Positions 1 through 38,467 of a stretch of DNA of 38,467 bases are shown piece by piece. The position numbers and the translations under genes are program-made. Source of the stretch: a virus; IMG/VR virus record IMGVR_UViG_3300033153_004517, positions 1 through 38,467 of that record, one strand, 5' to 3'. The notes below the pieces were generated by a model. It was given only the letters and a program-made list of their open reading frames with translations, was not told the origin of the DNA and did not search any database. Each line of letters opens with the position of its first letter. Within the stretch, counting starts at the first letter, position 1.

Positions 1-86
1 TACTTATAAGATAATTCTGTTTTTAAAAAGTGTTCCAAGTCATACCCTGTTCTAATACTTTTAAATTCTTTTTGATACTTTACCAT
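1..86 (-). CDS. Partial CDS running off the window, unknown
   Basis: An open frame starts with ATG at 86-84 and stays open to the window edge, giving at least 28 residues that begin MVKYQKEFKSIRTG. Its start overlaps the last codons of the peptidase gene upstream (ATGGTAA, shared by both frames), the compact overlap seen at many junctions in this window. No strong Shine-Dalgarno is visible, only a GAAGAAGAA stretch, so translation may be coupled. Too little is visible to assign a function. Confidence 0.5.
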   Translation of the reverse strand, partial: MVKYQKEFKSIRTGYDLEHFLKTELSYK

Positions 87-1084
87 ACAGTTCTTCTTCG
101 TCTAAGCAACGATTCCCAATCTTTATCATATTCTTTAATAGTTCTACACCTTTCTTCTCTTATTATGTCAAGGTGTGGAGTTTTAGATAAATCGTCTAGT
201 TTTTTTTTCGGAAAATATGTTAATTGAAGAACTTGTGCTTCTTCGATTGGCGCAGTAAAGTCATGATTACCACCCATAAAAGCATCCCAGTAATCCTCAG
301 TATAACCAGTAGTAGTACCACCATTTCCACGAATCGTTGAAACAGCATGGTCATATCTAGAAACCGAACTTTTTGGATTTTTTTTTAAAACGAACTTTGG
401 AAGTTCTTGCACTAACCACCTTTTAGTAGCGTAGAAAGCATTGTACCATTCGTTTTTGTTTATATACTCTTGTGATGTGTGTTCATGGTAGTAACCAACA
501 CTTAAATTAACACCACATATATCTTTACATAATCTACATATATCTGTAACACTTCCAACACTTAAACTAAAACCATATCCTTTAAGTGAATCTGCAACAT
601 ATTCTCTAAAATCAGGTGTTCCTACATTATATGTAATAATGTCTGTACCATTTCTTCTATCAAATTGCACCATGAATTGATGGCTATTAATTATTTTAGC
701 TAAATCAGGTTCATTTCTCATAATATAGTTAGCACCTTTAAGACCACTTTCCTCACCATTTGTAACGAGTAATGAGTGACCACTATCTTTTAATAACCAT
801 AGTATTGCACAACCTGCTCTATCATCAGCACCTATACCCTTAGCATAGTTAACAGAATGTGTACCTCTCCAACCACTATTATCCCAAACCGTATCAGCGT
901 GTGCTACTAACACAACTCTATCAGGTCTTTTACCAGGAATATAGACAGCCCTTTCTAAACCTGTACCAACATCAATAGCGCCATCTAATCTCGAAAATCT
1001 ATTAAGAATATCGTGACCCGTATTTAATGGATAGTTTAAAAATTCATCTAATGTTCTTATTGCATTTTTCTTAAATTTTTTCAT
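80..1084 (-). CDS. M20/M28/M42-like zinc exopeptidase
   Basis: 334 residues with the metal-site pattern of di-zinc exopeptidases: His62-Ala-Asp64 in VAHADTVWD, bridging Asp87 in GADDRAG, the general-base Glu pair 111-112 in TNGEESG, Asp142 in QFDRRNG, and a late His202 in YYHEHTSQEY. The order and spacing match the M20/M28/M42 clan, whose members remove residues from peptide ends or deacylate small molecules using two zinc ions. No signal peptide is visible, so it should act in the cytoplasm. The start at 1084 has an AAGGAG Shine-Dalgarno, and a sigma70-type promoter lies about 55 bases upstream, so it is probably an early gene. The phage role is unknown; it could process a peptide, a cell-wall fragment or a host metabolite. 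Confidence 0.8.
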   Translation of the reverse strand: MKKFKKNAIRTLDEFLNYPLNTGHDILNRFSRLDGAIDVGTGLERAVYIPGKRPDRVVLVAHADTVWDNSGWRGTHSVNYAKGIGADDRAGCAILWLLKDSGHSLLVTNGEESGLKGANYIMRNEPDLAKIINSHQFMVQFDRRNGTDIITYNVGTPDFREYVADSLKGYGFSLSVGSVTDICRLCKDICGVNLSVGYYHEHTSQEYINKNEWYNAFYATKRWLVQELPKFVLKKNPKSSVSRYDHAVSTIRGNGGTTTGYTEDYWDAFMGGNHDFTAPIEEAQVLQLTYFPKKKLDDLSKTPHLDIIREERCRTIKEYDKDWESLLRRRRTVW

Positions 1085-1141
1085 TATTTTATAAACTCCT
1101 TTATGTTAATTAACCGTAACTCTATTGTTCCGATACAGTAC

Positions 1142-1170
1142 AATATAACACAAAATTTCGTAAAAGTCAA
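1142..1170 (-). promoter_or_regulatory. Early sigma70-type promoter for the peptidase gene
   Basis: On the minus strand TTGACT (1170-1165) is followed by a 17-base spacer and TATATT (1147-1142). The preceding base gives CTTGAC, shared by all five early promoters in this window. It sits between the dUTPase C-half stop and the peptidase start. Confidence 0.75.
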
Positions 1171-1181
1171 GTTTTTTATTT

Positions 1182-1481
1182 TTATTTTCCTGTGCTACCT
1201 ATACCGCCACCTCTTATTTCTTCAATGTTATCGTCATCACACACTAAATAATTCTCAATAATACCTTGTGCTACTTTATCGCCTTTTTTCAATATTATGG
1301 CGTGTGAACCATAATTATATAATGCCATAGCGATATTACCATCATTGTCAGTATTTCCGTAATAATCACAATTATGAAGACATAAATTATTACCAAAGAA
1401 ATTATGATTATTTTCAACATTTAAATGATATATCGGTTCTGTTTCAGTTTTTTCTATTTTTTTAATTTTTACAAATTTCAT
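1182..1481 (-). CDS. dut: dUTPase C-terminal half with split-intein C-domain (IntC)
   Basis: 99 residues. Residues 1-37 form an intein C-terminal domain: block F-like IYHLNVENNHNFFG, then LCLHN ending in the penultimate His and terminal Asn needed for Asn cyclisation. Cys38 is the +1 nucleophile. From Cys38 the sequence is dUTPase: CDYYGN (second half of motif 3), KKGDKVAQ (motif 4) and RGGGIGSTGK (motif 5, the flexible C-terminal arm). It cannot be a complete dUTPase because motifs 1 and 2 are missing; these are in the gene at 2380-2931. The gene has its own AAGGAG Shine-Dalgarno and its ATG overlaps the TGA of the endonuclease gene (ATGA), so it is translated separately. Trans-splicing with the N-half is inferred from the motifs. 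Confidence 0.92.
   Translation of the reverse strand: MKFVKIKKIEKTETEPIYHLNVENNHNFFGNNLCLHNCDYYGNTDNDGNIAMALYNYGSHAIILKKGDKVAQGIIENYLVCDDDNIEEIRGGGIGSTGK
1371..1481 (-). other. Split intein C-domain (IntC), 37 residues
   Basis: Codons 1-37 of the dUTPase C-half gene. The last two codons are CAT AAT (His-Asn, 1376-1371), directly followed by TGT (Cys, 1370-1368) as the first extein residue. A length near 35-40 residues is usual for the C-part of naturally split inteins. Confidence 0.9.
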
Positions 1482-2317
1482 TTTAAAAACTCCTTCATTT
1501 GTTTTAACATCAATTCTTTTTTGTTATTCCAATCTTTTTCCCAAAGTATAAACACATTATAATTTTTATTTTCTAAGTATTTTATTCTAATATTATCTTT
1601 TGCCCATATTTCATCAGCCATTTCTTTTTTATGTTTGTGAAAGTATTCAGAGGAATACATATCAGGATTACAATGCCAATAATCTCCATAACATTCTATA
1701 ATCTTATTATTTCTTCTTATATCGGGAATGATTTTTCTATCATCGAAATTAAATATTTCTTCATCTATTATATCATTATAGAAATTCTTTAATTCTTTAA
1801 ATACATCCTGACTAAATTTAGACACACAATATCCAGATTTTCGGAAACACCCAACAGAACAAAATTTAGCAGTATGTTCTCGGTATTTATGAATGTCAAA
1901 TTCACAACCACAAGTTTTACAAATCTTTCTTATTTTTTCTTCTGGTAATTGATTAGATTGTATTATAACATCTTTGTTATTTCTTCTATATTCCCAAAAA
2001 CAATATCTAGAACAAAATTTTTGTGTATTGTTATACTTTGGCAATATGAACTCACATTCGCAATATTTACATCGTTTCACAATTTGTTTGTTATTAGGAT
2101 TGTGTTTTCTTTTAAACTCACCGCTACATTTTTTATTACAGAATATTTTAGAATTATTTTCCATCTTTGTTATTTCTTTTCCACAATTTCTACAATTTAT
2201 AACCACTATCTTCTTTTTCTTTGATTCCCAATAACAATTATGCGAACAAAATTTTTTATTTTTATTCCAATTAACAACACTAAAATTTACATCACACGCT
2301 TCACAACTTTTAATCAT
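1478..2317 (-). CDS. Free-standing homing endonuclease, four zinc fingers plus Vsr-like nuclease
   Basis: 279 residues. The N-terminal half has four tandem modules of the form CxxC...FCSxxC, each about 35 residues, beginning near residues 5, 42, 83 and 133 (CEACDVNF, CRNCGKEI, CKYCECEF, CKTCGCEF); these are likely zinc-binding DNA-contact modules. The C-terminal 110 residues look like a Vsr/EDxHD-type nuclease: KIIPDIRRNNKIIECYGDYW with conserved Asp, Glu and Asp, then WHCNP, and a helix-strand segment IWAKDNIRIKYLENKNYNVF. It sits between the two halves of a split-intein dUTPase, the location described for this nuclease family in 'fractured' phage genes. A late promoter precedes it. The ATG at 2317 has a GGTGGT Shine-Dalgarno. 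The target is predicted to be an intact dut gene. Confidence 0.85.
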   Translation of the reverse strand: MIKSCEACDVNFSVVNWNKNKKFCSHNCYWESKKKKIVVINCRNCGKEITKMENNSKIFCNKKCSGEFKRKHNPNNKQIVKRCKYCECEFILPKYNNTQKFCSRYCFWEYRRNNKDVIIQSNQLPEEKIRKICKTCGCEFDIHKYREHTAKFCSVGCFRKSGYCVSKFSQDVFKELKNFYNDIIDEEIFNFDDRKIIPDIRRNNKIIECYGDYWHCNPDMYSSEYFHKHKKEMADEIWAKDNIRIKYLENKNYNVFILWEKDWNNKKELMLKQMKEFLK

Positions 2318-2350
2318 ACCAAACCACCATTAAATTTATTTATATACTAT

Positions 2351-2358
2351 TATTTATA
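2351..2358 (-). promoter_or_regulatory. Late promoter (TATAAATA) for the endonuclease gene
   Basis: Minus-strand TATAAATAATAGTATA matches the T4 late -10 motif recognised by gp55-type sigma. It lies about 33 bases before the endonuclease ATG. The flanking 20 bases are identical to those around the late motif at 6925-6932. Confidence 0.7.
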
Positions 2359-2379
2359 AAAGTAATACATAAAGTTAAT

Positions 2380-2931
2380 TTAAATTTTTAAAATTTTATC
2401 ATTTATTGTTAATTTCTCAGCTTTCACCCAACCTCGTTCAGTATAAACTTCTTTCTTTAGTGGTATTTTGATATTATCCCCATCCACTGTTTCAATCTCT
2501 AATAACTCTAAATCAGTAACAATCCATACATCACCAACAACATCATTTTCAATCTCATTTGTTTCTTCATTATAAGATAAAACTAATTCACATTCTGTAC
2601 TATTAAAAATATCTTCTATTTTTTTATCACCATTAGGGGTTGATATTAAAGTTCCTTTAGGTACGCAATCAATAACACCAGTACCATTAGCTATCATAAG
2701 TTGATATTTAATACCCAAAGAACTTCTAATGTGTATTTTGAGCATTTCATCATCATTTAACCTTACTTTAACATCAGTCCAAGTAACAACAACTTTACCA
2801 GGATTTACTTGTACATCTTCTTGTAAAAAGAAATCATGACCTGCGGATTTAGAAGTTGACCTTCTTGGTAAGTTTGGTGCAGTATCCTTATTTTTTGCAA
2901 ATTCGGGGCGTACCATTTCAAACATTCTCAT
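2380..2931 (-). CDS. dut: dUTPase N-terminal half with split-intein N-domain (IntN)
   Basis: Starting at the ATG at 2931 the protein is 183 residues; an upstream TTG at 2943 is possible but less likely. Residues 1-88 are dUTPase: SAGHDFFLQE (motif 1), RSSLGIKYQLMIAN (motif 2) and GTGVID, the first half of motif 3 with its catalytic Asp. At Cys89 the sequence changes to an intein N-domain: CVPKGTLISTPNGDKKIED (block A) followed by a beta-rich segment of 95 residues ending at the stop. With the C-half this gives a 150-residue dUTPase, the normal family length. dUTPase hydrolyses dUTP to dUMP and PPi, keeping uracil out of phage DNA. The gene is downstream of the early promoter at 4060-4088. Confidence 0.92.
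   Translation of the reverse strand: MRMFEMVRPEFAKNKDTAPNLPRRSTSKSAGHDFFLQEDVQVNPGKVVVTWTDVKVRLNDDEMLKIHIRSSLGIKYQLMIANGTGVIDCVPKGTLISTPNGDKKIEDIFNSTECELVLSYNEETNEIENDVVGDVWIVTDLELLEIETVDGDNIKIPLKKEVYTERGWVKAEKLTINDKILKI
2383..2667 (-). other. Split intein N-domain (IntN), 95 residues
   Basis: Starts with TGC (Cys, 2667-2665) straight after the GAT for the catalytic Asp of dUTPase motif 3. The block A-like start CVPKGTLIST supplies the Cys1 nucleophile. It ends in its own stop codon, with no endonuclease domain and no C-domain in frame, as in naturally split inteins. Confidence 0.88.
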
Positions 2932-3055
2932 TATATATTCCAACCATTTTTAATTTTTCTTTGTTTACTTTAATATCAACCTTTGGTATACCATTTACAA
3001 TAATAATAGGTATACCAGCGATTTTAAACTTCTTTACTGTCTTTACGACTTTCAT
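2918..3055 (-). CDS. Small hypothetical protein, 45 residues
   Basis: ATG at 3055 overlaps the TAA of the upstream AT-hook protein gene (TAATG), typical of translational coupling, and the TGA stop lies inside the start region of the dUTPase N-half. The product, beginning MKVVKTVKKFKIAGIPIIIV, is basic with a short hydrophobic strand (IPIIIV) and a second IP motif. No family is recognised. Reality is supported by its position between two coding genes with tight overlaps on both sides; length alone would not justify it. Confidence 0.55.
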   Translation of the reverse strand: MKVVKTVKKFKIAGIPIIIVNGIPKVDIKVNKEKLKMVGIYNENV

Positions 3056-4005
3056 TAGTTAACCCTTTTAGTTAATATGTAATCTTTTAAAACGTTTTGT
3101 ACTTCTTTTTCTACTAAACTATTAATACACCCAACAAGTGTTGTTACTACATCATCACTTCCATTAATAACCCTTGTGTGTGATGATACACTTGTAGCTT
3201 TTCTATCGTGTTCTATCACTTCAACCACTTTTCTTTCTGTAGTTTTATTTTTAGAACCTTTAGGTCTTCCTAATTTAGCTTTAGGTTGTGGTGTAATAGG
3301 CGTTACAATATCAACATCATCGTCTTTTACATTTGATATATATTTATCATCTTCAAGTCCAACATCTACAATATCAGTTGTATATAAACTATCAATGTAT
3401 TTTTTAGCTACGGTATAATTAACATTAAATTTATCTTGAATGTGTGATGCATTTAAGTGTGGGTTATGATTGATAAATGCTTTGATTTCATCTGTTAATT
3501 CGGTTGGTGTAATCATCATTTTTTGATGTTCGCCTGTTATTTGATGTGTTTCTAATGGTGTTGGGACTAAACTAGCATCACCAAGCAAACCTATAAATCT
3601 ATCCTTCTCACCTCTATAATTATGTATTAACTTATAAAGTTTAGAATTTACCCCCATTTCGGTTTTGTAAACTACCCGACTTATCGCTAAATCGCTTAGG
3701 ATATTTTTATGTTCCCAAGCAAATGACATTTCATCTGCTGTCCAGTTATGTGGCTTATCCACTTTAACAGCACCACTATTACCATTACTATTACTACCAA
3801 CTCCTTTAGGTTTACTAACAGCCATAACAATACCATGTTTAATTTCTGTCATGAAATGAACCATTTGGTCGGTTAAATTCCCATTTTTCAATCTACTAAC
3901 AATACTTTTTACAGTACTTTCGTTAGTTCTTGTCATCGTTGATAATTCTTTTATACCCATAAACTTATAGCTGGTATAAATGGTTTTAAATAAATCTCTT
4001 GTCAT
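3055..4005 (-). CDS. Putative DNA-binding protein with helix-turn-helix and AT-hook
   Basis: 316 residues. The N-terminus has a helix-turn-helix-like segment (IKELSTMTRTNESTVKSIVS, about residues 18-37). A second winged-helix-like stretch lies near residues 170-205 (TDEIKAFINHNPHLNASHIQ). A classic AT-hook GRPKGSKNK follows near residue 243, suiting an AT-rich genome. It reads as a DNA-binding regulator or accessory protein; no named family is recognised. The gene is first after a fused terminator-promoter element and upstream of the small protein and the dUTPase N-half, so it is probably early. Its stop overlaps the next ATG. Confidence 0.65.
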   Translation of the reverse strand: MTRDLFKTIYTSYKFMGIKELSTMTRTNESTVKSIVSRLKNGNLTDQMVHFMTEIKHGIVMAVSKPKGVGSNSNGNSGAVKVDKPHNWTADEMSFAWEHKNILSDLAISRVVYKTEMGVNSKLYKLIHNYRGEKDRFIGLLGDASLVPTPLETHQITGEHQKMMITPTELTDEIKAFINHNPHLNASHIQDKFNVNYTVAKKYIDSLYTTDIVDVGLEDDKYISNVKDDDVDIVTPITPQPKAKLGRPKGSKNKTTERKVVEVIEHDRKATSVSSHTRVINGSDDVVTTLVGCINSLVEKEVQNVLKDYILTKRVN

Positions 4006-4059
4006 ATTTCTACTCCATTTTTGTTATTGTTTTTCCGCTTTTATTTGCGGTCTGAAAAC

Positions 4060-4088
4060 AATATAAACAAAAAAAGAGCCAATGTCAA
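4060..4088 (-). promoter_or_regulatory. Early sigma70-type promoter embedded in a terminator
   Basis: TTGACA (4088-4083), 17-base spacer, TATATT (4065-4060). The -35 box lies in the 9-base loop of the terminator hairpin at 4069-4099, and the hairpin's T-tract forms part of the spacer. It drives the AT-hook protein gene. Confidence 0.8.
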
Positions 4089-4099
4089 GCTCTTTTTTT
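4069..4099 (-). terminator. Rho-independent terminator after the 110-residue protein gene
   Basis: An 11-bp stem (AAAAAAAGAGC/GCTCTTTTTTT) with a 9-base loop and a terminal T-run, 17 bases after the upstream stop. The A- and T-runs on both sides could make it bidirectional. Confidence 0.8.
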
Positions 4100-4115
4100 A
4101 AACAGTTACGATTTT

Positions 4116-4448
4116 TTAAAAGTCTACCTTACTTTTAATTTTTGTGCTGATAATTAAACCTGCGTCACCATCTTTAATATCTAATGGTGCTTCTAATTCA
4201 TCATCAATCAATTCAACCGTTATCCTATAACCATTAAATTCATTCTTTAATGTTTCTGCGATTCTTGGAGTTGCTTCGTGCATAATTCTACCAATAGTCA
4301 TTTCCACCCCATAAGCTATAGCATCTATAACAGCCTTTTCATCTAACTCTTCGGGCTTTATACCTTCTATATAATGGTCTACTACTGACTTTATAACTTC
4401 TTGTTCAAATTCTACATCAAACAGTTTCTTTTTCTTTCTTTTTGCCAT
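4116..4448 (-). CDS. Hypothetical protein, 110 residues
   Basis: Starts with a basic run (MAKRKKKK), followed by predicted helices and a short C-terminal beta segment (YRITVELIDDELEAP, then AGLIISTKIKSKV). No family is recognised. The ATG is inside the end of the upstream 188-residue gene, with a GAGG Shine-Dalgarno. It is the last gene of the early cluster that begins at the promoter 5261-5290 and is followed by a strong terminator. Confidence 0.75.
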   Translation of the reverse strand: MAKRKKKKLFDVEFEQEVIKSVVDHYIEGIKPEELDEKAVIDAIAYGVEMTIGRIMHEATPRIAETLKNEFNGYRITVELIDDELEAPLDIKDGDAGLIISTKIKSKVDF

Positions 4449-4983
4449 CTTTTTCCTCTAATTTTTTAATATCATCATATATTTTTTTGGGGGCAAACAC
4501 TGGAATTGTTTTATTATAATGTATAAACTTCAACACCCCATCCACATTAAAATTCTTTTCTAACGGATAATCATCACCATATGGAAATCTTTCAATTTTA
4601 CCAATCCAACCATCATCGTTTATATTATAAATCATAGCATATAAAAAATGATTATCACGTGTTTCGTCAAGTTTATCTATTTGTTTTTGAAAGTAATTAT
4701 CATTATCTTCTTCCTCTTTCTCTTCCTCTTCCTCTTCTTCATTTTCGGAAATTAAATATTTTATACTATCAACACCTTCTTTCTTTATCCAATCTTGTAC
4801 AATGGTCATCACACCTTCAAAGTGTAAAATTCTTTTTACTTCTTTTGGCATACTCATACCCATACAAGCTTTTAAATCTTCAAACAATTCTTCCGAAACT
4901 TCACCAAACTCATAATCTATATCGTGCTCTGGGTTATCTTCAATATATAATTTGGCTTTCATTTTAAATGTTTTATTTTTCAT
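4417..4983 (-). CDS. Acidic hypothetical protein, 188 residues
   Basis: The middle contains a run of Glu and Asp (near residues 81-95) between two more ordinary segments; the C-terminus is Lys/Glu-rich. No domain is recognised. The start overlaps the end of the gene at 4973-5236, and it ends in TGA inside the next gene, so the three genes form one tight early operon. Acidic low-complexity early phage proteins sometimes act as host-protein inhibitors or DNA mimics, but nothing here demonstrates that. Confidence 0.7.
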   Translation of the reverse strand: MKNKTFKMKAKLYIEDNPEHDIDYEFGEVSEELFEDLKACMGMSMPKEVKRILHFEGVMTIVQDWIKKEGVDSIKYLISENEEEEEEEKEEEDNDNYFQKQIDKLDETRDNHFLYAMIYNINDDGWIGKIERFPYGDDYPLEKNFNVDGVLKFIHYNKTIPVFAPKKIYDDIKKLEEKDGKKKEKETV

Positions 4984-5236
4984 TTTTCAAACCCTCCATA
5001 ATTTCTTTTGTCTTTTCTTCTGCTTGTTTCTTTATAGTTTCTATTTGTTCTGTATTAGCAAAGAAACCATCGAATCCCCACTCTTTTTCTGTTGTACCAA
5101 CTAATGCGATGTTGTATTGGTCTTCATAACTTTCTACAAATTGTTCTCTGTATATTTGCATTTGTTCTCTCATTACCTTAGTTGTCATTCTACCTATAGG
5201 CATTTTAACAACCAATAATGGTTTATAATCCTTCAT
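4973..5236 (-). CDS. Hypothetical protein, 87 residues
   Basis: Short protein with an N-terminal beta strand (PLLVVKMPIG), a charged helix, then GTTEKEWGFDGFFAN and a Lys/Glu helix. No family is recognised. First gene after the early promoter at 5261-5290, with a GGAG-type Shine-Dalgarno before the ATG, and it overlaps the next gene. Confidence 0.7.
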   Translation of the reverse strand: MKDYKPLLVVKMPIGRMTTKVMREQMQIYREQFVESYEDQYNIALVGTTEKEWGFDGFFANTEQIETIKKQAEEKTKEIMEGLKNEK

Positions 5237-5260
5237 AATTTACTTTCTCCTGTTTTTAAC

Positions 5261-5290
5261 AATATAGCAAAAACTTATACTACTTGTCAA
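5261..5290 (-). promoter_or_regulatory. Early sigma70-type promoter for the 5236-4116 operon
   Basis: TTGACA (5290-5285), 18-base spacer, TATATT (5266-5261), followed by a short leader with GGAG. The CTTGACA context matches the other early promoters. Confidence 0.78.
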
Positions 5291-5295
5291 GTCTT

Positions 5296-5556
5296 TTATT
5301 TTGTTTTGGTATATTTCACATCAGTGTATGATTTTTTAATTTCTTCTTTGTCTTTACAATCTTTCTTTACAAAGACAGGTTTGTTATCAAATTCAACCAA
5401 GAATTCATATTCTGATTCTAAATTATACGCCAACTTATTTGTAGCTTCGACTGATGCCCATATTCTACCAAGACGTTCTTTTCCAACCCCATCCACCATT
5501 ATGTAATATGCGTATCCATCATGTGGTGCATATATTTGTTTACTAAATACTGTCAT
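5296..5556 (-). CDS. Hypothetical protein, 86 residues
   Basis: Beta-rich small protein beginning MTVFSKQIYAPHDGYAYYIM, with YEFLVEFDNKPVFVKK in the middle and a basic tail. No family is recognised. Its ATG overlaps the TGA of the gene before it (ATGA), with a GAGG Shine-Dalgarno, so the two are translated as a pair. Confidence 0.68.
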   Translation of the reverse strand: MTVFSKQIYAPHDGYAYYIMVDGVGKERLGRIWASVEATNKLAYNLESEYEFLVEFDNKPVFVKKDCKDKEEIKKSYTDVKYTKTK

Positions 5557-5927
5557 TCTTTATCCTCTTTAATTTTTCCTATATATTCTAAATATAAACT
5601 ATGACCATCTTTTTGCGCCCCTCTTATCATATAACCAAAATAGTCCTTCATATCTGTGGGGTCTATACATTTGCATTCTTGTATTTCATAAAAATAGTGA
5701 CATTTCATTATATCAGCTTCTTTTATCATTTCTTCTGTAAGTTCTATTCTTTTATCTTTTGATAATTCAAAGAAACCTCCATCTTCCACAGGTCGTAATT
5801 TTATAGCCATATGTGACGTATTAAGCCATATAGGTTTACCATCATCCCCGTAAAATTGTGGTTTATCAACTTCTTTAAATTTATCACAATCTAAATCTTT
5901 TAATTTTATTATTGTATTTCTTGACAT
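5553..5927 (-). CDS. Hypothetical protein, 124 residues
   Basis: Begins MSRNTIIKLKDLDCDKF. It contains a His/Cys-rich stretch (MKCHYFYEIQECKCID) that might bind a metal, but the pattern matches no family I know. AAAGGA Shine-Dalgarno before the ATG. It is upstream of, and overlaps, the 86-residue gene. No early promoter of the TTGACA type is visible in the 130 bases before it, so it may be read from the late promoter at 6925 or from an unrecognised promoter. Confidence 0.7.
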   Translation of the reverse strand: MSRNTIIKLKDLDCDKFKEVDKPQFYGDDGKPIWLNTSHMAIKLRPVEDGGFFELSKDKRIELTEEMIKEADIMKCHYFYEIQECKCIDPTDMKDYFGYMIRGAQKDGHSLYLEYIGKIKEDKE

Positions 5928-6033
5928 TATTTATCCTTTTTCGTGTAAGTTTGTGTTTTAATTTTATAAATAAGGGTATAGATTTAGCATTTCATAATTT
6001 CTTAAAATGTTATTTCCTCCTAAAACAAGCAAA

Positions 6034-6055
6034 TAAGCCCTTCTTTAAGGGCTTA
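6034..6055 (-). terminator. Hairpin terminator after the GIY-YIG gene
   Basis: A 9-bp perfect stem TAAGCCCTT/AAGGGCTTA with an AAAG tetraloop, starting three bases after the stop, followed by a T-rich but interrupted tract (TTTGCTTGTTTT). Confidence 0.7.
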
Positions 6056-6057
6056 AA

Positions 6058-6711
6058 TTATTTTAAACCATTTCTTCTTTTATACCTATTCAAAGCATTT
6101 TTTGTACCTCTTTTAAGCTCACCATTTAACAATCGTCTATCATCTTTATCGACCCAAAATACATTTTTATCTTTATCTTTTACTAATTTTTTACCACTTG
6201 TTATACCTTTTAACGACCCATTTAAATATCTTTCATCGTGTGTATCCACATTAAAAGTGTTACCATTTTTATCAATAACAACAATTTTACCCTTTGTAAC
6301 CCCAACTAATTCACCATTTAATAGTTTGGGGTCTTTTTTATCTGTATGTTTGACTATACCGTTTTTGTCTATGGTTTTTATTTTACCACAACTTTTATGA
6401 TTTTTAGTTTTTATTGGTATTTCAATATTATAATCATAACAACCGCCTAATATAATATTATAATTATCTTTTCTTTTAACAAATTCTTCGTTAATTATTT
6501 CTATTTCCTTATTATTCATATCATTAAAATTATCAAAATTATGAAGAATTTCTTTTTTAAAATTTTCTACCCCATATTTATCAAAAGCTCTTTTGAGATA
6601 TATACCACTACCCATATAACCATCATCTAAATCATTAGTAGAATGTTGACCGATATAAAATTTTTCGTTAATCAAATTGGTTATTTTGTATATTGTATTA
6701 TGCTTCTTCAT
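6058..6711 (-). CDS. GIY-YIG homing endonuclease (Seg-like)
   Basis: 217 residues from the ATG at 6711; a GTG three codons earlier also fits. The GIY-YIG nuclease core is at the N-terminus: IYKITNLINEKFYIGQHST, then YMGSGIYLKRAFDKYG, and a Glu-rich helix around EIEIINEEF supplying the metal-binding Glu. The C-terminal half has three repeats of about 32 residues with the pattern K..DK.G....V...D.R.LNGEL.G.T.G, likely DNA-contact modules. GIY-YIG enzymes make site-specific breaks that spread their own gene. The start lies inside the end of the ribbon-helix-helix gene, and both follow a late promoter. A terminator follows immediately. Confidence 0.88.
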   Translation of the reverse strand: MKKHNTIYKITNLINEKFYIGQHSTNDLDDGYMGSGIYLKRAFDKYGVENFKKEILHNFDNFNDMNNKEIEIINEEFVKRKDNYNIILGGCYDYNIEIPIKTKNHKSCGKIKTIDKNGIVKHTDKKDPKLLNGELVGVTKGKIVVIDKNGNTFNVDTHDERYLNGSLKGITSGKKLVKDKDKNVFWVDKDDRRLLNGELKRGTKNALNRYKRRNGLK

Positions 6712-6880
6712 TATACACACCTGTTCCTAACATCTTACTACTTTTATCTATTTCACACATCCAATCTTTTCTTATAAGTTCTCTAATATATACGCTTTTA
6801 TTCATATATTTAGATTTAGATGCGATTTCTAAAAAATCATCAAGTTCTTTTGGTAATCTTACTACTAGTGTTTTTTCCAT
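6698..6880 (-). CDS. Ribbon-helix-helix (CopG/Arc-like) DNA-binding protein
   Basis: 60 residues with the family layout: a beta strand KTLVVRLPKELDDFLE, then helix, a turn around KSKYMNKSVYIRELIRKD, and a second helix. Such proteins dimerise and insert paired strands into the DNA major groove as repressors. Strong AAGGAG Shine-Dalgarno before the ATG. The last codons overlap the GIY-YIG start, so the two are probably one cassette; a role in regulating the endonuclease is an inference from this arrangement. Confidence 0.75.
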   Translation of the reverse strand: MEKTLVVRLPKELDDFLEIASKSKYMNKSVYIRELIRKDWMCEIDKSSKMLGTGVYNEEA

Positions 6881-6924
6881 TTTTTACTCCTTGTATTACA
6901 TTTATAATATATTTCTTATACACT

Positions 6925-6932
6925 TATTTATA
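6925..6932 (-). promoter_or_regulatory. Late promoter (TATAAATA) for the RHH/GIY-YIG cassette
   Basis: Minus-strand TATAAATAAGTGTATAAG, 45 bases before the RHH start. The 20 bases at 6943-6924 are identical to those at 2369-2350 in front of the split-intein endonuclease. Confidence 0.7.
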
Positions 6933-6960
6933 AAAGTAATACACCAACTTGAAAAATTAT

Positions 6961-7731
6961 TTATTGATATATAAAATCTTTATCAACTTCAACATCGTTA
7001 ATAAAATTTTCATTAGGATTCTTTTGCGTATAATCCACATTTGTGTCTGAATTACTATTATAATCATACATCTGCATACTATCACTTACAAAATTCTTAA
7101 CATAATTGAATTTGTTCTTTAATAAGTCTTTTTCTTTTTTAATTTCTTGAAGAAAGGCTCTCCAAACTGCAAATGTAAAATATGTGAAGGGTTTACTATT
7201 TTTCCTATTTCTATCAAAGGTTCTTAATCCTTTAATACAATGTTCCATCGCTAACATTTTCATATCTTCTAAAAATGGATAATTTCTGTATTGTGGTTTA
7301 ATTGAAAAATTGTCAATAATAAGATTTACTTTAATACCTATATTATTATACACCTTTCTATGTTTAGTTCGTTCTTTACCTGATAGTTTGACTTTCTTTA
7401 TTTTATCATTACAGTCTTTTATCCTATCTTCATATTCTTGTATTCTTTTGTTAATCAGTAATTCTCTGTGTTTTACTTCTTTCTTCATTTTCTTGATATT
7501 TTCTTTTTCTACTGATGTAAGTGTGATTTTTCTTAATTTGGTATGTTGTATGTAATCTTTTTTATTGTAGAAGTCTTCATTATCCTTTATCACATTCTCT
7601 ATTCCTAATTCTGCTTCTTTAACACCATCATCAAGAACATTATACCAGTAAACTTTTTCTTCAAAATCTTGCCATAAACAAAGTTCATCAAAAAATTCGG
7701 TGTTATCAATGTAATGATTTTTCTTATACAT
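6961..7731 (-). CDS. gp55: Late-transcription sigma factor, gp55-like
   Basis: 256 residues. Residues about 143-205 resemble sigma region 2: YPFLEDMKMLAMEHCIKGLR, a charged link, then KPFTYFTFAVWRAFLQEIKK, which corresponds to the -10-recognition part of T4 gp55. T4 gp55 (185 residues) replaces sigma70 on host RNA polymerase to read TATAAATA promoters, the motif found repeatedly in this window, so the assignment is consistent with context. The N-terminal 140 residues are long, charged and coiled-coil-like, without a T4 counterpart that I recognise. It has an early promoter at 7794-7822 and a possible late one at 7875. The Shine-Dalgarno is weak. Confidence 0.8.
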   Translation of the reverse strand: MYKKNHYIDNTEFFDELCLWQDFEEKVYWYNVLDDGVKEAELGIENVIKDNEDFYNKKDYIQHTKLRKITLTSVEKENIKKMKKEVKHRELLINKRIQEYEDRIKDCNDKIKKVKLSGKERTKHRKVYNNIGIKVNLIIDNFSIKPQYRNYPFLEDMKMLAMEHCIKGLRTFDRNRKNSKPFTYFTFAVWRAFLQEIKKEKDLLKNKFNYVKNFVSDSMQMYDYNSNSDTNVDYTQKNPNENFINDVEVDKDFIYQ

Positions 7732-7793
7732 ATGTTTTTTCTCTGATTTATAATTAAAATAAAATTTTAGATATAAAATTTTACTACACCTAT

Positions 7794-7822
7794 AATATAC
7801 AAAATAAATGTTTCTTTGTCAA
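7794..7822 (-). promoter_or_regulatory. Early sigma70-type promoter for the gp55-like gene
   Basis: TTGACA (7822-7817), 17-base spacer, TATATT (7799-7794). Four 10-bp tandem repeats end eight bases upstream of the -35 box. Confidence 0.8.
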
Positions 7823-7830
7823 GTCTTTTT

Positions 7831-7870
7831 TTAACTTTCTTTAACATTCTTTAACATTCTTTAACATTCA
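7831..7870. repeat. Four 10-bp tandem repeats upstream of the gp55 promoter
   Basis: Plus-strand units ttaactttct, ttaacattct, ttaacattct, ttaacattca follow one another with an exact 10-base period, close to one helical turn. They lie between the late motif at 7875 and the early -35 box. Confidence 0.85.
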
Positions 7871-7874
7871 GTAA

Positions 7875-7882
7875 TATTTATA
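7875..7882 (-). promoter_or_regulatory. Possible late promoter after the capsid-gene terminator
   Basis: Minus-strand TATAAATATTACTGAATG, three bases after the T-run of the gp23 terminator. It could keep the gp55-like gene on late; the sequence after the core differs from the other late sites (no ATAGT). Confidence 0.5.
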
Positions 7883-7885
7883 GAC

Positions 7886-7913
7886 GAAAAAAGGGTTCAC
7901 GAAGAACCCCTTT
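7886..7913 (-). terminator. Rho-independent terminator of the gp23 gene
   Basis: Stem GGGTTC/GAACCC with a 5-base loop, extended by A/T pairs past a bulge, followed by TTTTTT, about 20 bases after the capsid stop codon. Confidence 0.8.
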
Positions 7914-7933
7914 AACACTATGTTAAACCGTTA

Positions 7934-9679
7934 TTAGTTTAATCCACCAATTGATGAACCATCTAAGTCAACAGTTACTGTTCTATAGTAGTACTCTGCA
8001 CCATATAGGTTGTTTATGATAGCGTCTCTTGTTAAGAAACCATAAACATCTTGCATTGAATCAGGGTCAATCGCTTTCTTAACTTGAAGTGCGATGTATG
8101 GACAGTAAATTAAACCTGCATCATACTGACTTTGTCCTTTATATCCAACAAGAGCATAATCTTGTCCAAATAAGTTATAAGTATCTACATAAACCTTAAG
8201 GTTTTGTAACATACCTACGAAAGAAAGTCCTGAAATTAGAGCTTCACCTGCTGTTGCTGCTACAGGAATAAAGTCAAGAGCTTGAAGGCAAGTTAATACA
8301 TTAGGTGTAACAACAACAAAGTTACCGCTACCTCTTCTTGTATAAAGTGCTATTTCGTTAGCTTCTTTTCTTAGCTTAGTTGCTAATGTTGCGAACTTTT
8401 CTTTTTCATATCTACCATCAGCCATAGCTGTAACAGCTACAGGTGTACCATCACCAGATGCAGTTGCATTAGCAAATCCTACATAATCACCATACTTCCA
8501 ACTACCTGCGTTAGTAGATACAGTAAGAATTCTTTCAAGGATGTCTGCGTTAATTTCATTAGCTACTTCAAATTCTGCAATTCTCATTAGCTCTTCGTTA
8601 ACTAACATACCATGAACGGCTTTTAAATCTTGATACATTTCATCAGAGTATTGTAGTTTTAACTTTCTAGTCTTAACATACACTGGTACTCTTTCCATAG
8701 TCATCTTAATAGTTTTCCATTCAGGAGTTCCATCAGGAGAACCATAAACACCCATTTGTTCACCTTCTGCTGTAGTATATCTACCAGTAAAGTTTTTAAG
8801 AACAAATCTGAATCCAATTTCATTATGGAAATACTGTGTAATTGCACCAGCATCGTAATCACTTACATCAATATCATCACCAGTATCTACAACATTAGCA
8901 TCATATGTAACGTCAGTAAAATATACAGTATCAGTTGTAGCTGGAATAAATGCTAAACTATCATCAGCTTTTGTATATCTGTTAACCATGATTTTTACAA
9001 AGCTTGATGTTTCTTCTTTATAAACAATTTCACCAGCAATATAATCTTCTTCATCTGCAAAACCTACACCACCACCTTCTTTAGCTGTAAGAGTATCACC
9101 AGTACCAGCTGCTACTGAGTATTCGTGGGCAAGTAAATTACCAACAGTTACATTTGCGTAATCTACTGCTGTTGCACTAGAACCACCTGTTGTATCTTTT
9201 GCAAACACAAGTACATAAGACATGTGTTGCGGTCCATAAGTATCGTTGTCATTTGCAACGTTATCTTCATTAGATGCTCTATCCAATGAACCTGGTTGTT
9301 GCCATACATTATCTCTGTCACCAGCATAGTGGAAACGAAGTGCATATGCAAAACCTTGAGGAGCATTCATAGGTTGAACACCAACTAAATCTAAAGCAGA
9401 CATAGATTTGTATGCCCTACGTATAGTAGGAACTAAAATCTTTAAGAACGGTTCAACACCGCCTGTAGACTGAATGTAAGATTCGTTAAGGCTTTTACCC
9501 ATTTGCTCATACTGAGACTCAACCCAGTTGTGCTGATTTTCAATCAGCCTTGCTACAGTACCAAGTTCGTCTTTTTGAAGACTCGGCGCATTTTCAGCAA
9601 GTAGGAGCTTTTGCCACTTTACAACAAGTCTGGAATTATCCTTCTCGTTTAAAGCAGTTTCATTTTTGTTTTTATCCAT
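7934..9679 (-). CDS. gp23: Major capsid protein, gp23-like
   Basis: 581 residues (T4 gp23 has 521). The N-terminus aligns with the T4 gp23 delta region: KWQKLLLAENAPS and ARLIENQ correspond to T4 KWKPLLEGEGLPE and AKIFENQ. ALDLVGVQPMNAPQGFAYAL matches the T4 segment around CGVQPMNSPTGQVFAL at the start of the mature shell domain. A leucine-x-glutamate site at residues 64-66 (LNE) fits the gp21 cleavage rule and lies where T4 gp23 is cut. The gene is directly after scaffold and protease genes, as in T4, with a strong late promoter and its own terminator. Confidence 0.95.
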   Translation of the reverse strand: MDKNKNETALNEKDNSRLVVKWQKLLLAENAPSLQKDELGTVARLIENQHNWVESQYEQMGKSLNESYIQSTGGVEPFLKILVPTIRRAYKSMSALDLVGVQPMNAPQGFAYALRFHYAGDRDNVWQQPGSLDRASNEDNVANDNDTYGPQHMSYVLVFAKDTTGGSSATAVDYANVTVGNLLAHEYSVAAGTGDTLTAKEGGGVGFADEEDYIAGEIVYKEETSSFVKIMVNRYTKADDSLAFIPATTDTVYFTDVTYDANVVDTGDDIDVSDYDAGAITQYFHNEIGFRFVLKNFTGRYTTAEGEQMGVYGSPDGTPEWKTIKMTMERVPVYVKTRKLKLQYSDEMYQDLKAVHGMLVNEELMRIAEFEVANEINADILERILTVSTNAGSWKYGDYVGFANATASGDGTPVAVTAMADGRYEKEKFATLATKLRKEANEIALYTRRGSGNFVVVTPNVLTCLQALDFIPVAATAGEALISGLSFVGMLQNLKVYVDTYNLFGQDYALVGYKGQSQYDAGLIYCPYIALQVKKAIDPDSMQDVYGFLTRDAIINNLYGAEYYYRTVTVDLDGSSIGGLN

Positions 9680-9733
9680 TTTTTTGTACCTCTTTGAATT
9701 TTAATTATTTGTAATTTTTTTATCTTATACTAT

Positions 9734-9741
9734 TATTTATA
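9734..9741 (-). promoter_or_regulatory. Late promoter for the major capsid gene
   Basis: Minus-strand TATAAATAATAGTATAAG, about 55 bases before the ATG; the leader carries AGAGGT as Shine-Dalgarno. Confidence 0.8.
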
Positions 9742-9774
9742 ACTGAAAACCTATAAGTTATAAAAGTTTTTTTA

Positions 9775-11046
9775 TTATAGCATACCAGTATACACATCGT
9801 CAGCAGTTTTTTCGGTACTGTTTTCAAATATTGGTGTGCTATCCGTAGTTAAAACTGATTCAGTTTCTTCTTTTTTATAAGTTTCTTGAAGTTTTTCAAT
9901 TAATTTATCTTTTTTAATTTTTTTGCTAATTCTTTCTTTTTGCTTATCTTCTTTTAATATACCAATTGCTTCTTTCTTCAAATCATTATAGAATTGTTCA
10001 AAATTCTTAACTGGTATTTTACTTGCTCGTTCTTCGATTAATTTCTTAGTATCTTCATTATCAACATTTTCTGTAATATCTCTAACTAAACCGTGTTTGA
10101 TTAAAAGATTTACTTTATTTCTAAGTTTAGTGTTGTTTTCTTTCAATGAAGATATTGCAGTTACTTGGTTGGTTTGTGTTTCTTCAAGTTTATGGTTATC
10201 TTCTTGAAGTGTAATGTATGATTTATTCAATCTTTTAAACTTTTCTTCAAATTTCTTTAAATCTTCTTTATATTGTAAAGATTCTTTAACCATTTCTTCA
10301 TCTACAAAGCTATCTTTCATTTCCATCATAATTTGTCTTGAAACATAATCTATGTACTTATCAATTCTTTTCTTTTCTTTGATAACGAATTCATTAATTT
10401 CTTTTTCTTTATTCTGCTCAATTTCTACAACTTTGAGTTTTAATCTGTCGTCAAATGTTTCTGATAATGTTTTTACTTGGTCGTTTAAGAAATTTTCAAT
10501 AATGTTTTTAACTTTAGATTTCATATTTTTAGTAATTGTTTTATTTTCTACTAATGAAACCAATCTATCTACTTGTTCTGTTATAGATTCTGTTAAATCG
10601 TGTTTTTCCATTTCTTTAACAGGTTGTAAATCATTAATCCTTTTTTCAACATTTTCCTTCACCTTTGTACTACTTTTCTGATAAATTTCATCGTCTGTTT
10701 CATTTTGTTGAAGAAGTTTTTCTATTCTGTCGATTTTCTGTGTAATCATATTCTTTTCATCGTCTTTGATTTTTGGGTCTACATAATCTTGTGACACTTC
10801 TTTTTCGTTAACATCGCATTCTTCATCGCATTCTTCATCTACATTATCAATAGTTTTGAAATTTTGTTCAAACATATTTTTATCTAGTGTTAATGTGTAA
10901 TCGGAATCTTTTAAATCAAACCCACTATCTTTTTTAACGTTTAATGTTACAGAATTATTATCTTCTTCTAATACAGCAACAACATCATCTTGAATAATTA
11001 CAAAGTCTTCTGTGATTATATCATTTTTTGCTGAAAGTATTTTCAT
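9775..11046 (-). CDS. gp22: Prohead core scaffold protein, gp22-like
   Basis: 423 residues, highly charged (Lys/Glu) and mostly helical, with long coiled-coil segments around residues 140-330 and few aromatic residues. This composition and its position between the prohead protease and the capsid gene match T4 gp22, the internal scaffold digested by gp21 during maturation; T4 gp22 is shorter (269). No single signature motif identifies it, so the assignment rests on composition and gene order. AAAGGA Shine-Dalgarno. The C-terminus (DDVYTGML) might be the capsid-contact end, by analogy only. Confidence 0.75.
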   Translation of the reverse strand: MKILSAKNDIITEDFVIIQDDVVAVLEEDNNSVTLNVKKDSGFDLKDSDYTLTLDKNMFEQNFKTIDNVDEECDEECDVNEKEVSQDYVDPKIKDDEKNMITQKIDRIEKLLQQNETDDEIYQKSSTKVKENVEKRINDLQPVKEMEKHDLTESITEQVDRLVSLVENKTITKNMKSKVKNIIENFLNDQVKTLSETFDDRLKLKVVEIEQNKEKEINEFVIKEKKRIDKYIDYVSRQIMMEMKDSFVDEEMVKESLQYKEDLKKFEEKFKRLNKSYITLQEDNHKLEETQTNQVTAISSLKENNTKLRNKVNLLIKHGLVRDITENVDNEDTKKLIEERASKIPVKNFEQFYNDLKKEAIGILKEDKQKERISKKIKKDKLIEKLQETYKKEETESVLTTDSTPIFENSTEKTADDVYTGML

Positions 11047-11060
11047 AATATATTCCTTTT

Positions 11061-11675
11061 TTATTTTATAATATTATATCTTCTATTTTCGTGTTCAAAT
11101 AATATACTATCCTCAGTACGTTTTACAACCACGCCTTCTATTAATACATCATTTTTACGAATACTTATATAAGTATCTTTACCTTCTGTGCGTAACATAG
11201 ATTTTAAATCATTATAATTATAACCCATAATACTATTTTGTTCGGAAACTTGTATTTTTTTAGATTCTTTTCTTTTAAGTAAAAAACCTTCTCTTAGTGT
11301 TTTATTTAAATAATCACTAATTTCTTTTTTATTTATATCATATGAATCATAATCTGGGTCACTAACTATACTTCTATACACTAAATTTACATCTGTGGGT
11401 TCTAATTCTAAATCCTCCCCAAAATCGCTTTTTACAATATCAATATGTTTTTTCATAAAGTCTTCTTTTGATAGATAACCTTCTTTAACTGCTTCAATGC
11501 TTCTATCGTTAATAGGTTCTTTATTTCTATTTTCTAATTCAACATCTATATCGTAATTAATAGTATTCTTTAATGGATGACCTATATCCCCACTATCGTA
11601 AACAGATTCTTTCAAATGGGTATTAGCTAAATCTTCGGCTGTTACAATATTATAAAATTCGTCTATATTACTCAT
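11061..11675 (-). CDS. Hypothetical prohead-associated protein
   Basis: 204 residues from the ATG at 11675, chosen because AAAGGA lies at proper spacing; an upstream ATG at 11693 lies inside the gp21 gene. The protein is acidic, with a C-terminal beta-rich part (TYISIRKNDVLIEGVVVKRT, then ILFEHENRRYNIIK) that looks like a small barrel. It sits between gp21 and the scaffold gene, so a prohead core role is plausible, but no T4 counterpart is recognised. Confidence 0.65.
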   Translation of the reverse strand: MSNIDEFYNIVTAEDLANTHLKESVYDSGDIGHPLKNTINYDIDVELENRNKEPINDRSIEAVKEGYLSKEDFMKKHIDIVKSDFGEDLELEPTDVNLVYRSIVSDPDYDSYDINKKEISDYLNKTLREGFLLKRKESKKIQVSEQNSIMGYNYNDLKSMLRTEGKDTYISIRKNDVLIEGVVVKRTEDSILFEHENRRYNIIK

Positions 11676-11685
11676 ATTATATCCT

Positions 11686-12366
11686 TTATCCATTTATCTT
11701 ATTTATAATAGTATTGTATAATGCTACTCTATCTTTGGGGTTAATCGTTTTTAAAGCATTTTTAAAGCCTTCTATCTCTTGTTCTGACAATAACCCTTCT
11801 TTATATATTAAATCCGCTGATTCATTAGTTATGGCATGTACAATGGCATCTGGTGCTGATGGTTGGAATACTACGTCTATATAGTATAGTCTAAAATCTT
11901 CTTCAACCTTTTTATCATTACCAACTGTTCCAGTACCTCTACTTGAAACACCTATTTCAAATCCCATATTGAATAAATCTTGAACTAAAGCACCAACACC
12001 ATGATTACCAATAACAGATTCACCAAGAATGTTGTTATCTTCCCACCATAATCTTTTTGTTCTACCACAAGTTCTTTCTAAATCAAGTTCTAAACTATCG
12101 GGGTGATTTAATTCCATACCCGCTTTGTTCATATTTACAACTTCTGCTATATATCTTTGAACTTCGGGTAATAAAACATTAGTGAATGGATATATTCTAC
12201 CATTACGATTTTGAATATCCCCCTGCATATATATACCATTAATTAAAAATTCCATAATGTTACCATTAGCTTCGTTTAATACTTTTCTAACAGCACAAGT
12301 AGAATTAGAATTTTCAACTAGCATACCATAACCACTATGGTTTTCGTTTAATAATTGTATTTTCAT
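11686..12366 (-). CDS. gp21: Prohead core protease, gp21-like
   Basis: 226 residues (T4 gp21 has 212). Family motifs are clear: QNRNGRIYPFTNV near residues 52-64, MELNHPDS with the likely catalytic His88, EIGVSSRGTG with the likely catalytic Ser141 or Ser142, and a following DFRLYYIDVVFQPSAPDA segment carrying the conserved Asp. Such proteases cut scaffold and capsid proteins after (I/L)xE sites during prohead maturation. Upstream lies a late promoter at 12407-12414. It is followed by core and scaffold genes as in T4. Confidence 0.9.
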   Translation of the reverse strand: MKIQLLNENHSGYGMLVENSNSTCAVRKVLNEANGNIMEFLINGIYMQGDIQNRNGRIYPFTNVLLPEVQRYIAEVVNMNKAGMELNHPDSLELDLERTCGRTKRLWWEDNNILGESVIGNHGVGALVQDLFNMGFEIGVSSRGTGTVGNDKKVEEDFRLYYIDVVFQPSAPDAIVHAITNESADLIYKEGLLSEQEIEGFKNALKTINPKDRVALYNTIINKING

Positions 12367-12385
12367 ATTTAAAACCTTTTTGTTT

Positions 12386-12409
12386 ATTGTTATATTGTTA
12401 TATTGTTAT
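12386..12409. repeat. Three 8-bp tandem repeats (attgttat) in the gp21 leader
   Basis: Three consecutive attgttat units lie just downstream of, and overlapping, the late motif. On the transcript they read AUAACAAU and form an unstructured A/U-rich leader. Confidence 0.7.
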
Positions 12410-12414
12410 TTATA
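12407..12414 (-). promoter_or_regulatory. Late promoter for the gp21-scaffold operon
   Basis: Minus-strand TATAAATAACAATATAAC just after the stop of the beta-propeller gene, about 40 bases before the gp21 ATG. Confidence 0.7.
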
Positions 12415-12418
12415 AAAA

Positions 12419-13444
12419 TTAACTTACACTAGCACCAGTACAACCTTTATCTGTTAATAAAAATCCATATGGGTCATTTCCAAATGTTTTTGAACCAACA
12501 CCAACAAGAAATAATGTTATCGCTTTTGTGCTACCATCTACCTTATAAGTATTATATCCATCTATTGCACCATAAGTAGAGAAAAAATAATCACCTGCAT
12601 AATTAGTATGTAAATTATAACAATCTGTCAAATTACTACCACCATAAGTTAGAATTATTTCATCTAAATCTACAGGATTGTTTATATCTGATACATCAAT
12701 TCTTATTATTTTACACGCGGTAGTTGTGTCAGTGCCAATATTATATAACAAACAAACATAATTATTTTTATCACAAACTCCATCTTTTATTTGAAGTTTG
12801 TTAGTTATACCCACAGGATTAGAAGTTGTTACTGTATGTAACGCAGAATCGTAAAAATGTCTATATCTTCCCCCTGACGTTTCACTTCCAAATGACCAAG
12901 CAACTCCATGTTGGTCTAATACTATAACAGAACCAAATGTAACTCCACCAGCTATTATATTATTAGTACTTTTTTCTAACATATTCACACCATAACTACC
13001 ACTAAAAGCATCAAACCAAACATTACCAAATTTATCTATTTGTGATTGACGAGTGTAAGCTTTAGTTCCAAAATCTTTCACTAATGTTGTATTACCATAA
13101 GTAAAATCATCCAATGGAATTTTTAGTAAATATTGGGCACTAACACCCACAGCACCATATATCACTAAATATAAATATTCAGAATCTCTATCTACCATCA
13201 TCCCATATATTTCTTGTGTAGCATAACCACAATCTGATAATGTTATTTCTGTTTTGGTGTAAGGTGAATCTACATTTATTTTTCCAAATACTCCAGCATA
13301 ACTATAATAAGCATTTCCACTTGTGTCTGTAACTACACTATGTTCCCAATAATTGACTAATGGAGTACCTATTTCAACTTGTTCTATTATTTCGGCATCA
13401 CCGCTTATATCATTTATTCCAACTTTCGTTGCGTAATATTTCAT
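12419..13444 (-). CDS. Beta-propeller-like virion protein, unknown
   Basis: 341 residues, beta-rich, with a recurring blade-like pattern of D..GN.W/Y strands: VVTDTSGNAYYSYAG, QIDKFGNVWFDAF, VLDQHGVAWSFG, DGVCDKNNYVCLLYN, NYAGDYFFSTYG. Such spacing of about 50 residues suggests a beta-propeller. No signal peptide or catalytic motif is visible. It is in the late region, next to fibre and repeat proteins, so a surface-exposed virion or receptor-binding accessory role is plausible. TGGAG Shine-Dalgarno before the ATG. Confidence 0.65.
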   Translation of the reverse strand: MKYYATKVGINDISGDAEIIEQVEIGTPLVNYWEHSVVTDTSGNAYYSYAGVFGKINVDSPYTKTEITLSDCGYATQEIYGMMVDRDSEYLYLVIYGAVGVSAQYLLKIPLDDFTYGNTTLVKDFGTKAYTRQSQIDKFGNVWFDAFSGSYGVNMLEKSTNNIIAGGVTFGSVIVLDQHGVAWSFGSETSGGRYRHFYDSALHTVTTSNPVGITNKLQIKDGVCDKNNYVCLLYNIGTDTTTACKIIRIDVSDINNPVDLDEIILTYGGSNLTDCYNLHTNYAGDYFFSTYGAIDGYNTYKVDGSTKAITLFLVGVGSKTFGNDPYGFLLTDKGCTGASVS

Positions 13445-13447
13445 ATT

Positions 13448-13966
13448 TTAAACTCCATCTGTTGTTAATAACCAACCTTCATCATTTCCAGCAAATTCAA
13501 CATCTTCTATTTTTTCATTTAATAATATCCAAGGATTAGTAACACCTTGAAACGTGACATCTTCTATTTTTTCATTTAGTAATATCCACCCAACATTCGA
13601 ATATGTAATAGGTAAAGTCATGTAAAAAACCCCACTATCACCATTTATATCTTCCCAACCAACAACACTCACTTTTATTTTATAAAAGCCTGTTGTTACA
13701 CTACTTATAGACCATATATAGCTACCATCGTTTGAAGTACTACTTGTTAATGTTGATACAAACACATCTTCATTTGTGTATAAATCTATTTTAACATTTA
13801 AAAAATATCTACTATTAATATAGCCTGTATCCCATTCTATTGTTAGTGTTTCAGGATTATCAAAATTATCATCGGTTTCGGGTATTATGAGTTTAACATA
13901 AGGACTTTTAGAATTGTTTAATTTCCCGTTAAGTTTGTTAGATATTTCATAATTCAGACCACTCAT
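13448..13966 (-). CDS. Ig-like accessory virion protein with a WILLNEKIEDV repeat
   Basis: 172 residues from the ATG at 13966; an ATG at 13990 would add 8 but has no Shine-Dalgarno and abuts a terminator. The later start lies exactly five bases after a late TATAAATA motif and would give a leaderless mRNA. The body resembles a fibronectin/Ig-like domain (ETLTIEWDTGY, DGSYIWSISSVTTGFYKIKV). The C-terminus has two exact copies of WILLNEKIEDV and a shortened third (WLLTTDGV). The function is unknown; a virion surface role is inferred from context. Confidence 0.65.
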   Translation of the reverse strand: MSGLNYEISNKLNGKLNNSKSPYVKLIIPETDDNFDNPETLTIEWDTGYINSRYFLNVKIDLYTNEDVFVSTLTSSTSNDGSYIWSISSVTTGFYKIKVSVVGWEDINGDSGVFYMTLPITYSNVGWILLNEKIEDVTFQGVTNPWILLNEKIEDVEFAGNDEGWLLTTDGV

Positions 13967-13971
13967 ATCAT

Positions 13972-13979
13972 TATTTATA
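13972..13979 (-). promoter_or_regulatory. Late promoter giving a leaderless mRNA (start at 13966)
   Basis: TATAAATA, then ATGAT, then ATG. With T4 geometry (motif at -13 to -6) the A of the ATG at 13966 is +1. Confidence 0.6.
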
Positions 13980-13990
13980 ATATTAGACAT

Positions 13991-14014
13991 AAAAAAGCCC
14001 TAATTAAAGGGCTT
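13991..14014 (-). terminator. Rho-independent terminator of the coiled-coil protein gene
   Basis: Stem AAGCCCT/AGGGCTT with a 6-base loop and TTTTTT, 27 bases after the stop codon at 14041 and right before the late motif at 13972. Confidence 0.82.
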
Positions 14015-14040
14015 GTATTGATTATTATGTATATTTATTA

Positions 14041-14883
14041 TTATTCTTCTATTTCTGATTCGTTTAAATTTAAATGTAATTTCTTTGTAATTCTTCTTAG
14101 TTCATCCAAACCATTCATTTCCTTCATAATTACAGGTTCTTTATTTTCTGCGGTTGCCCATGCTTGTAATATATCACTTGATATATCTTGCATGAATAAT
14201 ATAGAATGATTGAAGAATCTGCTAACTTTGTCGTTAACAATATCACCAGTCATACTTTCAAGTTTCTTGATATATGTTGCTAATTTTACATTTTTAGATT
14301 CGTCTATTTTATCACAAACTTCTTGAGAGAATTGGTCTCTACATTTTAAACACATATTAGTACATATAGTCTTAAGTTTTTCTATTGCAAATCCCATATC
14401 AGAATCACTATCAAACATATACGACATACTATCCATTATCCATTCACCGAAGTCGGCACATTGTTCTACAATATAAATTCTTAGTTTTTCTTCATTAAAG
14501 AAAGGAAGTACATCACCAATCTTAGACCTGATAACCCCCATATAATGTTTTCTCTTACTATTAGTATCTTCACCAACTTTCCATAACGCATATAAATCAG
14601 CCATTTCTTGTTTTATTTCCTTGAAATACTTTTGATTCTCTTTCATCATATCTTTAAGTTCGTTATGCTCTTGAATATTTTTTGTTTGGTAACTTCTTAC
14701 TTCTTCTACTAAATTAACTTTGGTATCATCACTCACAACATTATTACTAAAAGCTTTATCCAATGCTTTATTCATTATATGTTCTTGTTGTTTATCACGT
14801 TTTTTGTTTCCAGTAAAATAGAAATAAGCAATTACCCCTAATATCCCACCTTCAACTAAATACTTTATTATCGTTACATCCAT
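14041..14883 (-). CDS. Membrane-anchored coiled-coil protein, unknown
   Basis: 280 residues. An N-terminal hydrophobic segment (YLVEGGILGVIAYFYFTG, about residues 8-25) is followed by Lys/Arg residues, so it is probably anchored with the bulk in the cytoplasm. Residues 30-100 form a charged coiled coil, then a helical domain with several Cys (MCLKCRDQFSQEVC). No family is recognised. Its ATG overlaps the end of the 49-residue membrane protein gene and the two share a late promoter. The architecture recalls phage proteins working at the inner membrane, but no lysis or exclusion function can be shown. Confidence 0.65.
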   Translation of the reverse strand: MDVTIIKYLVEGGILGVIAYFYFTGNKKRDKQQEHIMNKALDKAFSNNVVSDDTKVNLVEEVRSYQTKNIQEHNELKDMMKENQKYFKEIKQEMADLYALWKVGEDTNSKRKHYMGVIRSKIGDVLPFFNEEKLRIYIVEQCADFGEWIMDSMSYMFDSDSDMGFAIEKLKTICTNMCLKCRDQFSQEVCDKIDESKNVKLATYIKKLESMTGDIVNDKVSRFFNHSILFMQDISSDILQAWATAENKEPVIMKEMNGLDELRRITKKLHLNLNESEIEE

Positions 14884-15023
14884 TTTATTTTATCACCTTT
14901 ATTATTAATATTATCTTTTTTATTACGAATGAACATCACATAATATACAACAATAGTAATAGTATAACTTAGTAAAACCAAGAATACTGATATTAAATCT
15001 AATAGTGTAATGTCTAAATTCAT
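14874..15023 (-). CDS. Small single-pass membrane protein, 49 residues
   Basis: Starts MNLDITLLDL and has one long hydrophobic helix (ISVFLVLLSYTITIVVYYVM, residues 11-30), then a basic tail RNKKDNINNKGDKIKW, predicting the N-terminus outside and C-terminus in the cytoplasm. Size and layout would fit a small holin-like or regulatory membrane peptide, unproven. The ATG at 15023 is exactly five bases after a late TATAAATA, implying a leaderless message. The end overlaps the next start by 10 bases. Confidence 0.65.
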   Translation of the reverse strand: MNLDITLLDLISVFLVLLSYTITIVVYYVMFIRNKKDNINNKGDKIKWM

Positions 15024-15028
15024 ACTAT

Positions 15029-15036
15029 TATTTATA
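15029..15036 (-). promoter_or_regulatory. Late promoter giving a leaderless mRNA (start at 15023)
   Basis: Minus-strand TATAAATA, ATAGT, ATG: the same 16 bases as at 34515-34500. It overlaps the stop region of the upstream membrane protein gene. Confidence 0.7.
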
Positions 15037-15589
15037 AAATAAAACTAACAACTACAGCTAAAACACCAAAAATAAGTGATAAATCGTAATACCAATCTTG
15101 ATATGGATATTCCTCACCAAATAGTCGGAAGATACGAATTCCTGAATAATGCCACATATTGTTAAACATTATCTTATTCATCAATTTTTTATATCCCCAA
15201 TTACCAAAAATCCAAAAAGCTGATGTTAAAAGGAAGCTACCACTTAAACACCAAAAGGGTATAAACAACCCAAGACCTTCTAAAGCTCTCGCACCATGAT
15301 AATCAATTCCTTTGACTATCTCATTTTCGTTATTCACACTCATAAAATTTCTAATTGCATTACTTCCTAACCAAACAAAAGAAAATAAACCTAATATTAA
15401 TACTAATAATTTACTTTCTACACTTGCCATACTTAGTATAAGTATAAAAGCACCAAATAATATATTTAATAAATTCCAATGATGATTTTGTAAACCTAAC
15501 CAACTTTCTTTTTTAGACCATAATAGTCCTTCTCTACTTCCTGTTAAGAAGTACCACACTAATATAAGTGTGTAATAAATCCATTCCAT
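15032..15589 (-). CDS. Multi-pass membrane protein, 185 residues
   Basis: Four or five hydrophobic segments: IYYTLILVWYFLTG (4-17), LLNILFGAFILILSM (40-54), LLVLILGLFSFVWLG (61-75), a segment around GLGLFIPFWCLSGSFLLTSA (105-124), and a C-terminal SLIFGVLAVVVSFIL. Trp-rich, with HGARALEGLG between helices. No family is recognised. Start with AAGGAAAG Shine-Dalgarno. It is placed between virion accessory genes and the small membrane protein, so envelope modification at late times is possible. Confidence 0.7.
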   Translation of the reverse strand: MEWIYYTLILVWYFLTGSREGLLWSKKESWLGLQNHHWNLLNILFGAFILILSMASVESKLLVLILGLFSFVWLGSNAIRNFMSVNNENEIVKGIDYHGARALEGLGLFIPFWCLSGSFLLTSAFWIFGNWGYKKLMNKIMFNNMWHYSGIRIFRLFGEEYPYQDWYYDLSLIFGVLAVVVSFIL

Positions 15590-15604
15590 TTTCTTTCCTT
15601 GTTT

Positions 15605-17053
15605 TTAATATATAGTACTATTTATGATAGTACTATTATGAATTACTGTATTCGTTTTTGCAATTGGTGTTAAATTTATTGTAATATCTTTATCTTCTGT
15701 TACTTCTATGTTTATTGTTTCAGTGGAATATCCATCCTTTGAAACTGTTATACTATGATATTGCCCACCCACCTCTGAATTACTCCAATCTATATAAACT
15801 CCTAAAGTGTATTCTTCTCTTTCTATTAATACGGGATTGTCTCCATGAATATTTAATAATTGTCCATTCTCATCTGTTTTACCAATCCATTTTTCCTTAC
15901 CTTCTGATTGTAAAATAGTTATACTTGCATCTTCAATAGGTTCGTTAGAAAGGTCTTTAACAGTTATAGCGACTTCTCTTCCATCTAAACAAGCACCGCC
16001 CCATATTAGTTTATTAGAAGATAAATTTGTAAAAGTACAATCGTTGAATACTGCGGTTCCATTGTTAGAAATTATCGGACCTCCCCAAACACCTGTTGGG
16101 GTTCCTGTTCTTTCAAAAGTGCATTCTTTATAATAGACATTTGACCCATAATATATATAAGCCATATAATTAGGATTGTCTAAATCTTTGAATAGACAAT
16201 TCTCGAAAGTTAAAAATGGTTGAAATGATTGCTGATTAGTAGTATTAGCGTTTCTTTCTGTTTGTAGTTCTCTACCAATATTATTACCACAATCATATAA
16301 TAAAGGTTGTATTGTGTGGTTCTCAAAAGTACAATCTACAAATTTAGTAGTAGATTGAGTAATATATAATCCATAATTCATATCGTGAATATACCAATTA
16401 TCAAAAATTATATTTCCTTTCAATCCTTGTTGTTGAATAAAAAAAGAACCATAATTAGTGTGTTCGATATTATAAACTTCTACATATTTAATATCTATAA
16501 TTGGTTCGGTAGATATCATATCATAGGAAAAATAAATATTATAACCACCACTATACCAAACATCAGCAAAATCAACATATCTCCAATATTGGTCAGCTCT
16601 TGCTTTGAAATAAAAATTTCTATAATGTTTAAAAATTATATGATTATCGGTTGTTCCATTAAGAGTTAATTTTCCATATATATAAATATAACCTCTTCGA
16701 TAAGTACCAGTATATCCTAAATCAAAAGTAAATCCCTCTTCTACTACACACTCACTACCATCAACAAATTCTAATAAAACGACAGAAGATGACGAAGCAC
16801 TCCAAAACCATCGAATAGTATCAAACTCTTCAAATAAAATTTTACAATCACTACTAATTTCTAATTCTCTATAATCTGTAGCTGTAATGGTATAAATTAT
16901 TGCGTATGGGTCTGTATCATCTATTGTTATAGTTCCTGGTGTATCTAAATTTATTGCTGTTACACACTCTGACCACGGTGCTTGTACCCCATTTGTACTT
17001 TGAATATCAATTTTTATAGCGGTTATAGATACATCACTAGCGTCCATTGCCAT
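15605..17053 (-). CDS. Parallel beta-helix virion protein with carboxypeptidase-regulatory-like domain
   Basis: 482 residues. Residues about 90-350 have the short-strand ladder of a right-handed beta-helix (IYGKLTLNGTTDNHIIFKHY, TTKFVDCTFENHTIQPL, NVYYKECTFERTG, TAVFNDCTFTNLS). Residues 365-460 look like a regulatory-like Ig fold (ITVKDLSNEPIEDASITI, KTDENGQLLN, HSITVSKDGYSTETINI). The C-terminus ends in a short repeat NSTIINSTIY encoded by two 10-bp palindromes. Such proteins are common as tail spikes or fibre-tip parts binding glycans; no catalytic residues can be named. The start overlaps the stop of the 54-residue gene (TAATG). Confidence 0.72.
   Translation of the reverse strand: MAMDASDVSITAIKIDIQSTNGVQAPWSECVTAINLDTPGTITIDDTDPYAIIYTITATDYRELEISSDCKILFEEFDTIRWFWSASSSSVVLLEFVDGSECVVEEGFTFDLGYTGTYRRGYIYIYGKLTLNGTTDNHIIFKHYRNFYFKARADQYWRYVDFADVWYSGGYNIYFSYDMISTEPIIDIKYVEVYNIEHTNYGSFFIQQQGLKGNIIFDNWYIHDMNYGLYITQSTTKFVDCTFENHTIQPLLYDCGNNIGRELQTERNANTTNQQSFQPFLTFENCLFKDLDNPNYMAYIYYGSNVYYKECTFERTGTPTGVWGGPIISNNGTAVFNDCTFTNLSSNKLIWGGACLDGREVAITVKDLSNEPIEDASITILQSEGKEKWIGKTDENGQLLNIHGDNPVLIEREEYTLGVYIDWSNSEVGGQYHSITVSKDGYSTETINIEVTEDKDITINLTPIAKTNTVIHNSTIINSTIY
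15612..15636. repeat. Twin 10-bp palindromes (atagtactat) five bases apart
   Basis: atagtactat at 15612-15621 and 15627-15636, each its own reverse complement, within the last codons of the beta-helix gene. Coding for a repeated Asn-Ser-Thr-Ile explains part of the pattern. Confidence 0.6.
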
Positions 17054-17217
17054 TATTTGTCTCCTTTATTCAATAGATTTTCAATATATTCTATAGTTTC
17101 ATTTATTACTATTATTTGTTCTTCTGCTAAATCAGGACATTGAGATTGAAACATTAAATCATCTGCTCTGTTTCTTAAAAACTCTTTATCCATATTATCA
17201 TATTTACTAAACTTCAT
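17053..17217 (-). CDS. Small acidic hypothetical protein, 54 residues
   Basis: Begins MKFSKYDNMDKEFLRNRADD and ends in a predicted helix (INETIEYIENLLNKGDK); mostly helical. A strong Shine-Dalgarno (AGAGAGGAAATAA before ATG) and a TAATG overlap with the beta-helix gene argue it is real. Similar short helical proteins often precede phage fibre genes as chaperones or joiners, but nothing identifies this one. Confidence 0.65.
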   Translation of the reverse strand: MKFSKYDNMDKEFLRNRADDLMFQSQCPDLAEEQIIVINETIEYIENLLNKGDK

Positions 17218-17242
17218 TTATTTCCTCTCTATTTTTTATTTA

Positions 17243-18010
17243 TTAAAATCCATCTTCTACTAACAGAATATCAAAAGTTGTGTTTATAACCCCCGAACCA
17301 GTACTTGAAATAGCGCTAACTCTAATATCAGTTTTCGCAGGTATTTTCGCAGGTAATTTATGTTCCATATGAACAAAACTTGTACCATCTGAGTGAAGAC
17401 CGAATGTCTTTTTTAATTGAAACACCATACCGTATTGTCTCATAGTTAATCTTCCTGATACTGCATAACCCCTCGAAGTACCTGCTAAAGAATTAGTACC
17501 ATAAAGTAAATATCCTGTATACCCCAAAGGAATAGTGTAAAGTGCCATAAGTGTTTGATTATTGCCTTGTGCCATTTTAGCATAACGAGTTCCACCAATC
17601 AATCCATCTGTAAGTATAACATCACCTGCTAATTCATCATCTTCAACTTCACCATTAACACTTGCGGTTATATTCTTTAATCTAAAAACTCTCCAAAGTG
17701 GGGTTCCTAAAATTGCTAATTCTACCCCAGTTGTACCATTTAAAGCTACATTCTGAATTAACAAAGTACCATCAGATGTTAATCCTTGTACCTCTATAGT
17801 TTGGGTTGTATCCCCTGCATCTGTTGAAAATATGTGTGTAATATCAGCAACACCATCGTCAGGATAAGTATAATCACCACCATTATCCCAAACATCTTGA
17901 TAATCTGTAGTTAAACTATCGTTCTGACCAAACTTACTCATTACTGAATGTCCTGGTATTTCTCCTTTAGCTACTTTTAAACAAAAACTTTCATCTAATA
18001 TATGACTCAT
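17243..18010 (-). CDS. Virion structural protein of the GHS-KFGxN type
   Basis: 255 residues. The opening AKGEIPGHSVMSKFGQNDSL followed by DVWDNGGDYTYPDDGVADIT matches a widespread marine-phage structural protein whose members start with a similar GHS..KFG.N and W..GG.Y.YP pattern. The rest is beta-rich with conserved-looking ...GVELAILGTPLWRVFRLKN and a jelly-roll-like C-terminus. I infer a tail-fibre or head-surface protein. AAGGAG Shine-Dalgarno. It follows the fibre gene in the same late operon. Confidence 0.7.
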   Translation of the reverse strand: MSHILDESFCLKVAKGEIPGHSVMSKFGQNDSLTTDYQDVWDNGGDYTYPDDGVADITHIFSTDAGDTTQTIEVQGLTSDGTLLIQNVALNGTTGVELAILGTPLWRVFRLKNITASVNGEVEDDELAGDVILTDGLIGGTRYAKMAQGNNQTLMALYTIPLGYTGYLLYGTNSLAGTSRGYAVSGRLTMRQYGMVFQLKKTFGLHSDGTSFVHMEHKLPAKIPAKTDIRVSAISSTGSGVINTTFDILLVEDGF

Positions 18011-18026
18011 TATTTACTCCTTAATT

Positions 18027-19904
18027 TTATATAATCCACCAAGAACTACCATCATTAAGTAGTGTTACTGCTTGTTTATATCCTAATAGTATATCACTTG
18101 AACTTCCCTCAATGTCAACACTCGCGCTGATATACGATACATTTGAATTACTATTTATGTTTTTAACTGTTATTTTTCTACCATTTACACCAGTTGGTAG
18201 TGTATAAGTAACATCGTTTGAACTTGCATTTATAAGTACGTTTCTATCTTTTTGATTAGAACCACTATCACCATTTGTATCACTTGTGATAATTCTTGCT
18301 TGTTCTATTATACCTGTATGTATTTCTACTAAATTATTATCAGCATCAATTTTAAATGTAAGCGTATCAAGATTACTTTCAACTCTAAAATCACCGCCAT
18401 CTGCCGTTGTATTACCTTCTTCATTTACAACCAATCCTGAACTCATACTTGATTGAGTTGGAACCGCACTACCACCAGTTTTTACACTATCACTAAATAC
18501 AAAATCAGTGCCATCGTGAGTAAGAGTATTTGAACCTATTGTCAATAATTCGTCTTGTGTTAAAGTAAATCCACTTGCTAAAACACTCCAATCACCCATA
18601 TCTAAATTTGCAGTTGCACCTGAATATGGTACATAACCACTTAAATCTTGGTCGCCTGTATTAGTACCTGAAAGATTAGGAGCAGAAATATCACCGCCTG
18701 TAAATAGGAAATCTCCATTACCACTACCTGTTATATTAAATTCTATATCTTTTGTAGTAAAATTAGCTTTAATTTCTAAATGTGAATTTAACGTTTCCAA
18801 ATACATACTAGGGGAAGATGTATTTGACCATAATACTGTATAAGGTTCATACGATGTACTAACTTCTACATAAAATCCATTATCATTAGATGTGCCATTA
18901 ACCATAAGAAGTTGTGTATCAGAAATATCATCTATTCTAACCATTGGAGTTTTTATACTGTCATTAAATACAAAATCTGTACCGTTATGAGTTATAGTTT
19001 CAGCATCATTCCATCTTATAACTTTATTTGTTTCTAAATCTATATCTTCTTCAAATATAACATCAAAATTAAAAGTTGAATATCTATCTACATATAAATC
19101 ACCAGCAATATGAACTTCTGTGAATACATTATCACCAACATCTGGAGTAATAAAAGTGCCTAATGTTATATTAGAAGCAGTTCCAGATTGTGATATTTTA
19201 AATAAATGGTCATTTATACCAATACCATCAACACCTATAAAAAATTCATCATTTGTATAATCTGTACCAATTCTATAATTGGTTATAGCAGAACTATAAA
19301 ATTCTAAAATAGCATCTTCATTAGGATTTGATATCTTAATATTGTCACTAAAAACGAAATCTGTACCATCATAAATAATATTTGCACTACCCATCTCAAT
19401 CAATTCATTAGTTGAAAGTCGTAATCCTCTAGGTCTTAATTTATTATTAGATTGTAATACTCCACTACTATCTATATAAAAATAATTTCCATCATATCCC
19501 CATATACCATATGTTGACCCAGTTAAAGAATTAGCTCTAATTTGAGTTCCACTATCATAAGTACTATCACTAAATGAACTATCTAATTCCCAGCCATTAG
19601 AATTTATTTGTTTTACTGTAAAATCATCCCCAAAAGACCCACCAGTAAATTCTAAATATGCTTCGCTGATAACTGTAGATGAATTTGACATAACTAATCT
19701 TACCATTGTAAGTGTATTAGCATTTGTATGAGAAGATTCTAACATTGTTAATGATACACCGCCAACTTTATTTAGATTAGAAGATACTAAAAATTTTATA
19801 TGTCCAAATCCACCACTTACATTATTCCAACTTACATCAAACAGTCCTTCTCTATTACCCAAATTAGTATTTGTTGTAGCAAATCTTTTCCAGGTACTAA
19901 ACAT
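18027..19904 (-). CDS. Tail-fibre C-terminal part, in frame with the upstream fibre gene
   Basis: 625 residues from the first ATG, but coding signal clearly begins earlier: the 47 codons between the TGA at 20048 and this ATG are in the same frame and encode a segment (DAEFQLAGGGDFVFTGGD) similar to DIEFNITGSGNGDFLFTGGD inside this part. No Shine-Dalgarno precedes the ATG. It contains at least three HDGTDFVFSDSVKT-like repeats and QDLSGYVPYSGATANLDMG, a fibre motif also present upstream as QDLSGFVPYENAVRDLDMN. The C-terminus has a trimerising-type end (YTLPTGVNGRKITVKNINSN). It is either a broken-off piece of a 2220-residue fibre or expressed by stop-codon readthrough. Confidence 0.75.
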   Translation of the reverse strand: MFSTWKRFATTNTNLGNREGLFDVSWNNVSGGFGHIKFLVSSNLNKVGGVSLTMLESSHTNANTLTMVRLVMSNSSTVISEAYLEFTGGSFGDDFTVKQINSNGWELDSSFSDSTYDSGTQIRANSLTGSTYGIWGYDGNYFYIDSSGVLQSNNKLRPRGLRLSTNELIEMGSANIIYDGTDFVFSDNIKISNPNEDAILEFYSSAITNYRIGTDYTNDEFFIGVDGIGINDHLFKISQSGTASNITLGTFITPDVGDNVFTEVHIAGDLYVDRYSTFNFDVIFEEDIDLETNKVIRWNDAETITHNGTDFVFNDSIKTPMVRIDDISDTQLLMVNGTSNDNGFYVEVSTSYEPYTVLWSNTSSPSMYLETLNSHLEIKANFTTKDIEFNITGSGNGDFLFTGGDISAPNLSGTNTGDQDLSGYVPYSGATANLDMGDWSVLASGFTLTQDELLTIGSNTLTHDGTDFVFSDSVKTGGSAVPTQSSMSSGLVVNEEGNTTADGGDFRVESNLDTLTFKIDADNNLVEIHTGIIEQARIITSDTNGDSGSNQKDRNVLINASSNDVTYTLPTGVNGRKITVKNINSNSNVSYISASVDIEGSSSDILLGYKQAVTLLNDGSSWWII

Positions 19905-20045
19905 TGATGCTACAGTTTCTGTATGTATATCTTCATAATTAGTGCCAATTATATCTCCGCCAGTGAAAACAAAATCTCCACCGCCAGCTAATTGAAATTC
20001 TGCATCACTTGTAGTTTGATTTAATTTTAACGTAAAATCTTTATC

Positions 20046-20048
20046 TCA
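20046..20048 (-). other. In-frame TGA inside the giant fibre gene
   Basis: The codons read GTT GAT TGA GAT AAA GAT and the frame stays open on both sides; 24689 to 18027 is 2221 codons with this single internal stop. Confidence 0.8.
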
Positions 20049-23000
20049 ATCAACACTTGTTGTAGTTCCTAAATATAAATAAGAATATCCCTCATCTGTA
20101 AAAAGTTCTAAGCCTGAATTATATGCGTTAGCACTAAATAATGTTGCATAAGAGTTCCAATTTTGACTATCAATAAAAGATATTCCAGCCCAATAATCAT
20201 TGTATAATTCAATAACTCCATTATATGATAAATGTTTATTGTCATCTACACCAATCATCCAATTAGAATATTGTATATAGTGAGAATAATAATCATAATT
20301 TGTAATATCTTCTGATATAACTGTATAACTATTTGTTAATGTAAATCCTTGACCACTTAACATAGTTATTACTGGTTTAGTCATACCAACATTTATTGAA
20401 AATGCCAATCTCACTTTTTCATTAACTGCATCTAATTCGTTTTTGTTTATACCTATTCTAAAAGTATTTAAGGTTTGTGTGCTATCACTAGAGTTTTCTA
20501 AAACTCTAAAAACATATTCTCCAGTACCACTCACACTTACAGAAAATCTACAATATCCCGATGTATATGAGGCTAAATCTTCATCATCACCCCATCTTAA
20601 TTCAAATTCACCAAATATTTGTTTATCATAATAAGGAGTTTCAGAAATCGCAAATTGATAAAAATTAGGATGTGTTTGGCTCAGAGATGTCCCACTAATA
20701 TCTTGATATTGTTCAATATAAAATTTATTTGCTATTACATCATTACCGTTCATATCTAAATCTCGAACAGCATTTTCATAAGGAACAAATCCGCTTAAAT
20801 CTTGGTTTTGTGAATTTTCCCAAATTGTACCATTATATATAGCCCAATCACCAATCTTAAAATCAATACTGCCACTACCTAAATCTTGTGTGCCATCAAC
20901 ACTTACTTTATAAACATCTCCAGTATTTCCTGTGCCATCTATCAATGTAGGAGTGTTTGTACTAGCATCCCAAATACCTTTATATTCCATTGCTTCAATT
21001 GTTAATTGTGAACTAGGAATTTTACCATCACCATCTAAATATGCAAATTCATAACTATCTGTTACTGTTTGAATCTTTGTATGTTCTGCTTCTGTTAAAT
21101 GGTAATATTCTGATGGTGTTGTTGATTCATCCCCACCTTGTAATCCAGCTAAATTATTATGGTTTGAAGTTCTAGTATAATTATATGTAGTGTCAAAAGC
21201 ACTATCAATTTGTTCTGCTTCTGTGCCATCTATTTTAACTATAATTCTACCAACAAATATAGCATTACTACTTACAAATGGTGCTAATTCTGGCATATTA
21301 CTTTCTTGTGCTTCTGCTAAAGTATAACCACCATTAAGATTAGTTCCACCTGTGAATATTCCTAACTCTGACCTATTTGAAGCTACGCTTCTAAATACCC
21401 AATGAACAGTATATCTGTTCGCTATTAAATCTTTAAAACCTGTTGGCTCAGTCGAATCTGTATATTGAGTATTATTATAAGTTGTTATTGCACTCTTGCT
21501 CCAAGTACCACCTATATTTACCCATTGCCACAAATAATGACTCACATCACTAGAATCGACTTCTTGTAATTCTATTCTCGAATGACCAGCCCAAATATAA
21601 CCACCAGTAAGAGTAACATATCTACCCACACTTTCGTCTAACATTAAAGCATTAATTTCGGGTCTAAATCTTTCAGTTCTCACGTGCATATCACTTAATT
21701 TGTTACCTATAAGTTTAGCACCATAATCCCAATCTATAATTCTAAGTACATCAAATTCATCTTTATAAACAGTGTAAATAGGAATAACATCTAATTGATT
21801 TATTGAACTCGCATCTTGACTTACTAATATTTGAGGTGAACCATCGTTGTATTCAGCATAAATATAATTAGTACCTATCCCCATAGCATCAAAATCAGTT
21901 CCTGTTTTGCCTCCTGATATTCTATAATCTTTAAGAGGTCCAGCACCTTCATCATCTATAGCAAAAACATAAACACCATCTTCGATAGTTAAAGTTCCAT
22001 CTTCATTGTCTGTATATTCGGGTAATTGATAAACTCCAGCACTAGCAAACATAACTGATTTATCTAAAATTCTTATTTCTACATATATGATACCATCTTC
22101 TGCTGATTTATTCACCCATCCAACTCTAATAATATGGTTTGGAGAGTCTGGTTTTATATTAGTTAATCCACCATCAACTAATGGGTCTGCAAATAATTTA
22201 TCGTTATGACTCCACATACTAGTATTGTAATCTCTTAATTTACCTCTTACAGTAACAAATCCATATCCACCAGCTACAATAAGTTGAGTAGTAATTCCGA
22301 GAACAGAAGCACCACCACTTGAAGATACAACAACGGGTTTTATACATTTATTACCCAAAGGGTCAACACTGCTTTTAACATCTGCACCCACAAGAGTTCC
22401 ATTTAAAATATCTTCACTTGTATTATTGAAAACATATATAACTTCTTCTTGACCTATTTGAAGAGTCACATCATCATTTAACTTAAATTCTAAAGTTTTA
22501 TCAGTTGAATTCCAATGTAATCTACCTATTTCGTGGGTAGGTATTGTAGGATTTAAATTAAAATCTAAATAATCTATATTGGAATTAGTACCTGTAAGAA
22601 GCATTAAATCAGGGTCGTTCATATTAATATAAAGACTTCCCGACCATCTATAAACATTTTCATCATCTAGTGTTACATAATATTTTTCTAATTCCCCAAC
22701 TTCTGGCAAATCATCATATGTATCAACTTCAAGTATTTCGTTACCTTCGGAATAAACATATTCCATTATCTTTTCGGCAGTCCATATGTCAGTATTTGAC
22801 GTACCTTCATCATTAACACCATAAGTGAATACAAATCTGCCTGTTACTTCGTCATACGTTAAAAGTTTACCATCAGTATTATGATAATCACCATTTACAT
22901 CAAACAGTTTAGTTAGATAATATTTTTCTAAACTTCCACCAACAGCACCACCACCAAGACCAGAACTACCCATAATTGGTAATTGTTGTATATCGTTAGT

Positions 23001-24689
23001 TTTTATTCTTATTGGTGTTTCCCATTCGCCATCACCTTTCTTAAAGAACAACCAACCATCTTGGTACTTATAATCTGTAATCGCATTTTGTGTTTCTTGT
23101 TTGAATATATCACTATCTTCTATAAACTTCTTTACATCGTCAAGTGTTAAACTATCTTTATCAAGTTTTGTTAAGGACTCTGTAATTTCTTCAATTTTTT
23201 TAGAAATTTTATATTCTGTTTTGATGATAGTTTCGTTTAAGAACTTTTCAACTTTCTCATTTGTAGTTTTAATATCATCTGTTAAGTTTACAACCGATTT
23301 TTTATTGAGTTTTTCTTGTTCTGATAATGCATCGGAAAATTTTACTTTAAACTTTTCTTCTAATAATTGCAACACTAAAATGTTAATTTGTTCAGAATTT
23401 AAAGCTTGTTCATTAGTTAAAGAAATTTTATCAAAAACATTATTAGTTATAGATAATATATTAGATTTTACATCTTCAACTTGTAAATTTTGTTTTTCAA
23501 AATTTTCTTTTAATTCTACCACATATGTGTTAAATTCGTCAGAGTTTAACTTTTCTGATAATTTATTTGCCACTTCTTCTTTATAATCTTTATGTGTTTC
23601 TTCCACACTTTGAATATATTTTAATGTAGATTTAGCAAAACCATCATGTTCATCTTTAAAAGAGTTTAGACTATTAGCAGTTTCTTGTAATAAATTGGAA
23701 ATATCTGTTGTTTTTGTTTCGTATAACTCATTACTTTTGGATATGTTTTCATTTAACTTATCTACATATGTAGTAATAACATCGGATGTTTTTTCTATAT
23801 CCTTATTTGTTTCTATAATTTGTGTAGTTAGGTGTTCTGAAAGTTCTTCCAGCCCACTTTCATATTCTTCTGAAAGTTCTAAATAAACATCTTCAACTTC
23901 TTTATTTGTTTCTTTGATTTTCTCGTTGATGTTGTCTGACAACTTTGTTAATTTGTCGTTATTTGATATTTCCATTAAATTACAAACATTTGTTAATGTG
24001 TTATACTTAGTTTGTAATTCTTCTGAAAGTTCATCATTAAGGTTTATTATCTTCTCGTTGATACTGCTCGAAACTTCTTCGTTCAGTTTGTCTATTTTAC
24101 CATCGAGCTTTCTTTTAACCTTTTCGTTGTAACCTGTAATCTTTTCATGACTTTGTTTTAATCGTGCTAAACTATTATTAACAACATCAATTCGATTAAA
24201 CACATCATAGTTTATCTTATTATATCTTAAACCATCAGAATTTTTAAGTTTTTCTACTTCTTCGTTCAATGAAATTTTTAGTTCAAAGAAATCTTTTCGA
24301 GTTTTTTCTAATTCATCTTCGTAAAAACTTGATTCCCTTATAATTTCTATAACATCATTATTATCTTCTTTTATGTTATCATAGAACTTAGAATCTTTCT
24401 TAATTATTTGTGTTAATCGTTCATTAAGCGATGTTAATTCTGCATCAGAATCTTCGTCATCTGTTGATATTTTAGATAATGTTTCATTTATATCAGATAT
24501 ACAATTAAAGACATCATAGTTTATTCTATTATATCTTAAACTATCTGTTTTCTTTAAATTCTCTACTTCTTCAAATAGAGTAGTTTTAAGCTCGTATAAT
24601 TCTTTTCTTAATGTTGATACTTCTTCTTTAAGAAATTTCTCATTATCATCGTGACGAATCACTTCAACTATATCAGGTTTTTCTGCCAT
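20046..24689 (-). CDS. Giant tail-fibre protein, N-terminal part
   Basis: 1547 residues. Residues 1-560 are a long coiled coil with two related N-terminal copies of the pattern E.LRYN.INYDVFN (LRYNRINYDVFNCI and LRYNKINYDVFNRI). Next comes a Gly-rich hinge (GSSGLGGGAVGG), then beta-rich fibre modules: YDDLPEVGELEKYYV, RLHWNSTDKTLEF, GGDESTTPSEYYHLTEAEHT (a common phage-fibre pattern), and QDLSGFVPYE. Presumably a long fibre attached to virion or neck by its N-terminus, with distal parts binding the host. The gene begins 3 bases after the portal stop, an unusual position for a fibre in T4-like phages. It ends at an in-frame TGA. Confidence 0.85.
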   Translation of the reverse strand: MAEKPDIVEVIRHDDNEKFLKEEVSTLRKELYELKTTLFEEVENLKKTDSLRYNRINYDVFNCISDINETLSKISTDDEDSDAELTSLNERLTQIIKKDSKFYDNIKEDNNDVIEIIRESSFYEDELEKTRKDFFELKISLNEEVEKLKNSDGLRYNKINYDVFNRIDVVNNSLARLKQSHEKITGYNEKVKRKLDGKIDKLNEEVSSSINEKIINLNDELSEELQTKYNTLTNVCNLMEISNNDKLTKLSDNINEKIKETNKEVEDVYLELSEEYESGLEELSEHLTTQIIETNKDIEKTSDVITTYVDKLNENISKSNELYETKTTDISNLLQETANSLNSFKDEHDGFAKSTLKYIQSVEETHKDYKEEVANKLSEKLNSDEFNTYVVELKENFEKQNLQVEDVKSNILSITNNVFDKISLTNEQALNSEQINILVLQLLEEKFKVKFSDALSEQEKLNKKSVVNLTDDIKTTNEKVEKFLNETIIKTEYKISKKIEEITESLTKLDKDSLTLDDVKKFIEDSDIFKQETQNAITDYKYQDGWLFFKKGDGEWETPIRIKTNDIQQLPIMGSSGLGGGAVGGSLEKYYLTKLFDVNGDYHNTDGKLLTYDEVTGRFVFTYGVNDEGTSNTDIWTAEKIMEYVYSEGNEILEVDTYDDLPEVGELEKYYVTLDDENVYRWSGSLYINMNDPDLMLLTGTNSNIDYLDFNLNPTIPTHEIGRLHWNSTDKTLEFKLNDDVTLQIGQEEVIYVFNNTSEDILNGTLVGADVKSSVDPLGNKCIKPVVVSSSGGASVLGITTQLIVAGGYGFVTVRGKLRDYNTSMWSHNDKLFADPLVDGGLTNIKPDSPNHIIRVGWVNKSAEDGIIYVEIRILDKSVMFASAGVYQLPEYTDNEDGTLTIEDGVYVFAIDDEGAGPLKDYRISGGKTGTDFDAMGIGTNYIYAEYNDGSPQILVSQDASSINQLDVIPIYTVYKDEFDVLRIIDWDYGAKLIGNKLSDMHVRTERFRPEINALMLDESVGRYVTLTGGYIWAGHSRIELQEVDSSDVSHYLWQWVNIGGTWSKSAITTYNNTQYTDSTEPTGFKDLIANRYTVHWVFRSVASNRSELGIFTGGTNLNGGYTLAEAQESNMPELAPFVSSNAIFVGRIIVKIDGTEAEQIDSAFDTTYNYTRTSNHNNLAGLQGGDESTTPSEYYHLTEAEHTKIQTVTDSYEFAYLDGDGKIPSSQLTIEAMEYKGIWDASTNTPTLIDGTGNTGDVYKVSVDGTQDLGSGSIDFKIGDWAIYNGTIWENSQNQDLSGFVPYENAVRDLDMNGNDVIANKFYIEQYQDISGTSLSQTHPNFYQFAISETPYYDKQIFGEFELRWGDDEDLASYTSGYCRFSVSVSGTGEYVFRVLENSSDSTQTLNTFRIGINKNELDAVNEKVRLAFSINVGMTKPVITMLSGQGFTLTNSYTVISEDITNYDYYSHYIQYSNWMIGVDDNKHLSYNGVIELYNDYWAGISFIDSQNWNSYATLFSANAYNSGLELFTDEGYSYLYLGTTTSVD

Positions 24690-24692
24690 CTA

Positions 24693-26630
24693 TTACTCGT
24701 GTAATTTTAATTTATTATCTTTAAGTATAAATGTATTACCATTTATCTTGATTTTATCTTTTTCTTTTAAATTATACTCTTGTATCATTTTTTCTGTATC
24801 GTAAACTTGGTTTATACTATCTTCTATATATGTAGCTTCTTCACCATCGTTTGATGTTTCTTGTTTAAGGGAGTCGCTATCGAAGTCATCACCACCAGCT
24901 TCGGTTGCTTCCATTCCTTCTTCACCGAATTCGCCGCCTTCTTCACCGAATTCACCTTCCATTCCTTCACCACCGAAGTCACCACCGAAGTCACCACCTC
25001 CTCCACCACCGAATTCGCCACCAGCACCTCCTCCGCCACCGAAGTCAGCACCTCCTCCGCCACCGAATTCGCCACCTTCTTTATCTTTAGCAAAATCGAT
25101 ATCTTTCATTCTGAATGTGTCTCTTTCTTTGTTCATTTCATCCCACTCTTCACGAGTAAATTTAAGAACATTTCTAATTGCCCAATCTTTAGTAAAGAAA
25201 CCTTCTTCGATAAATGGTTGAACTCTTTCAAGAATAGTCATTTTTTGGTCAAGGATATAAAATTCCTTCATAGTTTCATAATAATTATCAGAATCCCATA
25301 TAAAATCTATTTTATTCTTCACTTTATACCAATCAGTCATTGTAAGTTCTTTCTTGGCAATCATATCTCTTTTAATACATTCATAGAATAGCTTTTCAAA
25401 GTTTCTTCTATAATTTCTAACTTTTTTACTGAAATTTAATTCTTCACGAAGAATATTTGGGTCAGATGCAGATGAAAATCTTACTTCTGCTGAATCATCA
25501 GCTGACCTTCTTCTACTCTTAGGAATACCAAAAGCACCATAAACCTGCTTAATAAAGTGGTCAAGGTCTTTAAGGTCACCTAAATCCATATTACCACCTG
25601 AAACGGTTGTTATATCTGAACCTTGCCCATCACTATTTCTTGGAAACCAAAAGTTTTCACCAATTACACGAACTTGTTTTTGGTCGTCAATTTCACCAGT
25701 ACTTGTATTATAATACTTCTTCTGTTCATATAGTCTTTTTAAACGGGCAACGTAAGCTTCTGCCTTATCTTTAGTCATCTTACCAGTATCTATATGAAAC
25801 ACACGAGAATCTGCACCATGTGTTAATCTATACATAATAAGGTTATCTTCAATTAAATGAAGTTGGTTAATACTACGCATAGCGTAATATATTGGAGATA
25901 TATACATCATCTTAGCACTATCCCAAATCCCACTATTAATTACAACAATTTGTTCTTCTTGAAGTTCTTCAACGTTATCAAATCTTTGGTCAGCAGGTAT
26001 AAGTAAATCCATATTATTAATATTGTTTCTATACTCTTCACCTTCTGCCATATTATAACGCCATACAAATCTTTTGTTATCAATCTGATATATTTTTCTT
26101 AAAGAAAAAGGTGCTAATTGGTCAATTCTTGCAACACCATTAGTAAGTTTTTTATTATCATACACAATTTCAAATGGCAACATACCATCTATAAAAAATT
26201 GTGTAAATAAAACATCTGCTTTTTGTTCATATTCCAAAAGTTCTTTTACTTTTATAAATGATTCTTCAATTTTTTCTGCGATTTCTTCACCATAAGTATC
26301 CGCAACTTTAGCTGTATCAATTTTAGTAACTTCATCTTCTAATACTACAGCATCGTTTACAATTTCATCAATACATTCTGCTGGTATTGGGTGCATTGCT
26401 AATTGTCGCCATCTTCTAATAAGTCTATCACCTGTTAGACCTGTTTCGGCATCCATACCAAACATATCGAAATTCATACCAGTAGCGCGACTATCCTCTA
26501 CCGCAAATGTCATTTCTTTTCTTGTTGGATGGTAAATACTAACACTATAGTTAGGATTTCCTACATCCTTCGATGGAAAGAAATTCCTTTTTAGGTTCTC
26601 CATTAATGTTGGTTTTTTATCTTTCGGCAT
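24693..26630 (-). CDS. gp20: Portal vertex protein, gp20-like
   Basis: 645 residues (T4 gp20 has 524). Portal features: RWRQLAMHPIPAECIDEIVN with the IDEIVN signature near residue 100, QLAPFSLRKIYQ, a stem region, and VYGAFGIPKSRR near residue 390. The dodecameric portal nucleates head assembly and passes DNA. The C-terminal region (about 515-585) is a Gly-rich run of GGEFGGGG and GGDFGG units followed by GEEGGEFGEEG, absent from T4. After it comes an ordinary segment ending in NGNTFILKDNKLKLHE. Adjacent to the gp4-like gene upstream and the fibre gene downstream. Confidence 0.92.
   Translation of the reverse strand: MPKDKKPTLMENLKRNFFPSKDVGNPNYSVSIYHPTRKEMTFAVEDSRATGMNFDMFGMDAETGLTGDRLIRRWRQLAMHPIPAECIDEIVNDAVVLEDEVTKIDTAKVADTYGEEIAEKIEESFIKVKELLEYEQKADVLFTQFFIDGMLPFEIVYDNKKLTNGVARIDQLAPFSLRKIYQIDNKRFVWRYNMAEGEEYRNNINNMDLLIPADQRFDNVEELQEEQIVVINSGIWDSAKMMYISPIYYAMRSINQLHLIEDNLIMYRLTHGADSRVFHIDTGKMTKDKAEAYVARLKRLYEQKKYYNTSTGEIDDQKQVRVIGENFWFPRNSDGQGSDITTVSGGNMDLGDLKDLDHFIKQVYGAFGIPKSRRRSADDSAEVRFSSASDPNILREELNFSKKVRNYRRNFEKLFYECIKRDMIAKKELTMTDWYKVKNKIDFIWDSDNYYETMKEFYILDQKMTILERVQPFIEEGFFTKDWAIRNVLKFTREEWDEMNKERDTFRMKDIDFAKDKEGGEFGGGGGADFGGGGGAGGEFGGGGGGDFGGDFGGEGMEGEFGEEGGEFGEEGMEATEAGGDDFDSDSLKQETSNDGEEATYIEDSINQVYDTEKMIQEYNLKEKDKIKINGNTFILKDNKLKLHE
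24900..25075. repeat. Gly-rich portal tail repeat
   Basis: Short imperfect DNA repeats such as ccgaattcgccacc and ccgaagtcaccacc, which encode the GGEFGG/GGDFGG units. Slippage-prone, so length may vary between isolates. Confidence 0.75.
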
Positions 26631-26632
26631 TT

Positions 26633-27292
26633 TTATCTCCTATTTAATAGTTCAGGTACTGGTTTTCTAATAATTTTCTTTAAACTTCTATATTTATTGA
26701 ATATATTAGTAAAATCATCCTCTGGAACTCTTACAACGCTACCAATTCTATTTAAATAATATTTTCGTATCGCCTGCATTGCGGGTTTAAGTTGTCTAAT
26801 GTTTTTAATTTCTTTATATATTAATAGAGGTAATTCTTTTCCTTTACCTCTTGCTTGTAAATCTTCATACGTAGTTTTTATATAAGTCCAAAAAGCATAT
26901 CTATAATGTCTTGGAATCCAATGTAAATTCACACCTAATATCATTCTACCATATTTTCCCTTTTCCATACCCAACATGATTACAAGGGGTTTAATATCCC
27001 ATATATGTGGTTTTGATACAGGGTGTTTATATGTAAAATGAAAAATACCGTGTGGGTCAAATCTTTTAGAACCAGGTGTTTCTTTCTTTTCTTTAAGTTG
27101 TACCCCTTTTGCTTTTAATCTTTTCTCTTTAGCTGCTTTATATCTTAGTAATATTTGGTTTCTTTGTTTTACTAATTTTCTGATAGCAACTTCTACTTGG
27201 TCACGAGTTCTATATTTCGTTCCAAACTTTCTATTTAAAGCGGATTGTTGTACACTAGATATTGATTTTTTATCTTTAGCCAATTTCGTCAA
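26633..27292 (-). CDS. Conserved-looking phage protein with LGVNLHWIP motif, unknown
   Basis: 219 residues. Basic N-terminal half (KRNQILLRYKAAKEKRLKAK) followed by FDPHGIFHFTYKH, IWDIKPLVIMLG and MILGVNLHWIPRHYRYAFW. The combination 'YxYxxK...W/YDxxPLVxxLG...LGxNLHYLP' is familiar from structural or DNA-end proteins of T4-like phages, but I cannot name the family with confidence. It lies between the metalloprotease-like gene and the portal, overlapping the former by 17 bases, so a head-assembly role is likely. AGGAG Shine-Dalgarno for the following portal gene lies in its last codons. Confidence 0.7.
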   Translation of the reverse strand: MTKLAKDKKSISSVQQSALNRKFGTKYRTRDQVEVAIRKLVKQRNQILLRYKAAKEKRLKAKGVQLKEKKETPGSKRFDPHGIFHFTYKHPVSKPHIWDIKPLVIMLGMEKGKYGRMILGVNLHWIPRHYRYAFWTYIKTTYEDLQARGKGKELPLLIYKEIKNIRQLKPAMQAIRKYYLNRIGSVVRVPEDDFTNIFNKYRSLKKIIRKPVPELLNRR

Positions 27293-28331
27293 ATCCGTTT
27301 TGTAATGATTTTAAAATTTTAGGATATTTTTTATCATAACCTTTATCGAAAAAACTCTTTTTAAGTTTTTTAAGAATACTTATCATAGTAAAACTTCTAA
27401 AATATTCTATAATTTTTGGGTGGAACAGATTTCTTGCATTATCAGCATAAAACATATAACCATCTTCTTCAACCCCATCATTCATTATACGGTGAATATA
27501 CTGTAAATATCTTTTATATTCTGCAAATGAAAGACCAAAATCTACCATAGTTTTTAACACTTTTCTTTTCTTAAATGCCCCCAAGTACGCATAATTTTTA
27601 CCAAATAATTTATAAGCAGCATCATAGGATTTCCTTTTTATATGTTGGAAATATTCTATTAATCTTGCTTCGTGCTCCATTGGAGATTTCATATGTGTCT
27701 TAGTTCTGTAATAATTTCTAGCATCACCATATTTACTTTTAATATTGTCAGGTAGTTTATCAAATTCTGTTTCGTTTCTTTTTGCATCCCATTTCATACC
27801 ACCATGCTTAATTTGAGAAATATGTGTAATTTCATGTGCAACCGCAGCTAAAATATTATCAAATGTTTTAGGTCTATCCATTGGTTTTATGGTTGCATTT
27901 TCTACAAAATCAGCAAAACTTTTATCCCTGAATATAGATGGAAAAACTATAATAGCTTGTTGCATTTTCGGGTTCATCATTTCTTTTTGAAAATTACTCC
28001 ATGCTTTTTTACTTCCATAACGTCTGTAACCCTTTCCTTTATACGATATAAGTTCTAATATACCTATATGTAACTGTCTATTGATTGGGTCTGCGAATGA
28101 TTGCATTCTTCTAAGAAACGGATAAAAATATATAGTAATATCCATATCATCATCAATTTTTATAATGGTTCTTCTTCTAAAGCCCATTTTATCAAGACCT
28201 TTTTCAGTAGGTGTTTGCCCATCTATAGCCATTAATTTACCCCTACAATGATATAGTATGGTGTCCAACATATCTTTATAGTTAGAAAAGCCTTCTAGTA
28301 TGAAAGCAAAATCTTCAAATAATTTCTTCAT
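27276..28331 (-). CDS. HExxH zinc metalloprotease-like protein
   Basis: 351 residues from the ATG at 28331, which overlaps the TGA of the gp4-like gene (ATGA) and has AAGGA upstream; an in-frame ATG ten codons earlier is less likely. Residues 166-170 are HEITH in AAVAHEITHISQIKHGG, the HExxH zinc motif, and a Glu 51 residues further on in SPMEHEARLIEYF (Glu221) can be the third ligand, as in gluzincins. The rest (ITIYFYPFLRRM, RQLHIGILELISYKG) resembles no T4 protein I know. Position between head-completion and portal genes suggests a virion-assembly protease or a non-catalytic structural protein. Confidence 0.7.
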   Translation of the reverse strand: MKKLFEDFAFILEGFSNYKDMLDTILYHCRGKLMAIDGQTPTEKGLDKMGFRRRTIIKIDDDMDITIYFYPFLRRMQSFADPINRQLHIGILELISYKGKGYRRYGSKKAWSNFQKEMMNPKMQQAIIVFPSIFRDKSFADFVENATIKPMDRPKTFDNILAAVAHEITHISQIKHGGMKWDAKRNETEFDKLPDNIKSKYGDARNYYRTKTHMKSPMEHEARLIEYFQHIKRKSYDAAYKLFGKNYAYLGAFKKRKVLKTMVDFGLSFAEYKRYLQYIHRIMNDGVEEDGYMFYADNARNLFHPKIIEYFRSFTMISILKKLKKSFFDKGYDKKYPKILKSLQNGFDEIG

Positions 28332-28879
28332 ATTTTTAGTTCCTTTTTTATAATTTCCCAATCGAATATTTCATCTTCTGTAAGTAACATAAAACGAATG
28401 TTTCTAGTGTGACGTTTTCGTATATTTTCAATTACTTTACCAGCGGCATCCCACTTACTTATATTTATAAACCAACGAATTTTTTCGTTTATAAAATTCT
28501 TTTTTCCTTTTTCAGTTTTCCTTTTTCCTAATTTTGGTTGATATATTTGTTTCTTAGGTTTAATTTCCCCTAATACTTCTTCTATATTTCCTTGTTTATT
28601 TCTAATTTTAATATAAATATCTGGATAATAATTTCTTTTACTCATTCCTGTCATAGTACCATATTTATTGAATGTGGGTTTCATATATGGTATTGCAATA
28701 TTTTCAGAATTCCATTCTAATATATTTTTATTATTATCAAATTTTTTAAAATAATCAATTTCTAAACCACTTCTTGCGGTTACTTTTTTATCTTCTCTTA
28801 TATATTTTTCGGGGTTTTTAAGATATGAATAATAATTCTCACACTTATAAAATCCTCCATCCTTAACGATTTTACTCAT
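28328..28879 (-). CDS. gp4: Head completion nuclease, gp4-like
   Basis: 183 residues from the ATG at 28879 (a TTG one codon earlier is not needed; GAGGATATTG precedes the ATG). A PD-(D/E)xK nuclease of the TnsA-like type: TARSGLEIDYFKKFD with the N-terminal Glu, ILEWNSENIAIPYMKP, KRNYYPDIYIKI with the Asp, and EVLGEIKPKKQI with the Glu-x-Lys. This order matches T4 gp4 (also called gp50), which processes DNA ends before tail joining. The start overlaps the stop of the tail-tube gene. Confidence 0.87.
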   Translation of the reverse strand: MSKIVKDGGFYKCENYYSYLKNPEKYIREDKKVTARSGLEIDYFKKFDNNKNILEWNSENIAIPYMKPTFNKYGTMTGMSKRNYYPDIYIKIRNKQGNIEEVLGEIKPKKQIYQPKLGKRKTEKGKKNFINEKIRWFINISKWDAAGKVIENIRKRHTRNIRFMLLTEDEIFDWEIIKKELKI

Positions 28880-29354
28880 CAATATCCTCTATATAACAAT
28901 AACTGAATGCGACATTAGTAGAAAATGTTTTAACATCGTCATCTTCTATTTTTAAATCATAACTTGATAAATCTTTAATATAGCAATCTTTATATACTAC
29001 TTTCTTAAAAGGATTTCCTTTATTTGTTAGTAAATACAAAATTCCATCAAATGAAGGAGTTTCAATATCTGTATATATTCTATCTGCTCTCATTGTTGTT
29101 TGTGTTAAAAACTCGAAAAGTGTTGTCCAAATTTCTAACCCTTCGTCACTTAAAATGGTTAATGGTAATTCTTCAAATGTTAACAAATCGCCAGGTTTGG
29201 GATAAGATAAACTCGGAGCATTAACCGTATTCATTTCGATTGATACACCAGGTAATTTGGCATCAATCACATAAAATTCGACATCTTCTAAATCATTATG
29301 TAGTTTGAACATAAACGATGAAGATTTACTTTTATTAATTGGATTAAACGGCAT
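28872..29354 (-). CDS. gp19: Tail tube protein, gp19-like
   Basis: 160 residues (T4 gp19 has 163). Pattern fits tube proteins: SSFMFKLHNDLEDVEFYVID at the start, KLPGVSIEMNTV, FEELPLTILSDEG and a later strand KKVVYKDCYIKDLSSYDLKI, the beta-sandwich order of T4 gp19. A tail-terminal or gp54-like relative cannot be excluded since the fold is shared. It has its own late promoter, with AGGAATA as Shine-Dalgarno, and opens the long morphogenesis operon running to the portal and fibre. Confidence 0.75.
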   Translation of the reverse strand: MPFNPINKSKSSSFMFKLHNDLEDVEFYVIDAKLPGVSIEMNTVNAPSLSYPKPGDLLTFEELPLTILSDEGLEIWTTLFEFLTQTTMRADRIYTDIETPSFDGILYLLTNKGNPFKKVVYKDCYIKDLSSYDLKIEDDDVKTFSTNVAFSYCYIEDIDE

Positions 29355-29360
29355 ATTAGT

Positions 29361-29395
29361 TATTCCTATTTACTATTATTTATAAAAAAGGAATA
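29361..29395 (-). promoter_or_regulatory. Inverted repeat that could hide the gp19 Shine-Dalgarno in read-through RNA
   Basis: TATTCCT (29395-29389) is the exact complement of AGGAATA (29367-29361), the Shine-Dalgarno region. The late motif lies in the loop, so only transcripts coming from upstream would carry both arms. Confidence 0.45.
29377..29384 (-). promoter_or_regulatory. Late promoter for the gp19-gp4-gp20 operon
   Basis: Minus-strand TATAAATAATAGTAAATAGG, 23 bases before the ATG, leaving a leader of about 18 bases with AGGAATA. Confidence 0.8.
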
Positions 29396-29405
29396 TAAAT
29401 AATGC

Positions 29406-29906
29406 CTATTCCATATCTTTCTTGCTTAATTTTGTTTTTGTTATTTTATTAAAACTTTCTATCATTTTATAATAATCTCTAATTTCTTGTAATTCTTCTT
29501 TAGAAATTAATTTTAAATATTTCTGAGCTACTTCAATATTAACATTAAAATAGTCTGTAATCATAGAAATATCAGGATTCTTTTTTAATAGTTTTGATGA
29601 TAACAACTGCCATATTTCTTTACTTGTATACTTTGGTCTACAATCATCGCTATTATACGACATTTTAGCCCTATATGCACTTCTTATCATTTTAAAATGC
29701 ATCAGTCGTGAAAAACCTTCTTTGTTGGACATATTTGCTAGTTGTAATAATTCTTCAACATTTGAAAAAAATCTATTTATCATAAATTTATCATAGGTGT
29801 TGATATTATCTAAAATTTCGTGTTCTGGTGCTTGTATACCACCATTTATAATCTGAACCCACCATAATAATGAGTACTTCTCTATTTCTCTCTTTTTCTT
29901 AGCCAT
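29406..29906 (-). CDS. gp62: Sliding-clamp loader small subunit, gp62-like
   Basis: 166 residues (T4 gp62 has 187). The pattern matches T4-group gp62: YDKFMINRFFSNVEELLQLA near residue 40 (family form 'FIVNRALS...'), then RAKMSYNSDDCRPKYTS, ISMITDYFNVNIEVAQKYLK and LISKEELQEIRDYY at the C-terminus. gp62 pairs with the gp44 ATPase to load the gp45 clamp on DNA; those genes are not in this window. The sequence is short and divergent, so the call rests on this pattern. It is early: a sigma70-type promoter at 29933-29961 precedes it. Confidence 0.75.
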   Translation of the reverse strand: MAKKKREIEKYSLLWWVQIINGGIQAPEHEILDNINTYDKFMINRFFSNVEELLQLANMSNKEGFSRLMHFKMIRSAYRAKMSYNSDDCRPKYTSKEIWQLLSSKLLKKNPDISMITDYFNVNIEVAQKYLKLISKEELQEIRDYYKMIESFNKITKTKLSKKDME

Positions 29907-29932
29907 ATAACTCCTAAAAATGCTTTACATAT

Positions 29933-29961
29933 AATATACGAAAAAAGGCTTGATTTGTCAA
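29933..29961 (-). promoter_or_regulatory. Early sigma70-type promoter fused with a terminator
   Basis: TTGACA (29961-29956), 17-base spacer, TATATT (29938-29933). The -35 box spans the loop and stem of the hairpin at 29943-29968, and the spacer contains its T-tract. Confidence 0.8.
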
Positions 29962-29968
29962 GCCTTTT
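29943..29968 (-). terminator. Rho-independent terminator of the repeat-protein gene
   Basis: An 11-bp stem AAAAGGCTTGA/TCAAGCCTTTT with a 4-base loop and TTTTTT tract, 20 bases after the stop. Confidence 0.85.
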
Positions 29969-29989
29969 CTCAATTATTTTCAATATGTT

Positions 29990-32900
29990 TTATGCTTCGG
30001 GTTCATCATCCCAAATAGTTTCAATATTGTAAGCTGCTGTATTAAAATCTACATTTGTAATTTTAACAATATTAGGATTATAAGTATCACAATCCACAGT
30101 TAAAACAAATGAAGTTCTAGTCGCATCGCCCACTCCAATAACACCACCTGGGTTATTAACTGTAACATCGGCATCAAGCTCATCATCTGTGTGAAATTCA
30201 ACTGGCGTCACCGCTGTAACGTCTAATGTTTCATCTATAAGTAACCAGCTTTCCTCAACAACAATTTGTGTATCCGCATCTCCATTTTCAGATGTAATGG
30301 CAGAAATTGTAAATGGATAATCGCTACCGTTATAAGCAATATTATCAACTAATTCTTCCATATAGAATACATCACCATCACCAAATTCTTTAATGTCATC
30401 AGTTAAATATTCAGCACCAACAATATATATAGTTGGTAAACCACTTGTTGCTGTTGAAGTACCGCTATCGTCTTCTGTGTATGTATAAGTACCTTCATAT
30501 GATAATGTCATTCCCGCAACACCCTGTGGGTCAGTATCTTCTGTTAAATCCCACGCGTGTGCTGTTGCATCTAAGATTATAACAGTATCACCAGCTACAT
30601 CAGTATCGTAATTCCAAGAACTTACAGCATAAGTACCTGCATCATCACCATTATCAATAGTCACATAATCGTCAGATGTAAATACACCAACTCCACTACC
30701 AACCCAATATCCGTTTATAACAATTCTATCAACATCTACAGTTACTGCACCTGTAGTCGCCGCCCCTGCACCTACTACATAGTCAACAGTTTTAGATTTA
30801 TTTACAAATGTCATATTATCTGATAATCCGTAAGGATAAGTAGTTGTAATGTCTGTGCCTGTTATCACAAGAGTCATATCACCACCAGCTTCTGCAGCAC
30901 TTGTTAAAACTTGGTCTGCAAGTAATAAAATATTATCACCTACTTCCGTAGAATAAATATCTACAGTATCACCTGCTTCAAAATATGGTAATACTATAGT
31001 TAAATCACTATCAGTCCAAACAATAGATTCTGTATTTTTAGCTGATACATAACTTGTAACATCATTACTACCAACAGTACAAACTATCGTATTTCCTGTA
31101 TTTGTGATGGTCACAGCAGTATCAGGGTCACCATCAGGTAAACTTGCTTCTGTTGTTAAATTTTCGTCTATCCATATTGTAGTAGCACCAGCACCAAATG
31201 TAACAGCGCCAACATCATCAGTAATATTTTTAGCCCCATCATTTGTAGTTCCTGTAGTATTTGCTAAAGTTATAACTTCATTTTGTGCTAAGTATGTTGT
31301 TAAATCTTCACCTGTCCATACTATCTTAGCATAACTTGTAATTACATATGAAGAAGTTGCACTTGAGTTTGTGAATGTTACAGTATCTAATATTTTTATA
31401 TATTCGTCACCACTTAATGTTTCATCAACAAGAACTTTCGGTGTTTCTGTGAATGAAATTGTTGTTGTACCACCAGCTTCACTAATAACGGCAACCACAT
31501 AATCACCATCATTAGATTCAGACCCAGATATTGTTAAAGTATCTGTTGCTATTATATATCCATCTGAATCAGGCGTTGCACCTGTTATTTCTAAATAAGC
31601 ATCAACTTGTGTTATTGCCGTATCAGCAGCACTTTCCCAAATAAAATCATTCGTTACTTCAAATGTTTCATCCACACCACTTAATGTTTCATCATAAAGT
31701 GTTGAAGCGATTGTAATATACATTATAAATTTTAAATCAGGAACATTAATATCTACTGCGTCTACAACATGAGCCCCATTATTAGTATCAGTACCACCAC
31801 CTAAAGTAGTAGAACCGTTAGCCATAGTAACTGTAAGTTCTTCTGGGTAATCGAAATATGTAGCAAGTACATCCATTTCATCGGTAGATGCACATTGTAT
31901 TACTATTCTTTGTGTACCACCACTTATAATTTCAGAAGTAGCTACAGAATTTGTAAATGTAATTGTTCTATCGGGGGCTATGATACTCGCGCCTTCTAAA
32001 TCGGCTATAGTAGCAATTGCTTCTTCAACTAATATAGTAGTATCAGTACCATCATCAGATATAGTTTCAATAGTTATATCTATATCAGTTTCGCCATCTC
32101 TTCTAATAATTAAATCGTTCATTGTTGTAATATTCGCATACTTTTCACCTGTAACAGCATGATTTGTATCTAATGCGTTATCGTGAATTACTAAAGTACT
32201 TTTTGCCCTTACAATTGTATCTAAATTTGTAAAATCATACTTCTTATATGTACTACCAATTACTTCATCAGTACCATCAAATACATCATCAACACTACAT
32301 TGATTAGAATTATCAGTTGTAATTACTGTATCTGTACCATCGCTTGAAATTGTTCTAACAACATATGAACCATCGCTTGTATCTGTGGTTGCTAAAGTGA
32401 ATGTGTCACCAACTTCTAATATATTTGTAAGGTCTTCGTCTTCCCAAGTTAAAGTTGAAACTTTTTCTATAATTTCTGAGCTATCACTTGCATTTGTAAA
32501 TACAACATCATCAGTAGTTTCGATTTTATCCCCTGCGGTATCATTAGTTACTGCATCACTAGGTATAGCTTCAACAGTTGTAATAATTATAGTATTTGCT
32601 TGTGATGTGTCAATTTCTGAAATTTCGTATGTACCATCATTTGTAGCATCACCAGGACCAGTTAAAGTTATATCATCACCAACTATAAGATAAGCAAGTA
32701 TTTCGGGAACATCGCCTGTATAATTAATTTCAATATCATTTCTATCAGCATACATAACCACGCTTGTAGCATCGTATGAAATATCATTAGCTTCTGTCGT
32801 AATCGTAACATTACCATCATCAGCAAAAGTATCCGCTACCATATCGCCAGCTATAGTTGTATTATGAATTCTAATTTCTGTATCTGTGGCATCATCAGAA

Positions 32901-33697
32901 ATACTTTCAACAATATGTACACCATCAGAACTATCACCTGTTACATCATTAGACGTACCAGTACCAGAAATTGTTATACCATCACCAGCTTCGATTAAAC
33001 CATCATCACCATATCTTGTGTCGCCTAATAATGTTATAAGATTTTCTTTAGCGTGAATCAAACTACCAGCAGCAATCTCTTCTTCGTCAACATCGATATC
33101 AACTGTTAGTGTGAAATCTGTTGTTAAATCTGCTTGTGGTTCAAGTACTGTAGTATCGTCTGCAACTTGTTCAAGTGTAATAGTTGTATCGCCAGTACCC
33201 ACACTAATAGCTCTAACTTCCCAATCTGTGTTATCTGCTGATTCTGTTAAACCTGCCAATGTAACAACATCACCAGCATTAACTAAATCGTCAGTATCCC
33301 AATCTTGGTCGTCTATGAATAAAGTATTATGTTTCGCAACAATTGATGAAGTATTAACATCATTTGTATAAACAAATTCATCATACTCTACAGCACTAAC
33401 AGCCAATTTTACAATTGTCCCATCATCATCTTTTAGTCTTGCCCAAATACTATCACCAACTACAGGCACATGATTATAATCCGCTTGTGTTAGTGTGAAT
33501 TCTGCCGTTGAGGCATCAGCACTAACTGTAAATGTAACTTCTTTGACATCATTAACACCAAAACCACCAGCAATACCAGTTCTTTGGTCTATAATAAAAC
33601 CTTCGATATGTTTAACACTATTATCATCGGTGATGTAATCCTCGTATGTATCACTAAAAATAAGTTTGCCCATACCGCTTACTTTAATATAAAACAT
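29990..33697 (-). CDS. Giant acidic beta-repeat protein, likely virion surface
   Basis: 1235 residues, Thr/Asp/Val-rich with very few Lys or Arg. At least six modules of about 100-130 residues share the pattern VTFTNSSxTS...I.W...DL...L..GD..TL......NDG.Y.V..IS.....TTI (for example DDVVFTNASDSSEIIEKVST and DTVTFTNSSATSSYVITSYA). No signal peptide. The N-terminus (MFYIKVSGMGKLIFSDTYED) is different and may be the attachment domain. Good AAGGAG Shine-Dalgarno. It could be a fibre, decoration or sheath-expanded protein; I do not recognise a named family. It follows a late promoter and ends in a terminator. Confidence 0.7.
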   Translation of the reverse strand: MFYIKVSGMGKLIFSDTYEDYITDDNSVKHIEGFIIDQRTGIAGGFGVNDVKEVTFTVSADASTAEFTLTQADYNHVPVVGDSIWARLKDDDGTIVKLAVSAVEYDEFVYTNDVNTSSIVAKHNTLFIDDQDWDTDDLVNAGDVVTLAGLTESADNTDWEVRAISVGTGDTTITLEQVADDTTVLEPQADLTTDFTLTVDIDVDEEEIAAGSLIHAKENLITLLGDTRYGDDGLIEAGDGITISGTGTSNDVTGDSSDGVHIVESISDDATDTEIRIHNTTIAGDMVADTFADDGNVTITTEANDISYDATSVVMYADRNDIEINYTGDVPEILAYLIVGDDITLTGPGDATNDGTYEISEIDTSQANTIIITTVEAIPSDAVTNDTAGDKIETTDDVVFTNASDSSEIIEKVSTLTWEDEDLTNILEVGDTFTLATTDTSDGSYVVRTISSDGTDTVITTDNSNQCSVDDVFDGTDEVIGSTYKKYDFTNLDTIVRAKSTLVIHDNALDTNHAVTGEKYANITTMNDLIIRRDGETDIDITIETISDDGTDTTILVEEAIATIADLEGASIIAPDRTITFTNSVATSEIISGGTQRIVIQCASTDEMDVLATYFDYPEELTVTMANGSTTLGGGTDTNNGAHVVDAVDINVPDLKFIMYITIASTLYDETLSGVDETFEVTNDFIWESAADTAITQVDAYLEITGATPDSDGYIIATDTLTISGSESNDGDYVVAVISEAGGTTTISFTETPKVLVDETLSGDEYIKILDTVTFTNSSATSSYVITSYAKIVWTGEDLTTYLAQNEVITLANTTGTTNDGAKNITDDVGAVTFGAGATTIWIDENLTTEASLPDGDPDTAVTITNTGNTIVCTVGSNDVTSYVSAKNTESIVWTDSDLTIVLPYFEAGDTVDIYSTEVGDNILLLADQVLTSAAEAGGDMTLVITGTDITTTYPYGLSDNMTFVNKSKTVDYVVGAGAATTGAVTVDVDRIVINGYWVGSGVGVFTSDDYVTIDNGDDAGTYAVSSWNYDTDVAGDTVIILDATAHAWDLTEDTDPQGVAGMTLSYEGTYTYTEDDSGTSTATSGLPTIYIVGAEYLTDDIKEFGDGDVFYMEELVDNIAYNGSDYPFTISAITSENGDADTQIVVEESWLLIDETLDVTAVTPVEFHTDDELDADVTVNNPGGVIGVGDATRTSFVLTVDCDTYNPNIVKITNVDFNTAAYNIETIWDDEPEA

Positions 33698-33722
33698 TGT
33701 TTATATCTCCTTAAATTATTTA

Positions 33723-34502
33723 TTATTTATTATATATTTTAAATTCAAATTCATACCCCATATCTAAACAGGCTCTTTCTTTTAATAAATTTTTATTTAA
33801 ATCTTTATTATATGTATATACACTTTTAACTTCTATGATAGTATTTGTAGATTTTATATAAAAATCTGGATAATATCTATGTTTCTTATCATCTTCTGCA
33901 TAATACCATATCTTATCTATATCTTTTCCTTGTGTCGATATATCTTCTTCTAACCCACCATTATTAAAATATTCATCCAAAAACATCCATTCATATCCTT
34001 GAATTTTAACTTCTTTACCTGATGGCAGAATATAAGATTTTGATTGATATCCAGATTTTAATATTTTATCACGAACTTCTTTAATATGATTAGGATTTTC
34101 CACCCCATATTTTTTTAAACATGTTATTATTTTCTTATTTTTAATATTTTCTAACTTAGATATATTATCAACTCCGTACAACTCCATAACCGTTGTTTTT
34201 AATTTTTCTTTAACATCATTAATTAACATAACATTTTCCACCCCATATTTTTTTAAACATGTTTGTTTTCTTAAAGCTGTCTTACATTTTTTTGAAGTAC
34301 ACGTATTATAATATCCTTTAACCATACTGTTAAATTTAGATTTATTACCACATATTACACATTTACCACAATCACCAATTAATAAATATTTATCATAATA
34401 TTTTTGTCGGTTTGTGTTTTCATGCTTTAAATGTATATGTCTGGATAAACCAAATAAGTTTTTACACACAGTATTACATATTTGACATTTAACTCTTTTC
34501 AT
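33723..34502 (-). CDS. Free-standing endonuclease with zinc fingers and PD-(D/E)xK-like domain
   Basis: 259 residues. Residues 5-25 form a C2H2-like finger (CQICNTVCKNLFGLSRHIHL), followed by a second Cys group (CGKCVICGN...CTSKKC). Then come three short repeats with the core KKYGVENVM / LYGVDNISK / KKYGVENPN, typical DNA-binding modules of phage homing endonucleases. The C-terminal 100 residues carry a nuclease core: LPSGKEVKIQGYEWMFLDEY, then HRYYPDFYIKSTNTIIEVKS with Asp and Glu-x-Lys. It is directly after gp46 and is insulated by a terminator and a late promoter that starts the message on its ATG. Confidence 0.82.
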   Translation of the reverse strand: MKRVKCQICNTVCKNLFGLSRHIHLKHENTNRQKYYDKYLLIGDCGKCVICGNKSKFNSMVKGYYNTCTSKKCKTALRKQTCLKKYGVENVMLINDVKEKLKTTVMELYGVDNISKLENIKNKKIITCLKKYGVENPNHIKEVRDKILKSGYQSKSYILPSGKEVKIQGYEWMFLDEYFNNGGLEEDISTQGKDIDKIWYYAEDDKKHRYYPDFYIKSTNTIIEVKSVYTYNKDLNKNLLKERACLDMGYEFEFKIYNK

Positions 34503-34507
34503 ACTAT

Positions 34508-34515
34508 TATTTATA
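34508..34515 (-). promoter_or_regulatory. Late promoter giving a leaderless mRNA (start at 34502)
   Basis: TATAAATA, ATAGT, ATG. The first T of the motif is the last T of the preceding terminator tract. No room for a Shine-Dalgarno. Confidence 0.75.
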
Positions 34516-34546
34516 AAAAAGAGATTTCGTGCCTGAAATCTCTTTT
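34515..34546 (-). terminator. Rho-independent terminator of the gp47-gp46 operon
   Basis: A 12-bp stem AAAAGAGATTTC/GAAATCTCTTTT with a 6-base loop and TTTTTT, 25 bases after the gp46 stop. Confidence 0.88.
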
Positions 34547-34570
34547 ATTTTAACCATATTTAAAGGAATT

Positions 34571-36283
34571 TTACGTTACATAATTAAATTTAGAAAAACC
34601 TTGTTCTTTTGATATCTCTATTCTTCTGTTAATTATAGAATCTTCTAATTGAACATTATGTGCTATAAATATGAGTTCCATATCTTCTTTTTCTTTTAAA
34701 ATTTCTAACAAACTTGAAACTCCTTCTTGGTCTAAACCATCTATAACTTCATCCATAATTAAAAGGTTGTAGCTTTGATTTTTAATTTTCTTGCTTAAAT
34801 CCATAAGTGATAACATAATACTCAAGGCTAATCGTTTCTTTTGCCCATTACTCAAAGCATTATAATCTACTTCATCCCCATTCTTAAACCTAACAGTTTC
34901 TTTAAATTGTTCATCAAACACAGCATGAATATCTATCCCAAATTTATAAAGGTACTCGTTCAAAGTTAAATTAAAATATGGCATCCATCTTCTAACTATA
35001 TAGAACTTTAAAGGTTGTATAAGCTTTTTAATAAGTTGTTCGTGTCGTTCATTAAAATCTAATGTAGAAACATTTCCAATCAATTCTTCTATATCACTTT
35101 CTATATTCTTTATAATTGGTTTTTCAACTTTCTTGTTTATTTCAACTTCTAACTGTTTTAGTTTATCATCAATATGTGAAAATTCTGATTTTAACCTACT
35201 TAATGTAGAACTAATTTCATAATCCTTAGCTAAAAATTCTTCCATGTCTTTAAGTTGTTTGTTTATACTTGACAAATCATTTGTAATGTTATTATCAACA
35301 TATAATTCCAATTCTTCTATTTTGGCTAAATACACATCGATTTTTTCATCTTTCTTTATCAATTCAAACTTTTCACAACCTTGGCAGTATTTTTCAAACG
35401 AAAGCATTTTATTCTTTGAAACATTTATATTTGTTTTGTGTTGTAATACTTCATCTTGTGTGGTTCTAAGTAGTCGTTCTTTATCCCTTTTATTATTATG
35501 TAGGACTGCGTTCTTTGTTTTGAACTTATCCATTATAGTACTTGCCTTTTTATACTTTTCAAGGTCTTCTATAATTTGACCACGTTTTTCCCTATTTTCG
35601 TTTATTTGTTGTTGTATTACATCATTAAGTTGTTTTTCAGATTCAGCAATTAAAGCTTTTTGTTGTTCTAAATAACCTTTCTTCAAATCAAGGGTATTTT
35701 CTGTAACCAACCTATCATCTTTCAAAGCTTTCAAAAAATCCTTATTCTGCTTCGTAATATGGTCAAAAAGATGAATGGAGAATATGTTATCCATAAACCC
35801 CATTCTGTCCTTTTTTGGGAGGGAAATGAAAGATAAAGGCTTTAAAGATGATTTTATTACAATCATCTCAAAATAGTATCTACTCATACCAAGAATATTT
35901 TCTTCAAATTGCTTCTGATAATCTTTTTTATGTGCAGATTGTGGGATTAATACCCACTCGCCTTGAACTTCTTCAAAAACACCAAAGAAATCAGCTTCAC
36001 CTTTCATCTTCATGGTTCTTCTGACTTTATGTTTCTTGTTGTTTTTGGTAAAATATAATTCAACTTCTAAATTACTTTTGTTTTTTAAATTTACCAATTT
36101 CGATAAATTTATGTCACGGTAAGCTTTATTGTATAAAACATAACATAAAACGTCTTCTAATACTGATTTTCCAAAACCATTTGCACCTTGTATGGATGTT
36201 ATTCCTTTTTGAAATTCGAATTCGTTCCAATCGTTACCATACGATAAAAAATTTCGCCACTTTAGTTTATTAAACGCTATCAT
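34571..36283 (-). CDS. gp46: Recombination endonuclease ATPase subunit, gp46 (Rad50-like)
   Basis: 570 residues (T4 gp46 has 560). Walker A GANGFGKS at 33-40, two long coiled coils around a CxxC zinc hook (YCQGCEKFEL near residue 297), ABC signature LSNGQKKRLALS near 479, and Walker B LLIMDEVIDGLD near 508. With gp47 it forms the Rad50/Mre11-type complex that resects DNA ends for recombination-dependent replication. The ATG overlaps the TGA of gp47 (ATGA), and a terminator follows. Confidence 0.96.
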   Translation of the reverse strand: MIAFNKLKWRNFLSYGNDWNEFEFQKGITSIQGANGFGKSVLEDVLCYVLYNKAYRDINLSKLVNLKNKSNLEVELYFTKNNKKHKVRRTMKMKGEADFFGVFEEVQGEWVLIPQSAHKKDYQKQFEENILGMSRYYFEMIVIKSSLKPLSFISLPKKDRMGFMDNIFSIHLFDHITKQNKDFLKALKDDRLVTENTLDLKKGYLEQQKALIAESEKQLNDVIQQQINENREKRGQIIEDLEKYKKASTIMDKFKTKNAVLHNNKRDKERLLRTTQDEVLQHKTNINVSKNKMLSFEKYCQGCEKFELIKKDEKIDVYLAKIEELELYVDNNITNDLSSINKQLKDMEEFLAKDYEISSTLSRLKSEFSHIDDKLKQLEVEINKKVEKPIIKNIESDIEELIGNVSTLDFNERHEQLIKKLIQPLKFYIVRRWMPYFNLTLNEYLYKFGIDIHAVFDEQFKETVRFKNGDEVDYNALSNGQKKRLALSIMLSLMDLSKKIKNQSYNLLIMDEVIDGLDQEGVSSLLEILKEKEDMELIFIAHNVQLEDSIINRRIEISKEQGFSKFNYVT

Positions 36284-37347
36284 TCGCCTATATCCTGTTT
36301 GGCATTATCGTACAATGTTGAAATTCTCGTTTTAATATATTCTTTTTCAATATCATCTTCAAATGTGAGATTATCTATATAATACATACATAATTCTAAA
36401 TTGTCTGCATCTTCATCTATATTTTCAACTTCTTTAGTAAAATCTTCCAACATTTCAACATATTTACTTCTTTTATAATTAGGTATATCGCTTATGAAAT
36501 GTTCCAAATCTGTTTTATTAGTGGCTTTATTAACTACAACATCTACAAAGTTATTACCAATTTGAGATATGGCATGTTGCATATCTGTTGTATCAAACGC
36601 CATATCCAACCCATCATCCACAGATATGGTTGTTTCATCGCCTATTTCATCATATATTACCTTAATGAACTTTGGAGATGTTTCATTCGCTTTAAACTTC
36701 ATTTCGCCATCATAATACCAAAAGCCTTTCGGTGTTCCGAAATCATCCCTACGCATTTGGTAAGGAGACCCTAAATATTGAATGTTGCTTTTCTTATCTT
36801 GTATGTGGTAATGCCCACTATAAACAATGGGGTATTCTGAAAAATCTGAAATTTTCAATCTGCTACCATTATCATTACCTGAATTATTTAAAAAGCCACT
36901 TATTTCAAAATGACCACATAACATATCAACAGCATAAGGACTTGGCATTTTATCTTCATTACCCCAAGGAACTAAACCAATATTTATACCATCGATATTT
37001 AGAATATCAGGTTTATCTACTATATGAAATTTATCGTAATTTATTGTATACGCATAAGATACATCATTTGTAGATTTATAATACAAATCGTGATTTCCAA
37101 TAAGATAATGGAAATTTATATTGTTTTCTTCGAAAAACGAATAAAAATGTTCGTCTAATTGTTGTTGCATGTAAATATCAATCAATTCTCTATGATGAAC
37201 CAAATCCCCTAAACAGATAACATTTTTTACATTGTTTTCTATTAAGTAGGGAAATAGTTCGTTTTGGAAGTAGTTTAATTGGTATTTAAAAAATGTTTTG
37301 TTAAAATTTTGCCAACCAAAATGGATGTCGGCTATAAAAACTATCAT
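36280..37347 (-). CDS. gp47: Recombination endonuclease nuclease subunit, gp47 (Mre11-like)
   Basis: 355 residues (T4 gp47 has 339). Calcineurin-type metallophosphatase motifs: Asp7-x-His9 in IADIHFG, GDLVHH with Asp48, GNHD with Asn85 and His86, GH at 145-146, and GHYH at 178-181. Two-metal nuclease partner of gp46. AAGGAAAT Shine-Dalgarno, 8 bases after the methyltransferase stop, so all three genes are read together. Confidence 0.96.
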   Translation of the reverse strand: MIVFIADIHFGWQNFNKTFFKYQLNYFQNELFPYLIENNVKNVICLGDLVHHRELIDIYMQQQLDEHFYSFFEENNINFHYLIGNHDLYYKSTNDVSYAYTINYDKFHIVDKPDILNIDGINIGLVPWGNEDKMPSPYAVDMLCGHFEISGFLNNSGNDNGSRLKISDFSEYPIVYSGHYHIQDKKSNIQYLGSPYQMRRDDFGTPKGFWYYDGEMKFKANETSPKFIKVIYDEIGDETTISVDDGLDMAFDTTDMQHAISQIGNNFVDVVVNKATNKTDLEHFISDIPNYKRSKYVEMLEDFTKEVENIDEDADNLELCMYYIDNLTFEDDIEKEYIKTRISTLYDNAKQDIGE

Positions 37348-37355
37348 ATATTTCC

Positions 37356-38467
37356 TTATAAAAAGTCTAATGCTGTTTCTTCAACTACTACTTCATCAGG
37401 GTCATACACTAAAGTTTGCTGTCCCCAATGATTAATTCTTCCTTCCGCTATCTTGGCATAATCTTCTTCTCGTTCAATACCAATACATTTGAAATCTTCC
37501 ATAATAGCACCAACACCAGTACTACCTGAACCAATATAAGGGTCGAGTATTGTACCACCAGGTGGGGTAATTAGTCTACACAAATAACGCATAAGTGCTA
37601 TTGGTTTAACTGTCGGGTGTACGTTTTTAACTGCTTCTGTATTATCAATTCGTTTTTCGCCTTCATGATAAGATAAACAATACTCACCAACTTTATCTTG
37701 GTCTTCAAAACTTTCTAAACCTGCATCTCTTTCGTTTCTACTTGGTTTCGCACAATAGAAAAAACGACGACCAAGTTCGGGTAATGAATCCAATACTTCA
37801 TCAGAGCCATCATGTAATACATTGTTAGGAAATCTACCTTTTTCAACTACACCATGCTTATTATCTTGTTCACGACCTGTAAAATTTATAGGGGTATCTT
37901 CACCGCTACCTTTAGATTCTTTTCTTTTTTCTAAATCATAATAGTCTTCGCCAGAATTAGGAATTCTGCAACCATCTATATTAATACCACCTGTTCCGTG
38001 TTTCAATACGTTATCAGCTATTGTACCTTCTGATAATGGTTTTCTCCATAACCCCCAAAATTCAACAGCGGGTTTTAATGCTGTACCTAAACCTTCATAT
38101 TCTGAGTCACCATTAGTTTCTTCTATTATGGTTGACTTAGTTTCAAAATTTTCCGTTGTTTCTTTACCCATCATAGAGCCTTTATGTAATGAAAAATCTT
38201 TAACTTCTTTCGCACCAACAACTTCTCTTTTGTTGCCAAGTTTTTCATCTATAGCTTTACCAATGTTGTGACTTTTTGGAAAACCTGACATATAAAGCCA
38301 CGATATAACATCTCTAGATTCAAAACCTGCAAACTCTATACTAAACCCCATCAAATGTTGTGTTCTAGTACCACAAGCCACAAGCATATGCCCACCAGGT
38401 TTCAACACTCTTAAAACTTCTTTCCAAACTATAGGTTGTGGAACAAAAGCATCCCACTCTTTACCCA
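37356..38467 (-). CDS. DNA methyltransferase (N4/N6 type), 5' end outside the window
   Basis: At least 370 residues; the frame stays open to the window edge (reading GKEWDAFVPQPIVWKEVLRV before VLKPGGHMLVACGTRTQ). The S-adenosylmethionine pocket motif appears late, as LDPYIGSGSTGVGA near the C-terminus with HPTVKP before it, the order of beta-class amino-methyltransferases. The catalytic (D/S)PP(Y/F) motif should be upstream, outside the window. The middle (NIDGCRIPNSGEDY, GRFPNNVLHDGSDEVLDSLP, FFYCAKPSRNERDAG) is typical of phage and prophage adenine/cytosine-N4 methylases. It likely protects phage DNA from restriction. Confidence 0.9.
   Translation of the reverse strand, partial: GKEWDAFVPQPIVWKEVLRVLKPGGHMLVACGTRTQHLMGFSIEFAGFESRDVISWLYMSGFPKSHNIGKAIDEKLGNKREVVGAKEVKDFSLHKGSMMGKETTENFETKSTIIEETNGDSEYEGLGTALKPAVEFWGLWRKPLSEGTIADNVLKHGTGGINIDGCRIPNSGEDYYDLEKRKESKGSGEDTPINFTGREQDNKHGVVEKGRFPNNVLHDGSDEVLDSLPELGRRFFYCAKPSRNERDAGLESFEDQDKVGEYCLSYHEGEKRIDNTEAVKNVHPTVKPIALMRYLCRLITPPGGTILDPYIGSGSTGVGAIMEDFKCIGIEREEDYAKIAEGRINHWGQQTLVYDPDEVVVEETALDFL

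What the first reader, a model, noticed from the sequence alone, without database searches (positions are those of the whole stretch)
1182..2931. dUTPase gene fractured by a split intein, with a free-standing endonuclease gene between the halves
Seen: dUTPase motifs 1, 2 and half of 3 at 2931-2668, then an intein-like Cys start and a stop. A separate gene with four zinc-finger modules and a Vsr-like nuclease follows. A third gene has an intein C-end (HN then Cys) and dUTPase motifs 3b-5. The break lies just after the catalytic Asp (GVID / CDYYG), so neither half can be active alone. Known: this 'fractured gene' layout with split inteins and Vsr-like nucleases was described from metagenomic phage sequences for other genes. 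Inference: dut as host gene may be new. The nuclease has its own late promoter while dut is in an early unit, so the parts may be made at different times.
Basis: partly seen in the sequence, partly recalled or inferred. Interest (0 to 1): 0.9.

Follow-up and report, generated by a model that had tools for sequence, protein, structure and literature searches.

The report
Phage dUTPase gene split by mobile intein
A phage enzyme gene (dUTPase) is broken in two by a mobile element whose protein halves should glue the enzyme back together; the same element sits at the same point in many other environmental phages, spreads between them, and lacks the one amino acid thought most essential for this glue chemistry.

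Summary
On the minus strand lie dUTPase N-half + Int-N (2931-2380), a zinc-finger/Vsr-like nuclease (2317-1478), and Int-C + dUTPase C-half (1481-1182). This is the 'fractured gene' layout. It is not a singleton: 30 other IMG/VR records carry a split intein at the identical dUTPase site (motif-3 Asp | Cys), as two intein clades with two different nuclease types. In four kinds of record the nuclease is frameshifted or reduced to a C-terminal relic while the split intein stays. Two phages from different samples share a nearly identical insert (7 substitutions in 1,292 bp; dS 0-0.02) inside dUTPase halves that differ at dS 0.6-0.7, with boundaries at the splice junctions, a direct signature of homing. 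Dut and intein trees disagree. Intact (empty) dUTPases are among the window enzyme's closest relatives. A T4-type late promoter pair precedes the nuclease, but the C-half lies downstream of it too. In the window's clade block-B Thr is also Pro and block-F Asp is His. Splicing itself is inferred, not shown. New variant of a known kind.

The parts
2668..2931 (-). dUTPase N-extein (88 aa: motifs 1, 2 and first half of 3, ends ...GTGVID)
   Evidence: Pfam PF00692 27.3 bits, TIGR00576 52.6 bits on the whole N-half protein; tblastn to phage dUTPases
2383..2667 (-). Int-N, 95 aa, Cys1 at 2665-2667; block B:7 Pro (2461-2463) and B:10 Lys (2452-2454) in place of Thr and His
   Evidence: TIGR01445 intein_Nterm 28.0 bits against cut-off 24.5; phmmer to intein structures including NrdJ-1 8ubs, ungapped across block B; alignments
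2380..2382 (-). stop codon of N-half
2351..2358 (-). TATAAATA, T4-type late promoter candidate 33 nt upstream of nuclease ATG
2337..2344 (-). TATAAATA, second late promoter candidate 19 nt upstream of nuclease ATG
1478..2317 (-). free-standing nuclease, 279 aa: four CxxC..CxxC zinc-finger modules (aa 5-157) and Vsr/EDxHD-like catalytic domain (aa ~164-279; PDI...IIECYGDYWHC)
   Evidence: motif scan; AF2 model with Vsr 1cw0 Z 11.1 and I-Bth0305I 3r3p Z 10.2; family alignment
1371..1481 (-). Int-C, 37 aa, ends His36-Asn37; block F Asp position is His19 (1425-1427); ATG overlaps nuclease stop (ATGA)
   Evidence: Pfam Intein_splicing E 2e-6; strongly conserved against L011 Int-C (68% identity)
1182..1370 (-). 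dUTPase C-extein (Cys+1, motif 3b DYYGN, motifs 4 and 5) and stop
   Evidence: PF00692 22.2 bits; NF010561 matches; phage dUTPases up to 48% identity

Best explanation
A mobile 'fractured gene'. The element Int-N / nuclease gene / Int-C is inserted in the phage dUTPase gene right after the catalytic motif-3 Asp. Inferred working: the N-half and C-half proteins are translated separately; the intein halves associate, Cys1 takes the N-extein as a thioester, it passes to Cys+1, Asn37 cyclises, and a 150-residue dUTPase results. The separate nuclease is a homing endonuclease that cuts intact dut genes of co-infecting phages; repair copies the whole unit in, changing the +1 residue (Ser/Ala/Gly in empty alleles) to Cys. 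Nuclease expression is probably late (T4-type late promoters), with the C-half co-transcribed. Once dut is fractured, the nuclease can decay but the split intein cannot be lost without losing dUTPase, so nuclease-free split dut genes accumulate. The intein's first step must work without the block-B His, probably by a compensating active site (Lys at B:10 and His at F:4 in this clade) tuned to the fixed Asp at -1. Shown: architecture, recurrence, horizontal transfer, nuclease decay, purifying selection, active-site substitutions. Inferred: splicing, cleavage, timing, compensation.
For: Domains; nuclease fold. 30 further IMG/VR records at the same site. Homing signature: L038 vs L040 insert dS 0.018/0.014/0 (Int-N/nuclease/Int-C) against exteins 0.69 and 0.60 and upstream gene 0.31; 7 substitutions between positions 3825 and 5116, dense substitutions directly outside. 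dUTPase tree rejects the seven Vsr-intein loci as one clade (p-AU 7e-6) while the intein tree groups them 100/100; window dUTPase groups 100/99 with intein-free L118, L119, L052. Empty sites GIID|S and GIID|A in those relatives, GVID|G in Enterococcus phage VRE9_3. Nuclease relics: L011 tblastn E 1e-18; L053 24.3 bits against best 21.2 in 1,000 shuffles, confirmed by the near-identical C-terminus of the frameshifted nuclease in L139; frameshift in L034. Purifying selection: dN/dS 0.05-0.39 where measurable in divergent pairs. Late sigma factor and promoter enrichment.
Against: No splicing or cleavage was measured. The block-B His is absent, and mutating it blocks or cripples other inteins, so this intein could be slow or need special conditions. 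The window's own inter-gene hairpin is not significant (z -0.5). No empty-site phage close enough at DNA level to the window was found to map its own insertion event nucleotide by nucleotide.
Confidence: 0.87

Rival explanations
1. The halves do not splice; they assemble non-covalently into an active dUTPase, as the halves of phage Aeh1 NrdA do around mobE, and the intein halves act only as a zipper.
For: The block-B His and Thr are missing, so the first splicing step is doubtful. A genes-in-pieces enzyme that works without splicing is known (Friedrich 2007, cited in PMC10448857).
Against: Cys1, the terminal His-Asn and Cys+1 are invariant in all representative dut inteins of both clades, which a mere zipper would not require. 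The break lies inside catalytic motif 3.
Confidence: 0.08
2. Dead element: the intein lost splicing with its block-B His and dUTPase is inactive in these phages.
For: One of the two block-B-His-less inteins known in 2014 was a degraded pseudogene (PMC4031507).
Against: Purifying selection on intein halves and exteins; invariant replacement residues across inteins ~50% identical; recent lateral spread; all five dUTPase motifs intact.
Confidence: 0.04
3. Assembly or sequencing artefact joining unrelated genes or breaking one gene.
For: Single metagenomic contig, linear fragment.
Against: The same arrangement in 30 records from many samples, in diverged phages.
Confidence: 0.01

Closest known systems
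Fractured genes with split inteins and Vsr-like free-standing endonucleases (Dassa et al. 2009, NAR 37:2560; paper not held, known from citations and memory)
   Same: Host enzyme broken by a split intein, free-standing Vsr-like nuclease between the halves, phage setting, nucleotide/DNA metabolism enzyme, control elements near the nuclease
   Different: Host gene is dUTPase; inteins lack block-B His; two nuclease types at one site; homing tract and nuclease relics shown
Salmonella phage S16 (Gelderlandvirus) uvsW, gp114 / gp114.1 / gp115
   Same: Cultured phage; helicase gene split by Int-N (39% identical to the window's) and Int-C (41%), with a gene between
   Different: Canonical block B (VTGNH); the gene between is not related to the window's nuclease; annotated only as two 'DNA helicase' genes plus a hypothetical protein
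Tko CDC21-1 intein (block-B-His-less, active; described in PMC4031507)
   Same: Lacks the block-B His, and a Lys is invoked
   Different: Contiguous archaeal intein; its compensating Lys58 lies outside the motifs. Here Lys sits at the His position itself, with His at F:4
I-Bth0305I / Vsr (EDxHD) endonucleases
   Same: Catalytic-domain fold (Z 10.2 and 11.1), PD...WHC motif
   Different: Four CxxC..CxxC modules as DNA-binding part; lies in a split intein, not a group I intron
I-TevI control (late promoter plus RBS-sequestering hairpin; PMC2988022)
   Same: T4-type late promoter directly upstream of the nuclease; strong hairpins in the same gap in L033, L037/L040, L048, L058
   Different: Window's own hairpin is weak; host is a split intein and the downstream enzyme half shares the promoter

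Membership tests
Fractured gene (split intein + free-standing endonuclease) | Conserved enzyme broken in two ORFs at an intein junction | tested here: met
Fractured gene (split intein + free-standing endonuclease) | Free-standing endonuclease ORF between the halves | tested here: met
   same place in L033, L035, L037/038/040
Fractured gene (split intein + free-standing endonuclease) | Trans-splicing of the halves | not testable with these tools
   needs expression
Canonical class 1 intein | Cys/Ser at intein position 1 | tested here: met
   Cys89 of the N-half; invariant
Canonical class 1 intein | Block B Thr(B:7) and His(B:10) | tested here: not met
   Pro69 and Lys72 of Int-N, invariant in the clade; second clade TxxT; 17 of 17 other inteins compared keep His
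Canonical class 1 intein | Block F position 4 Asp (or Cys/Trp) | tested here: not met
   His in all seven clade-1 loci; Asp in clade 2
Canonical class 1 intein | C-terminal His-Asn followed by Cys/Ser/Thr | tested here: met
   LHN|C
Vsr-like / EDxHD homing endonuclease | Vsr-type catalytic fold | tested here: met
   1cw0 Z 11.1, 3r3p Z 10.2, top of the list and covering aa 164-279; Foldseek ranks 1vsr and 1cw0 first (E 0.02-0.07) and 3r3p fourth; model pLDDT 72
Vsr-like / EDxHD homing endonuclease | Site-specific cleavage of the empty allele | not testable with these tools
   only an indirect homing signature
Trimeric dUTPase | Five conserved motifs in order in the spliced product | tested here: met
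   alignment

The most novel reading that the evidence does not exclude
The dUTPase insertion site has bred a lineage of naturally split, mobile inteins that do the first splicing step without the block-B histidine, by two alternative active sites (Pro/Lys in block B plus His in block F; or Thr at B:10), as an adaptation to the invariant catalytic Asp at -1, which would otherwise favour premature N-terminal cleavage.
Probability: 0.5. Interest if true: 0.82.

Novelty: new variant of a known kind. Interest (0 to 1): 0.72.

Why it matters
It gives a graded record of how split inteins arise: intact fractured genes, frameshifted nucleases, C-terminal relics and nuclease-free split genes all at one codon of one enzyme, plus a clean homing tract. 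It also offers a family of conserved inteins without the residue described as the most conserved in all inteins, so the roles of block-B His, block-F Asp and the -1 residue can be tested with natural variants. An intein that works after Asp would be a useful protein-ligation tool.

Tried and rejected
Pattern HNxDYYGN in IMG/VR gave no dUTPase inteins (the decoded matches were mostly one unrelated glycine/asparagine-rich protein). Profile of the N-halves found only L011/L012 and one distant hit. Genome-contig scan found only distantly related inteins in other genes of MAGs. Rfam and tRNA scans of the window: nothing, so no intron explanation. A scan with spliced L038/L040 dUTPase found only the loci already known, no empty allele. 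RNA hairpin upstream of the window's nuclease: not significant, so not claimed for the window. Whether the two dut intein clades lost block-B His once or twice: unresolved (grouping support 61/77). In the intein tree alone, moving L034 to the other clade is not rejected (p 0.136). Enterococcus phage VRE9_3 'long' dUTPase (265 aa) is not intein-bearing at this site; its extra residues lie between motifs 1 and 2. The 2009 founding paper could not be read.

Full report
OBSERVATION. The window is a 38,467-bp linear IMG/VR virus record. On its minus strand, in order: dUTPase N-half + Int-N (P0001, 2931-2380), a 279-aa nuclease (2317-1478) and Int-C + dUTPase C-half (P0002, 1481-1182). Pfam/NCBIfam/PHROGs give dUTPase on both halves, intein_Nterm above its cut-off on the N-half and the C-terminal part of the intein splicing domain on the C-half. 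The spliced product would be 150 aa with the five dUTPase motifs in order and no extra residue. The nuclease stop and C-half start overlap as ATGA.

NUCLEASE. Four CxxC..CxxC modules precede a PDI...IIECYGDYWHC core. Sequence searches are weak (MTES_1575, E 0.015; Vsr chains E about 1.2). An AlphaFold2 model from four relatives (pLDDT 72) aligns over residues 164-279 with Vsr 1cw0 (Z 11.1, 2.8 A over 109), I-Bth0305I 3r3p (Z 10.2) and 1vsr (Z 9.6); Foldseek independently ranks the Vsr structures 1vsr and 1cw0 first and 3r3p fourth. It is therefore Vsr/EDxHD-like by fold; cleavage is untested.

A FAMILY AT ONE SITE. A first protein scan found L011/L012. A profile of both C-halves then found a family, and the DNA pattern for HN-C-[D/G]YRGE found 26 stretches, 23 of them in records already known and three new; all three new ones are dUTPase inteins. 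In all, 30 IMG/VR records besides the window carry a split intein (a few show only the C-half at a contig edge) after the motif-3 Asp. Clade 1 (window, L033, L034/036/049, L035, L037-040, L011/012) has the zinc-finger Vsr-type nuclease. Clade 2 (L042-048, L058, L144) has another nuclease: a C2H2-like finger, repeats and an IPDF..ELKG PD-(D/E)XK-like core, with only sub-threshold matches to TnsA-like and related nuclease models. In nearly all intact cases the nuclease 3' end overlaps the Int-C start.

NUCLEASE DECAY. L034: the nuclease is in two frames. L139: frameshifted into pieces. L011: only the last ~60 codons remain, directly after the Int-N stop (tblastn E 1e-18 to the L040 nuclease). 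L053-L057: a 65-bp gap whose frame reads SAEIWTIENSASYRLCWSIDEAKFVIKEIYEIFENSKN, nearly identical to the C-terminus in L139 and matching the L046 nuclease end (24.3 bits; best of 1,000 shuffles 21.2). In each case the split intein and dUTPase halves persist.

MOBILITY. L038 and L040 come from different samples. Between their positions 3825 and 5116, spanning Int-N, gap, nuclease and Int-C, there are 7 substitutions; directly outside, 11 in 45 bp upstream and 10 in 44 bp downstream. dS is 0.018, 0.014 and 0 for Int-N, nuclease and Int-C, but 0.69 and 0.60 for the dUTPase halves and 0.31 for the upstream gene. L042/L046 show the same with the exchange running on downstream, and L053/L056 and L051/L056 show older versions. 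Int-N of the window is 62% identical to L034 while the enzymes are 29% identical; Int-C is 86% identical to L035 while the enzymes are 24%. The dUTPase tree rejects the seven clade-1 loci as a clade (p-AU 7e-6) although the intein tree unites them at 100/100; the window's enzyme groups with intein-free L118, L119, L052 at 100/99. Those empty alleles read GIID|SDYY, GIID|ADYF, GIID|ADYY, so Cys+1 came with the intein.

ACTIVE SITE. Aligned without gaps to NrdJ-1 (8ubs) and to S16 UvsW, the window's Int-N has Pro69 and Lys72 where Thr(B:7) and His(B:10) belong, and Int-C has His19 where Asp(F:4) belongs. Pro69 and Lys72 are invariant among six clade-1 inteins only about 50-60% identical to the window's. 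Clade 2 has TPGT or TDNT (His to Thr) with Asp(F:4) kept. All 17 inteins of other host genes in the same comparison keep the His. A 2014 review calls His(B:10) the most conserved intein residue and knows two inteins without it, one a pseudogene, one (Tko CDC21-1) using a Lys (PMC4031507). Bulky -1 residues can compensate for its loss in an engineered DnaB intein (PMC6333167). In dut the -1 residue is always the catalytic Asp. From general knowledge (not checked here) Asp at -1 promotes N-terminal cleavage; the idea that loss of the His is an adaptation to this is mine and untested. Whether the loss happened once or twice is unresolved.

CONTROL. The window encodes a T4-like late sigma factor (6964-7731), T4-type capsid, portal, protease and SbcCD-like proteins. 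TATAAATA occurs 8 times within 100 bp upstream of minus-strand genes (1.6 expected, P 0.0005; 2 in the reverse orientation), including the major head protein, the protease and twice before the nuclease. So nuclease and C-half can be transcribed late; the N-half only from upstream. Strong hairpins fill the same gap in L033, L037/L040, L048 and L058 (z -2.8 to -4.2) but not in the window or L035. This recalls the I-TevI, segB and mobE control described in PMC2988022.

NOVELTY. The layout is that of the 2009 'fractured genes'. No held paper links dUTPase with split inteins, but the original paper is not held, so dut may already be in its list. The active-site variant, the two nuclease types at one site, the decay series and the homing tract go beyond what I could find described.

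Noticed in passing
L126 (Salmonella phage S16, NC_020416.1) 2317-5043: uvsW is a fractured gene in cultured Salmonella phages: gp114 ends in Int-N, gp115 begins with Int-C, gp114.1 between is an unrelated putative nuclease; annotated as two 'DNA helicase' genes and a hypothetical protein.
   Followed up: partly
L033 3917-3976, L037/L040 4125-4180, L048 4076-4132, L058 4024-4081: The 56-60 bp between Int-N stop and nuclease ATG folds into strong hairpins covering the nuclease ribosome-binding region (z -2.8 to -4.2), across both nuclease types.
   Followed up: partly
L034 5331-7493: The IMPDH gene directly downstream of the fractured dut carries its own contiguous intein with a LAGLIDADG-like stretch, so two neighbouring genes are intein-bearing.
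   Followed up: no
window 6058-6720 and 33723-34502: Two further homing-endonuclease-like genes; the second has TATAAATA 5 bp upstream of its start (34508-34515) and lies just downstream of the SbcC-like gene.
   Followed up: no
L059-L110: Related Int-C halves in other phage genes, by eye: ribonucleotide reductases, DNA polymerases, clamp loader, terminase-like and others; many look split from their N-half.
   Followed up: partly
window 80-1084: An M28-like peptidase gene lies directly downstream of the dUTPase C-half, an unusual neighbour.
   Followed up: no
L127 1312-2109 (Enterococcus phage VRE9_3): Intact 265-aa dUTPase with about 110 extra residues between motifs 1 and 2, empty at the intein site (GVID|GDYY).
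   Followed up: partly
L042-L047, L048, L058, L144: A second, apparently uncharacterised homing nuclease type (finger + repeats + IPDF..ELKG core) without a match in cultured phages.
   Followed up: partly
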